A DNA stretch of 64,000 nt. Origin: Anaerolineae bacterium. GTDB taxonomy: Bacteria; Chloroflexota; Anaerolineae; Anaerolineales; Anaerolineaceae. The notes beneath the pieces were generated by a model, which saw only the letters and a program-made list of their open reading frames with translations, had not been told where the DNA came from and searched no databases. The translations under genes were made by a program, and so were the position numbers. Every line of letters begins with the position of its first letter. Within the stretch, counting starts at the first letter, position 1. The stretch spans positions 152,141-216,140 of the forward strand of contig JABLWW010000006.1 of assembly GCA_013178295.1 (NCBI GenBank). Direction: 5' to 3'. Shown here one piece after another: positions 1 through 64,000 of this stretch.

Positions 1-1508
1 CTCTCTGAGAAGTAAATCCGTTCTCCCTCGGACAAACAGGATACTCGATCTTCATACACAATATAGGGCATAAATCGTGTGTTGCGATAGGCAATGATCT
101 TATCCTTGACAAAGTCCCGTATGTTTCCGTAACCGGAGCAGATTGGCAACAAGGCAAAACAGACCAGAGCAGCCGCCAGTAAGGTTGCGTTCCAGCGCTT
201 GAAAAACATGAATAACAGAATCAATGTGGTCAGAGCGAAAGGATAAACAATCGCCCCCAGAAAGTCGCCCAAATACCAGTCATAGGCGCGAGAGAAAAGC
301 AATACCCCATACGCGAGAAGCGCCAGCGCTGCTAGAACCAGCAGCGTTAGAGCAATAAGCAATACCGATAAAGCTGGTGTGAGTGGGCGGTGTGTAGCGA
401 GCATCTCTGATTGGGGGAGCAACCGCAAACGTTTTGCCAGATCAAATACAAAACGTTTGATCGTCTGCCAGCTGTTCCTAAACACATTGTCGTCAACGGG
501 CATACACTGAGAACCTAGAATAGCAACTGTCGAAACCGCAGGCCAGTAATAGCGTGTAATGGCTCCCCATTTGCCGTTGATCATGCTGATATTGAGAAAA
601 ACGATGAGACCAAAGGGTAGCAGCCACAGCACCTTTTCGTGAGGTTTCAGCTGGCTTGATTTGCTCAAAAAACCAATGATCATTAACCAGAAAGGAACGC
701 TCAAAAGAGAAAAAATATTCTCAAACCAGTTTTCGCTGCTACGCGTGTGCTCGCCAACAAAATTGAACTCACGCAGCACCTTAAAGTTTTCAAGCCGCAG
801 ACTGAAAAGAGCATCTCCCAAAAAAGCCCAATCCAGCAGCATCAAGAAGACCTGACCTATCAGCAGCCCAATCATCACAAACCCCATACATCTTATCCAG
901 CCCCTGAGATTCAGCTTTCCATCGTTGCTAAAAGCCAGCCCCAGCAAGACCGAGGCAAACGCAATGCCGCTTTCTTTGGACTTTATGGCAAAGAACCATA
1001 TTATGCCTAGCAGAATGAGTAGCCAGGCGTGTTTTGCGCGTGTATGGTGATACATTAAGTAGATATACAGCGCCAGCGTTAGCAGCATCATCACGGTAAC
1101 ATCTGCATAGGTTACACCGGATTCTTTGATCAGCGGAGGGTATGTAAAAAACAGCAGCACAGAGACAATACCATATAGGGGAGCATTGTGGCTGCGGCTC
1201 AGAAGGCGGGCGTTGATATAAATCAACAGCATCGAAGAAGCGATCAAAAATGACCAGAAAAGCCTTGCCCCTGCCAGCGGGCTGCCAGCCAGAACGAAAA
1301 ACAGCTTTTGGAAGTAAATGTGAAAATAGCGATTGAGGATGTGGGCGTGCGGTTGTGGGTTCAAAGAGACTGCCATATATTGCACTTCATCCCACGACAT
1401 CGGCCCGCCGGAATGGCGGAAAAAAAACCGCCATGCAAGGACAAATATTCCCCCCAGACAAATTGCCTCGATAACCAACATCCAGTTGATTTTATGCCGA
1501 TTTTTCAT
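1..1508 (-). CDS. GT-C type membrane glycosyltransferase (3' part cut by window edge)
   Basis: Open frame from an ATG at 1506-1508 that runs off the window without a stop, so at least 502 codons. A first membrane helix is followed by SWDEVQY, the acidic loop motif typical of PMT/ArnT-type (GT39/GT83) transferases, and then many hydrophobic segments. Such enzymes move sugars from polyprenyl-phosphate carriers outside the membrane. It follows the methyltransferase gene by 3 bases and is the last visible gene of a surface-polysaccharide operon. The acceptor cannot be told from sequence. Confidence 0.75.
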   Translation of the reverse strand, partial: MKNRHKINWMLVIEAICLGGIFVLAWRFFFRHSGGPMSWDEVQYMAVSLNPQPHAHILNRYFHIYFQKLFFVLAGSPLAGARLFWSFLIASSMLLIYINARLLSRSHNAPLYGIVSVLLFFTYPPLIKESGVTYADVTVMMLLTLALYIYLMYHHTRAKHAWLLILLGIIWFFAIKSKESGIAFASVLLGLAFSNDGKLNLRGWIRCMGFVMIGLLIGQVFLMLLDWAFLGDALFSLRLENFKVLREFNFVGEHTRSSENWFENIFSLLSVPFWLMIIGFLSKSSQLKPHEKVLWLLPFGLIVFLNISMINGKWGAITRYYWPAVSTVAILGSQCMPVDDNVFRNSWQTIKRFVFDLAKRLRLLPQSEMLATHRPLTPALSVLLIALTLLVLAALALLAYGVLLFSRAYDWYLGDFLGAIVYPFALTTLILLFMFFKRWNATLLAAALVCFALLPICSGYGNIRDFVKDKIIAYRNTRFMPYIVYEDRVSCLSEGERIYFSE

Positions 1509-1511
1509 AGC

Positions 1512-2138
1512 CTATATCGCTTCAAAGACGAAGAGTTGATTCATCCCCAGCAAAAACCGCCGATGACAGTTGAGCCGAAAACCCGCAGAATGGCAGAGGC
1601 TAATGATTTCTTTTTTCCACATACCGCCAGTTTCGCCTTCCAGCATGCCACCGCGCTTTTTATCCTCTGAATACCACCATAGCGCATGACCTATTGATCC
1701 CAGAATAGGGTCAATCATAGTGATAATCAGGCGTCCACCTTGCTTGACCAATCGTCGTGCTTCCCTGAGAACCGCTGCGCGGTAGGGAATGTGATTCAGA
1801 CAGGCTACCAGTGTGATTGTGTCAAAACTGGCATCCTCAAAGGGCAAATTGGAAGAATCTTCCACCACCAGCGCGCCGCCGCCCCACTCATGGATATCCA
1901 CACCCACACCGCTTCCATACAACCGCACCAGCGTATTCGTGCCAGCGCCGATATCCAGCAGACGACCGCGCAGATGCGGGAGCACTGCCCGCAGGCGCTC
2001 CTCTTCAAGGGTCGTCCAGCCAAATTTTGGCAGCCACGCCTGATCAAACAGTACCAGCCGAAAGGGAACACCGATAAAATCCCAGATCTCGCGTAGTAAA
2101 CCTTTTTTATCCAGGAAAGCCCTTTGCTGATCACTCAT
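1512..2138 (-). CDS. class I SAM-dependent methyltransferase
   Basis: 208 residues. The SAM-binding motif I is LLDIGAGTNTLVRL, followed by GVDIHE at strand 2 and LPFEDASFDTITLV at motif II/III, as in the Methyltransf_11 family. I chose the ATG at 2136-2138 because the longer frame runs far into asnB; this start overlaps the asnB stop by 8 bases, as expected for translational coupling. The frame ends just before the GT-C gene. In this setting it may methylate a sugar or a lipid carrier product; the substrate is unknown. Confidence 0.8.
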   Translation of the reverse strand: MSDQQRAFLDKKGLLREIWDFIGVPFRLVLFDQAWLPKFGWTTLEEERLRAVLPHLRGRLLDIGAGTNTLVRLYGSGVGVDIHEWGGGALVVEDSSNLPFEDASFDTITLVACLNHIPYRAAVLREARRLVKQGGRLIITMIDPILGSIGHALWWYSEDKKRGGMLEGETGGMWKKEIISLCHSAGFRLNCHRRFLLGMNQLFVFEAI

Positions 2139-4032
2139 GTTGCACACTTTTCTGAATGAAGGTTTGCCACCAGAGCGCCAGTGTAAGCAAACACCAAATC
2201 TGATGACTGTAATCCGCTTTCGCCGAGAAATGGTCGTGCAGCAGATGTTCCACAACACTCGGTTCAAGAAAGCCCATCTCTCTGACCCGGCGTGATGAGA
2301 GATGATCGCAGGCAAAGTCCCGTAAATCCCCCCGCAGCCAGCGGGCGTTGGGCACATTGAAGCCAGCCTTTTTGCGGTTTAGCGTTGCGGAGGGCAATCT
2401 ACCGCGCATGACTGACTTCAGTAGGAATTTTTTATTCCAAAAATCTTTCATCTTGTAACGCGGGGGAACAGTTGCCAGGAACTCCACCAGGCGATAATCC
2501 AGGAAAGGTTCACGCACCTCCAGACTGTGTGCCATGGACATGCGGTCAACCTTGACCAACATATCGTTTGGGAGGTAAAAACGCGTGTCCACATAGAGCA
2601 TACGGTTGAGCGGGTGGTGCGCGTCGCACGCGGAAAAGTATTGACGATATAATTCGAGAATATCTTGATCCGCAGATGCTCCAAGAGGAGCTAACAATTG
2701 CTGGCGCATTTGCGGGTAAAAAATCATTCGCCAGACACCATGCGCCTCTTCGGAAGTCAAACCATCCGCGGCGATGAAACGGCGGATTTTTTGATCCAGA
2801 CTGATTTTGCGATCCGATGCCGGAAGGATATTTACCAGGGGATGGATGATATTTCGCCTAAAGAAAAGCGGCAGCCGCGAGTAATAGCGGTGTAGATAAT
2901 ACGCCTGATAGGTTTCATAGCCGGCAATGGTCTCATCCGCACCATCGCCGCTGAGCGCCATGGTTACATGTTCGCGTGCCAGCTGTGAGACATAATATAC
3001 AGCCACCATAGAAGAATCAGCGGTAGGCTCTTCAGAATGCCACACGATCTTTGGTAGCACCTCAGCGGTTTTTGCATCTACTAGCCGTTCACGATGACAG
3101 GCGCCAATCTGTTGCGCCACTTGGCGGGCATAGCCGGTTTCGTCATACGAGGCTTCGGCAAAGCCAATGGTAAACGTGTTAACAGGTTCTTGCAAGTGGC
3201 GGCTCATAAGGTATGCTACGCTGCTGGAATCAACCCCGCCGCTCAAAAATGCCCCAAACGGCACATCGCTGATCAACCGTAACCGCACTGATTCATCTAG
3301 CAACGTGTAGAAGGCAGTACGATAGTGCTCCAAACTGCTATCGTTATCTTCTTCAAAGTGTAAATCCCAGTAACAGACGTCCTCTGACTCTCCCTGTGGG
3401 GTAACCATGAGATAATGCCCTGGCAAAAGCTGGCGCACCTGCGCAAACAGGGTAAAGGGTGCTGGTGTGTAATTCAACGAAAGATAGTAAGACAGAGCAC
3501 GCTTGTCCAGATCGCGATTCACGTCTGAATTCTCTAGAATTGATTTGATCTCAGATGCAAACAGCAAGGCATTTGGAAGGTGCGCATAGAAAAGCGGCTT
3601 AATGCCCAGCCGATCGCGGACTAGCCAAAGAAGCTGCCGCCGCTCATCCCAAAGCGCAAAAGCGAACATGCCATTGAAACGCTTTAGACAATCTATTCCC
3701 CACTGCTCATAAGCATGCAGGATTACCTCGCTATCGGTGTTGGAGCGAAAAATATGACCGTATGAGATCAACTGGCGGCGCAGTTCCTGAAAATTGTATA
3801 TCTCGCCGTTATACACCAGCCATATCGTTCCGTCTTCGCAACACATAGGTTGACTGGCCGCCTCGCTGAGATCAATGATTGCCAGACGGCGATGCCCCAG
3901 CCCTATCGCACCCTTTTGATAATACCCTTCCCCATCGGGACCACGGTGGGCAATCACATCTGTCATGCGCTTGATTGTTTGACGGGCAACGGGCTGCCCA
4001 TCAAAATTCAGCCTGCCGGTAATACCACACAT
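2131..4032 (-). CDS. asnB: asparagine synthase (glutamine-hydrolysing) family amidotransferase
   Basis: 633 residues. It begins MCGITGRL, which places the catalytic Cys2 of the class II glutamine amidotransferase domain. The C-terminal half has the PP-loop SGGVDSSSVAYL and the downstream SGDGADE segment of the AsnB synthetase domain. AsnB-type enzymes move ammonia from glutamine to an aspartate carboxylate through ATP activation. Homologues inside polysaccharide clusters, often called exosortase- or EPS-associated, may amidate a sugar acid instead of aspartate. The neighbours here are all glycan genes, so that second role is plausible but unproven. Confidence 0.88.
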   Translation of the reverse strand: MCGITGRLNFDGQPVARQTIKRMTDVIAHRGPDGEGYYQKGAIGLGHRRLAIIDLSEAASQPMCCEDGTIWLVYNGEIYNFQELRRQLISYGHIFRSNTDSEVILHAYEQWGIDCLKRFNGMFAFALWDERRQLLWLVRDRLGIKPLFYAHLPNALLFASEIKSILENSDVNRDLDKRALSYYLSLNYTPAPFTLFAQVRQLLPGHYLMVTPQGESEDVCYWDLHFEEDNDSSLEHYRTAFYTLLDESVRLRLISDVPFGAFLSGGVDSSSVAYLMSRHLQEPVNTFTIGFAEASYDETGYARQVAQQIGACHRERLVDAKTAEVLPKIVWHSEEPTADSSMVAVYYVSQLAREHVTMALSGDGADETIAGYETYQAYYLHRYYSRLPLFFRRNIIHPLVNILPASDRKISLDQKIRRFIAADGLTSEEAHGVWRMIFYPQMRQQLLAPLGASADQDILELYRQYFSACDAHHPLNRMLYVDTRFYLPNDMLVKVDRMSMAHSLEVREPFLDYRLVEFLATVPPRYKMKDFWNKKFLLKSVMRGRLPSATLNRKKAGFNVPNARWLRGDLRDFACDHLSSRRVREMGFLEPSVVEHLLHDHFSAKADYSHQIWCLLTLALWWQTFIQKSVQHE

Positions 4033-4036
4033 TTAC

Positions 4037-4903
4037 TTACTCGTATCTCTCAAGACGCAATTGGGATATTTGATCGGAAAGCAGCCCCAAAACAAACATC
4101 AGCAAGGCGGTGATGATGGCAAGCATTGAACCCACGCTGACACCTCTGCCCATCAGGGCATACGGCACGCCCCATGCCACCCCTACCAGTCCGATGATCA
4201 GACTGATGGGTATAAAAACACGCAGCGGGTCAAAAAGCACCGCCAGACGCAGGATCAGCAGTATCGTGTCAAAACCCGTTTGCAGAGATACCCTGCTTTT
4301 GCCGGAGCGTCGGGCAGCAGTGGCGATCGGCACATACAACACGCGGTAGCCTCGTTTGATCATTGCCAGTGTGATGGTTGTGGAAAACGAGAAACCGTTG
4401 GGGCACAAATGTATATAACGCCTGACAATGTCGGCGGCGAAAATTCGGAAACCGCTATTGAGGTCGGGTATGTTACGCTCGGCGATGTAATTTGCCATCA
4501 GCGCAAGCAGCCACTTACCAGGCATGCGCCAAGGCGTGCTGTGGATTACCCCGCTGCGTTGACCTATGATCATATCGGCTTCCATTGCTCGTTCCCATAG
4601 TATTGGAATATCGGACGGGTGGTGCTGCCCATCCGAGTCCATAGTGAGGATATACTGTCCTTTTGCAGCCCGTATTCCAACTTTTAAGGCGGCTCCATAA
4701 CCGAGATTGGTGTGGTTAAACAATACAATTGCCCCGGCTTCGGCCGCTCGTTGTGCTGTGGTATCCAGCGACCCATCATCCACCACGATGATCTCGCAGA
4801 TAAAGTCGGCGTGTAATGCCTTAATCCCCTCAATCACGTGGGCAATCGCTTCTTCTTCGTTATATGCGGGAATGACGATGCTTAGCTTTTCATTCTCTTG
4901 CAC
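4037..4903 (-). CDS. family 2 glycosyltransferase, polyprenyl-phosphate type
   Basis: 288 residues, GTG start at 4901-4903 inside the end of the upstream gene (14-base overlap). N-terminal GT-A domain: IVIPAYNEEEAI, VVDDGS nucleotide-binding motif and MDSDGQH (the DxD metal site). The C-terminus has two membrane helices. This matches the DPM1/DPG synthase-like group, which loads a sugar onto polyprenyl phosphate on the cytoplasmic face. Its product could feed the GT-C transferases on each side (inference). Confidence 0.88.
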   Translation of the reverse strand: MQENEKLSIVIPAYNEEEAIAHVIEGIKALHADFICEIIVVDDGSLDTTAQRAAEAGAIVLFNHTNLGYGAALKVGIRAAKGQYILTMDSDGQHHPSDIPILWERAMEADMIIGQRSGVIHSTPWRMPGKWLLALMANYIAERNIPDLNSGFRIFAADIVRRYIHLCPNGFSFSTTITLAMIKRGYRVLYVPIATAARRSGKSRVSLQTGFDTILLILRLAVLFDPLRVFIPISLIIGLVGVAWGVPYALMGRGVSVGSMLAIITALLMFVLGLLSDQISQLRLERYE

Positions 4904-6527
4904 GCGATAATTGTATCATTTTTTCAAACACCCCCCATCCTAAAATCAGGACTGCTATCAGCACAAGAAACTCGCTGGCGTATACATAGCGCGGCGAAGG
5001 GGCATCCGACAATACAATGATGATGAGCGCCACAAGGTGTGCTGCGACCAGCGTTAAGCCGATATACGCACCCTGACTGCGCAGGAAAACTATTGCTGCC
5101 AGACACAGGAACAAAATCCCCCAAAAGCTTAGAACAGGTTGCAGCCATAATGGTAAATCGAGAAAATGATTGATATTGAGGCGTGTAACCTGACTTGCCA
5201 TAATCTTAAAAGAGTTCCAGGCAAAACGGTAGTATTCGTGCCAATGATGCTTGAGCAGAATTTGTGAAACAGTTTGCATTAGCCGAATCTGGTCTGGAAG
5301 CGGCTTGCCGGGTAACGCCTGTCTTAATGCGTATTCGTTGACCACCCAGAGATTACTTGCCAGGAGGTTTGCCACGTGAGCGTACGACCCTTCGGGGTAA
5401 AGGGATAGGATACGCGCTTGCTCAGCGTGTTTTATTTCCAGCGCGCTGAGCAGATAACGGCGCGCTGTCTCATCTGGCATCCGATCAACATCTTCAGCTT
5501 TTGCCACCTGCAGGGCAAATGCCGTTCGCGAATAAGCATACATTGGGCTTGCTACAGAGATTGTCCAGTCTCCCTTAAGGGAGCGATAAATCAAGGGGGA
5601 AAACGCGGTCAGAAGCAACACGGCGACCGAGACAAAAGCCATCTTCCAGCTCCTGTGCCAGTCTGCTTTCAAAGCAGCCACGAGCATGGAAAGCCAGAGT
5701 ACAATACCATACGCACCAGCCGGGCGGGTAAGAAACATGAACGCGCTGAGCAATGCCCCTATGGGAAGCAGACAGGAGTGACGACTTTTGACGTATAGTA
5801 GAAACACCGCTAACAGTAAAAGCAGCCAGCCCTGTGTCAAGGTTTCGGAGAGAACCACGTCAATCTCGTGAGACAAAAAGCAGCCATCGTAAATGAGCAG
5901 GAAGAACACTGCAGAAAGTGAAGGATCAATCAGTGTCATCAAAGCTGTGCAGGCAGCCAGGCTTGAAATCAAGAGGAAAACTTTTTGCGCCCTGACAACT
6001 TTAAGTAAAGGATGATCGCGTATTGTAATCGGTTGTCCATAATACGTCTTGAGGGCTGTGAAATCAAATTCATCATCCTCATTCCCTATGATAAGATTAA
6101 CAAACATTGGGTAAAGCGGGGGGCGCACCGAGTTTTCGGAAGGCTTTTTTATATAACCAAGCGAGTCGGGGCTTACATAAAAGGTGTTCCAGCTGGAATG
6201 ATACCCAAAATCTCCGCGTGTTGCTACGACGGTTATCAGAAAATAGGCGATTGCCAGAGAAACAAGCAGCGAAACTTTGTGCCATAGTACATATCCAGCG
6301 AATTTCCTGTAACCAACGTATGCACAGGTGAGGGAAGCAACCACAACCAAGCCCCACAGGTATCTCTGGCGCATAACGATGGATGTCTCTCCAAATGCAA
6401 GCTCTATGGGCGCAGCGCGGTTGAAACCGACTCCCAATATCCCTAAACAGACCAGCACGACAAACAACCATGCCCATGTCGGGCGGCGTGTGTTTTTTGG
6501 GCTTATAAGACGAGGGGGAATGTGCAT
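4890..6527 (-). CDS. multi-spanning membrane protein, probable GT-C glycosyltransferase
   Basis: 545 residues with about ten hydrophobic segments. The first helix is near residues 17-37 and is followed by more helices and a large periplasmic loop region. Resemblance to GT-C/ArnT proteins rests on size, topology and neighbours; the DE motif after helix 1 is not obvious here. The start ATG at 6525-6527 has AAAAAGGGAAA upstream. It is the first gene of the minus-strand polysaccharide run. Confidence 0.6.
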   Translation of the reverse strand: MHIPPRLISPKNTRRPTWAWLFVVLVCLGILGVGFNRAAPIELAFGETSIVMRQRYLWGLVVVASLTCAYVGYRKFAGYVLWHKVSLLVSLAIAYFLITVVATRGDFGYHSSWNTFYVSPDSLGYIKKPSENSVRPPLYPMFVNLIIGNEDDEFDFTALKTYYGQPITIRDHPLLKVVRAQKVFLLISSLAACTALMTLIDPSLSAVFFLLIYDGCFLSHEIDVVLSETLTQGWLLLLLAVFLLYVKSRHSCLLPIGALLSAFMFLTRPAGAYGIVLWLSMLVAALKADWHRSWKMAFVSVAVLLLTAFSPLIYRSLKGDWTISVASPMYAYSRTAFALQVAKAEDVDRMPDETARRYLLSALEIKHAEQARILSLYPEGSYAHVANLLASNLWVVNEYALRQALPGKPLPDQIRLMQTVSQILLKHHWHEYYRFAWNSFKIMASQVTRLNINHFLDLPLWLQPVLSFWGILFLCLAAIVFLRSQGAYIGLTLVAAHLVALIIIVLSDAPSPRYVYASEFLVLIAVLILGWGVFEKMIQLSRARE

Positions 6528-6634
6528 GAAATTTCCCTTTTTACCCAGGTGATAGCTTACTTAATGTTCTCAGACACACAGCACCCCTAAACGAAACCTC
6601 TTGGATTATAATGATGTCCTATATATTTATCAAC

Positions 6635-6640
6635 AAAGGA
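6635..6640 (+). promoter_or_regulatory. ribosome binding site of the selenoprotein gene
   Basis: AAAGGA, nine bases upstream of the ATG at 6650. It decides the start of the selenoprotein frame. A TATAAT hexamer at 6607-6612 could be its -10 box, but no good -35 is visible. Confidence 0.65.
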
Positions 6641-6649
6641 TACTGTTGA

Positions 6650-6874
6650 ATGGTAAAATGCATTCAAATCAAATACTGCCCAATTTGAAATTATAAGCCC
6701 CGCGCTGCCAGTCTGGCAGCCCAAATCCAGCGCAGGCTTGGTCTTGAGGTAACAATCGAACCGGGCGTCGAGGGACAATTTGATGTTGTGGCTGATGGGA
6801 AAACGATCTATTCCAAGTTCAAGACAGGCAGGTTTCCTGAAGAGGATGATATTGTGAAAATGCTGGGGGGGTGA
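6650..6874 (+). CDS. SelW/Rdx-family selenoprotein with in-frame TGA as selenocysteine (U13)
   Basis: 75 codons, ATG at 6650 to TGA at 6872-6874, with a second in-frame TGA at 6686-6688. Read as selenocysteine, the N-terminus is VKCIQIKYCPIUNYKPRA, which has the CxxU redox motif of the SelW/SelT/SelH (Rdx) thioredoxin-like family at C10-U13. The rest also fits the family: EGQFDVVADGKTIYSKF near residues 41-57 and GRFPEEDDIV at 60-69. The frame stays open and family-like after the TGA, so a mutated stop is unlikely. A hairpin with SECIS geometry follows the TGA, and a tRNA-Sec gene lies at 31.4 kb. The gene is convergent with ecfT, with one base between the two stops. The redox partner is unknown. 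Confidence 0.9.
6704..6720 (+). promoter_or_regulatory. bacterial-type SECIS hairpin
   Basis: GCTGCCA at 6704-6710 pairs perfectly with TGGCAGC at 6714-6720 around the loop GTC. The loop begins with G, and 22 bases separate the TGA from the loop. Known bacterial SECIS elements have a short stem just after the UGA, a G early in the apical loop, and the loop roughly 16-37 bases downstream. All of these hold. It would be bound by the SelB elongation factor; selB itself is not in the window. Confidence 0.82.
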
Positions 6875-6875
6875 A

Positions 6876-7733
6876 TCAAAGCAAGAATCCCGGTACCCAG
6901 AATTTGCCCATCCCAAACAGCGAGAAGCTGATAGACAACAGCAGGATCAGCACGCCGAAACCGATCAGCGCGTAATCGCGACGTCTATATTTTAGCTCTT
7001 CCAGCCATGTTCTGGGACCAACGCCAAATGCCCGCAAGTCCATAGCGTCAATGATATCCTCGCTGCCTGCGATGGCGTGAATGGTTACTGGCACAATTAG
7101 CGGCGCCAATTTGCGTATCTGGGCAATCAGTCCCCCGCTGATCTTTTCGATTTCATATCCCCGCGCCCGCTGCGCGTCCAGTGTCAGGTTAAAATCGCGC
7201 CCAAAGGTGGGGATGAATCGCATAGTCAAATCCATGCCATAAGCAACTTTATCTGGCAGCCCAAGCCCGCGAAAAGTCACCCCGTAGTGTGCCGGGTTGA
7301 GTGAATAGGGTAACAGAATAGTCATGCTGGCAAGGCTGAAAACGCGCGCCAGCATTGCCATCGCATAGGCTGTTTTTTCAGCGGTAATGCGCAGCACGGG
7401 CTGCCAGCCCAGAATGGAAAACGGTGCAGCAAAGCGCGCAATGAGATGCTCTTCCCGATACAGCTCTATCCCTCCACGTCCTGTCAGAAAGGTGAGAAAG
7501 GAAAAGAAAACGATGAAGCCACCAATAAATAACCAGGCGCGGTACATCTCACGCCAGCGGATGCCGGAGGTGAAAACTACAATCAGCGCCATGGCGAGGA
7601 AGATTGCCTGATAGCGCATGTCCCAAAACAGCAATGTTGAGGCAATAAAGGTAGCATAAAAGATAAGCCAGGCGCGTGGGTCAAAGCTCTGGATCAGCGA
7701 TCTGCGTTTTCGATACCGCCACGTAACCAACAT
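6876..7733 (-). CDS. ecfT: ECF transporter transmembrane (T) component
   Basis: 285 residues, CbiQ/EcfT family. Several membrane helices lie in the N-terminal half. The cytoplasmic coupling helices carry the two conserved Ala-Arg-Gly-like motifs as AQRARGYE and AMDLRAFG, which bind the ATPases. The ATG at 7731-7733 is preceded by GAGGA seven bases away. It is the last gene of the ecfA-ecfS-ecfT transcript, and a 16-bp hairpin sits just before its ribosome site. Confidence 0.9.
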   Translation of the reverse strand: MLVTWRYRKRRSLIQSFDPRAWLIFYATFIASTLLFWDMRYQAIFLAMALIVVFTSGIRWREMYRAWLFIGGFIVFFSFLTFLTGRGGIELYREEHLIARFAAPFSILGWQPVLRITAEKTAYAMAMLARVFSLASMTILLPYSLNPAHYGVTFRGLGLPDKVAYGMDLTMRFIPTFGRDFNLTLDAQRARGYEIEKISGGLIAQIRKLAPLIVPVTIHAIAGSEDIIDAMDLRAFGVGPRTWLEELKYRRRDYALIGFGVLILLLSISFSLFGMGKFWVPGFLL

Positions 7734-7749
7734 AGCTTTGTCCTCGTCG

Positions 7750-7786
7750 GTTTCTAGGGCTATCCAAGAGGGATAGCCCTAGAAAC
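7750..7786 (-). repeat. perfect 16-bp intercistronic hairpin between ecfS and ecfT
   Basis: The arms at 7750-7765 and 7771-7786 are exact reverse complements with a five-base loop. No T-tract follows in the direction of transcription. The ecfT ribosome site begins a few bases later. It may stabilise the upstream message or limit ecfT translation (inference). I saw no second copy in the window. Confidence 0.7.
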
Positions 7787-7804
7787 AATTGCGATAAAGT
7801 CCTT

Positions 7805-8737
7805 CTAACGCCCCGTTTGTTTCTGCACCGAATCGTATGCCACAACCAAAATAGGCACCAGAATCGCGGCAAAAAGCATATTTGGCCCTGCGGAGGGCAA
7901 AAATTCACCTACAATTGCCACTGCTGGTGGGAAACCATTGATCCAAATATCCGAGATGGCTGCGAACCCTAACCCGATGAAATTGCCCAGCATGCTCCAG
8001 GTTACCGCGGCTGCAATATTGATGTTGCTGCCAAAGGCAAAGCGTACAATTAACACCAGCACCAAACCAACAATGGCGGAGAGACCAGCAAAAGTGGAGA
8101 TGGTTGCGTCCCCAAAGATGTTGTTTTCCGGGTCAAAATACACCATATTTGCCAGTGAGGGGTTGATTGCCCAGATCAGTGTGGCAAGCACGGCCAGCAC
8201 AGCGCTGATGATCAAGACCACATTCAGGCTTTTCTTCTTGTCGTCAAAAAGCCATACCATACCGGCAATCATACCTACCAGACCATTGCCGACGCTCCAC
8301 TGGGGGGAGAGACCAAACCCCGTCAACGCGTCTCCGAACATGTTTCCCACAGCCCCGGTAAACAGCCCCACGGCGGGGCCAAAGGCATAGCCAAAGAACA
8401 TTGGTATGGCAATTGCCGGGCGCAGTGCCACCTGGCTGACTGAGGGGACCACAAAGACGGTTCCGTTGAACAGATAAGAAAATACTGCATAGAGCGCCGC
8501 ACCGATCGCCATATACACCACCTGACGGGTACCCACTTCCCAGGCGTTGCTGCTGCGGGTCAGGTAATAGATGACAAAGACGGCAAGCAAGCCGATAGCG
8601 ACAAATACAAAACGCAGCACACCGGTTTCGTCCAGTTGCAAGTCGGGGTTGATCAGGGGCGCAATCAATGCAATTGCCAGAAAGAAAACAAAAACCGCTA
8701 CCAGAGATACAATAACAGAGATCAGACCAGATTTCAT
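7805..8737 (-). CDS. ECF transporter substrate-binding (S) component, unusually long
   Basis: 310 residues from the ATG at 8735-8737, which has AGGAGAAGG just upstream; a longer frame to 8776 lacks this. The core, from about residue 70, resembles ECF S proteins: MAIGAALYAVFSYLF, then ALRPAIAIPMFFGYAFGPAVG and FTGAVGNMFGDAL. Usual S components have about 180-200 residues and six helices, whereas this one has two extra N-terminal helices and a longer middle part. The substrate cannot be read from sequence. The SAM hydrolase in the same operon hints at a purine, methionine or related ligand, with low confidence. Confidence 0.75.
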   Translation of the reverse strand: MKSGLISVIVSLVAVFVFFLAIALIAPLINPDLQLDETGVLRFVFVAIGLLAVFVIYYLTRSSNAWEVGTRQVVYMAIGAALYAVFSYLFNGTVFVVPSVSQVALRPAIAIPMFFGYAFGPAVGLFTGAVGNMFGDALTGFGLSPQWSVGNGLVGMIAGMVWLFDDKKKSLNVVLIISAVLAVLATLIWAINPSLANMVYFDPENNIFGDATISTFAGLSAIVGLVLVLIVRFAFGSNINIAAAVTWSMLGNFIGLGFAAISDIWINGFPPAVAIVGEFLPSAGPNMLFAAILVPILVVAYDSVQKQTGR

Positions 8738-8815
8738 GGGTAACCTTCTCCTTTCGTGAAAAAATATGCTATACACATGGCTTACAATTCGCAGCCTGGA
8801 TTGTCACAGCAATCC

Positions 8816-10435
8816 TTACAATACATGGGCTAAAGCTTCAGCGCTCATCAAACGCCGCGTACGCGGGTAATGCTGTAGATTGAGATCCAGCAACGAGGTT
8901 GGGATCACCCGACATGCCCTCAGCCGGTCAAAGTCCTGCAAAACGTTAGCCGGAGAATCATCAGCCACGATTTGTCCCTGATCCATGAGCAGCACCCGGT
9001 TGGCAAAAATCACTGCCAGGTCAACATCATGCGTAATGAAGATGATTGCCTCAAAACCCGGCATTTGCAAAATGGCGTGCATGAAGCTCATATAATTTTG
9101 ATAATCCTGTCCGGCTGTTGGCTCATCCATGACGAGAATACGCGAGCGCATGGCAAGCACCGCAGCAATGCTCACCCGCTTTTGCTGCCCAAAAGAAAGC
9201 GCCAGCGGGGGGTTTTTCTCCATTCCGGAGAGATGCACGATTTGTATTGCTTCAGTTACCTCCTTCCTGATTTGTTCTTCTGAGTGTTGCAAATTTCTTG
9301 GCCCAAAAGCCAGTTCCTCTTCGACGGTAGGCGCAAAAAGCATGTGGCTGGGACTTTGGAACACATACCCTAGAATCTGAGCGATTTGTGCCACACTTTG
9401 CGTGTGTGTATCACGCCCGTTGACCAGCACTCTGCCCGACTTGGGCTTAAGCAGCCCAATGGCATGTTTGACCAGGGTGGTTTTTCCGGCACCATTTGCA
9501 CCCAGCACGGCAATAATATCCCCGCGCCTGATGTCCAGGTTGACTTCCTTGAGAACGGGTTTGTCCTCGTCATAGAAAAAACCAACTTGGTGAAAGCTAA
9601 CCAGGGGTGGTGTATCGGAGGCTTCGGGAGAAGGCAGGCTTGACACAAAAATCTGCGGTTTGGCTTCCTGTTTTGCCAGCTGGACGATCATTGGCGCAGG
9701 CAGTTTGACCTCGTGGTAGTTGATGGAATGATACAGATCTTCCAGACGTCCAAGATAACGGATTTCTCCCCTTTGGAGGTAAAGAACGCGATCAGGAGCA
9801 ATTTTGAGCACATCCTCTATCCGGTGTTCGACCATCAACACGGTCATCCCTTCATCCGCAAGCCGTCGCACAATGCTGAGTGTCTCCTGAGCGCTGGCTG
9901 GATCCAGGCTTGCCAAAGGCTCATCCAGCAACAGTAGATTGGGCTTCATTGCCAACACGCCTGCCAGGGCGACTTTCTGTTTTTCGCCTCCCGAAAGGTT
10001 GAATGTTTCGCGGTCACGTAAGTCTGATATTCCCAGGTGTTCTAATGCCTGGTTCGCTGCAGCCAGAATCTCCTCGCGCGGCAAACCGAGGTTTTCTAAA
10101 CCGAAAGCCACTTCGCTGATCACACGGGTGCCCAGGATTTGCCTTTCGGGGTCTTGGAGCACCGTGCCAACCATCTGGGAGATTTTTGCCAGCGGCAGCT
10201 TGGCAATGTCTATGCCGCAAAGCTGTATCTTTCCGCTCAATTCCCCCTTGTAGCTGCGTGGGATCAAACCGTTGATACAACGCGCCAGGGTGGTTTTTCC
10301 ACAGCCACTGGCACCAGCGATTAACAGAATCTCACCTTTTGCCACCGTGAGCTGAATATCCTTTAAAGCCAGTTCCTGACGGCTGCGATAGCGGAAAGAT
10401 AAATTTTCTATCAACAGCGCTGCTTCCATCAACAT
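8816..10435 (-). CDS. ecfA: ECF transporter ATPase, two ABC domains fused in one chain
   Basis: About 539 residues with two complete ABC ATPase domains. Domain 1 has Walker A GASGCGKTT, signature LSGGEKQK and Walker B LLLLDEP. Domain 2 has GANGAGKTT, LSFGQQKR and ILVMDEP. The fusion replaces the separate EcfA1 and EcfA2 proteins of most firmicutes. I prefer the ATG at 10433-10435; the frame is open to a TTG at 10453 that overlaps the upstream gene. Confidence 0.9.
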   Translation of the reverse strand: MLMEAALLIENLSFRYRSRQELALKDIQLTVAKGEILLIAGASGCGKTTLARCINGLIPRSYKGELSGKIQLCGIDIAKLPLAKISQMVGTVLQDPERQILGTRVISEVAFGLENLGLPREEILAAANQALEHLGISDLRDRETFNLSGGEKQKVALAGVLAMKPNLLLLDEPLASLDPASAQETLSIVRRLADEGMTVLMVEHRIEDVLKIAPDRVLYLQRGEIRYLGRLEDLYHSINYHEVKLPAPMIVQLAKQEAKPQIFVSSLPSPEASDTPPLVSFHQVGFFYDEDKPVLKEVNLDIRRGDIIAVLGANGAGKTTLVKHAIGLLKPKSGRVLVNGRDTHTQSVAQIAQILGYVFQSPSHMLFAPTVEEELAFGPRNLQHSEEQIRKEVTEAIQIVHLSGMEKNPPLALSFGQQKRVSIAAVLAMRSRILVMDEPTAGQDYQNYMSFMHAILQMPGFEAIIFITHDVDLAVIFANRVLLMDQGQIVADDSPANVLQDFDRLRACRVIPTSLLDLNLQHYPRTRRLMSAEALAHVL

Positions 10436-10446
10436 GCCCCCATTTT

Positions 10447-11244
10447 CTACCAATCCGAATGTATGACCACCTCAACCCGATCGCCGATCCTGGCGCCTAG
10501 ACGGGCTGCCGCATTACCGTTGACTTCGCACAGACTTAACAAATCGCTGCTGTCAATCAGCGCCAGCAGTTCACCGGGGCTGCCATCGCCATAGGCGCAC
10601 GCCAGTCGGCGGATAATATGCCTGCCAAAGCGGATCTCCTGTATCTGTAGGCTTTTCAAATACGAGCGGTCAATATTGGTTGCCAGGTTGCCAAAATGAT
10701 CAATATGAATAATCTCTCCGTGCAACACATCTCTGGAAGCCTTGGGGAAGGGAAAATGCAGACGCACCGGGTCTGTAATTAGATCTCCCATTTCCTCAAG
10801 GGGAATGCCATTGGCAAGATGCGCAGCAACTGGTGCAAAGATATCGCGCCCGTGAAACACGTTACTGACATCTGACAGCCAGAAGGCGGGTTTATTGAGG
10901 TGGACAATGGCAAGTGATTGTTTGCGTTGCTCAGCCCGCCGTAGCGCCTGTGTGATCAGACCGTTATCCGGGGCAACAACAAAGTAGGGGCCGAGGCGCG
11001 CAGCGATTGGTCGCCTTTGTGTACCTACACCGGGGTCAACGACAGCGAGATGGACTGTGCCAGGGGGAAAATACGCAATGGCTCTTCCCAATGTCAGGGC
11101 GCCTGCCATCAAGTCCTGCGGCGGCACCAGGTGAGAAATATCTGCGATGTGTGCGTCGGGCGCAATGCCCCAAATGACACCCTTAAGAACGCCAGCATAG
11201 CCGTCTTCAAGACCAAAATCGGTTGTCAACGTGATATATTTCAT
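10447..11244 (-). CDS. S-adenosylmethionine hydroxide adenosyltransferase (DUF62 / SAM hydrolase)
   Basis: 265 residues of the chlorinase/fluorinase-like family: N-terminal ITLTTDFGLEDGYAGVLKG, then VVDPGVGTQRR and VVAPDNGL in the SAM-binding region. Most members hydrolyse SAM to adenosine and methionine with water as the nucleophile. It is the first gene of the operon with the fused EcfA, S and T genes. The pairing suggests that the transporter handles a linked metabolite. A -10 box and a palindrome lie just upstream. Confidence 0.85.
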   Translation of the reverse strand: MKYITLTTDFGLEDGYAGVLKGVIWGIAPDAHIADISHLVPPQDLMAGALTLGRAIAYFPPGTVHLAVVDPGVGTQRRPIAARLGPYFVVAPDNGLITQALRRAEQRKQSLAIVHLNKPAFWLSDVSNVFHGRDIFAPVAAHLANGIPLEEMGDLITDPVRLHFPFPKASRDVLHGEIIHIDHFGNLATNIDRSYLKSLQIQEIRFGRHIIRRLACAYGDGSPGELLALIDSSDLLSLCEVNGNAAARLGARIGDRVEVVIHSDW

Positions 11245-11253
11245 GGCACTCTG

Positions 11254-11285
11254 TTCACATGTGAAACTGCTATGGGTTTATTATA
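11254..11285 (-). promoter_or_regulatory. -10 box and 12-bp palindrome before the SAM hydrolase-ECF operon
   Basis: On the minus strand TATAAT (11285-11280) is followed by the perfect palindrome TTCACATGTGAA (11265-11254), ten bases before the ATG. In this position a bound protein would block initiation. No good -35 hexamer is visible. The regulator is unknown. Confidence 0.5.
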
Positions 11286-11502
11286 GAATACTTCTGCCAG
11301 GCGGGGCGCTCTGTGCCCCTTTTAATTCTTAAAAACTTACCAAATTGTCATGAGAGCAAATTGCAAAGCTTCATGGTTTGCACGCTAATAGTGAAGGGGT
11401 ATCCTAAAATATCCCTTTGCAGAAAGAGACTTGACAAGCAGCCAGCCGTTTTCATCGTTCAAAGGGATTCCAGAGGTTAGAAATTCGTGGGGGGAACAAT
11501 AA

Positions 11503-11573
11503 AGGCGACGATGGGATTTGAACCCATGATCAGGGTTTTGCAGACCCTTGCCTTGCCACTTGGCCACGTCGCC
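11503..11573 (-). tRNA. tRNA-Cys (GCA)
   Basis: 71 bases, read on the minus strand. It folds as a cloverleaf: acceptor GGCGACG with CGTCGCC, anticodon loop CTGCAAA with anticodon GCA, T arm GGGTTCAAATCCC. The discriminator is U, the cysteine identity base. CCA is not encoded. It is cotranscribed after tRNA-Gly. Confidence 0.95.
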
Positions 11574-11581
11574 GTTTTAGC

Positions 11582-11617
11582 TGCAAATGGGTCGCACTTT
11601 CTACGACCCATTTTGCA
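11582..11617 (-). repeat. long hairpin between the two tRNAs
   Basis: Arms at 11582-11594 and 11604-11617 pair over 13 bp with one bulged base around a 9-base loop. It fills nearly all of the spacer between tRNA-Gly and tRNA-Cys. It could guide processing of the dicistronic transcript or act as a weak terminator between the tRNAs; there is no T-tract. Confidence 0.6.
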
Positions 11618-11619
11618 AG

Positions 11620-11692
11620 AGCGGGCGATGGGACTCGAACCCACGACCTTCTCCTTGGCAAGGAGACATTCTACCAACTGAACCACGCCCGC
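11620..11692 (-). tRNA. tRNA-Gly (GCC)
   Basis: 73 bases on the minus strand. Acceptor GCGGGCG pairs with CGCCCGC, anticodon loop TTGCCAA has anticodon GCC, and the T arm is GTGGGTTCGAGTCCCAT. The discriminator is U. CCA is not encoded. Confidence 0.95.
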
Positions 11693-11712
11693 AAAATCCT
11701 GTTTGCAACCGT

Positions 11713-11741
11713 AGTATAACAAAATTCAGGGGAGTCGTCAA
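11713..11741 (-). promoter_or_regulatory. promoter of the tRNA-Gly/tRNA-Cys unit
   Basis: Minus strand: TTGACG (11741-11736), 17-base spacer, TATACT (11718-11713). This is close to the sigma-70-type consensus and sits 20 bases before tRNA-Gly. Confidence 0.8.
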
Positions 11742-11808
11742 CCTTAACCAAAATTTTTTTGTGGAGATTCTGCTCTGGGGGTTTATAATCTGTGGCAGGA
11801 GGTGCGCT

Positions 11809-13068
11809 GTGAAGATTTTGCTTGCCTACGGTCGTTCGGGGCTTGAAGTTGAGTTGCCTGATGAATTTGAGGTCATCCGCCCGGTTCATGTCCCTGGATT
11901 AAAGGACGAGGCGGGCGCTATCCGTTGTGCATTGCGTCAGCCGATCGGTGCGCCGTCGCTACACAGCCTGGTTAAGCCAGGAGATCGGGTGGTGGTAGCT
12001 CACAGCGACATCACCCGTGCAACGCCTAATGATCGTCTTCTTCCGCCCCTGCTGGCTGAACTTGAACAAGCTGGTGTGCGGCGTGAGGATATCACCCTGC
12101 TTTGTGCGCTGGGTGCGCATCGTAAACAAACAGAAGCTGAGACACGCGCTTTGCTGGGAGAGGCTATTGTCGAGCGGTATTGTTGTTTGCAGCACGATGG
12201 CAGCGATGATGCGGCGCTCGTTTCGCTTGGGCAGACAAAATTTGGTCATCCAGTGCGCTTGAACCGCCTATTGGTCGAGGCAGATTTCAAAATCCTCACG
12301 GGTTTTATTGAACCGCATCTTTATGCAGGCTTCAGTGGCGGACCAAAGTGTGTACTGCCGGGTTTAGCGGGTGCCGAAAGCGTGCTCAGCAATCATGGCG
12401 TGGATATGATTTCGCATCCCAATGCTCGCTGGGGTATCACCGAAGGGAATCCGCTCTGGGAAGAAATGATGGATATGGCGTTGCGCATTGACAGGGTTTT
12501 CCTTCTGAATGTGGCGCTTAATCGTGCGCGTGAGATAACAGCAGTGTTTGCTGGTGACTTGTGCATTGCCCACCGAGAGGGTTGTGAGTTTGTGCGTCGC
12601 CACGCAATGGTGAAAGTGGAGCAGCCGTTTGATGTGGTCATCACCACCAACAGCGGCTATCCGTTAGACCAGAACCTGTATCAGGGTGCGAAAGGAATGA
12701 GTGCGGCGGCGCAGATTGTTCGCCAGGGTGGGGCGATCCTTCTTGTGGCAGCTTGTGAGGACGGGTTGCCGGGCGAGAGCAATTATGCCCGTTTGCTTGA
12801 GCGCGCTGGCTCTTTGCAGGGGGTGCGGGATATGTTGTCTCAGCCTGGTTTTAGCGAGATGGACCAGTGGGGTGTCCAGGTGCAGGCACAGGTACAATCT
12901 AAAGCAGATGTATATGTGTACAGTGGCTGTCTGTCTGAGGAAGAAATTGGCAAGGCGCTGCTGATACCCTGCCGCGATCTGGAGGAGGCGTTGTTGTCGC
13001 TCCCTGCCAGGTATGGCAAGCGGGTGTGTGTTCTACCTGAAGGTCCGCAAGTGATTGCCTATGTGTAA
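11809..13068 (+). CDS. LarA-like (lactate racemase family, DUF2088) protein
   Basis: 419 residues. The frame is open upstream across the tRNAs, but the GTG at 11809 has AGGAGG six bases before it and gives a normal family N-terminus. Family features are the VVAHSDITRATP segment, LCALGAHRKQ and GFIEPHLYAGFSGGPKCVLPG split over residues near 165-190. LarA proteins bind a nickel-pincer nucleotide and racemise or epimerise 2-hydroxy acids. No larB, larC or larE maturation genes are nearby, so the substrate and cofactor state remain open. Confidence 0.82.
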   Translation: MKILLAYGRSGLEVELPDEFEVIRPVHVPGLKDEAGAIRCALRQPIGAPSLHSLVKPGDRVVVAHSDITRATPNDRLLPPLLAELEQAGVRREDITLLCALGAHRKQTEAETRALLGEAIVERYCCLQHDGSDDAALVSLGQTKFGHPVRLNRLLVEADFKILTGFIEPHLYAGFSGGPKCVLPGLAGAESVLSNHGVDMISHPNARWGITEGNPLWEEMMDMALRIDRVFLLNVALNRAREITAVFAGDLCIAHREGCEFVRRHAMVKVEQPFDVVITTNSGYPLDQNLYQGAKGMSAAAQIVRQGGAILLVAACEDGLPGESNYARLLERAGSLQGVRDMLSQPGFSEMDQWGVQVQAQVQSKADVYVYSGCLSEEEIGKALLIPCRDLEEALLSLPARYGKRVCVLPEGPQVIAYV

Positions 13069-13206
13069 TTTTGGTTGTTTCAGAATTTTTACAACTACCC
13101 TTGAAGCGGATTTTCTGCTAAAATATTACAAACCCGTCTGGGCGGTAGAAGGGACATTGCAATTACCGCCGCAGGTGACACTTTACCATCTAAGGAGGAC
13201 TGCCCC

Positions 13207-13701
13207 TTGGATTTCATCTGGTCGCCATGGAGAATGGAATATATCACCAGCCCAAAACCAAGCCAGGAAAAGTGTATCTTCTGCGCCGCACTGGAAGAGA
13301 ACAATGACCGCGAGACGTTAATCGTCTATCGGGGCAGATTGGCATTCGCCATCCTCAATCGTTATCCCTACACCAACGGACACCTGATGGTTGTCCCTTA
13401 TGAACACCAGCCATCATTTGAGATTCTCAATCAGGAGATTCGCATTGATCTCATGGAATTAATGACACAAGCGGTTCAGGTGCTGACCAAAGTGTATTCG
13501 CCGGGCGGGTTCAACGTCGGTGCCAATATCGGCGCAGTGGCAGGGGCGGGGGTGACCGGGCATATCCACTTTCATGTCCTGCCGCGCTGGGGTGGCGATA
13601 CCAATTTCATGACTACCCTGAGCGGCACGCGTGTTCTCCCCGAAACGCTGGAAGAAACCTTCCGGCGTGTCAGCCAGACATGGAAGGAAATGTTCCCATA
13701 G
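13207..13701 (+). CDS. HIT-family nucleotide hydrolase/transferase
   Basis: 164 residues from a TTG start with AAGGAGG eight bases upstream. It begins MDFIWSPWRMEYI, the usual start of the bacterial AP4A phosphorylase-like HIT branch. CIFC is a possible zinc half-site, and GHIHFHVLPRW is the histidine triad, with the middle histidine as the nucleophile. It probably acts on dinucleoside polyphosphates or AMP conjugates. Confidence 0.88.
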   Translation: MDFIWSPWRMEYITSPKPSQEKCIFCAALEENNDRETLIVYRGRLAFAILNRYPYTNGHLMVVPYEHQPSFEILNQEIRIDLMELMTQAVQVLTKVYSPGGFNVGANIGAVAGAGVTGHIHFHVLPRWGGDTNFMTTLSGTRVLPETLEETFRRVSQTWKEMFP

Positions 13702-13747
13702 CCAGCGGAACGCGCTACCTGTTCTCGGCGCCGCTACGCGGTCATAA

Positions 13748-15184
13748 TCATTGAGCAAGCAATTCCTCAAGGATGGCGCGCGCCAGGTTTGGATCTGCCT
13801 TGCCACGCATCTTACGCATCACCTGACCCACAAACCAACCCATCAAGGTTGCCTTTCCGTTGCGGTAGTTTTCCACCTCCGCGGGATTTTCGGCAATTAC
13901 CTCCTGGCAAATGCTGCGAATAGCCGCGTCGTCGCTGACCTTCGCCAGCCCCTCGCGCGCAACGATGGCTGCTGGTGTCTCACCACTCGCCTGCACCTTT
14001 TCCAGCAGGCTCTTGCCCGTGGCGTTGTTAATCACCCCTTCATCAATCAGCCGGATAATCTCCGCCAGATGAGCAGGCAGCAGCCGTAGCTGGTCAGCTG
14101 TCATACCTTTCTCGTTGAGCATGCGCAGAACATCGTTCATCAGCCAATTGGAGACCTTTTTGGGGTCGCCGCCGTACGCTTTGACCGTCTGCTCGTAGTA
14201 ATCCGAAAGACTTCGCTCTGCCGTAAGAATATCGGCATCATACTCCGGCAAACCATACTGCGTTACAAAGCGCTGGCGGCGTTCCAGCGGCAGTTCGGGC
14301 AGAGCGGTCAGTATGCTTTTCTTCCATTCCTCGCTGATATGGAGGGGCAGCAAATCTGGCTCATGAAAATAGCGGTAATCCGCTTCGGTTTCTTTGGAGC
14401 GCATCTTTTTTAGCTTGCCGCTGTCCTCATCCCACTCCAGCGTCCAGGATTCAATTGTATGTCCGGCTTCCATCTCGCGCGCCTGGCGTTCAATTTCCTT
14501 CTGCACTGCCTCGCGCACGGCGTCAATTGAATTGACGTTCTTGATCTCCGTCTTGGGGTTCAAGTACGCTGCGCCTCTGGGGCGGATGGAAACATTGGCG
14601 TCACAACGCAGATGCCCTTTTTCCATGTCCGCTTCCGAGACGCCCAGCCAGCGTAGAAGCTGCCGCAGGCGTGTCAGATACTGTGCCGCTTCCTCCGCTG
14701 AACGCAGGTCAGGAGAGGTAACCATCTCTACAAGGGGCACGCCGCAGCGGTTAAAATCTATCAGACGTTTGCCGCCTGCATTCTTTGTCTTGCCCGCGTC
14801 CTCTTCCAGATGAAGTTTAGCAATGCGCACGCGCCGCGCTTCGTTTTGCGGCAGCGGCAGGTCAAGATAGCCACCTGTTGCCAACGGCGCTTCGTACATT
14901 GAAATCTGATACCCTTTGGGCAAATCGGGGTAGAAGTAGTTTTTACGGTCAAAGAAACTGAGCGACTGAATCTGTGCGTGCATGGCAGCCGCCAGCAGCA
15001 TTGCCTTCTCAACAGCTTTCTCATTCAAGACGGGCAACACGCCCGGTAAACCGCTGCACACCGGGCAGATATTGGTGTTGGGCGCAGCATTCCAGGAATC
15101 TGCCTTACAGGCGCAGAAAATTTTTGTCAGGGTGTTGAGCTGGATATGCGTCTCCAGCCCGATGACAGCTTCATAATCAGTCAT
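13748..15184 (-). CDS. gatB: Asp-tRNA(Asn)/Glu-tRNA(Gln) amidotransferase subunit B
   Basis: 478 residues from the ATG at 15182-15184, which overlaps the gatA stop by four bases; a longer frame lacks support. It begins YEAVIGLETHIQLNT, has the CPVCSGLPG zinc/tRNA region near residue 40, and ends with the YqeY-like helical tail that binds tRNA. It works with GatA and GatC to make Gln-tRNA or Asn-tRNA by amidation of mischarged tRNA. Confidence 0.96.
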   Translation of the reverse strand: MTDYEAVIGLETHIQLNTLTKIFCACKADSWNAAPNTNICPVCSGLPGVLPVLNEKAVEKAMLLAAAMHAQIQSLSFFDRKNYFYPDLPKGYQISMYEAPLATGGYLDLPLPQNEARRVRIAKLHLEEDAGKTKNAGGKRLIDFNRCGVPLVEMVTSPDLRSAEEAAQYLTRLRQLLRWLGVSEADMEKGHLRCDANVSIRPRGAAYLNPKTEIKNVNSIDAVREAVQKEIERQAREMEAGHTIESWTLEWDEDSGKLKKMRSKETEADYRYFHEPDLLPLHISEEWKKSILTALPELPLERRQRFVTQYGLPEYDADILTAERSLSDYYEQTVKAYGGDPKKVSNWLMNDVLRMLNEKGMTADQLRLLPAHLAEIIRLIDEGVINNATGKSLLEKVQASGETPAAIVAREGLAKVSDDAAIRSICQEVIAENPAEVENYRNGKATLMGWFVGQVMRKMRGKADPNLARAILEELLAQ

Positions 15185-16767
15185 TGACGCTCCTGAGGAC
15201 AAGCTTTTCGCCACTCTTCACTCTGAGTTGCTATTTCATACGCTCGCGCAATGCGCAGAATTTTTTCTTCCGTAAAGTCTGCTCCTAAAAACTGAATACC
15301 GATTGGCATTCCATCCGAGGCAAAACCGGCAGGGATGGAGATGCCGGGAACACCGGCATGATTGGCTGGCACAGTCAGCTGATCAGCGTACTGCATCAGC
15401 ACGGTGTCGCCATACACTTCCCCAAAGCCAAAGGCAGTAGTGGGTGTAGTGGGTGTGAGCAGTGCATCCAGGCGATATTCTCCCTGCGGGTCAAATGCTT
15501 GCTCAAAGTCGCGGCGGATCAGCGAACGTACCTGCAAAGCGCGCCGGTAATACTGTTCACTATATTGTGCTGCGCTGACGTACATTCCCATCAGGATGCG
15601 TAACTTGGGCTGCAAGCCAAATCCCTCTGCGCGGCTTTTACGGTAAAGACTGCGCAGGTCTTGCACCGGCTGCGAAGTACGGTAACCGTACTTGACACCA
15701 TCAAAACGGTGCAGGTTCGAAGCCGCCTCGACACGGCTGATGACAAAATACGCGGGAATCCCATAACGTGTGTTGGGCATGGGCACATTCTCAATAATCT
15801 CCGCCCCCATATCTGCCAGCGCGGCGGCGGCGCGGTGAACAGCCGCCGAAAAGGCTTCGGGCAATGGCTGCAGGGCATATTCGCCAGTTTGGATATCCGG
15901 TATGGCAATGCGGAAATAATCCGGAGATAACCCGATGCGCATTCCCTTTACGCCGCCCTCCAGCAAAGCAACATACTGCGGCACCTCCAGCGCTGCAGCG
16001 GTGGAATCATGATGATCTTGCCCGGCAATCACCTGCAGCATTAAAGCCGCATCCCTGACATCGCGAGCGATTGGTCCAGGGCAATCCAATGAAGAACCAA
16101 AGGCGATCATCCCATAGCGTGAAACCCGTCCATAGGTGGGCTTCATCCCCACCACCCCGCAAAAGGCTGCCGGTTGGCGGATAGAACCAGCGGTATCGCT
16201 ACCCAGCGAAAGCGGCACCTCTCTGGCTGCTACCGAAGCTGTGCTGCCACCAGAGGAACCGCCCGGAACACGGTCAGGGTTCCACGGGTTGCGCGGGCAG
16301 GGTTGAAAGGCAGACGATTCATTTGAGGAGCCGTAAGTGAACTCATCCAGGTTGACCTTGCCCACCATGACACCGCCAGCGGCTTCCATGCGCGCCACCG
16401 GGGTTGCTGTATATGGAGCAACGAAGTTTGCCAGGATACGCGAACCTGCCGTAGAAGGCGTTCCCTGCACACAGAAGATATCCTTGACGGTGAAAGGCAC
16501 GCCAGCCAGCAAGCCGGGGTCTTCTCCCGCTGCCAGCTTACGGTCAACTTCCTGTGCCTGTGCCCTGGCGCGTTCTGCCGTCAGGGTAATAAAAGCATGT
16601 ACCTTGCGGCGGTCTTCCTCTGTAAATTCGCCAGGGTCAAGCGTACCAGGACGTCCATCCACCGCCTCGATGCGCTTGAGAACAGATTCGAGAATCTCCA
16701 ATGCCGAAACCTGTCTGCTGTGCAGCAAACGAGTCAGTTCATAGGCGGATTGCGCGTATAATTCCAT
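15181..16767 (-). CDS. gatA: Asp-tRNA(Asn)/Glu-tRNA(Gln) amidotransferase subunit A
   Basis: 528 residues, about 40 longer than many GatA proteins; the extra length is in the first third and the middle. It shows the amidase-signature catalytic elements: VKDIFCVQG with the lysine, GGSSGGSTASVA, and GSDTAGSIRQPAAFCG with the serine nucleophile. It hydrolyses glutamine and channels ammonia to GatB. It starts 3 bases after the gatC stop. Confidence 0.95.
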   Translation of the reverse strand: MELYAQSAYELTRLLHSRQVSALEILESVLKRIEAVDGRPGTLDPGEFTEEDRRKVHAFITLTAERARAQAQEVDRKLAAGEDPGLLAGVPFTVKDIFCVQGTPSTAGSRILANFVAPYTATPVARMEAAGGVMVGKVNLDEFTYGSSNESSAFQPCPRNPWNPDRVPGGSSGGSTASVAAREVPLSLGSDTAGSIRQPAAFCGVVGMKPTYGRVSRYGMIAFGSSLDCPGPIARDVRDAALMLQVIAGQDHHDSTAAALEVPQYVALLEGGVKGMRIGLSPDYFRIAIPDIQTGEYALQPLPEAFSAAVHRAAAALADMGAEIIENVPMPNTRYGIPAYFVISRVEAASNLHRFDGVKYGYRTSQPVQDLRSLYRKSRAEGFGLQPKLRILMGMYVSAAQYSEQYYRRALQVRSLIRRDFEQAFDPQGEYRLDALLTPTTPTTAFGFGEVYGDTVLMQYADQLTVPANHAGVPGISIPAGFASDGMPIGIQFLGADFTEEKILRIARAYEIATQSEEWRKACPQERQ

Positions 16768-16770
16768 AAG

Positions 16771-17091
16771 CTATTCCAGCGTTGTATGGGGAATATCCGG
16801 CACCACAATATATCGTTCGCTCACCTGCGGCGCCTGGTTAAGGATCGCATCGCTGCGCTCATAAGGCTGCCATACATCCGAGCGCAGAGGGGCACTGACC
16901 TGGGATGTAAAGGTAATTCCATGCAGTGAAGGCGGGATGCTTGCATCAAGTGGGATAGCCTCCAGTTCATTGATGGCATTAAGTTGGCTGTTCAATTCAC
17001 CACGCAGATATTCGGATTCGGCATCTGTCAATTCTAAGGCAGCCAATTCCACAAGATGAGCAAACAACTCTGGCGAGATTTGTTCTTTCAT
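16771..17091 (-). CDS. gatC: Asp-tRNA(Asn)/Glu-tRNA(Gln) amidotransferase subunit C
   Basis: 106 residues from the ATG at 17089-17091, with AAGGAA six bases upstream. A longer frame to 17166 has no such site. It begins with the GatC helix (ISPELFAHLVELAALELT) and has the linker that wraps the A-B interface. First gene of gatC-gatA-gatB. Confidence 0.92.
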   Translation of the reverse strand: MKEQISPELFAHLVELAALELTDAESEYLRGELNSQLNAINELEAIPLDASIPPSLHGITFTSQVSAPLRSDVWQPYERSDAILNQAPQVSERYIVVPDIPHTTLE

Positions 17092-17171
17092 GAGCATTTC
17101 CTTGATAAAGAGGGTATAGATGCGGGGAAAGGATGCCGTTGCAAAAAGAAGTGGATACCCATCCACATCAT

Positions 17172-18269
17172 TTATTGATTATAGCCCAGATTCAAAGATA
17201 ACAGGTAGTCAGCAACCAAATCAGCCCCATTGGGCGCCCGGCGCGAGACGCGCGGCAGCGACAGAAGGTACGAAAGGCTGCTGCCCCAGTCGCCTGTCAG
17301 AAAATCCTGCATAGGGATTTCCACACCGTTTAATGCACTGCGGATAAACGCTTCCAGCACCTCTGCCTCGCGAAACCCGGAGCGGTTGACGTAACCAAAG
17401 GGAATACCGGCGTGGTAAGCCTCTGCGATGGTGCTGTAACCTGCTTTGCCAATCACCACATCACTGGCTGCCACCAGGTCAGGGTGGTAAAAATCTGAGT
17501 GGTGTGGAAGCAGCGCCAAGTTGTCGCATAAGGCCATCTCTTCTGTGCTGCCGGGCACAATAAAACATACATCTTGAAAAGCTTTCAGCCGTTCAAGAAA
17601 GTCGAACTGCTGCGGTATCCCTCCCATCGAGAGCAACACGGTGCGTGCCCCTGGTGTGATATTTAACTTTTGCCGCGTCTGTGCCGCTGGGGTTCTGGGG
17701 ACGCGGCTGGCGGGCTGAGAAAACACCTTTGCCTCTTTGCGCGGCTGACAGACAGGCGCCATCTGAATATGGACATCTGCCATCTGAAAGATATCTTTCA
17801 GCATGGCAATAAATGGGGCAAATCCTGGAAAGCGGGGCAGATAGGCTTCGTAAATCCAATCCCAGGTAAAGTTTTCGATCAAAACGACAGGAAGACCGGC
17901 TTTTTTCCCTACAGCGATTCCTAGAGGGGAAATATCGCAGATGACAGCCTGGCAGCCTTGTTTGTCCAAAACACGCGCCAGATTTTCCAGGCGCTCTTCA
18001 CCAAAGGGAATAAACGCCTCCAGCCTGCGCAGTGTCTCGGGCAGGTCTTCCTGCATTGGCGACAGCTGCGCCACGCCAACATCGCTCACAATCTCATGAT
18101 AGGTGAACGCTCCTGTCAACGCCTCATCAAAGAACCAATACGGTGTCTGGGTGAAGATGTGAAAATGCGTGCGCGGCTGTTTTTTGTGCATTGCCGCCAT
18201 AATGGCGCATGCCCTGGAAGCATGGCCAAAACCATGTGATGAAATAAAATAAGCCAGACAAACAGTCAT
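17172..18269 (-). CDS. GT-B fold glycosyltransferase-like protein
   Basis: 365 residues from the ATG at 18267-18269; a GTG at 18296 is an alternative start. The N-terminus CLAYFISSHGFGHASRA is the glycine-rich first loop of MurG/UGT-like proteins and of the N-terminal domain of plant L-arabinokinase. The C-terminal domain has VLLSMGG and later KAGYSTIAEAYHAGIPFGYVNR, the usual nucleotide-sugar site. The donor and acceptor are unknown. It shares the strand with gatCAB but not an obvious function. Confidence 0.75.
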   Translation of the reverse strand: MTVCLAYFISSHGFGHASRACAIMAAMHKKQPRTHFHIFTQTPYWFFDEALTGAFTYHEIVSDVGVAQLSPMQEDLPETLRRLEAFIPFGEERLENLARVLDKQGCQAVICDISPLGIAVGKKAGLPVVLIENFTWDWIYEAYLPRFPGFAPFIAMLKDIFQMADVHIQMAPVCQPRKEAKVFSQPASRVPRTPAAQTRQKLNITPGARTVLLSMGGIPQQFDFLERLKAFQDVCFIVPGSTEEMALCDNLALLPHHSDFYHPDLVAASDVVIGKAGYSTIAEAYHAGIPFGYVNRSGFREAEVLEAFIRSALNGVEIPMQDFLTGDWGSSLSYLLSLPRVSRRAPNGADLVADYLLSLNLGYNQ

Positions 18270-18339
18270 TTCCGAAGCAAGCTCTGATTTAACCACAAAT
18301 TGCCTCGAAAAAAAAGGTTTTTTGTGTTATTTATAAGGA

Positions 18340-20799
18340 ATGTCCGAGACACCTATCCATAAAAAAGCCTGGTTGGTATACCTAGGCAAGATTATTCTGC
18401 TGACACTGGCCTACTATGTTGCTGGTAAGATTAGTTTTAGCCTGTCTTTTGCTCCAAATGACATCATCTTGCTCTGGCTGCCAGCAGGAATTGCCCTGGC
18501 AGCGTTGCTGCGATATGGGGTAGATCTCTGGCCTGGGGTTTTCTTTGGATCACTGTTTGCCAATGCGAGCCACGCAGCCTTGCCTCATACTACCCTGGTG
18601 ATCATCGCTTTAGGAAACATGCTGGCGTGTCTATCTTCCACTTACATCTTAAAGACATGGCTGCACTTTGACCCGGGTATGGAGCGGGTACGGGATGTTC
18701 TGGCTTTTCTTGTTGTAGGCGCCATCTGGAATCCGTTGATAAGCGCCGTGTTCGGCGTAGCGGGTCTTCTTCTTGCCAATCAGATCTCTCTTTCTCTCTT
18801 TTTCTACAATTGGTGGGTCTGGGCAATCAATGACAGCATGAGCATTCTTCTGCTTACCCCCTTTCTGCTTGCCTGGTCTGCCGCTCACTGGGTGAAATGG
18901 AGACGCAGCGTTGTGCTTGAGGGCAGCATTGTATTCCTTTTGCTGGCTGTTGTCAGCCGGGCCGTTTACGGGGGGTGGCTCAACCTGGATATGAGCGCGC
19001 CGCTGTCCTTTGCCCCTCTACCGTTTATCATCTGGACTGCGTTGCGCTTAGGCAAGCTGGGGGCAACCATCATGACGCTGTTTGGTAGTGGTTTCGCAAT
19101 GTGGGGCACGCTTCTTGGGTATGGTCCCTTCATTGTTGCCAATGATCACGTCAATTTTCTCTACCTGAGCGGTTTCACCATGACCACCGCTGTGACTGCG
19201 CTGTTGATGACCGCCATGGTCAATGAGCGCAGCAGGGCGCAGAAAGAACAGGCACAAACTGAAGCCCGTTACCGCGACATGATCAACAACGTGCCCATCG
19301 GGATTGCTCGCACCACCCCACAGGGTGACATTTTGGACTGCAACCTCGCTTTGGTCAAGATGTTGCAGTACCCTAACAAGGAAAGCCTGCTGGCTACGAA
19401 CGCTTCTTCGTTTTACCCGACCCTTGAAGACCGCTGGCAAAGATTATCTGTGATGGATAGGGGCGATACATTATTGGATGAGATTTTGATCAAACGGTAT
19501 GATGGTGTCCCAATATGGGTAAGCCTCAGCGCTAGGGCAACAAGAAACCCCGATGACGGACGCGTGTACTATGAGGTGGCTGCGCAGGATGTTACCCGCA
19601 GGAAACAAGCCGAAGAGGAGCTCAAGCAGCGCTGGGATGAAAACATCCGTCTGATGCTGACCCTGGAAAAAAAAGTGCAAGACCGCACACGACAATTGTC
19701 CACCCTATACCGGATTGCCAGGCAGGCGACATACGAACAACACATTGAACGCTTTTTTGAAGCTGCCCTCGAAATCCTGCTGGAAGCATTGCAAAGCCCT
19801 TTTGGGGCAATTGTGCTCTGCCAGCAGCCTGAGGAAAAACCCCGTCTGGTGGCTGTAAAAACGACGTTGCCTGAAACTGATGTAGCGCCTAAAATCCTTT
19901 CGGAAACAAGCCCCTGGCTGCAACTTTTAGGAAGAGAGACCACCCTGGTCATTGAAGATGTGCCAATGGATGGTTTCATCCCTGCAGACTTAAACAAGCC
20001 AGGACAGTATGTTTTTCTCGGCGCGCCTATCCGTAACAACCGCAGGACGATCGGCTCACTGGGAGTGCTGCACAACACCCATGTCTCAGAATACAGCCAG
20101 GAAGATATCGTTCTGATGGAGACTGTATGTGATCATCTTGGCACAGCCATCGAAAACGCTCGCCTGCGCCAACAGACAGAGCGGGCTGCCATCGCTGAAG
20201 AACGCCAGCGCCTGGCAAGAGAGCTGCACGACTCGGTAACCCAGTCCATCTACAGCGCCACGCTGATGGCGGATGCTGTGCAACAGCTTAGCGCCTGTGG
20301 GAAAACCGAACGGGCAGGACACTTTCTGGATGAGTTATGTCGAACCACGCGCCACGCGCTCAAGGAAATGCGTCTGCTGATTTACGAATTAAGACCTTCC
20401 CCGCTGGAACAACTGGGGTTAGAACAAGCCCTGCGGCAACGCCTGGAAATGGTCGAGCGACATGCTGGCATCGAGGGGAAAATCTTTTACCGCCAGCCCC
20501 TTCCGCTTGCCCCAGCCATTGAGGAGGGGCTTTTCAGAATCGCTCAAGAGGCATTGAACAATGTTACCAGGCATTCTAACGCCAGTAGCGTGTCGCTGCG
20601 GATGATTGGCAAAGATGACTACGTGACACTTGAAATCGCGGATAATGGCATTGGGTTCGAGCCGGCAAAGACACAATCTCAAGGCGGACTGGGGTTGACC
20701 AATATGCGCGAGCGCGCAAGAAAAATGGGGGGTACTTTGGAGATTTTCTCCAAGCCGGGCAGTGGAACAAAAGTCAAAGTGAGGGTCAAAGTGAGTTGA
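18340..20799 (+). CDS. membrane sensor histidine kinase (MASE1-PAS-GAF-HisKA_3)
   Basis: 819 residues. Residues 10-290 are an eight-helix MASE1 domain. A PAS domain follows at about 305-425, a coiled coil (RRKQAEEELKQRWDE), then a GAF domain at about 460-620. The NarL-type dimerisation helix has ERQRLARELHDSV with His630 as the phosphorylation site, followed by a HATPase domain with EALNNVTRHSNAS and a glycine-rich DNGIGF box. It probably senses an intracellular or membrane signal and phosphorylates the response regulator whose start overlaps its stop. Confidence 0.92.
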   Translation: MSETPIHKKAWLVYLGKIILLTLAYYVAGKISFSLSFAPNDIILLWLPAGIALAALLRYGVDLWPGVFFGSLFANASHAALPHTTLVIIALGNMLACLSSTYILKTWLHFDPGMERVRDVLAFLVVGAIWNPLISAVFGVAGLLLANQISLSLFFYNWWVWAINDSMSILLLTPFLLAWSAAHWVKWRRSVVLEGSIVFLLLAVVSRAVYGGWLNLDMSAPLSFAPLPFIIWTALRLGKLGATIMTLFGSGFAMWGTLLGYGPFIVANDHVNFLYLSGFTMTTAVTALLMTAMVNERSRAQKEQAQTEARYRDMINNVPIGIARTTPQGDILDCNLALVKMLQYPNKESLLATNASSFYPTLEDRWQRLSVMDRGDTLLDEILIKRYDGVPIWVSLSARATRNPDDGRVYYEVAAQDVTRRKQAEEELKQRWDENIRLMLTLEKKVQDRTRQLSTLYRIARQATYEQHIERFFEAALEILLEALQSPFGAIVLCQQPEEKPRLVAVKTTLPETDVAPKILSETSPWLQLLGRETTLVIEDVPMDGFIPADLNKPGQYVFLGAPIRNNRRTIGSLGVLHNTHVSEYSQEDIVLMETVCDHLGTAIENARLRQQTERAAIAEERQRLARELHDSVTQSIYSATLMADAVQQLSACGKTERAGHFLDELCRTTRHALKEMRLLIYELRPSPLEQLGLEQALRQRLEMVERHAGIEGKIFYRQPLPLAPAIEEGLFRIAQEALNNVTRHSNASSVSLRMIGKDDYVTLEIADNGIGFEPAKTQSQGGLGLTNMRERARKMGGTLEIFSKPGSGTKVKVRVKVS

Positions 20800-21488
20800 G
20801 CAACCTGAACACATCTCAAAATTTACACGGGCGCATACGTATACTTATTGTGGACGACCACGCCATCGTCAGAAAGGGTCTGGCTGGTTTTATCGAAGCC
20901 AGACATGACCTGGAGCTGGTAGCAGAAGCCGCCAATGGCGCAGAAGCTATCGAGAAAGCGCGACAGACACAGCCTGACGTGATTATTATGGACTTGGTCA
21001 TGCCAGAGATGGATGGCATTACGGCTATCACGGAAATTAAAAACACAATCCCTGCCGCACGCGTGCTGGTATTGACCAGCTTTGGCGAAGATGAGAAAAT
21101 TTTTGCTGCAATCCAGGCTGGCGCGCAGGGGTATTTGCTCAAAGACTCCTCGCCTGAGGAACTTGTCCGCGCCATTCAGCAGGTTTATCTGGGCGAATCT
21201 TATCTGCATCCCATTGCAGCACGCCGGGTTATTCAACAACTTTCGCAAAAACAGAGGTTTCAAACTGCATTGCCGTTGCTGACCAAGCGGGAACGCGAAA
21301 TTTTGACTTACCTCGCCCAGGGATATTCCAACCAGGAAATTGCACAACGCGCCCACATCGGTGAGAAGACCGTACGCTTTCATGTGAGCAATATTCTGGC
21401 AAAACTGAATGTAGAAACCCGTACACAGGCAGCACTTTGGGCTTTGGGGAAAGACCTGACGCCTTCAGAGGACGATAAACCTGGATAA
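20796..21488 (+). CDS. NarL/FixJ-type response regulator
   Basis: 230 residues. Its TTG start at 20796 overlaps the kinase stop (TTGA), so the pair is coupled. The receiver domain has the acidic pair DD (residues 20-21), Asp66 in IIMDLVMPEMDG as phosphoacceptor and the conserved lysine in LLKDSS. A LuxR-type helix-turn-helix follows at about 165-220 (LTKREREILTYLAQGYSNQEI in the first half). It should be the DNA-binding output of the upstream kinase. Confidence 0.93.
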   Translation: MSNLNTSQNLHGRIRILIVDDHAIVRKGLAGFIEARHDLELVAEAANGAEAIEKARQTQPDVIIMDLVMPEMDGITAITEIKNTIPAARVLVLTSFGEDEKIFAAIQAGAQGYLLKDSSPEELVRAIQQVYLGESYLHPIAARRVIQQLSQKQRFQTALPLLTKREREILTYLAQGYSNQEIAQRAHIGEKTVRFHVSNILAKLNVETRTQAALWALGKDLTPSEDDKPG

Positions 21489-21670
21489 AAATCTAGTTTT
21501 GTGAAAAGAATACCCGACAAAAGAATGGGTTTTTTTTGTATATAACCCAGCATTTTGCCGAGAAAAAATAGGCAGTTTATACGGTGTCAGCCAGGAGAAA
21601 CCAAGATATGCTTTAGGTGAGCATACTGGATACTGCAAAACGCGGCAGAGCCTGAGATTTGTAAAAAGCA

Positions 21671-22048
21671 ATGTCAGACGCGAAATCAGCCATCTTATTG
21701 ATAGGGAGATATTCCCGCTCGCTGGAAAGCTTGCGCAGTTTTCTAGCAAAAAGCTTTGGGGAGCAGTCCATTTTTGTCATAGACGATGTTAACGCCAGCT
21801 TGAAGTATATCGAAGAGCATAATATCGGATTGGTGTTGATTGACTCCAGCATGCAGGAAGGCAACATTCTTTGGGCAATTGTACAAATCAAGACCAACAA
21901 GCCATCTGTACAATGCGTTCTGCTTTCTGACCGGACATCGCTAAGCCGCCTGGCGCTGTACTTTGGCGCCGATCAGGCAGTCTGTTATACGATACCTGAT
22001 GAGGAGCTGGTCAAATCCATCGAAAACCTCTGGATGGTAAAAACCTGA
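21671..22048 (+). CDS. orphan receiver-like domain protein with degenerate active site
   Basis: 125 residues, a single CheY-like fold by pattern. Asp58 (LVLIDSS) stands where the phosphoacceptor should be, but the N-terminal acidic pair is replaced by GR (LLIGRYSR) and the usual lysine before the last helix is missing (DQAVCYT). It could therefore act without phosphorylation. It follows the two-component pair by about 180 bases and has only a weak ribosome site. Confidence 0.6.
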   Translation: MSDAKSAILLIGRYSRSLESLRSFLAKSFGEQSIFVIDDVNASLKYIEEHNIGLVLIDSSMQEGNILWAIVQIKTNKPSVQCVLLSDRTSLSRLALYFGADQAVCYTIPDEELVKSIENLWMVKT

Positions 22049-22059
22049 TATCAACATGG

Positions 22060-22096
22060 CTGTGGCATGGGACGGTTCCCTGACCGTCCCCCACAG
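22060..22096 (+). terminator. strong hairpin after the receiver gene
   Basis: GGGACGGT (22069-22076) pairs with ACCGTCCC (22083-22090), extended by CTGTGG/CCACAG with a 3-base bulge. No T-tract, so it may protect the 3' end or pause polymerase before the next terminator. Confidence 0.5.
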
Positions 22097-22122
22097 CAAA
22101 ATATTGCATTTCCCTCTCCGCT

Positions 22123-22157
22123 GACACCCCCTCTTACTTAGAGGGCGGTGTCTTTTT
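22123..22157 (+). terminator. rho-independent terminator
   Basis: A GACACC-N-CCCTCT type arm (22123-22134) pairs with AGAGGGCGGTGTC (22140-22152) and is followed by TTTTT. It separates the receiver gene from the dehydrogenase promoter. Confidence 0.85.
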
Positions 22158-22166
22158 AATAAAAGA

Positions 22167-22195
22167 TTGACAACAGCTGATCACTTTGCTATAAT
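22167..22195 (+). promoter_or_regulatory. consensus promoter of the dehydrogenase-IclR unit
   Basis: TTGACA at 22167-22172, 17-base spacer, TATAAT at 22190-22195: a perfect sigma-70-type match. Confidence 0.92.
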
Positions 22196-22203
22196 GAAAC
22201 CGC

Positions 22204-22220
22204 GTTCCACAATATGGAAC
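22204..22220 (+). promoter_or_regulatory. probable IclR-family operator 1
   Basis: GTTCCA-CAATA-TGGAAC: a perfect 6-bp inverted repeat with a 5-base spacer. It starts 8 bases after the -10 box and covers the expected transcription start, a typical repressor position. A matching site stands before the amidinotransferase-Liv operon. Confidence 0.75.
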
Positions 22221-22269
22221 TACAGAAATCCCAATTCTCCTCTCATCTCCACAGAAAGGAAGCGTCAAT

Positions 22270-23364
22270 ATGAGCGTTGATGTTGTATACGTGGGTGTGG
22301 ATACCCTGCAGAAATTCATGGTAGATGTATTTGTCGGTTGTGGTGTTCCCCGCGCGGATGCAGAAGTCTGCGCAGATGTATTAATCACCTCGGATTTACG
22401 GGGTATCGAGTCTCATGGTATTGGGCGTCTAAAAATGTACTACGACGGCATCAAAAAGGGGCTGCATAAACCTGTCACTGAGTTTGAAGTGATACGCGAG
22501 ACCCCCACCACAGCCGTTGTGGATGGGCACAATGGCATGGGACATGTCATCGGTGTGCGCTCGATGCAAATGGCAATCGAAAAAGCTAGAACATTTGGTA
22601 TGGGTTCGGTGGCGGTGCGTAACTCTTCGCATTATGGCATCGCAGGGTATTACGCTTTAATGGCTGTCAAAGCCGGTATGATTGGCATGAGCTTTACCAA
22701 TGCGCGTCCGTCTGTAGCGCCCACTTTTGGTGTGCGTCCTATGCTGGGAACTAACCCCATTGCCTTTGGCGCCCCCACTGATGAGGAGTGCCCTTTTGTG
22801 TATGATGCAGCCACCTCCATTACTCAACGCGGCAAGATTGAGGTTCTGGAGCGCGAAGAAAAACCCATCCCTGAGGGTTGGGTCATTGATCAAAACGGAA
22901 AATTCACCACCGATACCAAAGCGGCTCTGGAAGGTTTTCCAAAAGACGAGAACGCTCTGCTTCCGCTAGGCGGGCTGGGTGAGTTACTCGGTGGGCACAA
23001 GGGGTATGGGCTGGGAACCATGGTGGAAATTTTCTCTGCCAGTCTGTCGCACAACGCCTTCATGCACGATTTGCCTGGCGGAGGTGGCCTGCCGGTGAAA
23101 ATTGGGCATTTCTTCCTGGCAATTAACATCGAACATTTCTGCCCATTGGATGAGTTCAAAGCTACGACAGGCGCTATTTTGCGCGAACTGCGTCAATCCA
23201 AAAAAGCGCCTGGTGCAACGCGCATCTATACCGCCGGAGAAAAGGAATATGAGATGGAAAAGCTGGTGCGCGCTCAGGGCATCCCGGTAAACACCAACCT
23301 GCAAAAGGATATCAAGGTCATGCAGACAGAACTTGGTTTGACACGGTATCATTTCCCCTTCTGA
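22270..23364 (+). CDS. malate/L-lactate dehydrogenase family (LDH2) oxidoreductase
   Basis: 364 residues, ATG at 22270 with AAAGGA upstream. It has the family features SDLRGIESHGIGRL near residue 43, NSSHYGIAGYYA near 118 and the ending fold. The family covers malate, ureidoglycolate, 2,3-diketogulonate and cyclic imino-acid oxidoreductases that use NAD(P)H, so the substrate is open. Shared operators with the Liv-type transporter and the amidinotransferase suggest a ureido, guanidino or amino-acid-derived acid. Confidence 0.88.
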   Translation: MSVDVVYVGVDTLQKFMVDVFVGCGVPRADAEVCADVLITSDLRGIESHGIGRLKMYYDGIKKGLHKPVTEFEVIRETPTTAVVDGHNGMGHVIGVRSMQMAIEKARTFGMGSVAVRNSSHYGIAGYYALMAVKAGMIGMSFTNARPSVAPTFGVRPMLGTNPIAFGAPTDEECPFVYDAATSITQRGKIEVLEREEKPIPEGWVIDQNGKFTTDTKAALEGFPKDENALLPLGGLGELLGGHKGYGLGTMVEIFSASLSHNAFMHDLPGGGGLPVKIGHFFLAINIEHFCPLDEFKATTGAILRELRQSKKAPGATRIYTAGEKEYEMEKLVRAQGIPVNTNLQKDIKVMQTELGLTRYHFPF

Positions 23365-23382
23365 AATGCAGACAAGGTTGCC

Positions 23383-24150
23383 ATGCAAAGAGAAAAAGCG
23401 GGTCTAAGCACGCTCGATCGTATTTGTGACATTCTCAATGCCTTTAATGAGAACCAAAAAGTGCTCACGCTGACCGAGATCAGCCGTCAGCTTAAGCTTC
23501 CTAAGAGCACCATTCACCGTTTTATTGCTGCCCTGGTCAGTCATGACCTGTTGCACCACGCCCCAGATGGTAACGGCTACCAGCTGGGTTATCAGCTGAT
23601 ACACTGGGGAGCGCTGGCGCAAAGCTCAATTGCCCTGCATGAAAGAGCAATTCCCATCCTGCACGAGCTTTCTGAAAAGACTGGAGAGACTTCGGTGCTT
23701 TCCATACGCGATGGTTTTAGCGCCATCTGGTTAGACCAGGTGGAAAGCCGTCAGCCGGTGCGCTGGGCAAAGCGTGTCGGAATGCGCGTCATGTTGCACG
23801 CGGGCGCCTCCTCTAAAGTCCTCTGGGCGTTTCTCCCTGATAGCGAAATCGAGGAAATCCTTGCCCACATTGACCTGGTACAGCTGCAGCCCAACACCAT
23901 CACTGATAAGGACAAAATGCGTTCCGAATTGAAACGCATTCGAAGGCAGGGGTATGCCACATCCTACGAAGAGACCGACAGGGGTGCGATGGGAGTAGCG
24001 GCCCCCGTTTTCGATTACAGCGGGCGGCTGGCAGCCGGTATCGGGATTATCGCTCCCATCAACCGTATGCCTGCTGAGGAAATGGAACGCACTATTCCCA
24101 TTGTCCTGGAAGCCGCAAACAAGCTCTCCAGGCAGCTTGGAGCTCCATAA
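23383..24150 (+). CDS. IclR-family transcriptional regulator
   Basis: 255 residues. The N-terminal winged helix-turn-helix has LTLTEISRQLKLPKSTIHRF at residues near 23-42, and the C-terminal GAF-like ligand domain has DRGAMGVAAPVFDYSGRLAAG. It lies 18 bases after the dehydrogenase gene and is likely cotranscribed. The two GTTCC-N-GGAAC operators at 22.2 and 30.5 kb fit the palindromic sites known for this family, which suggests self-control and control of the transporter. Confidence 0.92.
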   Translation: MQREKAGLSTLDRICDILNAFNENQKVLTLTEISRQLKLPKSTIHRFIAALVSHDLLHHAPDGNGYQLGYQLIHWGALAQSSIALHERAIPILHELSEKTGETSVLSIRDGFSAIWLDQVESRQPVRWAKRVGMRVMLHAGASSKVLWAFLPDSEIEEILAHIDLVQLQPNTITDKDKMRSELKRIRRQGYATSYEETDRGAMGVAAPVFDYSGRLAAGIGIIAPINRMPAEEMERTIPIVLEAANKLSRQLGAP

Positions 24151-24199
24151 GGAAAAGAGCCGGAAACACATAGCTATTGCTGGTATATGCCTTAAAAGA

Positions 24200-24241
24200 A
24201 GCCAGACGCTGGAAACCGCAAAAAGTTCCCCGCGTCTGGCT
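24200..24241. terminator. bidirectional terminator between iclR-like gene and livF
   Basis: AGCCAGACGC (24200-24209) pairs with GCGTCTGGCT (24232-24241), 10 bp with a 22-base loop. T-rich runs follow on both strands, so it can end both convergent transcripts. Confidence 0.8.
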
Positions 24242-24277
24242 TTCTTTAGGCTGATTCGATTTTTTTTACATGAAGCT

Positions 24278-24985
24278 TCAAAGCCCCAAATAATGTTTCT
24301 TGATATGCTCACTGCCGCTCATCTCGGCGCTGCTGCCTTCCATGACGATCCGCCCATTTTCCAAAACATAACAGCGGCTGGCAAGCTCCAAAGCGTAATT
24401 GGTGTTCTGCTCAATAAGAAGAACGGTCAAGCCAAGTTCATTGCGCAGAGCGCAGATTTTCTCATAAATCTCATCCACCAAATTGGGTGCCAGCCCCAGT
24501 GAAGGCTCATCGAGCATAATCATTTTGGGGCGCGAGACAAGCCCGCGCGCAATGGCAAGCATCTGCCGCTCACCGCCGCTGAGGGTGCGTGCCATCTGCT
24601 TGGCTCTTTCTTTCAGGCGCGGGAATATCTCAAACAACTCGTCCAGCACTCCTGTTTTGAGCACCTCACGCTTTGAATACGCTCCCATACGCAGGTTGTC
24701 AATCACGCTCATATTGGCAAATGGGCGCCCCCCTTCTGGCACAAGCGCAATGCCCAAACGCACAAGCTGGTCAGGGGATGTCCCGGTAATATTATGTCCA
24801 TCAAAATACAGCTCACCTGAGGTCAGCTTGACAAGCCCGGCAATCGTCTTGAGCAGTGTGCTCTTGCCTGCCCCATTTGGACCAATCACTGCCACTGTCT
24901 CTCTTTCATCAATGTGAAAGCTGACGTCATGCAGAATGGGTACTTTGCCATACCCAGAATGGAGACCTTTGACTTGCATTAACAT
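24278..24985 (-). CDS. livF: branched-chain amino-acid-type ABC transporter ATPase
   Basis: 235 residues. Walker A GPNGAGKSTLLK, signature LSGGERQMLAIARGL and Walker B MIMLDEPSLGLAP are all intact, as in LivF. It overlaps the end of livG by 7 bases. Last gene of the operon. Confidence 0.93.
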   Translation of the reverse strand: MLMQVKGLHSGYGKVPILHDVSFHIDERETVAVIGPNGAGKSTLLKTIAGLVKLTSGELYFDGHNITGTSPDQLVRLGIALVPEGGRPFANMSVIDNLRMGAYSKREVLKTGVLDELFEIFPRLKERAKQMARTLSGGERQMLAIARGLVSRPKMIMLDEPSLGLAPNLVDEIYEKICALRNELGLTVLLIEQNTNYALELASRCYVLENGRIVMEGSSAEMSGSEHIKKHYLGL

Positions 24986-25713
24986 TGTGTCACCCGCTTT
25001 CCAAGATAGGCTTCTATCACCTTCTGATTATTGCTGATTTCGTGAGGGGTGCCTGTTGCGATCACCTCGCCAGAATCGAGGACAACAATACGCTGGCTAA
25101 GTCCCATGACCATTTGCATCAGATGTTCCACAATGCACAACGTGATGTTTTGCTCGCGGTTAATCTTGCGCAGCAAGTCCATGAAGGAAGCAAGCTCGGC
25201 GGTGTTTAACCCTGCACCGCTCTCATCCAGCAATAGCAGCTCGGGTTCTGTGGCTAATGCGCGCGCCAGCTCAACCCTGCGCAGGGTTGCCAGCCCCAGG
25301 TCGCCGCAGACACGCTGTCGCACTTCGCCCAGCCCGCACAGCTCTATCATCTGGTCAACTTTAGCGGCTACCGTATCTTCTCCTTGGCGGTTATATGCCC
25401 CAACGCGGACGACATCTTCAACGGTCATATAATTGAATGCCCGAACCACCTGGAAGGTGCGTGCCATTCCCAATTTACAGCGTTTGTGCGGCATCAATTT
25501 GGTGATATCCGTTCCCTTGAAGACAATCTGCCCCGCTTGAGGAAAAAGCAGCCCGCTGATGGCATTAAACGCCGTGGTTTTCCCTGCCCCATTGGGGCCA
25601 ATCAGCGCAAAGATTTCACCGCGCTGGATTTCAAAGCTCACATTGTTCACAGCTTTTAGACTGCCAAATTGCACAGTGAGGTTACTGACCTGCAACATAG
25701 AAGTTGTATCCAT
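24979..25713 (-). CDS. livG: branched-chain amino-acid-type ABC transporter ATPase with unusual signature
   Basis: 244 residues. Walker A GPNGAGKTTAFN is normal. The signature region reads DLGLATLRRVELARAL instead of the usual LxYGQQRRLEIARAL, and Walker B ends LLLLDESGAG with Ser where Pro is normal. The frame is intact, so this is divergence and not a frameshift. It pairs with LivF to drive LivH and LivM. Confidence 0.9.
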   Translation of the reverse strand: MDTTSMLQVSNLTVQFGSLKAVNNVSFEIQRGEIFALIGPNGAGKTTAFNAISGLLFPQAGQIVFKGTDITKLMPHKRCKLGMARTFQVVRAFNYMTVEDVVRVGAYNRQGEDTVAAKVDQMIELCGLGEVRQRVCGDLGLATLRRVELARALATEPELLLLDESGAGLNTAELASFMDLLRKINREQNITLCIVEHLMQMVMGLSQRIVVLDSGEVIATGTPHEISNNQKVIEAYLGKRVTQC

Positions 25714-25714
25714 G

Positions 25715-26731
25715 CTATTTCACTCCCACAAAGGATTTGAGCTTGAGAAAACCACGCTTGATGAGGGGAGCAATACCGCGCGGCTGGAAAAGGGCAACCA
25801 CAATCAGGATGAGGGCATACACCATCAAGTACAGACCTTCCAAGCCCTTGCCTGGGAACATACCCGAAAGCGACGCACGCAGATATTCCCGAAAACTGAC
25901 CAGGAAGATTGCCGCCAGCAGCGGTCCGTAGGTGACGCCCATTCCACCCACAATACCCAGAATAACTACCTCCAGGCTCATATCTGTGCTGAAGAAGCTG
26001 GGGTGAAGATACCCATAAATACAGCCATAAACGCCGCCAACCAGCCCAGCGACAAACGAATAAATCATCAATGCTTTTAGCTTGCACAGGCGAGAATCTA
26101 CCCCCAACACCTCCACAGCATCCTCATCTTCTCCCAGCGCCAGCAGCGAGTACCCCAGTTTGGAGTATCGGATGCGATGATTGATGATAAACACCACCAC
26201 CAGCAAAGCCAGCATGATGTAGAAATAGGGCACATAGGTGTTAAAACGCATCAGATACCACGAGCGTGGGCCCTCAGCGCTGAAGGGCAAATAGCGTTCT
26301 GTAGGACCGCCGACCTTGTTCCACATCATAAAGATGGCGCGGAAGACTTCTACCAACGCCGAAGAGGAAAGCGCATACCAGACCTCTTTGACCTTGAAGC
26401 CAAACAGCGGGATACCGATCAGGGTGGCAATTCCCATTGCCAGCAAAGCGCCGATAAACATTCCCACCCAGGGCGTTAGGTTAAAACGAATCAGCAATGT
26501 GCCTGTGGTAAAAGCTCCCAAGCCAACATAAGCCGCCGCTCCCAGATCAAGCTGTCCCGCCATACCGCCAATAATGTTCCATGCCGAAGCCAGAACAGCA
26601 TAGAGCAGCACCGTGGTTGCCAGGAAAAGCACATACTGATTGGTGCGCAAAAAGAGGGGAAGCACAATGGCAATGGCTAAGACCACCAGGATAGCGATGT
26701 TTTTTGAATTCAGCAATTTGGGCCGCTTCAT
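25715..26731 (-). CDS. livM: branched-chain amino-acid-type ABC transporter permease
   Basis: 338 residues from the ATG at 26729-26731, with GGAGG eight bases upstream; the frame is open further inside livH. About nine helices, with GGMAGQLDLGAAAYVGLGAFTTG split across the conserved LivM N-terminal segment, and the EAA-like LGEDEDAVEVLGV loop that contacts the ATPases. Confidence 0.92.
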   Translation of the reverse strand: MKRPKLLNSKNIAILVVLAIAIVLPLFLRTNQYVLFLATTVLLYAVLASAWNIIGGMAGQLDLGAAAYVGLGAFTTGTLLIRFNLTPWVGMFIGALLAMGIATLIGIPLFGFKVKEVWYALSSSALVEVFRAIFMMWNKVGGPTERYLPFSAEGPRSWYLMRFNTYVPYFYIMLALLVVVFIINHRIRYSKLGYSLLALGEDEDAVEVLGVDSRLCKLKALMIYSFVAGLVGGVYGCIYGYLHPSFFSTDMSLEVVILGIVGGMGVTYGPLLAAIFLVSFREYLRASLSGMFPGKGLEGLYLMVYALILIVVALFQPRGIAPLIKRGFLKLKSFVGVK

Positions 26732-26733
26732 GT

Positions 26734-27597
26734 TCATTTCCTCCCGAAAAGTCCTCTTGGTTTCAGCCACAGCACCAAAATAAAGATGGCATACACCGCC
26801 AGCAAACGCCCCTGTGGATTAAAAAAGGTAACCTGTAGCGATTCGGCAACCCCAACAATGGCGCCCGCGGCGATCAAGCCCGGGATTGAACCCAAACCTG
26901 CCAAAGCCAGCACGCACCAGCTCAAGAACCCAAAGCGGATCCCACCCACTGGGTCGGTTTGCTGAAAGCTCATCAATAAGCCGCCTGCAATTGCTGTCAA
27001 TGCAGAACCAAGCGCAAAAGTCAGTGCATACGTACGGTGATAATTGACGCCCATCAGGGTGGCTGCGTCCAGGTCGTCCGAAGCGGCGCGCATTGCTGCA
27101 CCCGCCCAGGTCTTATTCATGAAGTAAGCAACGGCTGCAATGAAGATCAGGCTGATCACCGCAGCCACAAACCGCGAGGTCAACACCTGAAAACCAAAGA
27201 TTTCAAAATTGCCCTGAATAAACGAATACTGCAGGGCACGCGGCTGTCCGCGCCAGATCACCAACGCCGCAGCGCGCATCATAATTTGCAAACCGACCGT
27301 AGCTGCCAGCTGCACCACATACAGCTGGCGCAATGTGCGGTCAATGATCAGGTAATAGACGATTAAGCCAAAAATCAGCAGGATGGGGAAAGTCAGCAAT
27401 GGCGTTTGCACCGCATCCCACACCAGTGCCGTGCCTAACACGTACGATAAATACATCGAGAACATCACGAAATCGCCGTGGGCAAAGTTGACCACGTTCA
27501 TCACACCGAAAATGATAGAAATGCCCAGAGCAATCAGCGCATAAATCATCCCCATCAACACACCAGTGATAATACCTTGTATTGCGGTTTCTGTCAT
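26734..27597 (-). CDS. livH: branched-chain amino-acid-type ABC transporter permease
   Basis: 287 residues, eight or so helices. It begins with the LivH pattern GMIYALIALGISIIFGVMNVVNFAHGDF read in two parts near residues 16-44, and has the cytoplasmic AASDDLDAATLMGV loop for ATPase contact. GAGGAAGGAG is the ribosome site. Confidence 0.93.
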   Translation of the reverse strand: MTETAIQGIITGVLMGMIYALIALGISIIFGVMNVVNFAHGDFVMFSMYLSYVLGTALVWDAVQTPLLTFPILLIFGLIVYYLIIDRTLRQLYVVQLAATVGLQIMMRAAALVIWRGQPRALQYSFIQGNFEIFGFQVLTSRFVAAVISLIFIAAVAYFMNKTWAGAAMRAASDDLDAATLMGVNYHRTYALTFALGSALTAIAGGLLMSFQQTDPVGGIRFGFLSWCVLALAGLGSIPGLIAAGAIVGVAESLQVTFFNPQGRLLAVYAIFILVLWLKPRGLFGRK

Positions 27598-27645
27598 CCA
27601 AACTCCTTCCTCTTGCTTCTTTTCTCACCGCATAGCATAAGAAAA

Positions 27646-27709
27646 CGGGCAGGGGCAGCCCTTTTGGAATTGAAGTTTCGTTGTGTTCAACGGGCTTACC
27701 CCTACCCCG
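27646..27709 (-). repeat. imperfect hairpin between livK and livH
   Basis: Arms at 27646-27661 and 27692-27709 pair over about 16 bp with G-U pairs and small bulges, loop 30 bases. Hairpins here in binding-protein operons often keep the binding-protein message more abundant than the permease part (inference). Confidence 0.5.
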
Positions 27710-27736
27710 GCATCTTTTCAATACCGCTTCACACTT

Positions 27737-29089
27737 TTATGGTTTGTAATGCGGATTGGGGAAGATCGGCTTCGCTTCTGCAACTTCTTTCGGGTACACA
27801 ACCACTGGTTTCCCGTTCTGAACCTGCAAAACGATCACACCCGGATATTCGTTATCGCCAAGCGCATCAAATTTGATGTGGTCGCTGGGATAGGATTCCA
27901 CCGCCGGGCCAGAGGTCAAATCCAGTGCCATGAAGGCGGCTCTCAGGTTTTCGGGCTTCAGCGGGTCATCGGGGAACATCTGCCCGGATTTCTCCAGTGC
28001 CTCTGCCAGCACCCAGGCACCGTAGTAGTTCATGCCAGCACCCTCAGTTGGGATGACGCCGTACTTCGCCACATATTCCTCGACGAATTTCTTGTTGGTC
28101 GGAGTGTTCTTGGCAGGATTGTAGCTAAAGGTCATCGCCAGCCCTTCAGCGGTTTCGCCCAGGGCTTCAATCGAGGCGGGGTCAACATAGCCGCAGGCGC
28201 CAGCGCCCATGAGGAATTTTGGCCAGTAGCCAACCTCTTTGAAAGCCTTGCCAAACACAATGGCGTCGTTGAAATAGGGAGTGTGGATGATCACATCCGG
28301 GTTTGCAGCTTTTAATTGCTGCACAATCTGAGTAGCATCGGTGATGTCATACGGATATTCAAGCGCGGTAATGACTGGGAACTGATCCATCAGGGCGGCT
28401 TCGGTGGCGCCCAGGGTGTTGGCGCGCCCGTTTGCCGAGTCTTCATTTAGCACAGCCATGTTTTTCAGCTCGACGCCGTTATCAGCAGCTACCTCGCGGA
28501 CAAATTTGTACGCCAGCGCGCCATGATCCCAAGCTGTGGGTCCCGGGCGGAACAGGTACTGGCGTCCCATCTGGGTAACCTGCGGCACCAGGGCGTCAGC
28601 AATCAGGATCACTTTCTCGCGGTCGGTAACCTCAGAGGCAGCCATCACAAAGCGGCTGATGTACATGCCCAAGATCGCCACCGGGTGGTGCTTGTTAATC
28701 ATGCTTTCGGTTGCCAGCTTGGCGGTATCGGGTTTGTCACCGGCATCTTCCACTTCCATGCGCAGCTTGAGACCGCCCAGCGATTTAATACCGCCAGCAT
28801 CGTTGATGTGCTTGATTGCCATCTCGGCGCCAATCACGCCTTCTTGCCCAAAGACAGTTGCCCAGCCTGTCAGCGGCTGCACCACACCAACCACAATTTC
28901 CTTGGGCAGTTCGGCTTTTTGCACTGGCTCAGGCGTGGCAGTTACCACCTGTACTTGACCTTCCACAATGCGGGTAACTTCAACTTGTTTCTCAACCACT
29001 TGCGGGGTTGGTGCGGGTCCGCAGGCGCTCAAGACCATCATCCCCACCATGACAACAACAAATAACACTTTCAAAACTTTTGTAGACAT
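27737..29089 (-). CDS. livK: Liv-type substrate-binding lipoprotein
   Basis: 450 residues. The signal peptide has a lipobox LSAC near residue 23, so the mature protein is lipid-anchored. Periplasmic-binding fold of the Leu/Ile/Val type I class: VVGVVQPLTGWATVFGQEG, AEMAIKHINDAGGI. The ligand is probably an amino acid, amide or related compound. Strong ribosome site AAGGAGGAG. Confidence 0.92.
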   Translation of the reverse strand: MSTKVLKVLFVVVMVGMMVLSACGPAPTPQVVEKQVEVTRIVEGQVQVVTATPEPVQKAELPKEIVVGVVQPLTGWATVFGQEGVIGAEMAIKHINDAGGIKSLGGLKLRMEVEDAGDKPDTAKLATESMINKHHPVAILGMYISRFVMAASEVTDREKVILIADALVPQVTQMGRQYLFRPGPTAWDHGALAYKFVREVAADNGVELKNMAVLNEDSANGRANTLGATEAALMDQFPVITALEYPYDITDATQIVQQLKAANPDVIIHTPYFNDAIVFGKAFKEVGYWPKFLMGAGACGYVDPASIEALGETAEGLAMTFSYNPAKNTPTNKKFVEEYVAKYGVIPTEGAGMNYYGAWVLAEALEKSGQMFPDDPLKPENLRAAFMALDLTSGPAVESYPSDHIKFDALGDNEYPGVIVLQVQNGKPVVVYPKEVAEAKPIFPNPHYKP

Positions 29090-29228
29090 TGCTCCTCCTT
29101 GCAGGACTGACTAAAACTTGGACGACACACAAAACTCTGAAAACAAAACACGCTCCTTATAACAATAACGCTCAGTGCACCTCCTTTCGCCTGCTCAACG
29201 CAAAAACAGGTTGTACAACAAAAACCTC

Positions 29229-30263
29229 TTATTCGTCATCGCGTATCAAGGGCATCGTCATACAGGTCGGACCACCCCCAGCGTTGGTAAACTCGCTGAG
29301 ATCAATCTCGATCACTTCGATGCCCCGCTTACGCAATTCAGCGCTGACAATTGGATTCCCGGCAGGCATGATCAGCCTGCCGGGCTGCACCACCAGGAAG
29401 TTTGAAGGGCAGCCGTTCACCTCTTCCTCTGGAATTTCAATCAGGTCAAAACCTTTTTGGTGCAGAAGATAATCAATAAACGCATAGCCAACTCCCTGCG
29501 GATAGATCACCCCAATCCTTTCTGCCGCCACGCCGAACACCATATCCAGATGAAAGGCACCGCCTCCACCGCCGGTTTGCGCTTTGCGCGTGTTCAGCGG
29601 TCCAGGCAGGTGGACAATATGGATATCCTCGACGCCAAAATCGCGCAGCACCGAGGAAACCTGGTTGACCCCTTCCAAATTTGCCCGCTGGCTGATCGCC
29701 AGGGCGATGCTTTTCTTATCCAGCCAGACTGCATTGCTGGATTCAAAAAACCCTTTTCCGTGAACGGTGTACAGGATCGGGCAGCCCAACCCAGCCAGCG
29801 TGCGCGCCTGATAGTACTCCAGCCCGCGTTTGTATGCCGGGGCGCAGCGGCACACAATCGCCCCGCCTCTGACCATCAGAGTCTCATGGGTGTAGGTAGC
29901 GCTCCTCAATGGAATGCCATACGTGCCGTGCAGGGGCTGAGGGGCATATAACGGGAGGGTTTCAACGCCGTTTTCATTGAGCAGGCGGACAAACGCGTCA
30001 TGCTGGGCTTGCATGCGCGCCAGGTTTGGCAAGCCGCTGGGAAGGTTGAGAAAATCCGGATCCACATCCCCAAAAGCCGCTTCAGCATCGGGGCGGTGCA
30101 CAATCACGGCGCGCAGACGGGCATAACTGGACTGGCTGCCCCAGCGGCGCCCCCAGGTCTTTTCCAGCTCATCCAAAAAGTCGCTGTCAAAAAAGGTCAG
30201 TGGCGGCTTGCCGGGGCGGTACAGTGGAATCTCTTTGAGTCTGGCGCGGTAGTCAACAGGCAT
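29229..30263 (-). CDS. amidinotransferase / DDAH / arginine deiminase-like guanidino enzyme
   Basis: 344 residues of the pentein fold. The C-terminal GGGPTCMTMPL contains the catalytic Cys334, and GAFHLDMVFG contains the catalytic histidine. Members either transfer an amidino group or hydrolyse arginine, methylated arginines or related guanidino compounds. It is the first gene behind the Liv-operon promoter, 277 bases downstream, so the transporter may import its substrate. The exact reaction is not fixed by the sequence. Confidence 0.82.
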   Translation of the reverse strand: MPVDYRARLKEIPLYRPGKPPLTFFDSDFLDELEKTWGRRWGSQSSYARLRAVIVHRPDAEAAFGDVDPDFLNLPSGLPNLARMQAQHDAFVRLLNENGVETLPLYAPQPLHGTYGIPLRSATYTHETLMVRGGAIVCRCAPAYKRGLEYYQARTLAGLGCPILYTVHGKGFFESSNAVWLDKKSIALAISQRANLEGVNQVSSVLRDFGVEDIHIVHLPGPLNTRKAQTGGGGGAFHLDMVFGVAAERIGVIYPQGVGYAFIDYLLHQKGFDLIEIPEEEVNGCPSNFLVVQPGRLIMPAGNPIVSAELRKRGIEVIEIDLSEFTNAGGGPTCMTMPLIRDDE

Positions 30264-30508
30264 TGATCATCATTCCCTCAAGTGTCAAAGCGGCACAAAG
30301 GAATCTGAGGCGGCGTGAAGGGCTGGGTACTCCTCATCAGACTTGCACAATTTCAAGGCGTTCTCGAACAATCACCTTACAGATAACTTGGGTTAGCAAA
30401 GTTCTTGAAAATACAGATAACGCTGGTAGAGCAAGAGGATTATTTGAATTTTTTTGTCAAAAGGGATATACGGTGTGTTGTGAAAAGGACGAAAAACCGC
30501 TTAAGGGT

Positions 30509-30534
30509 GTTCCGTATAGCGGAACTGCGTTCCA
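30509..30534 (-). promoter_or_regulatory. probable IclR-family operator 2 with extra half-site
   Basis: GTTCCG-TATAG-CGGAAC at 30509-30525, a perfect inverted repeat with the same 6-5-6 layout as the site at 22.2 kb. A further half-site GTTCCA lies at 30529-30534. The element is just downstream of the -10 box of the minus-strand promoter. The stretch 30264-30508 is an untranslated leader in which I recognise no riboswitch or small gene. Confidence 0.75.
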
Positions 30535-30545
30535 CTTACGCTAAC

Positions 30546-30574
30546 ATTATAGCAAACAAAAAACCAAAAGTCAA
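30546..30574 (-). promoter_or_regulatory. promoter of the amidinotransferase-Liv operon
   Basis: Minus strand: TTGACT (30574-30569), 17-base spacer, TATAAT (30551-30546). Confidence 0.9.
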
Positions 30575-30593
30575 TAACCTGGGCTGCACCAAT

Positions 30594-31187
30594 TCAGACG
30601 CCAAAGCTGGTGGTGGAGATGGCGGCGGCTTCTTTGCCGCCAAAGGCGCTGGCGTAATTCTGGCGCATTAGCTGCATGGCGGCGCGGGCTTCCATTTGCG
30701 ACGCCTGCGCGGCAACACGGTAATCCTGTGCGGAGGGCTGGGCTGGGGCGAGGGCAGCGCGCTTGATCTGTGCCGCTTTGCGCAGGGTGGCTTGTGGGTC
30801 ATCGGGCACCTCGCTGGTGTCAATCGAAACCTCGCCCCCCACGGCGTAGCGTTTGCCGTCTGGCCCGGTCTTGTACTCAAAAACCGCCCCGCCGCGCACC
30901 AGGTTGCCGCCAGCCGCCAGGTGTGCCTGCTCGTGGGCGCGCACCTCGCGGTCGCGCTTTTTGAGCGTCTCGACCTCTGCCTGCTGCTGCTTATCCAGAC
31001 CGGTGAGCGGGTCTTTTGACTGTTGGCCGCTGGCTGGCTGTGCCGCAGCCGGTTGTGGGCTGCCACTGGGCTGTGCCTGTTCCTTCCCCTGCCCCGTCTG
31101 ACGGCGGGCGGACTGGTTTTCGCCTGCGGCGTATACCTGCGCCGCATACGCCCAGCCCGCATAGATGGAAGAAACCGCCTGGATCAT
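30594..31187 (-). CDS. SprA-related putative metalloprotease
   Basis: 197 residues. A low-complexity Gln/Pro/Ala region (about 25-65) is followed by VRAHEQAHLAAGG, which holds an HExxH zinc motif, and by KTGPDGKRYAVGGEVSID, as in the SprA-related family (PF12118). The N-terminus MIQAVSSIYAGWAYAAQVYA may be a weak secretion or surface signal. Function is unknown. Confidence 0.75.
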   Translation of the reverse strand: MIQAVSSIYAGWAYAAQVYAAGENQSARRQTGQGKEQAQPSGSPQPAAAQPASGQQSKDPLTGLDKQQQAEVETLKKRDREVRAHEQAHLAAGGNLVRGGAVFEYKTGPDGKRYAVGGEVSIDTSEVPDDPQATLRKAAQIKRAALAPAQPSAQDYRVAAQASQMEARAAMQLMRQNYASAFGGKEAAAISTTSFGV

Positions 31188-31328
31188 CGCCTTTTCCTCT
31201 CCATATAGTATACCAAACTGTGGTCAGCCGTGGTGAAAATTGTCAGGATTTTGTAAGGCGCCTGCCTGAAATTAGGAGTGGCAGTAGCTATTGGCTGTAG
31301 AGGTAAGAGTGCGGGCGCGGCAAAGCAA

Positions 31329-31357
31329 TTGACATCCCTGCGGCTGTGGGGTATGCT
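31329..31357 (+). promoter_or_regulatory. selC promoter
   Basis: TTGACA (31329-31334), 17-base spacer, TATGCT (31352-31357). The first base of the tRNA lies 8 bases after the -10 box, so transcription should start at or within a base or two of the mature 5' end. Confidence 0.85.
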
Positions 31358-31364
31358 TAACGGC

Positions 31365-31458
31365 GGGGGTGGCTGGGCTCCGGTGGGCTCCCCGGTCTTC
31401 AAAATCGGTGGCTGGCCGCTTTGCGGGCAGCGGTGGGTTCGACTCCCATCCATTCCCG
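31365..31458 (+). tRNA. selC: tRNA-Sec (UCA), selC
   Basis: 94 bases without CCA. It shows the hallmarks of bacterial tRNA-Sec: an 8-bp acceptor (GGGGGTGG with CCATTCCC), a 6-bp D stem (GGGCTC/GGGCTC with G-U pairs), anticodon loop CTTCAAA with anticodon TCA at 31399-31401, a long variable arm of about 9 bp (GCTGGCCGC/GCGGGCAGC, one mismatch), a T arm GTTCGACTCCCAT and discriminator G. The genome reads GCCT here, so CCA is added later. It delivers selenocysteine to UGA codons with SelB. The other sel genes are outside the window. Confidence 0.95.
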
Positions 31459-31477
31459 CCTTTTATTGGAGGTTGCA

Positions 31478-32776
31478 TTGGACGAGACTGTCAAAGTACC
31501 TTACGATGAAGCCGTGTTAAGCGCGGTGGTGGGGCGGGTGCTGCGCATTGAGGATACCACCCTGGGCGGTGCGGCGTATGCCCAGCCCGAAGCGCCGCTT
31601 TTCACTGCCCAGCGCGGCGGGGTGCCGCCCTGGCGTGCCCCGCGTCAGGCGGCCAGCGCGCCGCAGATCAACTTTATCGTGCGCTACCGCGGGCGGTTAT
31701 ACAACCAGGACAGCGCCGCCGCCTATGACCAGCTGGCGGAACTGCTCAAACCCTATCACATCACGCCGCTCTTCCGCTGGGATGGCGGTCGGCATGCGGT
31801 GCTGCTGGTGCCGGGCAAACCGCAGCCCAAACCGTCCAACCCATGGGTCAATCTGGGGTTGTTTGTGGCAACCCTGCTCAGCGTGCTGGTGACCGGGGCG
31901 CTGTATGGGCTGCAGGAGCCGCTGCCCGCCGAACCGGCAGCCGCGGCGCTGGCGCTGGTGCAGCGCGGCTGGCCGTTTGCGCTCTCGATGCTGCTCATCC
32001 TTGGGGCGCACGAGTTTGGGCACTACCTGGCGGGACGCTTTCACGGGCTGCACGTTACCCTGCCCTATTTTATCCCCTTCCCTTTCAGCCCGTTTGGCAC
32101 GCTGGGGGCGTTTATCAGCATGAAGGGCATCCCCAAAAACCGGCGTGTGCTGCTGGATGTGGGCATCGCCGGGCCTCTCTCAGGACTGCTGGTGGCGCTG
32201 CCGGTGCTGTGGATCGGTCTCAAGCTGTCGCACATTGAGCCGCTCCCGCTGGCTGTGCCGCAGGGCATCAGCCTCACCATGGAGGGCAACTCGCTGCTCT
32301 ACCTGCTGATGAAGTATCTGGCGTTTGGCAAGCTGCTGCCCGTTCCAGCGGATTACGGCATCTCGCCTTTGCTCTATTGGGTGCGCTACTTCTTCACCGG
32401 GCGACCCTTTCCGCTGGGCGGGATGGATGTGATGATCTCGCCGGTTGCCTGGGCGGGCTGGGCGGGGCTGCTGGTTACGGGTCTCAATCTGCTGCCAGCC
32501 GGGCAGCTGGACGGCGGGCATATTGTCTATGTGCTGTTGGGGGAGAACGCCATCCGCCGCATCTACCCCTTTGTGCTGGGCGCAGCGGTGCTGCTGGGTT
32601 TTGTGTGGAACGGGTGGTGGCTGTGGGCGCTGCTGCTGTATTTTCTCGGGCGCGCCTACGCCGAGCCGCTGGATCAGATCACCACCCTTGACCCGCGCCG
32701 CCGGGTTTTGGCGGTGGCTGCCGTGCTTATCTTTTTCCTCACCTTCACGCCGGTGCCGCTCAATATCATCCTCTAG
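31478..32776 (+). CDS. M50-family (site-2-protease-like) membrane metalloprotease
   Basis: 432 residues from the TTG at 31478, which has TTGGAGG five bases upstream and starts just 19 bases after selC; an upstream open frame runs into the tRNA and is rejected. After a soluble N-terminal region, the membrane part carries H178-E-F-G-H182 (AHEFGHYLAGR) and the second zinc motif LLPAGQLDGGH. Such proteases cut substrates inside the membrane. It may share transcripts with selC. Confidence 0.9.
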   Translation: MDETVKVPYDEAVLSAVVGRVLRIEDTTLGGAAYAQPEAPLFTAQRGGVPPWRAPRQAASAPQINFIVRYRGRLYNQDSAAAYDQLAELLKPYHITPLFRWDGGRHAVLLVPGKPQPKPSNPWVNLGLFVATLLSVLVTGALYGLQEPLPAEPAAAALALVQRGWPFALSMLLILGAHEFGHYLAGRFHGLHVTLPYFIPFPFSPFGTLGAFISMKGIPKNRRVLLDVGIAGPLSGLLVALPVLWIGLKLSHIEPLPLAVPQGISLTMEGNSLLYLLMKYLAFGKLLPVPADYGISPLLYWVRYFFTGRPFPLGGMDVMISPVAWAGWAGLLVTGLNLLPAGQLDGGHIVYVLLGENAIRRIYPFVLGAAVLLGFVWNGWWLWALLLYFLGRAYAEPLDQITTLDPRRRVLAVAAVLIFFLTFTPVPLNIIL

Positions 32777-32784
32777 CATCCCAG

Positions 32785-32816
32785 CCCCAGCCCGTCTTGA
32801 CGAACGCTGGGGTTTG
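32785..32816 (+). terminator. terminator after the M50 gene
   Basis: CCCCAGC (32785-32791) pairs with GCTGGGG (32806-32812), followed by TTTG. A short T-run makes it moderate. Confidence 0.6.
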
Positions 32817-32846
32817 TCTGCCTGGCGCACAAACTCGCCCAAAAAG

Positions 32847-32889
32847 GTGACATTTATCACTGTTTTTGCCGTGCATGGTTTTTTATAAT
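32847..32889 (+). promoter_or_regulatory. CRP/FNR-like site and -10 box of the group 4 hydrogenase operon
   Basis: GTGA-CATTTA-TCAC at 32847-32860 is an inverted repeat of CRP-family type. TATAAT lies at 32884-32889, inside TTTTATAATT. The site is centred about 42 bases before the expected start, the class II activator position. A second TATAAT lies at 32923-32928. The same 14-base core, TGACATTTATCACT, recurs before the second hydrogenase operon. Confidence 0.75.
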
Positions 32890-33063
32890 TTGCGCGTTTG
32901 TCCCCGTGCAGGGAGCATCTGGTATAATAAGCTGGTTTGCGTTGGACATGATTGGTTTGTATGTGGCTGTGAGGTTGATTTCTGGGTTGGTAGGCGCTTT
33001 TGGCGGTCCTGGGTTGTTTTTGCCCAGGACTTTTTGTGCAGATATATTGCGTGGAGGTAGCGT

Positions 33064-33555
33064 GTGGTGATTGTATATCTTTTGGTAGCCATCGGGGTGC
33101 TGGTGTGTGCCTTGCAGGCGATCCGCACCTCGCGCCTGCTCATGGCGGCGTTGTGGCTGGCTGGCTGCAGTGCGCTGGTGGCGCTGATGATGTATCTGCT
33201 GGGCGCGCCTCAGGTGGCAGTGATTGAGCTGAGCGTGGGCGCCGGGCTGGTGACAGTGCTGTTTGTGTTCGCCATCAACATTGCTGGCGAAGAGGTGATG
33301 GATTTGCGTTCTCTGCTGCCCAGACCACTGGCTGTGGTTGCGGTGGTTGCGGTGTTGGCGCTGCTGGGCTGGATTATGGTGCCAGTCTTCAACCTCAAGC
33401 CGCCGGAAATCCAGAGCGGGCGCTTTTTCACCGCCATCTGGGAGGAGCGCGCTGTGGATATGCTCCTGCAAATCGTGATTATTTTTGCCGGTGTGCTGGC
33501 GATGCTTGGTCTGCTGGCGGAAGGCGCGCCGCCGCACACGCCGCACGAGGAGTGA
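33064..33555 (+). CDS. NuoJ/MbhD-like membrane subunit of group 4 hydrogenase
   Basis: 163 residues, GTG start with GGAGG upstream. Five hydrophobic segments. AVIELSVGAGLVTVLFVFAI matches the subunit 6 / DUF4040 helix that lies between the ion-pumping and redox modules of complex I-like machines. First gene of the operon. Confidence 0.78.
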   Translation: MVIVYLLVAIGVLVCALQAIRTSRLLMAALWLAGCSALVALMMYLLGAPQVAVIELSVGAGLVTVLFVFAINIAGEEVMDLRSLLPRPLAVVAVVAVLALLGWIMVPVFNLKPPEIQSGRFFTAIWEERAVDMLLQIVIIFAGVLAMLGLLAEGAPPHTPHEE

Positions 33556-33559
33556 ACGT

Positions 33560-33871
33560 ATGCAATGGTCTTTTCCAATGATCGTCATCGTGGTGGTGTT
33601 GGGCTTGCTGGGAATAGGCTTCTATGGATTGCTAATCGTGCGCAATCTGATCAAAGTGGTGGTGGCGCTGCAGGTGCTGGCAAAGGGTGCCATGCTGGCG
33701 CTGGTGCTGGCGGGAGAACTCGCCGGTCAAATTTACATTGGCGACAGTATGGCGATCACCCTGATCGTGGCGGACACGATTGTGGCAGTCATTGGGCTGG
33801 CGCTGGCAGTGCAGGTGCGGCGGCATATCGGCAGCCTGGATATTGGGCATCTTTCCAAATTGCGCAGGTGA
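33560..33871 (+). CDS. NuoK/MrpC-like membrane subunit
   Basis: 103 residues from the ATG at 33560 with GAGGAG upstream; a longer frame overlaps the previous gene. Three helices, with the second rich in LIKVVVALQVLAKGAMLAL as in NuoK/MnhC. ITLIVADTIVAVIGLAL is the third helix. Part of the ion-translocation module. Confidence 0.82.
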   Translation: MQWSFPMIVIVVVLGLLGIGFYGLLIVRNLIKVVVALQVLAKGAMLALVLAGELAGQIYIGDSMAITLIVADTIVAVIGLALAVQVRRHIGSLDIGHLSKLRR

Positions 33872-33875
33872 TATC

Positions 33876-35624
33876 GTGATTGAAACGTTGATTTTGCTTA
33901 CCATTGCTCTGCCCTGGCTGGGGGCGCTGGTTGTGTGGCGTGTGGGCGATGACCGCCCAACTGTGCAGAACGCCGTGGCGGTGGGTTTTGCCCTGGCTTC
34001 TGGGGTGGCTGCGCTGGGGATGCTGCCGCTGGCAAAGCCCGGCACGGCGTTGTCCTTTGCGGTAGGCGGCGCTTTTGGGGATTTCACCTTTGTCGCCGAC
34101 GGGCTGGGGGTGTTTCTGGCGGTGGTCGCTACGGTGGTTGGCTCTCTGGCGGTCATCTTTTCGGTGGATTACATGCGCGGTGAGGCACAGCTGGGACGCT
34201 ATTATGCCCTGGTGCTGTTTTTCATCGGCGCTATGGCAGGGCTGGTGCTTTCCAGCAATCTGCTGCTGGTTTTTGTCTTCTGGGAGATCACGGCGCTGTG
34301 TTCGTATGCGCTGATTTCCTTCAATAATGATGATCCCAAAGCTGTGGCGGGCGGCATCAAGGCGCTGATCATGACCCAGCTGGGGGGGATTGGCTTGCTG
34401 GCAGGCGCGCTGCTGGTATATGCGCATACGGGCAGTTACGATATTAACGTGTTCATGCAGCAGGCGCATACCCTGCCCGCCGCTTTGCTGACGGTGATGG
34501 CGTTTGGCTTTCTCATTGCTGCGGCGGCAAAATCGGCGCAGTTCCCTTTCCAAACCTGGCTGCCGGACGCCATGGAAGCCCCAACCCCCATCAGCGCCCT
34601 GATCCATGCTGCGACCATGGTCAATGCCGGGGTGTATCTGCTGGCGCGCTTTTACCCCGCATTCGAAGCTGTTCCCGGCTGGCGGACTGCGGTGGTAGTG
34701 GTTGGTTTGCTCTCGGCGTTCCTTTCGGCAATCATGGCGCTGGTGGCAACAGACCTGAAGCGTGTTTTGGCATACTCCACCGTCAGCCAGCTGGGCTATA
34801 TGGTCTATGCGATTGGCGCCGGGGGTGTCTTTGCCAGCCAGTTTCATCTCTTGAGCCATTCGGTGTTCAAGGCGCTGCTCTTTTTGGGCGCCGGGGCGGT
34901 GATCCACGCTGCCGGGACGCGCGATATGCGTCAGATGGGGGCGCTGGGCAAACACATGCCCTTTGTGCGCAATGTCTTTATCATCGGCGCCCTGGCGCTG
35001 GCGGGCATCCCCATTCTCAACGGTTTTTGGAGCAAGGAGCTGGTGCTGGAAGCCGGGCTGGCGCATGGTCCGCTGTGGGCGTATCTTGTCATGCTCATCG
35101 GAGCCGGGCTGACCGCCTGTTACACCCTGCGCTGTGTGTGGATGGTCTTCTTTGGCGCGCCAGCCACGCACCATCATGTGCATGATGCAGGAAAGGCGAT
35201 GCGCATTGCCCTGGCTCCCCTGGCGTTTGGTGTGCTGACAACCTGGCTGCTGGCGGGTGCGTTTGGGCATCTTCTGGCGGAGACTCTGCCTTTTCATGAG
35301 ATGGAAGCTGAAACAACCCTGTCGGTGATCGAAGAGGTGGTTACAGCGCCTGCCACGCTGGTGGCGCTGGCGGTGGTCGGGCTGGGGTTGCTTGCCTGGT
35401 GGCAGCGCGGCGTCCTCAAGGGGCTGCTGTATGCCCTGCGGGCGGTTGCCAGGCTTGCCGAAGACAGCTTTGGTTTCGAGGCGGTTAACCGCGGCGTGGT
35501 GCGTTGGACGCAGAGCGTGGCTGAGGCGCTGCGCCCCACACAGACGGGCATTCTGAGCTGGAATGTGCTGGGTATCCTTGCCGCTCTGATCGTTGTTGCC
35601 CTCATTCTGGTTCTGGGAGCGTGA
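33876..35624 (+). CDS. NuoL/MrpA-like antiporter subunit
   Basis: 582 residues from the GTG at 33876. About 14 helices, with the proton-channel lysine region KSAQFPFQTWLPDAMEAPTP split near residue 220-240 and VSQLGYMVYAIG. The end LRPTQTGILSWNVLGIL resembles the NuoL terminal helix. Likely moves H+ or Na+. Confidence 0.88.
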   Translation: MIETLILLTIALPWLGALVVWRVGDDRPTVQNAVAVGFALASGVAALGMLPLAKPGTALSFAVGGAFGDFTFVADGLGVFLAVVATVVGSLAVIFSVDYMRGEAQLGRYYALVLFFIGAMAGLVLSSNLLLVFVFWEITALCSYALISFNNDDPKAVAGGIKALIMTQLGGIGLLAGALLVYAHTGSYDINVFMQQAHTLPAALLTVMAFGFLIAAAAKSAQFPFQTWLPDAMEAPTPISALIHAATMVNAGVYLLARFYPAFEAVPGWRTAVVVVGLLSAFLSAIMALVATDLKRVLAYSTVSQLGYMVYAIGAGGVFASQFHLLSHSVFKALLFLGAGAVIHAAGTRDMRQMGALGKHMPFVRNVFIIGALALAGIPILNGFWSKELVLEAGLAHGPLWAYLVMLIGAGLTACYTLRCVWMVFFGAPATHHHVHDAGKAMRIALAPLAFGVLTTWLLAGAFGHLLAETLPFHEMEAETTLSVIEEVVTAPATLVALAVVGLGLLAWWQRGVLKGLLYALRAVARLAEDSFGFEAVNRGVVRWTQSVAEALRPTQTGILSWNVLGILAALIVVALILVLGA

Positions 35625-35628
35625 GACC

Positions 35629-37137
35629 ATGATGTTTGCATCTCCTTTTCTCTGGCTGATGATGATCCCCCTGGCAGGCTTCCCGCTGATCTATCTGATT
35701 GGCAGGGCAGGCAAACGGTTGGGCGCTTCCAAAGCCAGCATTTCTTTTTGGATGGCGTTGCTGGCGTTGCTGGTGATGGTACTTCCGCTGTACCAGCTGG
35801 GCGGGCAAGTCCTTGCCGGGCAGATGCCTGTTCTGAGGCTGAACGCCATCACCCTGCGCATGGACGGTGTGGGGTTGTTGTTATCGGGCACTGTGCTGGC
35901 GCTGGCAATTGCGGTAACGCTCTTTTCGTACCGTTATGTGGGCAGTGAGGAGGGCGAAGAGAAATATTATGCGCTGCTGCTGGCGATGAGCGGCGTCATT
36001 ATTGGGCTGGGCTGTGCCGCCGATTTGTTTAACCTGTGGGTGTGGTTTGAAGCCATGGCGGTAACCTCGTATCTGCTGGTTGCCTTTTACCGCAATCAAC
36101 CCGGGGCGCTGGAAGCTGGCGTTAAGTACGTGATCCAGAGCGCCTGCGGGTCTGTGCTGGTGGTGCTGGGGATTGCGCTGGTATTCACCCACAGCCGCTC
36201 GCTGGGTTTGCTCCAGATTCCGGCAAAGATCGCCATGCCCGCACCGCTGGTGTTGGTGGCAGGTGTCTTTTTCGTGGTTGGCTTTGGCGTCAAAAGCGCG
36301 CTGGTGCCCTTGCACACCTGGCTGCCGGATGCGCATTCACAGGCGCCCAGCGGCATCAGCGCCATGCTTTCGGGGGTGGTTATTGAAGCCGGGCTGGTGG
36401 CGCTGCTGCGCTCGTTGGGTGTGCTCTCTGGGCTGGGTGCGCCGATTGCCACGCTGCTGTTGATTTTTGCCGTGTTGAATATGCTGGTGGGCAATCTGAT
36501 GGCGCTGCGTCAGACGCAGATCAAGCGGCTGCTGGCTTTCTCCAGCGTCAGCCATATCGGCTATATGCTGCTTGGTCTGGCAGCGGCGCTGGGTTTTGGG
36601 GCTGCCAGCGGCGCAGGCGGAAGTTTCTTCCACATTTTGACCCATGCGCTGATGAAAGGGCTGGCGTTTCTCTCTGCGGGGCTGCTGCTCTATTGTCTGC
36701 GCATTGCTGCCGGTAGCCATGAGCCGCTGACGGTGGATGATCTGGCAGGAGCTGCCAGGCGTTATCCGCTGGCGGCATTTGCTTTCAGCGTGGCAGTGTT
36801 GGGGTTGGGCGGCCTGCCGCCCCTGGCAGGTTTTATGTCAAAGTGGCAGATCTTTGTCGGCGGTTTTCAAACCCAAAGCCCGCTGCTGCAATGGCTGGTG
36901 GTTTTTGCCGCGCTCAACAGCGTGCTCTCGCTGGGCTACTATGCCCCGCTGGTCAACCGCATCTACCGCAAGCAGCCGAGCGATATTGTGCTGGCGGGCA
37001 AAGCTGCTCCCTTTACCATGAATTTGGTGCTGTTGGTTCTCAGCGCGGCGGTGGTTGTGCTCGGTTTTGCGCCGGGGCTGGTGAATGCCTTGACAGAATC
37101 GGCAGCCGTCAGCCTGTTGTCGGCTTTTGGTCTCTGA
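35629..37137 (+). CDS. NuoN/NuoM-like antiporter subunit
   Basis: 502 residues from the ATG at 35629; ATG at 35632 is equally possible. About 14 helices with VKSALVPLHTWLPDAHSQAP and RLLAFSSVSHIGYM, the conserved channel helices. Second antiporter-like subunit of the complex. Confidence 0.88.
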   Translation: MMFASPFLWLMMIPLAGFPLIYLIGRAGKRLGASKASISFWMALLALLVMVLPLYQLGGQVLAGQMPVLRLNAITLRMDGVGLLLSGTVLALAIAVTLFSYRYVGSEEGEEKYYALLLAMSGVIIGLGCAADLFNLWVWFEAMAVTSYLLVAFYRNQPGALEAGVKYVIQSACGSVLVVLGIALVFTHSRSLGLLQIPAKIAMPAPLVLVAGVFFVVGFGVKSALVPLHTWLPDAHSQAPSGISAMLSGVVIEAGLVALLRSLGVLSGLGAPIATLLLIFAVLNMLVGNLMALRQTQIKRLLAFSSVSHIGYMLLGLAAALGFGAASGAGGSFFHILTHALMKGLAFLSAGLLLYCLRIAAGSHEPLTVDDLAGAARRYPLAAFAFSVAVLGLGGLPPLAGFMSKWQIFVGGFQTQSPLLQWLVVFAALNSVLSLGYYAPLVNRIYRKQPSDIVLAGKAAPFTMNLVLLVLSAAVVVLGFAPGLVNALTESAAVSLLSAFGL

Positions 37138-37466
37138 TGGAGAATATGACAATGGATGTTTTACTTTCTCCTCCTCTGGCGTTTTTGATCTATGTAGGGC
37201 TGGTGCTGTTGCTGATGCTGTTTGGCAGGGTGCTGGCTGAGCCAGAAAAACCCGATCCGATGAAGAGCAGCGTGTACGCTTCCGGCGAGGAGGCGCCTGG
37301 TCATCCTGCCGCCCCAGGTTATCAACCGTTTTTCCTGGTTGCCTTTTTCTTTGCCATTTTGCATCTGGGGATGCTGGTGCTGGCGAGCAGCACTACCCTG
37401 ACGCTGGTCTCGGTGGTGTATCTGGTTGGTTTGATCCTGGCGTTGGTGGCGTTGACGTTGAAATAA
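37137..37466 (+). CDS. NuoA-like membrane subunit
   Basis: 109 residues. ATG at 37137 shares a base with the preceding stop (TGATG). Three helices with the acidic loop between helices 1 and 2, as in complex I subunit 3 (LAEPEKPDPMKSSVYASGEE). It connects the hydrophilic and membrane arms. Confidence 0.8.
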   Translation: MENMTMDVLLSPPLAFLIYVGLVLLLMLFGRVLAEPEKPDPMKSSVYASGEEAPGHPAAPGYQPFFLVAFFFAILHLGMLVLASSTTLTLVSVVYLVGLILALVALTLK

Positions 37467-37467
37467 T

Positions 37468-37983
37468 ATGACAGGTATGTATATGAGCGCAATGGAACAT
37501 GAACGTACGGTAGATGTGGAGTGTCCTACAGTCTGGCAAAAAGCCTTGATGGCTTTAAAAACCTGGGCAAGGGTGAATTCTCCCTGGGTGATACACTTCA
37601 ACAGCGGGTCGTGCAACGGCTGCGATATTGAAATTTTGGCGACGCTGACCCCGCGCTACGACCTGGAACGCATCGGGGTCAAGCTGCAGGGCAGTCCCCG
37701 TCATGCCGATATTCTAATTTGTACTGGTCCTGTAACACGCCAGGCGAGAGAACGCCTGCTGCGCACCTATGCGCAAATGCCTGAACCAAAGTTTGTGGTG
37801 GCGGTGGGTTCCTGCGGGCTTTCAGGTGGTGTGTTTCATGGTTCGTATAACATCGTGGGGGGAATAGATGAGGTTTTGCCGGTGGATGCCTATATTCCCG
37901 GCTGCCCGCCGCGCCCCGAAGCCATCATCTATGGCGTGGCGACCTTGCTGGAAAGCCTTAAAAACAAACAGGAGAAGGGTTGA
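37468..37983 (+). CDS. [NiFe] hydrogenase small subunit, NuoB/EchC/MbhJ-like
   Basis: 171 residues if the ATG at 37468 is used; ATGs at 37477, 37483 and 37492 are alternatives. The four ligands of the proximal [4Fe-4S] cluster appear as GSCNGCDIE, VGSCGLSGG and PGCPPRPE. It carries electrons from the ferredoxin-like subunit to the Ni-Fe site. Confidence 0.92.
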   Translation: MTGMYMSAMEHERTVDVECPTVWQKALMALKTWARVNSPWVIHFNSGSCNGCDIEILATLTPRYDLERIGVKLQGSPRHADILICTGPVTRQARERLLRTYAQMPEPKFVVAVGSCGLSGGVFHGSYNIVGGIDEVLPVDAYIPGCPPRPEAIIYGVATLLESLKNKQEKG

Positions 37984-38471
37984 TGATGGATTATCATTTT
38001 GCCCTCAAGCAGGTTGAAGAAATCCTGCAGCCGTTTTCATCGGAAGTGCGCCGCCCGCAGGAGCATCAGATTGACTTTGTGATGGGCGCTGAAAATCTCA
38101 ACGCGGCGGTGGAAGCGTTGTTCCTTGCTCAATGGGGCTATCTGAGCGCCATCACCTGTCTTGATCATCCGCCAGTCAAAGATGAAAATGGGCAGGAAAG
38201 TGAAGGCTCGCTGGAAGTGATCTATCACTTTTGCCGCAACGCGGCGGTGGCGGGGTTACGCGTCAGCGTGCCTTACAGCCATCCACACGTGCCGACCATT
38301 TGCAACTGGATTCCATCCGCCACACTGTACGAACGCGAGCTTATGGAACTGTTTGGGGTGGTGGTGGATGATACCCCCAGCACGGAGCGGCTAGTCACCT
38401 CGGACGACTGGCCGGAAGGGGTGTATCCGATGCGCAAGACGTTTTCCGGTTTTTCGCAGGAATCAAGATAG
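37980..38471 (+). CDS. NuoC/EchD-like subunit
   Basis: 163 residues, overlapping the small-subunit gene by four bases. It holds the 30-kDa subunit pattern YERELMELFGVVVDDTPSTE, then DWPEGVYPMRKTF. Structural subunit between small and large subunits. Confidence 0.86.
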   Translation: MMMDYHFALKQVEEILQPFSSEVRRPQEHQIDFVMGAENLNAAVEALFLAQWGYLSAITCLDHPPVKDENGQESEGSLEVIYHFCRNAAVAGLRVSVPYSHPHVPTICNWIPSATLYERELMELFGVVVDDTPSTERLVTSDDWPEGVYPMRKTFSGFSQESR

Positions 38472-38483
38472 GAGTTTACTGGT

Positions 38484-39686
38484 ATGGAGAGCGAAATAAA
38501 AACGGATAATCGTTTTGTTGTTCCCATTGGTCCGCAGCACCCGGCGCTGAAGGAGCCAGGGCATTTTGAATTTGACGTGGATGGCGAGGTGGTTACCGGC
38601 GCCTCCATTCGGCTGGGTTTTGTCCATCGCGGCATTGAGAAGCTGGCAGAACAGCGAAACTACATCCAGGACTTGTACCTGTTTGAGCGCATTTGTGGCA
38701 TTTGCTCACACATTCACGCCACCGCCTTTGCGGTAGCGGTGGAAAAGCTGGCAGGGGTTGTCGTACCGCCGCGTGCCCAGGCAATTCGCACCATCGTTGC
38801 CGAACTGGAGCGCATTCACAGCCACATGCTCTGGCTGGGTGTGGCGGCGCATGAAGGGGGCTTTGATACGTTGTTCATGTATAGCTGGCGTGATCGTGAG
38901 ACGGTGATGGATTTGCTCGAGACAATTGCCGGTAATCGTGTCAACTACTCCGCCAACCTGATTGGCGGAGTGAAATTTGATATTGACGACAGCCAGCGCG
39001 ATGCCATCTTGCGGGGGATTGATTTTCTTGACCAGCGCGCCAGATATTATCTCAAGGTGGTGGAGAGTGATGAGACCTTTTTGGGGCGCACGCGCGGTGT
39101 TGGCAAAATGACGCGCGGAGAAGCCGAGATACTTGGGGCAGTTGGACCGACCGCCCGCGCCTCGGGTGTGGCGCGCGATGTGCGTCTGGAAGCGCCCTAT
39201 ATCGGTTACGCCGATTATCCTGTGGTGCTGGTTTTGGATGACCGCGGCGATCTGGAAGCCCGTTTTTCGGTGCGTATTCTTGAATTGTTTGAGTCCTTCC
39301 GTCTGATCCGTGAGATTCTAAGCCGCATGCCCAAGGGTGAACTGAGCACACGCGTCCCCCGCCGCATCCCGGAGGGTGAAATTGTGCTGCGGGTAGAAGC
39401 GCCGCGCGGTGAGCTGTATTATTATGTGAAAAGCAACGGCAGCGAAATGCCCGAGCGCGTTAAGGTGCGCACGCCCAGCCTGTGCAACTGGGCTTCGGTG
39501 GCAAGTCTGGCAGTGGGGCATAAATTGGCGGATATGCCCATGTTGCTTGCCGGGATTGACCCTTGTTTTTCCTGTAATGACCGGCTTGTGACGCTGCGCA
39601 GACAGGACACAGCCCAGACAATGACCTGGGAAGACCTGCGCCAGTATGGTATACAGTACTATCGAGGGAAAAGAGTATGTCCTTAA
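38484..39686 (+). CDS. [NiFe] hydrogenase large subunit, group 4 (NuoD/EchE/MbhL-like)
   Basis: 400 residues. Both Ni-Fe cysteine pairs are present: RICGIC (C71, C74) and DPCFSC (C361, C364), so it is a true hydrogenase and not a complex I 49-kDa subunit. The C-terminus runs 33 residues past DPCFSCNDR. HycE-type subunits are cut after this arginine, which fits the maturation protease at the end of the operon. Ferredoxin-driven H2 evolution is the likely direction. Confidence 0.94.
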   Translation: MESEIKTDNRFVVPIGPQHPALKEPGHFEFDVDGEVVTGASIRLGFVHRGIEKLAEQRNYIQDLYLFERICGICSHIHATAFAVAVEKLAGVVVPPRAQAIRTIVAELERIHSHMLWLGVAAHEGGFDTLFMYSWRDRETVMDLLETIAGNRVNYSANLIGGVKFDIDDSQRDAILRGIDFLDQRARYYLKVVESDETFLGRTRGVGKMTRGEAEILGAVGPTARASGVARDVRLEAPYIGYADYPVVLVLDDRGDLEARFSVRILELFESFRLIREILSRMPKGELSTRVPRRIPEGEIVLRVEAPRGELYYYVKSNGSEMPERVKVRTPSLCNWASVASLAVGHKLADMPMLLAGIDPCFSCNDRLVTLRRQDTAQTMTWEDLRQYGIQYYRGKRVCP

Positions 39687-40588
39687 TCCACCTTTTATTA
39701 TTCCCCGGCGGTTTATTCCTGCTGCTGGTTGGTCTGTTGTATCAATGGCTGGATCGCAAACTGGTGGCGCGCTACCAGAATCGCATTGGGCCACGATTGT
39801 TCCAGCCGCTGGCAGATACGGTCAAGCTTCTGGCAAAGGAAGAAATTGTTCCGCATGGTGTCCATCGTGGTCTCTTTGTCATCTTGCCGGTGATTGGACT
39901 GGCATCGGCTTTGACCGCAGCCCTGTATGTGCCCATGGTGGGGTTTGCGCCAGCATACAGCTTTAATGGCGACCTGATTGTAACCGTGTACCTGCTGAGT
40001 GTGCTCACCCTGGCGCTGGGCTTGGCGGGGGCAAACACCCTCGACCGCTTTTCGCTGGTTGGCGCCACACGCACACTGACCCAGCTTTTTAGCTATGAAG
40101 CGCCTTTTCTGCTGGCGCTGTTGGGCCCAAGTCTGATTGTCGGCACCTGGCAGATTGGCGAGATTAATGCCTATGCCGCCAAGAATCTGTGGCTGATTGT
40201 TACCCAGCCCATCGGTTTTGTGGTGGCGCTGGTGGGTTTGATGGGAAAGCTGGAACTGCCGCCTTTTGATGCCCCTGAAGCGGAAACCGAAATTGTCTCT
40301 GGGGCGATGACTGAATACAGCGGGCGCGGGTATGCCATTTTTCGCCTGGGCAAGGATGTGGAGCTGGTCATCGGCTTGACTCTGGTGGCGGCTTTTTATC
40401 TGGGCGGGCTTTCCAACCCGCTGGAATTTATTCTCAAAACGCTGGCAATTTTGCTGGTGATGGCAGGGCTGCAATCGCTGTTTGCCCGTTTGCGCATTGA
40501 TCAGACGGTTGGTCTGTGGTGGCGTCTGGGCGCTCTGCTGGCGTTGATTCAGTTGCTGATTATTCTGGTGGTAAAGGTGGCGCTATGA
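39677..40588 (+). CDS. NuoH/EchB-like membrane anchor subunit
   Basis: 303 residues, eight helices. LYQWLDRKLVARYQNRIGPR split over residues 20-40, and LPPFDAPEAETEIVSGAMTEYSG, are the conserved quinone-chamber loops of the family. It overlaps the large-subunit gene by ten bases. Confidence 0.92.
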   Translation: MSLIHLLLFPGGLFLLLVGLLYQWLDRKLVARYQNRIGPRLFQPLADTVKLLAKEEIVPHGVHRGLFVILPVIGLASALTAALYVPMVGFAPAYSFNGDLIVTVYLLSVLTLALGLAGANTLDRFSLVGATRTLTQLFSYEAPFLLALLGPSLIVGTWQIGEINAYAAKNLWLIVTQPIGFVVALVGLMGKLELPPFDAPEAETEIVSGAMTEYSGRGYAIFRLGKDVELVIGLTLVAAFYLGGLSNPLEFILKTLAILLVMAGLQSLFARLRIDQTVGLWWRLGALLALIQLLIILVVKVAL

Positions 40589-41016
40589 AATTTGGCTCCA
40601 TGATCAAGGATGTGCTGTCTTCGCTGTTTAAGCGCCCGGCGACAGAGAAATACCCAGCCGAGCGCAGACCGGCTCCGCCCAGGCTGCGCGGCAAACTGGT
40701 GTGGAACCCTGAAAAGTGCACCGGATGCCAGCTGTGCGTTAAGGATTGCCCGGCAAATGCAATTGAGCTGATCACAATTGATAAGGTGGCGAAACGCTTT
40801 GTGATGAAATATCACATTGGGCGTTGCACTTTTTGTGATCAGTGTGTGGTCAATTGCCGCTTTAAGTGTCTTGATTTATCCAGCGAAGAGTGGGAACTGG
40901 CTGCTTTGAGCGCTGAACCGCTTACGGTGTATTACGGGCGCGATGAGGATATCCGCTTTTTGCTTGAGAAAGCCGCTCTGCCCGGCGCTGAAGAAACACC
41001 CTGTGAACCCTCCTGA
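40585..41016 (+). CDS. NuoI/EchF-like 2x[4Fe-4S] ferredoxin subunit
   Basis: 143 residues. ATG at 40585 overlaps the nuoH-like stop (ATGA). Cluster 1: CTGCQLCVKDC with Cys55 (C45, C48, C51, C55). Cluster 2: CTFCDQCVVNC. Entry point for electrons from ferredoxin. Confidence 0.9.
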   Translation: MKFGSMIKDVLSSLFKRPATEKYPAERRPAPPRLRGKLVWNPEKCTGCQLCVKDCPANAIELITIDKVAKRFVMKYHIGRCTFCDQCVVNCRFKCLDLSSEEWELAALSAEPLTVYYGRDEDIRFLLEKAALPGAEETPCEPS

Positions 41017-41473
41017 GCGTGCCCGTTGGGCGATTGTGGGGGTTGGCAATGAATTGAATGGCGATGATGCTGCTGGCATTTTGGCGCTGCGCGCCCTCAA
41101 ACAACGGCTGGTTGACCGCTCCGATGTGTTGTTGATTGACGCGGGCACAGCACCGGAAAATTTCACTTCGCTTCTGCGCGGTTTTGCGCCGGACAAGGTG
41201 TTATTTATCGACGCGGCGCAGATGGATTTGCCGCCGGGGCAATCCGCCTGGTTGGAGGTGGAGCAGATTGACGGGGTAAGCGCTTCTACCCACACCTTGC
41301 CTCTTACTGTGCTGGCAGGATATTTGCAGGCTGATTTAGGGTGCCGCGTGCAGGTTGTCGCCGTCCAGGTGGAACGGGTGGGATTTGGGTTGCAGGTATC
41401 CGAGACAGTCGTTAGAGGTGTGGAACGGTTGGTAGAGGAGCTTGCGGAGATGTTTGGCGAGGAGAAATCGTAA
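41003..41473 (+). CDS. hydrogenase maturation protease, HycI-type
   Basis: 156 residues. The GTG at 41003 overlaps the ferredoxin gene by 14 bases. It begins AIVGVGNELNGDDAAG, with the conserved Asp, and has the later FIDAAQMD and STHTLPL histidine segments that bind nickel during cleavage. It should trim the group 4 large subunit after its DPCFSCNDR motif. Confidence 0.88.
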   Translation: MNPPERARWAIVGVGNELNGDDAAGILALRALKQRLVDRSDVLLIDAGTAPENFTSLLRGFAPDKVLFIDAAQMDLPPGQSAWLEVEQIDGVSASTHTLPLTVLAGYLQADLGCRVQVVAVQVERVGFGLQVSETVVRGVERLVEELAEMFGEEKS

Positions 41474-43047
41474 TGTTAGATATTGTCATCAGAAATGCGA
41501 CTCTGGTAGATGGTAGCCGTGCCCCGCGCCGCAAAGCGGATGTGGGCATTCTTGGCGATCGAGTTGAGGTAATTGGCGATCTGTCTTCGGCTGTTGCACG
41601 CCAGGTCTTGGATGCCAGCGGGAAGATCATTGCACCGGGTTTCATTGACATGCATTCACACGGCGATTCGATGCTGCCTTTCTTGCCTACTGCTGACAGT
41701 AAGGTGCATCAGGGTGTTACCCTGGAAGTGGTGGGAAATTGCGGCTTTAGCATGGCGCCTTTTAGCCGCCAAATGTTAGACGAGATGAACGAAACCTATG
41801 CGCAGGAAGGTGGGCATAAACATGTGGACTGGGATACCTTTGCAGGCTTTTTTGAGCGTCTGCGCCGACAGGGTACATCGGTCAACGTGTTTGCACTTGC
41901 CGGGCACGGTACAATTCGGGAGAAAGTGATGGGGATGACAGATGCTGTCCCCACTCCACAGCAGATGGGCGAAATGAAAGATGAAGTCCGCAGGGCAATG
42001 GAAAGCGGCGCCAGAGGGCTTTCTACCGGGTTGATTTATACGCCCAGCCTGTATGCGCGAACAGAGGAGATCGTCGAACTGGCAAAGGTGGCGGGAAAAC
42101 TCGGTGGTATTTATACATCGCACATCCGCGGCGAGGGGGATACGCTGCTGGAAGCCATTGCTGAAGCGGTTGAAATTGGGCGTGCCGCCGATATCCCCGT
42201 TGAGATCAGTCATTTGAAAGCCTCCGGACCGCGCAACTGGCATAAGATGCCGCAGGCGATAGAGATGATCGAAAAAGCGCGGCGCAGTGGGCTGGATATA
42301 TCGGCGGACATGTACCCGTATCCGGCTTCTAACACCGGGCTGACTTCAATTGTGCCTGCGTGGGCGCATGTGGGCGGGCGCGATGCGTTGCTTGCCCGCC
42401 TGGCAGATGCGGGGGAGCGTGAGCGTATTTGTCGGGAACTGAATAACCCAGAGGTAAGCCAGCCCAGATTCTGGGATAAAATCATGATTTCGTATTGTCC
42501 TGCCAACCCGCAACTGGAGGGTCAGACGATTGAGCAAATTGCTGCCGCACGCCGTCACGACCCGCTGGGAACGGCTTTGGACCTGCTGGTGGAAAATCGC
42601 CTCAACGTGGACATCATCATGTTCACCATGAAGGACGAAAATGTCGCCATGGGGCTGCAAATGGATTTTGTCGCCATAGGGACGGATGGATCGGGGTATG
42701 CAAAGGAGGGACCCCTTTCTGGCGGGAAACCCCATCCGCGCAATTTTGGCACCTTCCCGCGCGTGCTTGGGTATTATGCCCGCGAGCAGGAGCTTTTCTC
42801 GCTGGAAGAGGCCGTGTGGAAAATGACGGGTTTACCGGCAGGCAAACTCAAACTGGCACAGCGTGGGCTTTTGCAAGAGGGGTACTTTGCCGATTTGGTG
42901 GTTTTTGATGAGGTTGCCATTCGCGATATGGCTACATTTACCCAGCCGCATCAATTCCCGCAGGGCATTTTGTCTGTGATGGTCAATGGTGTATGGGTAG
43001 TGCGCGATGGTGTTCTAAGCGGACAGCGCCCGGGTGTCATCCTATAA
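41473..43047 (+). CDS. N-acyl-D-amino-acid deacylase (amidohydrolase)
   Basis: 524 residues. The amidohydrolase metal motif is GFIDMHSHGDS, followed by VVGNCGFSMAP with the bridging cysteine of D-aminoacylases, YTSHIRGEG and EISHLKASG. It removes acyl groups from D-amino acids or D-glutamate derivatives. Its start overlaps the protease stop by one base. Confidence 0.88.
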   Translation: MLDIVIRNATLVDGSRAPRRKADVGILGDRVEVIGDLSSAVARQVLDASGKIIAPGFIDMHSHGDSMLPFLPTADSKVHQGVTLEVVGNCGFSMAPFSRQMLDEMNETYAQEGGHKHVDWDTFAGFFERLRRQGTSVNVFALAGHGTIREKVMGMTDAVPTPQQMGEMKDEVRRAMESGARGLSTGLIYTPSLYARTEEIVELAKVAGKLGGIYTSHIRGEGDTLLEAIAEAVEIGRAADIPVEISHLKASGPRNWHKMPQAIEMIEKARRSGLDISADMYPYPASNTGLTSIVPAWAHVGGRDALLARLADAGERERICRELNNPEVSQPRFWDKIMISYCPANPQLEGQTIEQIAAARRHDPLGTALDLLVENRLNVDIIMFTMKDENVAMGLQMDFVAIGTDGSGYAKEGPLSGGKPHPRNFGTFPRVLGYYAREQELFSLEEAVWKMTGLPAGKLKLAQRGLLQEGYFADLVVFDEVAIRDMATFTQPHQFPQGILSVMVNGVWVVRDGVLSGQRPGVIL

Positions 43048-43068
43048 CGGTAAGCGCGCGTGAAGAAG

Positions 43069-43635
43069 TCATTCGTACTGGATAGGCTCTACGCTGATGG
43101 AGGGGGATGCGCTGTTGAGCAGCTCTTCCACTTTCTTATGGATGTCGGGTTCAGCCAGCCCTAGCAAAATGTCGTTTTGCTGTATCACAATGCCCCCATT
43201 GGGAACGATAAAATCATCACCACGTTTGATGAGCACGATCAGATAATCCATAGGAAGTCCCAACTGGTAAATAGCTCTGCCAACTGCCCATGAAAAAGGG
43301 GGGATACGGGTTTCTATCAGAGTGCTTTTCCAGCCTTGCCCCTCAATATTTTCAATGGGGTACAACTGCTTTTCACGTCTTGGCGCGCTGACGTTTAACC
43401 ACTTTGCCACGAGCGGTATCGAAGTGCCCTGCAACAAAACCGAAGTCAGCACGACAAAGAAAACCATGTTGAAGAAGAAATCTGAACCTGGGATACCTGC
43501 CAGCTTGGGGTAAGTAGCAAGGACAATGGGCACAGCGCCTCTCAATCCTACCCATGATACAAAAATCTTTTCCCGCAGGCAGAAGCGTGAGCAGCGAATG
43601 TTCTTTGCTTGTTTGTCTCTGTCTGCCTCACGCTT
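43069..43635 (-). pseudogene. C-terminal remnant of a K+/H+ or Na+/H+ antiporter (NhaP2/CvrA-like)
   Basis: Starts in mid-family: FVSWVGLRGAVPIVLATYP is a conserved internal antiporter helix that is normally about 300 residues in. It then has the last helices and a TrkA_C-like domain. Going upstream the frame meets TGA at 43636-43638 and shows no further similarity, so the first two thirds are missing. It lies convergent to the deacylase gene. Confidence 0.75.
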
Positions 43636-43739
43636 TCACATTGACAGATTTTGTGAAGCTCCCCTCTCTCTTTAGCGGTCTAAATGCCTTGGGAGGGCAG
43701 TTTATACTTCCCATTTGAAGTGTAAGGGATGGCTGAAAC

Positions 43740-43783
43740 ATGACATTTATCACTTACGATAGCAAAAATAATTCTTTTATAAT
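43740..43783 (+). promoter_or_regulatory. CRP/FNR-like site and -10 box of the Etf-Hdr-Mvh operon
   Basis: ATGA-CATTTA-TCAC at 43740-43753, then TATAAT at 43778-43783 within TTTTATAATT. Spacing from site centre to -10 is one base longer than in the first hydrogenase operon. Transcript start would be near 43790, leaving a leader of about 100 bases before the first gene (AGGAGG at its end). I see no other element in 43636-43890. Confidence 0.72.
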
Positions 43784-43890
43784 TGGTAGGGTTTGTGTAC
43801 ATTTTTTACTGTTAATGGTGAAATTATTTTGAATGTCCCTTATTGCCTGAAGACGCCCTCGATCACATTTAAAATCACAGGAGGTAGATT

Positions 43891-45075
43891 ATGAGTGGAG
43901 CAGCAGTATTGGATACTGCGCCTAACGCTACAGCCCAAGGTCTTTTGGGCGATCCCGAGCTTTGGCATTGTATCCAGTGCGGCACGTGCAGTGGTATCTG
44001 CCCGTTTGGCTATTTGATGGATTTTCCGCCCAGTAAGATGATTGCAGCCTTACGTTCGGAGACCTATCAGAAGGTCATGGCTGCGGATACAGTTTGGATG
44101 TGCATTGCCTGTTCAGCCTGTACAACAGCTTGCCCGACTAAGATACCGATTACGGTCAATCTGATGTCGCGCACGAAGGAGGAGCTATTGCTGGAGGGTA
44201 ATATCCCGTCTGAGCTTCAGGCCGCTCTGGAAAACTCGCAACGTTACGGCAACCCGATGGGGGAATCGCCGCGTAAACGTACGCAGTGGATACAGGAGAC
44301 CGATCAAGTGCCCTTTATGGGTAAGGATACGCGCGAAGCGGATATTCTCTGGTTTGTGGGAGACTATCCTTCTTTTCATACGGGCGTTCAGCCGACGGCG
44401 CGCGCCTTTGCCCGTTTGCTTAATGCACTGGGGGTCAATTTTGCCATCTTGGGCAACGATGAGCAGAGCGATGGCGACTCGCAGCGCCTGGCAGGTGAGC
44501 GTGGTTTGTTTGAGATGCTGGCAGAAAAGAATGCCCGCGCTTTTGGCAAGTATACATTCAACATGATTGTAACCACCGATCCCCATGCGTATAACGCCTT
44601 TAAGAATGCCTATCCTGAGCTGGACATTCGTTACCCTGCTCAACATTACACGCAGTTTCTCGCTGAACGGCTTGAGCAGCTCAAGCCGCTGCTCAAGCGT
44701 GAACTGCAGGCAAAGGTTACCTATCATGACCCATGTTATCTGGGCAGGGTGAACGGTGTGTATGACGAGCCGCGCGCTCTGCTGAGCGCCATTCCTGGCA
44801 TAACGCTGGTGGAGATGGTACATAACCGTTCGACCAGCCTGTGCTGCGGTGGTGGAGGGGGGGGAATGTGGATGGACGGTTTTCAGTGGGAAAAAGCCGG
44901 CGTGCGCCTTTCGGAGTGGCGGGTGCGTGAAGCCGTGCGGGCGGGCGCCGATATTCTGGCAGTTGCCTGCCCCTATGAAAAGCCGCGCTTTGAGGATGCG
45001 ACCAAGACGGTCAAAGGGGCTGATAAACTGCTGGTGAAAGACCTCAGCGAGCTGTTGGCAGATGCGATGGAATAA
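43891..45075 (+). CDS. soluble HdrD-like Fe-S/CCG-domain oxidoreductase
   Basis: 394 residues. N-terminal HdrC-like part with two [4Fe-4S] sites: CIQCGTCSGICP (C27, C30, C33, C37) and CIACSACTTACP (C71, C74, C77, C81). The C-terminal HdrB-like part has one complete CCG motif (HDPCYLGR, SLCCGGGGGG, VACPYEKP). The first CCG unit is present in fold but lacks cysteines (WFVGDYPSFHTG). It would transfer electrons between HdrA or Etf and a disulfide, quinone or other acceptor. First gene of the operon, AGGAGG upstream. Confidence 0.85.
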   Translation: MSGAAVLDTAPNATAQGLLGDPELWHCIQCGTCSGICPFGYLMDFPPSKMIAALRSETYQKVMAADTVWMCIACSACTTACPTKIPITVNLMSRTKEELLLEGNIPSELQAALENSQRYGNPMGESPRKRTQWIQETDQVPFMGKDTREADILWFVGDYPSFHTGVQPTARAFARLLNALGVNFAILGNDEQSDGDSQRLAGERGLFEMLAEKNARAFGKYTFNMIVTTDPHAYNAFKNAYPELDIRYPAQHYTQFLAERLEQLKPLLKRELQAKVTYHDPCYLGRVNGVYDEPRALLSAIPGITLVEMVHNRSTSLCCGGGGGGMWMDGFQWEKAGVRLSEWRVREAVRAGADILAVACPYEKPRFEDATKTVKGADKLLVKDLSELLADAME

Positions 45076-45094
45076 TTGATAAGGAGTGATAGCC

Positions 45095-45859
45095 ATGAAG
45101 ATAGTTGTTCCCGTTCAACTTGTACCGGATCTGGTAGAGGAACTGGTTGTTGACAAAAGCGGAAAAGCGCTTGACTTAGATACGGTGCGCTGGATCATCA
45201 GTGAGCCGGATGATCATGCCATTGAGCAGGCAATTCTCATGAAAGAAAAAAGTGGCGGCGAGGTGATTATCCTGGCACCGGATTTTGAGGGTGTGGATGA
45301 TGTTCTTTTTGCTGCGGCTGCCAAAGGCGCTGACCGGCTGGTAAAGATCACAGGTGATTTTGAGAGCGGTCTCAATGCCCATGCACTGGCGCGCGCTTTG
45401 CAGCCATTGGTCAAGGATATGAACCCTGACTTGGTCTTGACCGGTGTGCAGACTCATAATGGTCTGGATGGTCCGATTGGCGCTCTTTTGGCGGAATACC
45501 TGCAAATGCCATATATTGGGTATGTTTCTGGTGTTTCCGTGCAGGGGAACAAGGCTTTGATCAGCAAAGATTACCCCGGCGGGCTGAAAGCCGAGATGGA
45601 GGTTTCCCTTCCGGCAGTGTTGGGGGTTTCTTCCGCCGAATCGGCGCCGCGCTATGTGCCTATTAGCAAAATACGCATGGTGATGAAGACCAGCAAGGTA
45701 GAAGAGCAAGATGCTGGTGACCTTGACCTGAGCGGGGCTGCTGTGGTTACCCGCATGTCGCCGCCTGAGAGCGCAGAGCGTGCTACCATGATCACCGGCA
45801 AGGTGGATGATGTGGCTGCCAAGATTGTTGCAATTATCCAAGAGCAGGGTTTGCTCTAA
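45095..45859 (+). CDS. etfB: electron transfer flavoprotein subunit beta
   Basis: 254 residues from the ATG at 45095, with AAGGAG eight bases upstream. It has the N-terminal IVVPVQLVPD, the GADRLVKI segment and DLVLTGVQTHNGLDGPIGALLA that contains the AMP or FAD-binding loop. It pairs with EtfA; whether it bifurcates cannot be decided by eye. Confidence 0.92.
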   Translation: MKIVVPVQLVPDLVEELVVDKSGKALDLDTVRWIISEPDDHAIEQAILMKEKSGGEVIILAPDFEGVDDVLFAAAAKGADRLVKITGDFESGLNAHALARALQPLVKDMNPDLVLTGVQTHNGLDGPIGALLAEYLQMPYIGYVSGVSVQGNKALISKDYPGGLKAEMEVSLPAVLGVSSAESAPRYVPISKIRMVMKTSKVEEQDAGDLDLSGAAVVTRMSPPESAERATMITGKVDDVAAKIVAIIQEQGLL

Positions 45860-45874
45860 TTGAGGAGGAATGAG

Positions 45875-46837
45875 ATGAACCAGGATATCTTTGTTCTTGT
45901 TGAACACCTGCGCGGGCAGGTTGCTGATATCACCTATGTTGCTCTGGCGCAGGCGCAGTCGCTGGCGGTGGAAACAGGCGGAAAGGTGATTGCCGTGCTG
46001 TTTGGCGGCAATGCTGTCGAACTGTCCAAAAATCTCGCTGCAGATATGGTGCTGCACGTCGAATCCCCAGTGCTGGCAGAATATACCTGTGATGCCTATG
46101 CCAGCGCCCTGACGGGGCTGATTAAGGAAAAATCGCCGCGGGCGGTTCTCATGGGAGATACCACCATGGGTGCAGAAGTGGCTGGAGTGCTTTCTGCGCG
46201 TTTGGGGATGCCCTTGATCAGCAATTGTGTCAGTATCAAAGGAGGAAAATTTAGCGCCAAGATTTGCGGCGGCAAGATGATGGTTGAGGGTGAATTGCCC
46301 GCCGAGCCTGTTTTGGTAGCGATGGTTCCTGGAGGTTTCAGGGTCGAGCAGGGTCAGGCAGCCAAAGCGCCTGAAATTAAGACGTCTCCCGTTCCTGATC
46401 TCAGCGGTGTGCGGGTTGCTTTTAAGCAGTATGTGGAACCGGAGGGCGGTGATATTGACATTACTACACAGAAGATTCTGGTGGGTGTTGGACGCGGTTT
46501 GCAGAATGGCGATAATCTTGAGCTGGCAGAGGAGCTGGCAGAGGCGCTTGGCGGTGCAGTTTGCGCCAGCCGCCCGGTAGTTGACCAGGGCTGGCTGCCG
46601 ACAACCCGTCTGGTGGGCAAGTCTGGCAAAGCGATTAAACCCAAGCTGTATCTTGCGCTGGGCATCAGCGGCGCGCCAGAACACACCGAAACGATCACTG
46701 GCAGCGAGATGATCATTGCCGTCAATACCGACCCCGCCGCGCCGATTTTCGATCTTGCCAAGTACGGCGCTGAAGTGGATATGCTTGATCTCATGCCGGC
46801 GCTCAGCGAGGCGGTGCGCAAGGCGAAAGGAGGCTAA
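45875..46837 (+). CDS. etfA: electron transfer flavoprotein subunit alpha
   Basis: 320 residues, ATG at 45875 after GAGGAGG. The C-terminal FAD domain is standard: GVGRGLQN, CASRPVVDQGWLP, KSGKAIKPKLYLALGISGA (first part), VNTDPAAPIFDLAKYG. Carries electrons between acyl-CoA-type dehydrogenases, the membrane oxidoreductase and the Hdr part. Confidence 0.95.
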   Translation: MNQDIFVLVEHLRGQVADITYVALAQAQSLAVETGGKVIAVLFGGNAVELSKNLAADMVLHVESPVLAEYTCDAYASALTGLIKEKSPRAVLMGDTTMGAEVAGVLSARLGMPLISNCVSIKGGKFSAKICGGKMMVEGELPAEPVLVAMVPGGFRVEQGQAAKAPEIKTSPVPDLSGVRVAFKQYVEPEGGDIDITTQKILVGVGRGLQNGDNLELAEELAEALGGAVCASRPVVDQGWLPTTRLVGKSGKAIKPKLYLALGISGAPEHTETITGSEMIIAVNTDPAAPIFDLAKYGAEVDMLDLMPALSEAVRKAKGG

Positions 46838-48859
46838 ATGCCGATACGGATTGATTTCTGGGGCATTCCCTGGGAATGGGCGCACCTTCTGATTTATGTA
46901 ACCGTAATTGGTGCTGGTGTTGTGATGTTGGTGCGCTTTTATCTTCAGGCGCGCTTGTGGTGGAAAGCGGGTCAGGTCAAGCTGTGTTGGGATAGACCGT
47001 TGCTGCGTCTGTGGCGTGTGATACAGTATGCAGGTATTCAGACAAGGGTGTTGGAGCAAAAATACCCGGGTGTCATGCACATTGCGATTGCCGGTTCCTT
47101 TTTCATCTTTTTTCTGGGGACGGCTTTTGCTGTTTTGAATACCCGCATATACGAACCCATCTTTAAAGACGTCTTTCTCAAGGGTGGCATTTATCTTTTC
47201 TATGAGGTTGTGCTCGATTTGTTTGTGCCGGTGTTTCTGCTGGGTTTTGCCCTTGCCGGATACCGACGCTGGGTTGTCAAACCCAAACGTCTTACCCTGG
47301 AGCCAAAATTTACCTGGATGTTGCTCCTGTTGCTTGCGATCGTGGTTACCGGGACGCTGGTCGAAGCCTACCGACTGGCATTGCAGAAGCCCGAATGGGC
47401 GCCCTGGTCGCCGGTGGGGTATCTCATCTCACTGCTTTTGCCCAGCGGAAGCGCCGCCGAAGCCGGTCTGTATCAAGTGTATTATTTCCTCTATGGCTTT
47501 CATCCCCTTCTGGTGGTGGTGGCGTTCATCCTGCTTCCCAGCACGCCGCTATTGCACATCTTTACCACGCCGATCAATATTTTCTTTTCGGACCCGGCAC
47601 GTCCAGTCGGGCAGCTGGCAGCCATTCCCGCAGATAAAGAGGGGATTCCCATTTACAGCCGCACATTGTGTAACCTAACCTGGAGTCAATTGTTGAATGG
47701 CGATGCCTGCACCGAGTGCGGGCGCTGTCAGGAGGCATGCCCGGCGTATGCTGCCGGTCAGCCGCTCAATCCCAAACAGGTGATCCTGGGGGTGCGCAAT
47801 GTTCTCCATCGTGATGGCCCCGCATTGGATTGCAGTCAGCCGGATAAAGTCCATGAGCTGGTTGGCGAAACCGGTCTGACCGAGGAAGTCCTTTGGTCCT
47901 GCACCTCATGTGGCGCTTGCGTTGCCGAGTGTCCGGTGTTGATTGAGCATATTGGCACCATCGTTGACCTGCGGCGTTATCTGGTCAGCGAGGGGCGGCT
48001 GGACGCCATGGCGCAGGATGCCCTTAACAATCTGGGACGTTATGGGAACTCGTTTGGGCAGTCCGAACGGGCACGCGCCAAATGGGCGCAAGCCTTTGAA
48101 CCGAAGATCAAGGATGCGCGCAAAGAACCTGTTGAATATCTGTGGTTTGTCGGCGATTATGCTTCCTACAACCCGGCTCTGACTGATATTACTGCTAAGA
48201 CGGCAGAAGTTTTCCAGCAAGCGGGTGTGGATTTTGGTATTCTCTATGAGGGTGAACGCAATGCGGGTAACGATGTGCGTCGTGTGGGCGAGGAAGGTCT
48301 GTTTGAGATGCTGGTGGAGAAGAACAGCATGGCTTTTGCCAAGAGTGAGTTCAAAGCAATTGTTACTACAGACCCGCATTCGTATAATACGCTCAAGAAC
48401 GAATATCCTGCAGATGCAGTTGGCGGGCGCCCTGTGCTTCACTACGCCGAATTGCTGGATCAACTGATTGCCTCTGGCAAACTCAGGCTTACCAAAAAAC
48501 TGGGGTATAAAGTGACTTATCATGACCCCTGTTATCTTGGGCGTTATAACAACGTATATGACGCTCCGCGGCGGGTCATTCAGGCAACGGGCTGTGAGAT
48601 TGTGGAGATGCCGCGCTGCCGCAAACATGCATTGTGCTGCGGCGCTGGCGGCGGGCGTATTTGGATGGAGGAAGGGGAGATGAAAGAGCGCCCCAGCGAG
48701 TCGCGCATCAAAGAAGCTGTGGCGCTGGAAGGTGTTCAGGTCTTTGTGGTTGCCTGCCCGAAGGATACGACCATGTACCGCGACGCGGTCAAAACAACTG
48801 GACATGAAGACCGTCTGGTGGTTAAAGATTTGATCGAACTGGTATACGAAGCCTTGTAA
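46838..48859 (+). CDS. membrane-bound Fe-S oxidoreductase, ETF:menaquinone oxidoreductase type (EMO, DUF224)
   Basis: 673 residues. The N-terminal half has about six helices (NarI-like b-type cytochrome fold). The C-terminal half has two [4Fe-4S] sites (CTECGRCQEACP, CTSCGACVAECP) and a CCG motif (HDPCYLGR, ALCCGAGGG, VACPKDTT). This is the arrangement of proteins that link EtfAB to menaquinone in syntrophic fatty-acid oxidisers. Its ATG follows the etfA stop directly. It is a membrane paralogue of the operon's first gene. Confidence 0.88.
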   Translation: MPIRIDFWGIPWEWAHLLIYVTVIGAGVVMLVRFYLQARLWWKAGQVKLCWDRPLLRLWRVIQYAGIQTRVLEQKYPGVMHIAIAGSFFIFFLGTAFAVLNTRIYEPIFKDVFLKGGIYLFYEVVLDLFVPVFLLGFALAGYRRWVVKPKRLTLEPKFTWMLLLLLAIVVTGTLVEAYRLALQKPEWAPWSPVGYLISLLLPSGSAAEAGLYQVYYFLYGFHPLLVVVAFILLPSTPLLHIFTTPINIFFSDPARPVGQLAAIPADKEGIPIYSRTLCNLTWSQLLNGDACTECGRCQEACPAYAAGQPLNPKQVILGVRNVLHRDGPALDCSQPDKVHELVGETGLTEEVLWSCTSCGACVAECPVLIEHIGTIVDLRRYLVSEGRLDAMAQDALNNLGRYGNSFGQSERARAKWAQAFEPKIKDARKEPVEYLWFVGDYASYNPALTDITAKTAEVFQQAGVDFGILYEGERNAGNDVRRVGEEGLFEMLVEKNSMAFAKSEFKAIVTTDPHSYNTLKNEYPADAVGGRPVLHYAELLDQLIASGKLRLTKKLGYKVTYHDPCYLGRYNNVYDAPRRVIQATGCEIVEMPRCRKHALCCGAGGGRIWMEEGEMKERPSESRIKEAVALEGVQVFVVACPKDTTMYRDAVKTTGHEDRLVVKDLIELVYEAL

Positions 48860-48887
48860 TGGTTTGCAAAACGACAAGAGGAGAACG

Positions 48888-50873
48888 ATGAGCGAAAAAA
48901 TCGGAGTATATATTTGCCACTGCGGCAGCAATATCGCTGGTATGGTGGATGTGGAAGAGGTTGCCCGCTGGGCAAAAGAAACCTTCCCAGAGGTCGCCAT
49001 CAGCCGAGATTATAAGTTCATGTGTTCCAGCCCTGGACAGGAATTGATTGAGAATGACATCAAGGAACATGGGTTAACGCGTGTGGTGGTGGCGGCTTGC
49101 TCACCACATCTGCATGAACCGACTTTTCGAGGCGCCTGTCAGCGGGCTGGGTTAAACCCGTTTCTGTTTGAGATGGCTTCCATTCGTGAGCAGGTGTCCT
49201 GGGTCAGTACTGACCGCAAGATTGCCACGCAGAAGTCGAAGGCATTGGTGGAAGGTGCCATCCGCCGCGTGGTCTATCATGAACCGCTGGAGCCGATCGC
49301 GGTGGATATTCATCCGGATGTGTTGATTGTAGGGGGAGGTGTCACGGGTATCCAGGCGGCTCTGGAGATTGCCGACAGCGGCTATCACGTTTATCTGGTG
49401 GAACGGGAGCCTTCGATTGGCGGACACATGGCGCAGTTTGATAAGACCTTTCCCACGCTCGACTGTTCCGCCTGTATCCTGACGCCAAAGATGTACTCTG
49501 CTGGCACGCATCCCAACATCACCTTGCTTTCTTACAGCGAAGTGGAAAAAGTGGATGGCTATGTGGGAAACTTCACCGTTCGCATCCGCAAGCGGGCGCG
49601 CAAGATCAACGAGGAATTGTGCACGGGCTGTCTGTTATGTCAGGAAAAATGCCCCAAGAAAATCGTGGACGATGTCTTTGAGGTGGGTATGGCGAAGCGA
49701 AAGGCGGTGTATGTGCCTTTTCCGCAGGCGGTGCCAAAGTATCCCGTCATTGATACCGAAAACTGTCTCTATTTCCAGAAAGGCGCCTGCCGTTTATGTG
49801 AAAAGGTTTGCCCGACGAACGCCATTGATTTTGCCCAAGAGGATGAGATCCTCACCGTTCAGGTGGGGAATATTATTCTGGCGACCGGTTATGACCTTTT
49901 TGACTGCAAGCGCATTCCCCAGTATGGTTACGGTGTTCTGGATAATGTGATTACCAGTCTGGAGTTTGAGCGTTTGACCAATGCCTCAGGCCCGACGGGC
50001 GGCAAGGTGCTGCTCAAAGATGGGCGCGTGCCGGAGAGCATTGGCATCATTCACTGCGTTGGCAGCCGCGATGAGAACTACAACATCTATTGTTCTTCAA
50101 TTTGCTGTATGCAGTCCTTGAAGTTTGCGCATTTGGCGCACGAAAAAACTGGCGCAAAGGTGTATAACTTTTACATTGATATCCGCACTCCAGCAAAATC
50201 GTATGAGGAGTTTTACCGCCGCATCCAGGAGGAGGGCACATTCTTTGTGCGCGGCAAGGTGGGCGAGGTGACCGACTTTGCCCGCACGCCGGAAGAGGAA
50301 GGCAAGCTCATTGTGCAGGTCTATGATACGCTGGCAGGTATCCAGCGCCGTATTCCGGTGGATATGGTCATCCTATCGGCGGGTCTTGAGCCGCGCCGGG
50401 ATGCCAAAGAGGTCGGCAAACTGTTTGGTATTTCCTGCAGTGCAGATGGTTGGTTAATTGAGCGGCATCCTAAGCTCGACCCGGTGGCAACCATGACCGA
50501 AGGCGTGTATATTGCCGGTTGCGCTCAGGGCCCCAAAGATATTCCAGCCTGTGTTTCTCAGGGCGCGGCAGCGGCGGCGCGGGTGGTCGGCCGTATTCAG
50601 CAAAAGTCCATCCTGCTCGAACCGGTGCGCGCCAGTGTGGTCGAGGAACAGTGTTCTGGTTGCCGGATTTGTAATGATCTTTGCCCCTTCAACGCCATTA
50701 CGTTCGATGAGGAAAAGAATGTCAGCGTGATTAACCCGGCACTCTGTCAGGGCTGCGGCACCTGCGTGGCGGCTTGTCCGGCGGGAGCAATTGTGGGCAC
50801 GCACTTCAGCAATCAGCAGATTATGGCGCAAATTGAAGGGCTGCTCGATTTGGCTTTCGAGCCAAGCGAATAG
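48888..50873 (+). CDS. hdrA: HdrA-like electron-bifurcating FAD/Fe-S protein
   Basis: 661 residues from the ATG at 48888 (AAGAGGAG upstream). It has VYICHCGSNI at the N-terminus, FAD motif VLIVGGGVTGIQAALEIA, the HdrA cysteine segment TLDCSACILTPKM, and four Cys-rich ferredoxin motifs (CTGCLLCQEKC, CRLCEKVC, CSGCRICNDLC, CQGCGTCVAAC). In methanogens HdrA holds the bifurcating flavin between Mvh and HdrBC. Confidence 0.94.
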   Translation: MSEKIGVYICHCGSNIAGMVDVEEVARWAKETFPEVAISRDYKFMCSSPGQELIENDIKEHGLTRVVVAACSPHLHEPTFRGACQRAGLNPFLFEMASIREQVSWVSTDRKIATQKSKALVEGAIRRVVYHEPLEPIAVDIHPDVLIVGGGVTGIQAALEIADSGYHVYLVEREPSIGGHMAQFDKTFPTLDCSACILTPKMYSAGTHPNITLLSYSEVEKVDGYVGNFTVRIRKRARKINEELCTGCLLCQEKCPKKIVDDVFEVGMAKRKAVYVPFPQAVPKYPVIDTENCLYFQKGACRLCEKVCPTNAIDFAQEDEILTVQVGNIILATGYDLFDCKRIPQYGYGVLDNVITSLEFERLTNASGPTGGKVLLKDGRVPESIGIIHCVGSRDENYNIYCSSICCMQSLKFAHLAHEKTGAKVYNFYIDIRTPAKSYEEFYRRIQEEGTFFVRGKVGEVTDFARTPEEEGKLIVQVYDTLAGIQRRIPVDMVILSAGLEPRRDAKEVGKLFGISCSADGWLIERHPKLDPVATMTEGVYIAGCAQGPKDIPACVSQGAAAAARVVGRIQQKSILLEPVRASVVEEQCSGCRICNDLCPFNAITFDEEKNVSVINPALCQGCGTCVAACPAGAIVGTHFSNQQIMAQIEGLLDLAFEPSE

Positions 50874-50894
50874 GCATGGCGTGGAGGTAAATGA

Positions 50895-51356
50895 ATGTCA
50901 GAAAAGACAACGTTTGAACCCGTGATTGTTGGTTTTACCTGTAACTGGTGTTCTTACCGGGCGGCGGATGCGGCTGGGATGGGGCGTATGAAGTACGCTC
51001 CCAATGTGCGGCTGATCCGCGTGATGTGTTCCGGGCGTATTGATCCGCAGTTTGTTCTCAAGGCGTTTGCCGAGGGAGCGGATGGGGTCATGATCACCGG
51101 TTGTCACCCTGGCGACTGTCATTATATTGACCAGAATTATAAGACGATGCGCCGCTACGAGTTGCTGCGCCGCACGCTGGTGCAAATGGGATTGGAACCG
51201 GAGCGTCTTCGCCTGGTGTGGGCAAGTGCTGCCGAGGGGCAGATTTTGGCGGATGAGATTAACGATTTTGTAGAGACAGTACGCGCCCTTGGCCCGCTGA
51301 ATTGGCCCAAGTGGGAAAAGGAAGAGACACGCCAGCTTATCGAGGAGGCAGTATGA
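50895..51356 (+). CDS. mvhD: MvhD-like [2Fe-2S] adaptor
   Basis: 153 residues, ATG at 50895 after GGAGG. It has TCNWCSYRAADAAGMGR, VMCSGRID and TGCHPGDCHY, the cysteine motifs of MvhD/FlpD. Connects the hydrogenase small subunit to HdrA. Confidence 0.93.
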   Translation: MSEKTTFEPVIVGFTCNWCSYRAADAAGMGRMKYAPNVRLIRVMCSGRIDPQFVLKAFAEGADGVMITGCHPGDCHYIDQNYKTMRRYELLRRTLVQMGLEPERLRLVWASAAEGQILADEINDFVETVRALGPLNWPKWEKEETRQLIEEAV

Positions 51357-52345
51357 GCGCAAACGGCAAACCGAAATTTGCAATGTATTGGGCAGCCGCC
51401 TGCGGCGGTTGTGAAATTGCCACCCTCAACATCCATGAGAAAGTGCTGGATTTTGATGCCAACTTTGAGCCGGTCTTTTGGCCGGTAGCAATGGATGGCA
51501 AAGTCAAGGATGTTGAAGCGCTGGAAGACAATGCCATTCTGCTTACGCTCTTCAATGGTGGTATACGCAATGATGAGAACGAGGAAATGGCGCATCTGTT
51601 GCGGCGCAAGTCTCAGATTCTGGTGGCTTTTGGCTCCTGCGCCTGTGAGGGAGGGATTCCGGGACTGGCAAACCTCAGTTCGCTGGACTCACTGTTTGAA
51701 ACGGCCTACGACACGCTAAGCACCGATAACCCCGAAAACCTTCGCCCGTCCCCTGTTTATGAGGCGCCGGAGGGTGAGTTACACATCCCCCGTCTGTATA
51801 AGGTACTCAAGACGCTGGATCAGGTGGTGCCGGTGGATTACTACATGCCCGGCTGCCCGCCCGAATCGCATCAGATCGCGGCGGTGATTGATCTGGTCAT
51901 TCAAGTGTTGCAGGGCAAAGCACAGTTGCCGCCTAAGGGCAGTGTCATTGGCGCTGGCGTTTCTACTTGTTGTGACGAGTGTGATCGCAAACGCAACGTA
52001 AAGAAGATCAGCAAGTTTGTCCGCATTCAGGATGTCAAAGAAATTGATCCTGAACTGTGTCTTCTGGAACAAGGCATTCCTTGCAATGGGCCCGCCACGC
52101 GCAGCGGGTGCGGGGCGCTTTGTCCTGCGGCGGGCGCGCAGTGCATTGGCTGTTATGGTCCGGCGGAGGGTGTCGTTGATTTTGGCGCCCGTCTGATGAC
52201 CGCTTTCGCTTCGGTCATTGATTCCAAAGACCCGCAGGAAATCAGCCGTATTCTGGATGGCATTGTTGATCCTGCCGGGCAGTTTTACCGCTTCAATCTG
52301 GCAGGCTCGCTGCTGCGCGCTGGCAAACCGGCATGGAAGTGGTAA
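51353..52345 (+). CDS. mvhG: group 3 [NiFe] hydrogenase small subunit (MvhG-like)
   Basis: 330 residues. ATG at 51353 overlaps the mvhD stop (ATGA). Proximal cluster CGGC (C17, C20), FGSCACEGG and PGCPPES. The C-terminus adds more cysteine motifs (CCDECDRKR, CGALCPAAGAQCIGCYGP) for medial and distal clusters. Confidence 0.93.
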   Translation: MSANGKPKFAMYWAAACGGCEIATLNIHEKVLDFDANFEPVFWPVAMDGKVKDVEALEDNAILLTLFNGGIRNDENEEMAHLLRRKSQILVAFGSCACEGGIPGLANLSSLDSLFETAYDTLSTDNPENLRPSPVYEAPEGELHIPRLYKVLKTLDQVVPVDYYMPGCPPESHQIAAVIDLVIQVLQGKAQLPPKGSVIGAGVSTCCDECDRKRNVKKISKFVRIQDVKEIDPELCLLEQGIPCNGPATRSGCGALCPAAGAQCIGCYGPAEGVVDFGARLMTAFASVIDSKDPQEISRILDGIVDPAGQFYRFNLAGSLLRAGKPAWKW

Positions 52346-52358
52346 AGGAGAGGTGAAG

Positions 52359-53825
52359 ATGAAACAACGTATTTCCATTGACCCCATCACCCGTCTGGAA
52401 GGGCATGGCAAGATCGAGATATTTCTGGACGAAGCCGGTAATGTGGCGAATGCTTATCTGCTGATCCCCGAACTGCGCGGGTTTGAGCGCTTTTGTGTTG
52501 GACGCCCCATCGAGGAGATGGCTTTGCTGACCAACCGCATTTGCGGCGTGTGCCCTGAAGCACATCACATGGCGGCAGCCAAGGCAGCAGATGCTGTTTA
52601 TCATGTTGACCCGCCCCCTGCGGCAAAAAAGCTGCGCGAATTACTGTACAGCGCGTTCTATTTTACCGACCACACCACCCACTTCTATGCTCTGGCGGGT
52701 CCGGACTTTGTCATGGGACCCGATGCGCCTGTAGCCGAGCGTAACATCCTCGGTGTGATTCACAAAGTCGGCTTAGAGATCGGCGGGAAGGTGATCCAGG
52801 CGCGCAAGTACGGACATGCGGTGGTTGAGATCATCGGCGGGCGCAAGGTGCACCCCTGCACGTCCATTCCGGGCGGTCTGACAAAAGGGATTACCGAGGA
52901 ACAGCGTCAGGAAATCGAGAAGATGGGACGCTGGGCAATCGAGTTTGCACAGTTCTCGCTTAAGCTTTTTGCGGATATGGTTTTGGGCAATAAGACGTAT
53001 TTAGACCTGATCCTCGGGGATATTTATACCCACAAGACCTATTACATCGGCACGGTGGATGAGAACAACAAGGTCAATTTCTATGACGGTAAGGTGAGTG
53101 TGGTTGACCCGGAGGGCAAGCGCTTGGGCAAATATGCCGCCCACGAGTATACCGACTGGATCGCGGAGCATGTGGAGCCTTGGACGTATCTCAAGTTCCC
53201 CTATCTTAAGCAAATCGGCTGGAAGGGATTTGTGGACGGCAAGGATTCGGGGGTATATTGCGCCACACCGCTGGCGCGCCTCAACGCCTCGGACGGCATG
53301 GCAACGCCGCTGGCGCAGGAGGAATATGAGAAGTTTTATCAAACGCTGGGCGGCAAGCCGGTTCATCAGCGGCTGGCGACACACTGGGCGCGCCTGATCG
53401 AGCTGCTCTATGCTGCCGAACGCTGGGTGGAGTTAGCAACTGACCCCGAGATCACATCTGATAACTTCCATACCGTCCCGACCGAAAAGCCCACCGAAGG
53501 CGTTGGCATTGTTGAAGCTCCGCGCGGCACGCTGACCCATCATTATTGGACGGATGAGCGCGGCGTGGTGACCAAAGCCAATCTGATTGTGGGCACTACG
53601 AACAATTACGCCCCGATTTCTATGTCCATCAAAAAGGCGGCGCAAAACTTTATCAAACAGGGCGTTACCGTTACCGAGGGACTGCTCAACCGTGTTGAGA
53701 TGGCTTTCCGTCTGTATGATCCCTGCTTTGGCTGCGCCACCCACTCCCTGCCTGGGCAAATGCCGATGATCGTTACCATCCGCAATGCGCAGGGCGAGGT
53801 GGTGGACACAATCCGGCGCGATTGA
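52359..53825 (+). CDS. mvhA: group 3 [NiFe] hydrogenase large subunit (MvhA-like)
   Basis: 488 residues, ATG at 52359 with AAAGGAG upstream. Ni-Fe ligands RICGVC (C62, C65) and DPCFGC (C456, C459). The motif ends ATH462 with a 26-residue tail, so maturation should cut after His462. All four metal cysteines are normal; none is selenocysteine. Confidence 0.95.
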   Translation: MKQRISIDPITRLEGHGKIEIFLDEAGNVANAYLLIPELRGFERFCVGRPIEEMALLTNRICGVCPEAHHMAAAKAADAVYHVDPPPAAKKLRELLYSAFYFTDHTTHFYALAGPDFVMGPDAPVAERNILGVIHKVGLEIGGKVIQARKYGHAVVEIIGGRKVHPCTSIPGGLTKGITEEQRQEIEKMGRWAIEFAQFSLKLFADMVLGNKTYLDLILGDIYTHKTYYIGTVDENNKVNFYDGKVSVVDPEGKRLGKYAAHEYTDWIAEHVEPWTYLKFPYLKQIGWKGFVDGKDSGVYCATPLARLNASDGMATPLAQEEYEKFYQTLGGKPVHQRLATHWARLIELLYAAERWVELATDPEITSDNFHTVPTEKPTEGVGIVEAPRGTLTHHYWTDERGVVTKANLIVGTTNNYAPISMSIKKAAQNFIKQGVTVTEGLLNRVEMAFRLYDPCFGCATHSLPGQMPMIVTIRNAQGEVVDTIRRD

Positions 53826-53826
53826 A

Positions 53827-54297
53827 TTGCGCACGATTGTTCTTGGTTTAGGCAACCCCATCCTTGGCGATGATGCAGTAGGCTGCCGCGTGGCAGAAGC
53901 GCTGGCAGCCTCTTTGCGCGGCAGGGAGGATGTGGAGGTGGAGCCTTTTTACCGCGGGGGAATTGCGCTGATGGAGCGGCTGATCGGCTATGAACGTGCC
54001 GTCATTGTCGATTCCATTCAGGGGCTGGGCGGTAAAGTGGGGACAATTCACCGTCTGACGCTGGAGGATTTGCCCACGCTGTACGCCAATTCGCCGCACG
54101 ACGCTTCGCTCAAGGCGGCGTTGCAATTGGGGCGCGAGCTGGGGGCGGATCTGCCAAAAGAGATGGTCATTTTTGCGGTGGAGATTCGGGCGCAGCTTGA
54201 TTTTACTGAGAATCTCTCCCCCGAAGTGGAAGCCAGCATTGCCCCGCTGGTCGAGAGGGTCTTGGAAGAGCTTGCGCCGCAGGCAGGTTTGGCATAG
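53827..54297 (+). CDS. hydrogenase maturation protease for the Mvh-type large subunit
   Basis: 156 residues. TTG at 53827, two bases after the mvhA stop, is the most likely start, though its ribosome site is weak. VLGLGNPILGDDAVG, IVDSIQGLGG and the NSPHDASL histidine site mark the HyaD/FrxA-type protease family. It should cut after the ATH of MvhA. Confidence 0.87.
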   Translation: MRTIVLGLGNPILGDDAVGCRVAEALAASLRGREDVEVEPFYRGGIALMERLIGYERAVIVDSIQGLGGKVGTIHRLTLEDLPTLYANSPHDASLKAALQLGRELGADLPKEMVIFAVEIRAQLDFTENLSPEVEASIAPLVERVLEELAPQAGLA

Positions 54298-54397
54298 GGG
54301 CTTCAGCCGCTCAACGACTGAATGTATTACAACAACTATCACAGATGTATAATTTTGTGTTTCTGTTGAATATTTTAATATTAAAACATTCAATTCA

Positions 54398-54426
54398 TTG
54401 ACAAAATTTACAGTTTTATCTATACT
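54398..54426 (+). promoter_or_regulatory. consensus promoter giving a leaderless transcript
   Basis: TTGACA (54398-54403), 17-base spacer, TATACT (54421-54426). The ATG at 54433 is six bases after the -10, so transcription would start at the start codon. The AT-rich stretch upstream holds a short inverted repeat (ATATTTTAATAT) that could bind a regulator. Confidence 0.8.
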
Positions 54427-54432
54427 GGGAAC

Positions 54433-55623
54433 ATGTATACTCGCCTGATCGAAAAAACCTTGCAAGATTTGTTTCCTTCGCCTGAAATCCTGGTGGTTTA
54501 TGGACCCCGTCGGGCAGGAAAAACCACGTTGCTTCACCAAGTTCAGGCGCGTCTTCACCCGCAGCAGCCTTCTGCTCTCTACTCTTTGGATGACCCCACA
54601 GCCCAAGCGATATTTGATCAGCCCTCTACAGCGCGTCTCAGTCGTATTTTTACTGAACTAGGGTTTACCCTAGAAAAACGCAGCGTTTTGTTGCTGGATG
54701 AAATCCAGGGCTTTGAGCGCGTGGATTTGCTGCTCAAACTGATCTACGACCATTTCCCGCACGTCAAGGTCATTGCGACCTCTTCGTCTTCTTTGCTTCT
54801 GCTCAACCACCTGACGGATAGTTTGGCAGGGCGCAAATACTTTATTGAATTGCTTCCCCTGACGCTCGCCGAGTATACTGGCATTCCAATTGAGGATTTC
54901 TTCTCTTTTCCAGAACACATCACGCGTCAGGGCGAATTGAGCCAGATTGTCCAGTCGTTCATGGTCTATGGATCGTACCCCGAGGTGGTGGCGCGTAGCG
55001 GGGGCATGGAGAAGGAGAGCAAATTGCGCGATATTGTTGAGAGCGTGCTTTATAAAGATATCTTCCTGATGGAAAATATCAAAGCCCCTCAGGCGCTGGT
55101 CAAACTGGTTGCCTTACTGGCATATCAGATTGGTAATCTGGTGAATGTGAATGAGCTTGCGGCACAATTAGGAATTTCGCGCAACACGGTTGAACAATAT
55201 ATTAGCATCCTGGAAAAATACTTTCTGATTTTTCGTCTGCCGCCGTTCGAGCGCAATCTGCGCAGCGAGATCAATTCCAAACAAAAGGTGTATTTCTGGG
55301 ATACAGGAGTGCGCAACGCGGTTATCAATCGCTTTGCTCCATTGGAGACACGCGAGGATCGCGGCGCCCTGTTTGAAAACCAGGTCATTGCTTCTATTCT
55401 CAAGCGCAATCTATACGCCCGCCGCCCATATAACGCCTACTTCTGGCGCACCTATCAGGGTTATGAAATTGACTTGGTTTTGGAGGATGTCCATTCACAG
55501 GAGCTTTGGGCGTTTCAGATGACGCTCGGCGGCCGGGCCCCCTTCTCAAATGCCTTTGATACGTATACACCAGTGCGTAAGATGATTGTGTGTCCTGAAA
55601 ACGCGTACCGTTTTTGCTGGTAA
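54433..55623 (+). CDS. AAA/DUF4143 ATPase (copy 1)
   Basis: 396 residues. N-terminal AAA domain with Walker A GPRRAGKTTLL and Walker B VLLLDEIQGF. C-terminal DUF4143 nuclease-like fold with FENQVIASI and a YFWRTYQGYEIDLVL segment that has an E-x-D/x-V core. Such proteins are widespread and of unknown role, perhaps DNA-associated or toxin-like. Convergent with copy 2. Confidence 0.85.
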   Translation: MYTRLIEKTLQDLFPSPEILVVYGPRRAGKTTLLHQVQARLHPQQPSALYSLDDPTAQAIFDQPSTARLSRIFTELGFTLEKRSVLLLDEIQGFERVDLLLKLIYDHFPHVKVIATSSSSLLLLNHLTDSLAGRKYFIELLPLTLAEYTGIPIEDFFSFPEHITRQGELSQIVQSFMVYGSYPEVVARSGGMEKESKLRDIVESVLYKDIFLMENIKAPQALVKLVALLAYQIGNLVNVNELAAQLGISRNTVEQYISILEKYFLIFRLPPFERNLRSEINSKQKVYFWDTGVRNAVINRFAPLETREDRGALFENQVIASILKRNLYARRPYNAYFWRTYQGYEIDLVLEDVHSQELWAFQMTLGGRAPFSNAFDTYTPVRKMIVCPENAYRFCW

Positions 55624-55720
55624 ATTGCAGTGTCTGCGTTCACCTGTGGGCTGAGCTAAGGAAGCGCGTTGGCTAATGTCCTTGAAATAACCAATTTTTA
55701 CCCTGAAACCCAACGTCACG

Positions 55721-56992
55721 CTACACACACGATAACGCATCGGACAATAACTGATAGTATGGGATAAAGCTTACCTGTGTATGATCTACCCACTGGCTGA
55801 TCTCCTTGCCCAGATGTACAACGTAAGCGCGCTGTGGGTGGTATGCTGCAAGAAAGCTGAGGAAAGAGCGTGTCAGTTCTGGCTTTGTCAGGGCGCGGTA
55901 TTTCACTTCCAGAGGGATGACGTGTGTGGTCTGGTCAATCACAAAATCAACCTCTGCTTGATGGGTGGTTCTCCAGAAATGGATGTGGTATGGGGTATTC
56001 CGATGTTTCTCGCGCAGGAGATTGTAAACGAAGTTCTGGAATAGGAATCCGCACTCTGTCGGGGTGATGGGCGCGCCGAAGACCCCGAGAGCATAATTGC
56101 GCAACCCTAGATCGTGAAAATAGAAAACAGGTCTCTTGCTGATCTCCTTACGGATATTTTTGAAAAACGGCGTAACCCGGTTGAGGATAAAAGTTTTTTC
56201 CATATACCAGAGATAACGATTAACGGTATCCATGTTGATATTGAGCGTATTGGCAAGTTCAGTGGTGCTGACCAACTGCCCGATTTGAGATGCTATCAGG
56301 CGCGCCAGGGCTGTGATGCTTTCGGGTTTTTGGATTCCTAGAAGGTAAACCAGATCGCGCTCCAGGTAGCTCTGATAAAGCTCGGCAATGAGCAGTCTCT
56401 TTTCTGCCAGGCTGTCTGCCATCACCACGCGCGGATAGCCGCCAAAGGACAGATATTCTTCCAGTAATTTCTGTGTGGAGGCGGATTCCAGGGCAAAGAA
56501 TTCGTCGAGGCGATCCGCGTATTGGTAAGAAGTGCGGTGATTGGCAAACTCCACAAAGCTGAGGGTGCTCAGTTCAAAGATGCGCTTTCTGCCCACCAGA
56601 GATTCGTGGATGTTTTCTTTTAGCTCCACCGATCCGGAACCGCTGACGATGAGCTTGTAAGGCAGATTCATGTCGTAGATGCCCTTTAGGAACACCCCGG
56701 CATTTTCCTTGCGTTGTATCTCATCAATGAAAACGTAGCCGCGGCTGCTGCCAAACTCGAGTCTGATTTTGCGCAAAAGCTGTTCCTGCGATGCAAAATA
56801 CTGACGGTCGGCTTCAATGTCCAAATTGAGAAATAGGGTTTTCTCACCGCGCGCTTCCAGCAGTTCCAAAAGGCGCAACATCAGTGTGGTTTTGCCCGCC
56901 TGTCGCGGACCAACAATGAAACTGATCTCTTTTTGTTCGAGATGCTCCTTAAGCGCATCAAACAACTGGCGACGAATGTATTGATTAACCAT
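55721..56992 (-). CDS. AAA/DUF4143 ATPase (copy 2)
   Basis: 423 residues with the same order of parts as the plus-strand copy: Walker A GPRQAGKTTLML, Walker B YVFIDEIQRK, and C-terminal FHDLGLRNYALG, FLFQNFVYNLL, FWRTTHQAEVDFVID. Sequence is divergent, so it is not a recent duplication. The ATG at 56992 follows a promoter by 8 bases. Confidence 0.87.
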   Translation of the reverse strand: MVNQYIRRQLFDALKEHLEQKEISFIVGPRQAGKTTLMLRLLELLEARGEKTLFLNLDIEADRQYFASQEQLLRKIRLEFGSSRGYVFIDEIQRKENAGVFLKGIYDMNLPYKLIVSGSGSVELKENIHESLVGRKRIFELSTLSFVEFANHRTSYQYADRLDEFFALESASTQKLLEEYLSFGGYPRVVMADSLAEKRLLIAELYQSYLERDLVYLLGIQKPESITALARLIASQIGQLVSTTELANTLNINMDTVNRYLWYMEKTFILNRVTPFFKNIRKEISKRPVFYFHDLGLRNYALGVFGAPITPTECGFLFQNFVYNLLREKHRNTPYHIHFWRTTHQAEVDFVIDQTTHVIPLEVKYRALTKPELTRSFLSFLAAYHPQRAYVVHLGKEISQWVDHTQVSFIPYYQLLSDALSCV

Positions 56993-57000
56993 TGAATACC

Positions 57001-57028
57001 ATTATAACACGGTTAAATTTGCAATCAA
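57001..57028 (-). promoter_or_regulatory. promoter of AAA/DUF4143 copy 2, leaderless
   Basis: Minus strand: TTGATT (57028-57023), 16-base spacer, TATAAT (57006-57001). Eight bases lie between it and the ATG at 56992. Confidence 0.75.
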
Positions 57029-57084
57029 GTATAAAAAATCCCCACCTTAATGCAAAAAGCCCTCAAAATCAACAAGCAGTCTTT

Positions 57085-59211
57085 CTAAGGCGCAACCAGT
57101 AGCAGCTTATCAAACTCAAACACCTCACTCTCGTTAGGGTTGGTCATTTCCATTGCCAGCCCCACACCGCCGCGCGGCAGACGGCTATCCACAAAGGTAT
57201 AGGCGGGCTGCCCATTGATGTAGAAGACAAACTGCTCAACGTTGGCTTTCATGGTGATGGTGTTCCAGTCGCCCGGCTTGATATGCGGATTGGAGGTGCT
57301 TTCCTTGATTGGACGCCATGTGCCGGGCAGGAGCATGTAGACGCTGTATGTTTGCGCGGTATCGTTGATTTCAAAGACAAACATCTCGTTATCCGTTTCG
57401 CGGAAGTATACGCCATACATGCCTTCGCTGCTGGTGCCCCTGCGGCGGGCGGTGATGCTAATGCCAAAGTTATCGAAGACCATTTCATCCATCAGTGGGT
57501 TGCTGCGTAGTGGAAGGGTGGGGTGAAAATAGACACCCTTCTTGGCGTCAATACGATATTCCAGCGCCCCATCGTCGAGTTTTGAACTGGTGCGGGCATA
57601 TTCGTCATCGTCCTCGCTGATCCAGCGGTTATCTCCCTGCTCAAAGTTGGTACACAGGACGGGCTTCATGCCTGCCAGGATGCTGAGCGTGGCGGTGTCA
57701 AAGGTGTTGACGCAGCCCAGGACATCTTCAACGGGCGCCAGGGCATTTGAGGCGACATGCACCGTGTGGGTATAGCTGATGCTTCCGGGGGGGTAGGTTT
57801 CCCAACCGTCGTTGACATCTTCCAAAAACTGATAGGCGCTGAACAGCTGGAATGTGCCTTTGGGCCACTTATCCAGAAGGGTATAGACAGCGTAACATGG
57901 GTTGCCTCCGTATGTGAAATACTTTTCGGCGCGCCTATCTTGGGGAATTTCTTTTTGGTTAATTTGTAAAGAGAACCTCATTTTTTTAAGATTATCGTCA
58001 AGGAGCGCTTTTGAGTCGGCGCACCAGCTCAAATTCCAGATGAGCGGTTCGGAATAGTTGAGGTTAATCTCATAATGGAATGGCTTATCCACGTCCTTGG
58101 GGCTCATGGGCGGCACATAGCCGTTGATGAGCTTTTCGATATCGCGCACATTGCGGTTGACCGCCGCTTCGGATTCTTGCGGGTTGGCAAGGTAAGGAGT
58201 CGTGCCCAGCACTGTTCCCCATTGGACGCGGCTTAGCAAAATAATTGCCACAACGAGGGCAAGCAAGACACCAATAAAAACTACTCCTCCCAATCCCCCC
58301 CACAGCATCCAGGCGGAAGAGGTTTTGAGCTTTGGTGCCTGGGTTTCCTCGACGGTGCGTGTTAAAGAGACATCCTGCAGTGTTTTGGTGCGCTGCAGGA
58401 GTTCCTCCAGGCAGCTGGCAAACTCGCCCATATCCTGGTAACGGTCTTCGGGGCGTTTTGCCAGCGCTTTGTGGATGACGGCTTCGACTTCTGGGGGAAT
58501 GCCCTCTGCAAGCTGGCTGATGGGTGGCAGCGGATCAAGCATGTGTTTGAGCACCACCGCCATGGGGGTGTCCGCCTGGTAGGGGGTTCTGCCAGTGATC
58601 AGTTCGCAAAGAACGATCCCCAAGGCATAAATATCGGCACGTTGGTCAACACCTACTCCCTGCCCCTGCTCTGGCGCCATGTACTCGGGTGTGCCTATTC
58701 CCACGCCGGTGCCGGTCAGGCTGGTGCTGTCGGGTGCTTCCATCATTTTTGCAATGCCAAAATCAGAAAGCATCGGCTGCCCGGCGGCGTCGATCAAGAT
58801 GTTGCCGGGTTTGACGTCGCGGTGGACAATACCCAGCTTGTGCGCATATTGCAAGGCGCGCGCAATCGGCAGCAAAAGCCCAATGGCTTTCTGGTAGGGC
58901 ATTGGCTTTCCGAGGAGCGACTTCAGACTGCCGGAGGGAACGAACTCCATGACCAGGTATGGCAAGCCGTTTTCTTCGCCGTAGTCGTGAACCTTGACGA
59001 TATTGGTGTGCGAAAGCCGTGCAAGCGACTTTGCCTCGCGCTCAAAGCGCTTGAGAAAGCTGGGGTCGTCCAGACGCGAGTCGATGACCTTGACTGCTAC
59101 ATACCGTTCCAGGCGGCTGTCGAAAGCTTTGTACACCGTAGCCATTCCCCCACGTCCAAGCAGTTCTACCAGGCGATAACGCCCTAATTCCTGTCCAACC
59201 AGATTGGGCAT
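57085..59211 (-). CDS. membrane Ser/Thr protein kinase with extracytoplasmic LamG-like domain
   Basis: 708 residues from the ATG at 59209-59211, which has GGAGGG upstream; a longer frame to 59262 is less likely. Kinase domain (10-265): LGRGGMATVYKAF, catalytic Lys41, IVHRDVKPGN, LSDFGIAK, MAPEQ. One helix at about 305-330 (VFIGVLLALVVAIILL). The outside part ends in a concanavalin/3-keto-disaccharide-hydrolase-like fold (GMYGVYFRETDNEMFVF, FYINGQPAYTFVDSRLPRGG in the last 100 residues), which may bind glycans. Confidence 0.9.
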   Translation of the reverse strand: MPNLVGQELGRYRLVELLGRGGMATVYKAFDSRLERYVAVKVIDSRLDDPSFLKRFEREAKSLARLSHTNIVKVHDYGEENGLPYLVMEFVPSGSLKSLLGKPMPYQKAIGLLLPIARALQYAHKLGIVHRDVKPGNILIDAAGQPMLSDFGIAKMMEAPDSTSLTGTGVGIGTPEYMAPEQGQGVGVDQRADIYALGIVLCELITGRTPYQADTPMAVVLKHMLDPLPPISQLAEGIPPEVEAVIHKALAKRPEDRYQDMGEFASCLEELLQRTKTLQDVSLTRTVEETQAPKLKTSSAWMLWGGLGGVVFIGVLLALVVAIILLSRVQWGTVLGTTPYLANPQESEAAVNRNVRDIEKLINGYVPPMSPKDVDKPFHYEINLNYSEPLIWNLSWCADSKALLDDNLKKMRFSLQINQKEIPQDRRAEKYFTYGGNPCYAVYTLLDKWPKGTFQLFSAYQFLEDVNDGWETYPPGSISYTHTVHVASNALAPVEDVLGCVNTFDTATLSILAGMKPVLCTNFEQGDNRWISEDDDEYARTSSKLDDGALEYRIDAKKGVYFHPTLPLRSNPLMDEMVFDNFGISITARRRGTSSEGMYGVYFRETDNEMFVFEINDTAQTYSVYMLLPGTWRPIKESTSNPHIKPGDWNTITMKANVEQFVFYINGQPAYTFVDSRLPRGGVGLAMEMTNPNESEVFEFDKLLLVAP

Positions 59212-59280
59212 GGCAACCCTCCGTTGACAAATTGGCGCGATTTTGTTGCAATGATTATACAACCAAACGTGCCGCGAGGG

Positions 59281-62070
59281 TCAGTGGATCAGTTTCAATT
59301 CCCGCGCCCGGGCAATTGCCTGTGTGCGTTTGGTAACACCCAGTTTCTGGTAAATCTTGCGCGTATGCGTTTTCACTGTGCTGATCGCCAGACAGAGTTG
59401 GGATGCGATTTCATCATTGGATAAACCGGTTGCAATCCAGTGCAACACTTCCATTTCGCGTTCGCTGAGCACCTGGTCGTGTTGGGGAAGCAGGGCGGGC
59501 GCGGCAAGTTCGCTGTCACGCCTGTCGGAGAAGATTCCCAGCAAATCCATCGCAAATGATCGCAGCGGGGCGCTGAGCGAACGCTTTTGGGTGAGGCGGA
59601 CGAGCATCTCCTGGACGGTGCGCCCGCAGTCAACAAAAACGCGTTTTTGTTCTTCGGGCATTGACAGATTAAGTGCCTCCTCAAGGATATCCAAAGCCTC
59701 GTTTTCGCGTCCCAAACTAGATAGCGCCTGTGCTTGTAAAACGAGGGGTTCGATGCGAACACCTTGCAGACCGTTGCTTACCGCTGCCTGTTGCAAGGAT
59801 GACGTTCTCTCTAATGCTGTCTGATAACGTTTCTGGGTCAGGTCAAGCCATGCCAGGCTGGTCTGCTCGACAAAATCCATGATGACAGAAAGGCTATTTC
59901 CCGTGTAAGGGGGTTCGGTGCGGCTGAGTTCTATCTGACGTGCGAGCAGCTCGGCGTGTTCCAGTTTCCCGCAGAGGGTTAGAAAGCGCAGTCTGGCTGC
60001 CTCAAGGTTGCGTATGGTCATTGGGCTGACCTGTCTGTCCTCGATTAGCTTCGTGATTTTTGCAATGATTTCTTCCATCCCGTTCAGATTCTGCTGGCTG
60101 TAACGCAGATGACCAATGGCGACGTAGGTATCTGCCAGCACTTCGGGGTGGCCCCATAGTTCGGACAGTTCCAGACATTTTTCCAGATACATGTTTGCCA
60201 GTTTCAGGTCGTTCTTTCGGCGTGCCAGATCGCCCAGCCCCTGATAGATAACGCTGACGGTCAGCGGCAATTTTTTCTGCCCTGTGCTTTCCTGTGCATG
60301 CCTGGCATAATGTAACCCCTGCTCAAATGCGCGCTGGGCTTTGTGGAAATTTCCCTTGAGCATTTGTGTAACCCCAAGCACATTGATGGACATCATCGTG
60401 AGCAGCATGTTTCCAGTCTGCTTGCCAGATTCGATGACGCGCAAAAAAGCCTGATCGGCGGTGTTTATGTCCAGGTCTAAATAATAGCTTAACCCGAAAA
60501 TCCAGTTTGATAGACTGCGGACAAATTCGGTCTGGGCGGAGAATCGCTCCATCAAGAGACGGGCAAGCCAAATGCTTTGTTTGAAATCCCCATGATGCAT
60601 GGCAATATATGCATGTGCGGCAATGATTTGGGCGATCAGCTCCTGTTGCGGATGACTGCTGTCGAATTGGGCAAAGTCTTCTATACCGAGCTGCGACTCA
60701 ATGGTGTCAAAGCGTTTTTCGGCAGCGTCGTGCTCTCCAGCAATCAGCAGTGCCCAGGCATAATAGATGTGTAGTTCGGGTTTCTGGTTGAGCAGCTCCT
60801 CCGGCAGTGCCGTGATCCGTGCAATCAGCGTGCTGACCTCGCCGCTCATCAGCACGGTAGGTGCCCAAACTTCAATCAGGTTTGCAGCCCGGCTGGTGTT
60901 CCTTTCCTGCAAGGCATGGTAGATAGCTTCATCCAGCATGTGATGGGTCTCATACCAGAGACTGGCGCGGCGGTGAAGCTCGGGCAGGATATGTGGGTCA
61001 GTCTGTCCAAGGCGCTGACGCAGCAAATCGAGAAAAAGGGTGTGATAGCGGTACCAGCGGCGTTCATCATCAAGTGGAATAATGAACAAATTTGTGGACT
61101 TTAACTCTTCCAGAATTGTCTGACTGTCGGGTTGACCGGAAACAGCCACGCACAGATCCCCGCACATACGCTGCAAGATGGAGGTGTGCATTAAAAAATT
61201 GCGAATTGCCTCAGGCTGATGGTTAAGTACCTCGCCGGTGAGATAATCTGCAATATATTCGTTGTCGCCGGAGAAAGCGTTGACAAACTCGATAAGGTCA
61301 GAGGGTTTGCTTCCGGAGAGGATTTTCGCCTCTAGCGTCAGGGCAAGAAGTTGCAGAGCGGCAGCCCAGCCTTCGGTGCGCGTTTCCAGGGTGTCAATAT
61401 CCTCAGGTGAAAATGTGATGCCCAGAGTGGATTGAAAGAAGAGAGCCATCTCTGTTTGTGTAAAGCGCAGTTCTGCCGCGCGCAGTTCGTTGATCTGCCC
61501 GTGGGCGCGCAGCCGTGCCAGCGGCAACGGCGGATCTGCGCGGGTTGCCAGCACGAGATGCAAAGATGGCGGCTGATGTTTGATAAGGAAAGCAATTGCC
61601 TCATGAACAGGTTGTGCGTTGATGAGATGATAATCATCCAGGATCAACACCAGGCGGGGTGGCTTACCCTCAGCGCTGGGAAAATGGTTGTTGATCTGGT
61701 TGATGAGAGAAATCATGAAGGGTTCAATTGGAAGGGCAGACACCATCTGACCTCCTTCCAGTAGCCCCTCTCCGAAAGATGGGTTTGCCGTACGCAGGGC
61801 GGCGATAAAATATGTAAAAAACCGCATCAGATCGTTATCGTCCTCATCCAGCGTTAGCCAGGCAACTTGCGAGATGTCCTCTTTCTTTGAGCGGATTGCC
61901 TGCACCCACTCATTGAGCAATGTGGTTTTCCCAAAACCGGCGGGAGCAGAGATAAGCGTGAGACGCCGGTGCATATCCTTGAGGAGGTCGTTCACCAGGC
62001 GTGGGCGCGTGATAACCCCTGAATGCAGCGGAGGGATGAATAGCTTGGTTGTCAGTAGAGAATCAAGCAC
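59281..62070 (-). CDS. MalT-like LuxR-family ATP-dependent regulator (LAL type)
   Basis: 929 residues, GTG start. N-terminal STAND ATPase: SAPAGFGKTTLL (Walker A) and LVLILDDYHLI (Walker B). A long TPR-like helical middle follows. The C-terminal LuxR helix-turn-helix has LSEREMEVLHWIATGLSNDE and STVKTHTRKIYQKLGV. A TATAAT at 62083-62078 on the minus strand lies 7 bases before the GTG, so the transcript may be leaderless. Confidence 0.93.
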   Translation of the reverse strand: MLDSLLTTKLFIPPLHSGVITRPRLVNDLLKDMHRRLTLISAPAGFGKTTLLNEWVQAIRSKKEDISQVAWLTLDEDDNDLMRFFTYFIAALRTANPSFGEGLLEGGQMVSALPIEPFMISLINQINNHFPSAEGKPPRLVLILDDYHLINAQPVHEAIAFLIKHQPPSLHLVLATRADPPLPLARLRAHGQINELRAAELRFTQTEMALFFQSTLGITFSPEDIDTLETRTEGWAAALQLLALTLEAKILSGSKPSDLIEFVNAFSGDNEYIADYLTGEVLNHQPEAIRNFLMHTSILQRMCGDLCVAVSGQPDSQTILEELKSTNLFIIPLDDERRWYRYHTLFLDLLRQRLGQTDPHILPELHRRASLWYETHHMLDEAIYHALQERNTSRAANLIEVWAPTVLMSGEVSTLIARITALPEELLNQKPELHIYYAWALLIAGEHDAAEKRFDTIESQLGIEDFAQFDSSHPQQELIAQIIAAHAYIAMHHGDFKQSIWLARLLMERFSAQTEFVRSLSNWIFGLSYYLDLDINTADQAFLRVIESGKQTGNMLLTMMSINVLGVTQMLKGNFHKAQRAFEQGLHYARHAQESTGQKKLPLTVSVIYQGLGDLARRKNDLKLANMYLEKCLELSELWGHPEVLADTYVAIGHLRYSQQNLNGMEEIIAKITKLIEDRQVSPMTIRNLEAARLRFLTLCGKLEHAELLARQIELSRTEPPYTGNSLSVIMDFVEQTSLAWLDLTQKRYQTALERTSSLQQAAVSNGLQGVRIEPLVLQAQALSSLGRENEALDILEEALNLSMPEEQKRVFVDCGRTVQEMLVRLTQKRSLSAPLRSFAMDLLGIFSDRRDSELAAPALLPQHDQVLSEREMEVLHWIATGLSNDEIASQLCLAISTVKTHTRKIYQKLGVTKRTQAIARARELKLIH

Positions 62071-62139
62071 ACGAGATATTATAGCCTAGAAAGTAAGGCT
62101 AAACCCGCGAAGTGGCTAGACAGACCAATGCTGATAGGT

Positions 62140-64000
62140 TTATGTTTTTGCCTGACTCAATTCAGCGTATACAGAAGCCAGTTTTTCCAAACGTTGCCAA
62201 CGTTGCTTGACGTCTTGGTTGGCTTCCCGCATCAGCATTTCAGCACGGCTCTCGTTGCTTTGCGTCAGCATCCGATAACGGGTCTCATTGTAGGCGTATG
62301 CTTCAACTGGGATGCTGGGGGGTTTTGAGTCGATGGTCAGGGGCGGCTTACCCTCGCGCATTAATGCCGGGTTGTAGCGGAAGAGTGGCCATACGCCGGA
62401 TTGGACAGCCAACTTTTGTTGTTCAAGCCCCTTGCTCATATCAATTCCATGTGCAATACAGTGGCTGTAAGCGATGATCAATGAAGGGCCATCGTAGGCG
62501 TCCGCTTCGAGAAAAGCGCGTAAAGTTTGCGCATCGTTTGCGCCAATTGCCACGCGGGCGACGTAGATATGGCCATAGGTCATGGCAATCATTGCCAGGT
62601 CTTTCTTTGCCATGCCTTTGCCATTGGCAGCGAATTTGGCAACAGCAGCGCGCGGGGTGGCTTTGGAAGCCTGCCCGCCAGTGTTGGAATAGACCTCTGT
62701 ATCCAGTACCAGAGCATTGATGTTGTAATTGGATGCCAGTACATGGTCAAGCCCGCCATAGCCGATGTCATAAGCCCAGCCATCGCCGCCAATGATCCAG
62801 ATGCTCCGGCGGATGAGAGCGTCTGCACTGTGAAGCAGAAGCTCTGCCTGTGGGTTTTGGCTGGGGGCTAATTTTTGCTTTAGAATGGCGACGCGTTCTC
62901 TTTGGGCGCGGATTCCTTCTTCGCTGCTTTGGTCTGCATTGAGTAGCTCGTCAACCAGAGATGTACCAATGACGTCTGCAAATTTGGTGACCAATTCACG
63001 GGCAATAGCGGTCTGTTTTTCCGCAGCCAGGCGCATCCCAAAGCCAAATTCGGCGTTATCTTCAAACAGAGAGTTAGACCACGCTGGGCCGCGCCCCTCG
63101 GCGTTGACCGACCATGGTGTGGTCGGAAGGCTGCCGCCGTATACTGAGGAACACCCGGTGGCATTAGCGATCATAGCACGGTCGCCAAATAGCTGGCTAA
63201 GCAGTTTGACATAAGGCGTTTCTCCGCAGCCGGCGCATGCGCCGGAGAACTCGAAAAGCGGCTGCAACAGCTGCGAATTACGTACAGTGTTGACACTGAT
63301 TTTGTGGCGCTCGACATCGGGTATGGTGAGGAAGAATTTCCAGTTTTGGCTTTCCGATTGACGCAAAGGTGGTTGCTCTGCCATATTCAACGCTTTGCGT
63401 CCGGTGTTTGTTTTGTCTTTAGCTGGGCACACCGAAACGCACACGCCGCAGCCAGTGCAATCTTCGGGGGCAACCTGCACGGTGTATTTGCTGCCCGGTA
63501 GTTCGTTGAATTTTGCGTCAATGAATTTGAAAGAGGCGGGCGCTTTTTCAAGCCAGCTGGGCGGGTAAACTTTCTGACGGATGCTGGCATGTGGACAAAC
63601 CAGCGAACATTTACCGCATTGAATACACAGCTCGGGTTCCCAAACTGGAATTTCCAGAGCGATGTTGCGTTTTTCCCATTGGGCTGTGCCGGAGGGGTAG
63701 GTGCCATCAGGGGACATTTTGCTGACTGGCAGCGAATCTCCGTTGAAATTCAGTATCTCACCTAACACCTCGCGGACATAAGCTGGAGCATCTTCAGACA
63801 TGGCTTTGCGCCGCGTGATTGTACTGGTAATCTTTTCTGGTACTTTGACCTCAAATAGGTGGGCGAGCGTATTGTCTACTGCGGCGTAGTTTTGCTGAAC
63901 GACAGCCTCTCCACGTTTGCCGTAGGTTTTTTGGATGCTCTTCTTAATTTGGACAATGGCCTGTTCGCGTGGCAAAACGCCGCTGATGGCAAAGAAGCAG
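62140..64000 (-). CDS. nifJ: pyruvate:ferredoxin oxidoreductase, C-terminal part (cut by window edge)
   Basis: Open frame of about 620 codons that continues past 64000. The visible part starts inside the 2-oxoacid gamma domain (CFFAISGVLPREQAI), then has two [4Fe-4S] motifs (CIQCGKCSLVCP, CTGCGVCVSVCP) and the thiamine diphosphate domain (GACAGCGETPYVKL, GGDGWAYDIGYGGLDH, LDTEVYSNTGGQ). Oxidises pyruvate to acetyl-CoA and reduces ferredoxin, which can feed both hydrogenases. Confidence 0.95.
   Translation of the reverse strand, partial: CFFAISGVLPREQAIVQIKKSIQKTYGKRGEAVVQQNYAAVDNTLAHLFEVKVPEKITSTITRRKAMSEDAPAYVREVLGEILNFNGDSLPVSKMSPDGTYPSGTAQWEKRNIALEIPVWEPELCIQCGKCSLVCPHASIRQKVYPPSWLEKAPASFKFIDAKFNELPGSKYTVQVAPEDCTGCGVCVSVCPAKDKTNTGRKALNMAEQPPLRQSESQNWKFFLTIPDVERHKISVNTVRNSQLLQPLFEFSGACAGCGETPYVKLLSQLFGDRAMIANATGCSSVYGGSLPTTPWSVNAEGRGPAWSNSLFEDNAEFGFGMRLAAEKQTAIARELVTKFADVIGTSLVDELLNADQSSEEGIRAQRERVAILKQKLAPSQNPQAELLLHSADALIRRSIWIIGGDGWAYDIGYGGLDHVLASNYNINALVLDTEVYSNTGGQASKATPRAAVAKFAANGKGMAKKDLAMIAMTYGHIYVARVAIGANDAQTLRAFLEADAYDGPSLIIAYSHCIAHGIDMSKGLEQQKLAVQSGVWPLFRYNPALMREGKPPLTIDSKPPSIPVEAYAYNETRYRMLTQSNESRAEMLMREANQDVKQRWQRLEKLASVYAELSQAKT

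Follow-up and report, generated by a model that had tools for sequence, protein, structure and literature searches.

A selW-like gene with an in-frame UGA that is probably read as selenocysteine in an Anaerolineae genome

The selW-like locus and the predicted fold of its product

The window, i.e. the whole stretch of 64,000 nucleotides that was analysed, holds on its plus strand a small frame that is located between two minus-strand frames of 545 aa (4890-6527) and 285 aa (6876-7733), and that is interrupted by a single TGA; this frame, the elements around its TGA and a gene for tRNA-Sec are listed in Table 1. The frame begins with the ATG at 6650 and ends with the TGA at 6872-6874, its 74 residues and the stop making up 75 codons; when the internal TGA is written as selenocysteine (Sec, U), the translation reads MVKCIQIKYCPIUNYKPRAASLAAQIQRRLGLEVTIEPGVEGQFDVVADGKTIYSKFKTGRFPEEDDIVKMLGG, followed by the TGA stop. 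The initial annotation had described a 75-codon frame with a ribosome site and one internal TGA, which agrees with what we have found; it had placed the TGA at the second position of the CxxU motif, which is wrong, as the TGA occupies the fourth position, while the peptide that it quoted is correct.

Table 1. Coordinates of the features discussed in the text, given as positions of the window.
Feature	Position	Strand	Basis
AAAGGA, 9 nt upstream of the ATG, probable ribosome binding site	6635-6640	+	Sequence read; putative function
selW-like gene (Rdx family), 74 residues, Sec (putative) at residue 13	6650-6874	+	Translation; PF10262; TIGR02174; AlphaFold2
C-P-I-U motif (putative redox motif), residues 10-13	6677-6688	+	Translation; alignment A4
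UGA probably read as selenocysteine, residue 13	6686-6688	+	Aligned codon TGA or TGC in relatives
Candidate bacterial SECIS hairpin, 7-bp stem (6704-6710/6714-6720), loop GTC (6711-6713)	6704-6720	+	Fold; bSECIS rules; comparative data
tRNA-Sec (selC), anticodon TCA	31365-31460	+	ARAGORN; Rfam RF01852

When every TGA is taken as a stop, the only frame of 60 aa or more that covers this spot is one of 109 aa on the minus strand (6587-6916), in line with the earlier expectation that a stop-based gene finder would report nothing here, or a false gene on the opposite strand. Ordinary gene finders would miss the selW-like gene because its putative redox centre is encoded by a stop codon that is probably read as Sec, and catalogues that treat TGA solely as a stop will miss it as well. 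The search for a sigma-70 promoter on the plus strand has returned a single weak match (9/12), which overlaps the start codon.

The translated protein matches the Rdx family of Pfam (PF10262; E 1.3e-16, 61 bits against a cut-off of 22.6) along residues 5-71, and the NCBIfam model TIGR02174 (51.6 bits against a cut-off of 34.2). The best curated model by E-value (9.1e-23) is SelTWH_Campy (NF041051), which describes a SelT/SelW/SelH family (seleno)protein; however, the score of 80.3 bits lies under the equivalog cut-off of 88, and therefore the window protein is not a member of that equivalog. Cys10 and the column of Sec13 (with Sec written as C) are invariant in the 59 rows of alignment A4.

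In the AlphaFold2 model (59 aligned sequences, mean pLDDT 92.1), the secondary structure elements are predicted in the order E-H-E-E-E-H-H, and the CxxU motif is located directly after the first strand (C10-P-I-U13 behind strand 4-9). The comparison of this model with the PDB by Foldseek has returned, as its top 21 chains (TM-score 0.86-0.91, normalised by the query), exclusively bacterial entries that are SelW-related, putatively Se-binding or titled by accession only, and these are followed by MIEN1 and mouse SelW. The PDB matches by sequence are also bacterial SelW-type proteins, human MIEN1 (E 3.7e-7) and mouse SelW (E 0.016); mouse SelW (2npb) and human MIEN1 (2ljk) thus appear to have their fold in common with the window protein, as judged from its predicted model, but they are distant in sequence. 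The same bacterial PDB entries are grouped as hypothetical or SelW-related in PMC3527542.

The codon at the Sec position and the hairpin that follows it

SelW homologues (E <= 0.001) are present in 52 of the 147 genomes of the organism's own family, the window's genome included, and the codon that is aligned with the internal TGA is TGA in 45 of these rows (the window included), TGC in seven, and nothing else. Outside the family, we have searched a collection of species genomes with the part of the protein that comes after Sec, a query that was chosen so that the search cannot favour TGA over TGC; it has returned 256 relatives, and the codon has been read in the best 80 of them. These best 80 carry TGA in 79 cases and TGC in one, and include Planctomycetota, Myxococcota, Acidobacteriota, Thermodesulfobacteriota, Nitrospirota, Pseudomonadota, Actinomycetota and Chloroflexota. 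Four further homologues (E <= 1e-11), all with TGA, come from a search of 400 genomes of the phylum. At the loci numbered L067 to L151 (n=85; the protein letters of L067 and L114 are identical), the codon is TGA in 84 and TGC in one, and the frame stays open beyond it. The initial annotation had proposed that relatives be examined for Cys or TGA at codon 13, and these are the only two states that occur, both in the 52 family rows and in the 85 elsewhere; the random substitutions and frameshifts past the TGA that it had named as counter-evidence are not seen in these relatives, which keep the frame open downstream. Along the first 16 codons past the TGA, the differences of the window gene from four near relatives fall mainly on third positions (for L072, 3, 2 and 9 differences at positions 1, 2 and 3).

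The Cys-type SelW genes of the family fall into two groups, one in genus g36 (L012, L013, L014 and L022) and one in genus g29 (L015, L052 and L057); one g29 genome (L062) has Sec.

In eukaryotes, the 3' untranslated region is the place of the SECIS; in the window, the hairpin (GCTGCCA-GTC-TGGCAGC) is located within the frame, 22 nt separating the TGA from the loop. The rules that are given for bacterial SECIS elements (bSECIS) in PMC13188914 are a loop of 3-9 nt, a stem of 4-16 bp, a G in the first two loop positions and a distance of 16-37 nt from the UGA, and a direct application of these rules finds the window hairpin within all of them (loop GTC with G first, 7 bp, 22 nt), so that the earlier description of a 7-bp hairpin with a GTC loop at the distance of a bacterial SECIS is borne out. 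Dinucleotide shuffles of the hairpin give z-scores of -1.5 to -2.7 across four choices of its ends; under synonymous recoding of the window peptide, 1321 of 20000 draws (6.6%) reach 7 pairs, and 24% of 4000 recoded sequences fold at least as well (energy p 0.24). The window hairpin alone is not significant against synonymous recoding and has been rejected as proof; the case therefore rests on the comparative data.

The stem positions in the relatives have been fixed from the window hairpin. In the 45 family rows with TGA, 302 of 315 possible pairs are formed, where synonymous recoding would give 225 (sd 4.9); the seven family rows with TGC form 20 of 49 pairs, against 21.5 expected. Across 118 TGA rows, the count is 763 of 826 pairs (92.4%), against a mean of 712.7 (sd 3.4) in 1000 draws, none of which exceeds 724, of a null in which codons are swapped only between rows that share the residue in the same column; the rows are related by descent, and such nulls overstate their independence. 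The 118 are the distinct rows among 127 TGA rows; two more TGA rows, L119 and L123, are not counted, since one inserted codon displaces the hairpin in them. When the 3' arm is slid by 1-3 bases, the pairing falls from 92.4% to 19.0%-53.4%; the first loop position is G in 118 of the 118 rows, and the loop is GTC or GTT in 106. The eight Cys rows have 46.4% of the stem paired, seven of them with 0 to 5 pairs. Since the pairing of the stem lies above a coding-preserving null in the TGA rows and amounts to 46.4% in the Cys rows, the hairpin is selected as RNA and is tied to the UGA. The set of TGA rows with the hairpin and TGC rows mostly without it forms a natural test of the gain or loss of the SECIS together with Sec.

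Two variants of the hairpin can be noted here. In L119 and L123, which are Actinomycetota MAGs, a residue is inserted right after Sec, and the hairpin has moved by three bases and is still strong. In L136, a Planctomycetaceae MAG and the only Cys form among the best 80 of the 256 relatives, 6 of the 7 pairs are kept around a GCC loop, as if a change from Sec to Cys had left the SECIS behind; this stem resembles the remnant SECIS-like structures that are described in PMC1794560.

It could be argued from the unexceptional hairpin of the window that the locus is a decayed pseudogene of a Cys-type Rdx gene, where the TGA would be a nonsense mutation and the hairpin a by-product of the coding sequence. 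We regard this as very improbable, because the TGA recurs across several phyla (84 of the 85 loci) and in 45 of the 52 family rows while the downstream frame stays open, because the differences past the TGA are mainly at third positions, and because the stem shows RNA-level selection in the TGA rows.

Selenocysteine machinery and the reading of the UGA

The tRNA-Sec gene of the window is matched by the Rfam model RF01852 at 31365-31457 with 63.8 bits, against a gathering score of 47. The genome to which the window belongs (3.95 Mb in 21 contigs, 97.8% complete, contamination 4.95%) also holds selA (543.6 bits), selB (349.8 bits) and selD (369.2 bits), all above their curated cut-offs; the absence of these three genes had been named in advance as an outcome that would speak against Sec, and all three are present, next to the tRNA-Sec of the window. 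The selD gene has an in-frame TGA of its own, in SSCAGUASK (contig C19, L042 1531-1533), and is a second likely selenoprotein gene of this genome. The earlier statement that the locus shows directly the use of Sec in this lineage is strengthened by this second in-frame TGA, but the word "directly" is a little strong, as the insertion of Sec is deduced from sequence.

For the comparison across the 147 family genomes, the machinery has been scored as present with selB at E <= 1e-70 or tRNA-Sec at 55 bits or more, a cut of our own; the tool threshold of E 0.001 has not been used for tRNA-Sec, because at that threshold there are matches in all genomes and in the controls. With this cut, selB is found in 109 genomes, tRNA-Sec in 107, and one or both in 120. 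One or the other is present in 44 of the 45 genomes with a TGA-type SelW, against 120 of the 147 overall (hypergeometric p 2.5e-4, a value that overstates independence, as the genomes are related by descent); both are present in 36 of the 45, five lack selB, five lack a strong tRNA-Sec, and a single genome (G053, 77% complete) lacks both. Among the 95 family genomes without a SelW homologue, 26 have neither selB nor tRNA-Sec and 69 have at least one of them. These counts indicate that the machinery is nearly necessary for a TGA-type SelW, but not sufficient. All seven family genomes with a Cys-type SelW retain selB and tRNA-Sec, so that the occurrence of Cys is not caused by the loss of Sec decoding.

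The frame stays open however the TGA is read, and this would also suit a reading of the UGA as a standard amino acid such as tryptophan or cysteine, through a changed code or a suppressor. Such a reading is no more credible than a pseudogene is: the selW-like gene itself and its convergent neighbour (6876-7733) terminate at TGA, the genome has a canonical tRNA-Sec and the complete set of selA, selB and selD, Cys is the only residue with which the codon alternates, and the hairpin tracks the TGA, being mostly lost in seven of the eight Cys rows. Sec insertion is generally inefficient, which would favour termination at the TGA as the usual outcome, with a leader or regulatory peptide of 12 residues as the product and the remainder rarely translated, but this is the least probable reading of all, as the Rdx match runs through both sides of the TGA and the conserved columns of alignment A4 are located on both sides as well (A19, S55 and K56 after it).

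The recoding of the UGA is, by contrast with these readings, strongly supported by the sequence comparisons, and we hold it to be highly probable that the whole explanation of the locus is a SelW/Rdx gene whose codon 13, a UGA, is recoded as Sec, and whose product is a small thioredoxin-fold oxidoreductase, as its family matches and predicted fold suggest. SelB, loaded with Sec-tRNA-Sec, would be retained at the ribosome by the mRNA hairpin just downstream of the UGA, so that codon 13 would yield Sec in place of termination. The pair Cys10-x-x-Sec13 would then act as the redox centre, through thiol/selenol exchange with a partner; we infer this chemistry from the predicted fold and from MIEN1, for whose redox-active CxxC disulfide a potential of -225 mV has been measured (PMC3527542). 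In the review PMC13188914, the exact functions of those SELENOW-like proteins that are clustered with Prx are described as unknown.

Relation to known SelW-like proteins and origin of the gene

The window gene belongs to a selenoprotein family that is already known from many bacteria. "Selenoprotein W (SELENOW)-like protein PF10262 CxxU" is one of the families whose prediction a 2026 review (PMC13188914) rates as highly confident; SelW-like proteins account for 10 of 285 bacterial selenoproteins in a 2006 survey (PMC1794560), and for 427 Sec-containing against 56 Cys-containing sequences from marine samples in a 2008 survey (PMC2398784), where they have the largest count within part of a table. 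Sec is not new in Chloroflexi either: three selenoproteins in three families were counted in 2006 (PMC1794560), and Sec-containing formate dehydrogenases are reported from deep-sea Chloroflexi (PMC5736913); the passages of these two papers on Chloroflexi hold no description of SelW. In epsilonproteobacteria, some selenoprotein genes, particularly those of SelW, have been wholly missed in annotation (PMC4607533). The window gene has PF10262, CxxU, the single Sec and the downstream bSECIS in common with the prokaryotic SELENOW-like selenoproteins and does not differ from them in kind; as SelW-like CxxU proteins are already a listed family, it is well supported but ordinary. Its value lies in the addition of an easily overlooked, well-supported selenoprotein to a Chloroflexota lineage, where the pairing of SelW with a SECIS is conserved as elsewhere.

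The SelW genes of the organism's own family (e.g. L016 and L017) share the Sec codon with the window gene in 44 further genomes, where 5 to 7 of the 7 stem pairs are formed in the corresponding place, but the window gene differs from them in that three residues are absent after LGL. Its identity to the SelW of its own family is 30-44% in local alignments, and at most 41% in alignment A2 (46 of the 51 other rows), while it is up to 58% identical to MAG homologues that come from other phyla (alignment A4, 59 of 137 rows). In a tree of 134 rows (137 less three identical ones) and 81 columns, which has many open forks and an unsettled bootstrap, and for which the 80 outside rows were picked as the best matches to the window, the window gene is located in a fork of six with a support of 99/84; the five other members come from other phyla, i.e. 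Planctomycetota (L084), Myxococcota (L075), Binatota (L085) and Actinomycetota (L119 and L123).

The convergent neighbour at 6876-7733, which we take to be an ECF transporter T component, shares 67-79% identity with genes that 29 further family genomes carry; the stretch therefore belongs to the family, and contamination of the contig has been ruled out. Among 25 family genomes that have both SelW and this neighbour, no conserved neighbourhood has been found, the two genes being on different contigs in 23 genomes and more than 1 Mb apart in two; this comparison covers 46 of the 69 neighbour rows other than the window's own, the other 23 genomes being absent from the family SelW rows.

The higher identity to homologues of other phyla, the fork that is shared with them and the unshared location suggest replacement by transfer, and the window gene is also the sole Rdx match of its genome above the cut-off (the second match, of 12.6 bits, lies below it). 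On this evidence, the organism may have lost the SelW of its family and taken in, from another phylum, a Sec-containing SelW and the SECIS that accompanies it, a possibility to which we give somewhat less than an even chance; if true, one selenoprotein would have replaced another across phyla. Transfer as a firm claim has been set aside, because the AU test does not reject a tree in which the window gene is held with 43 Sec rows of its family (p 0.509), the held tree being slightly better.

As to mobile carriers, two scans of viral contigs have found no relative, and among plasmids there is one record. On this plasmid (Cytobacillus spongiae, NZ_CP089998.1), a homologue with TGA (L071 1501-1719) is flanked by selD and selA, with an Hsp20 gene between the homologue and selA; the homologue is without a gene in the PLSDB table, which is incomplete by its own description. 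The record is thus one of a plasmid that carries a putative selenoprotein gene with part of its own machinery.
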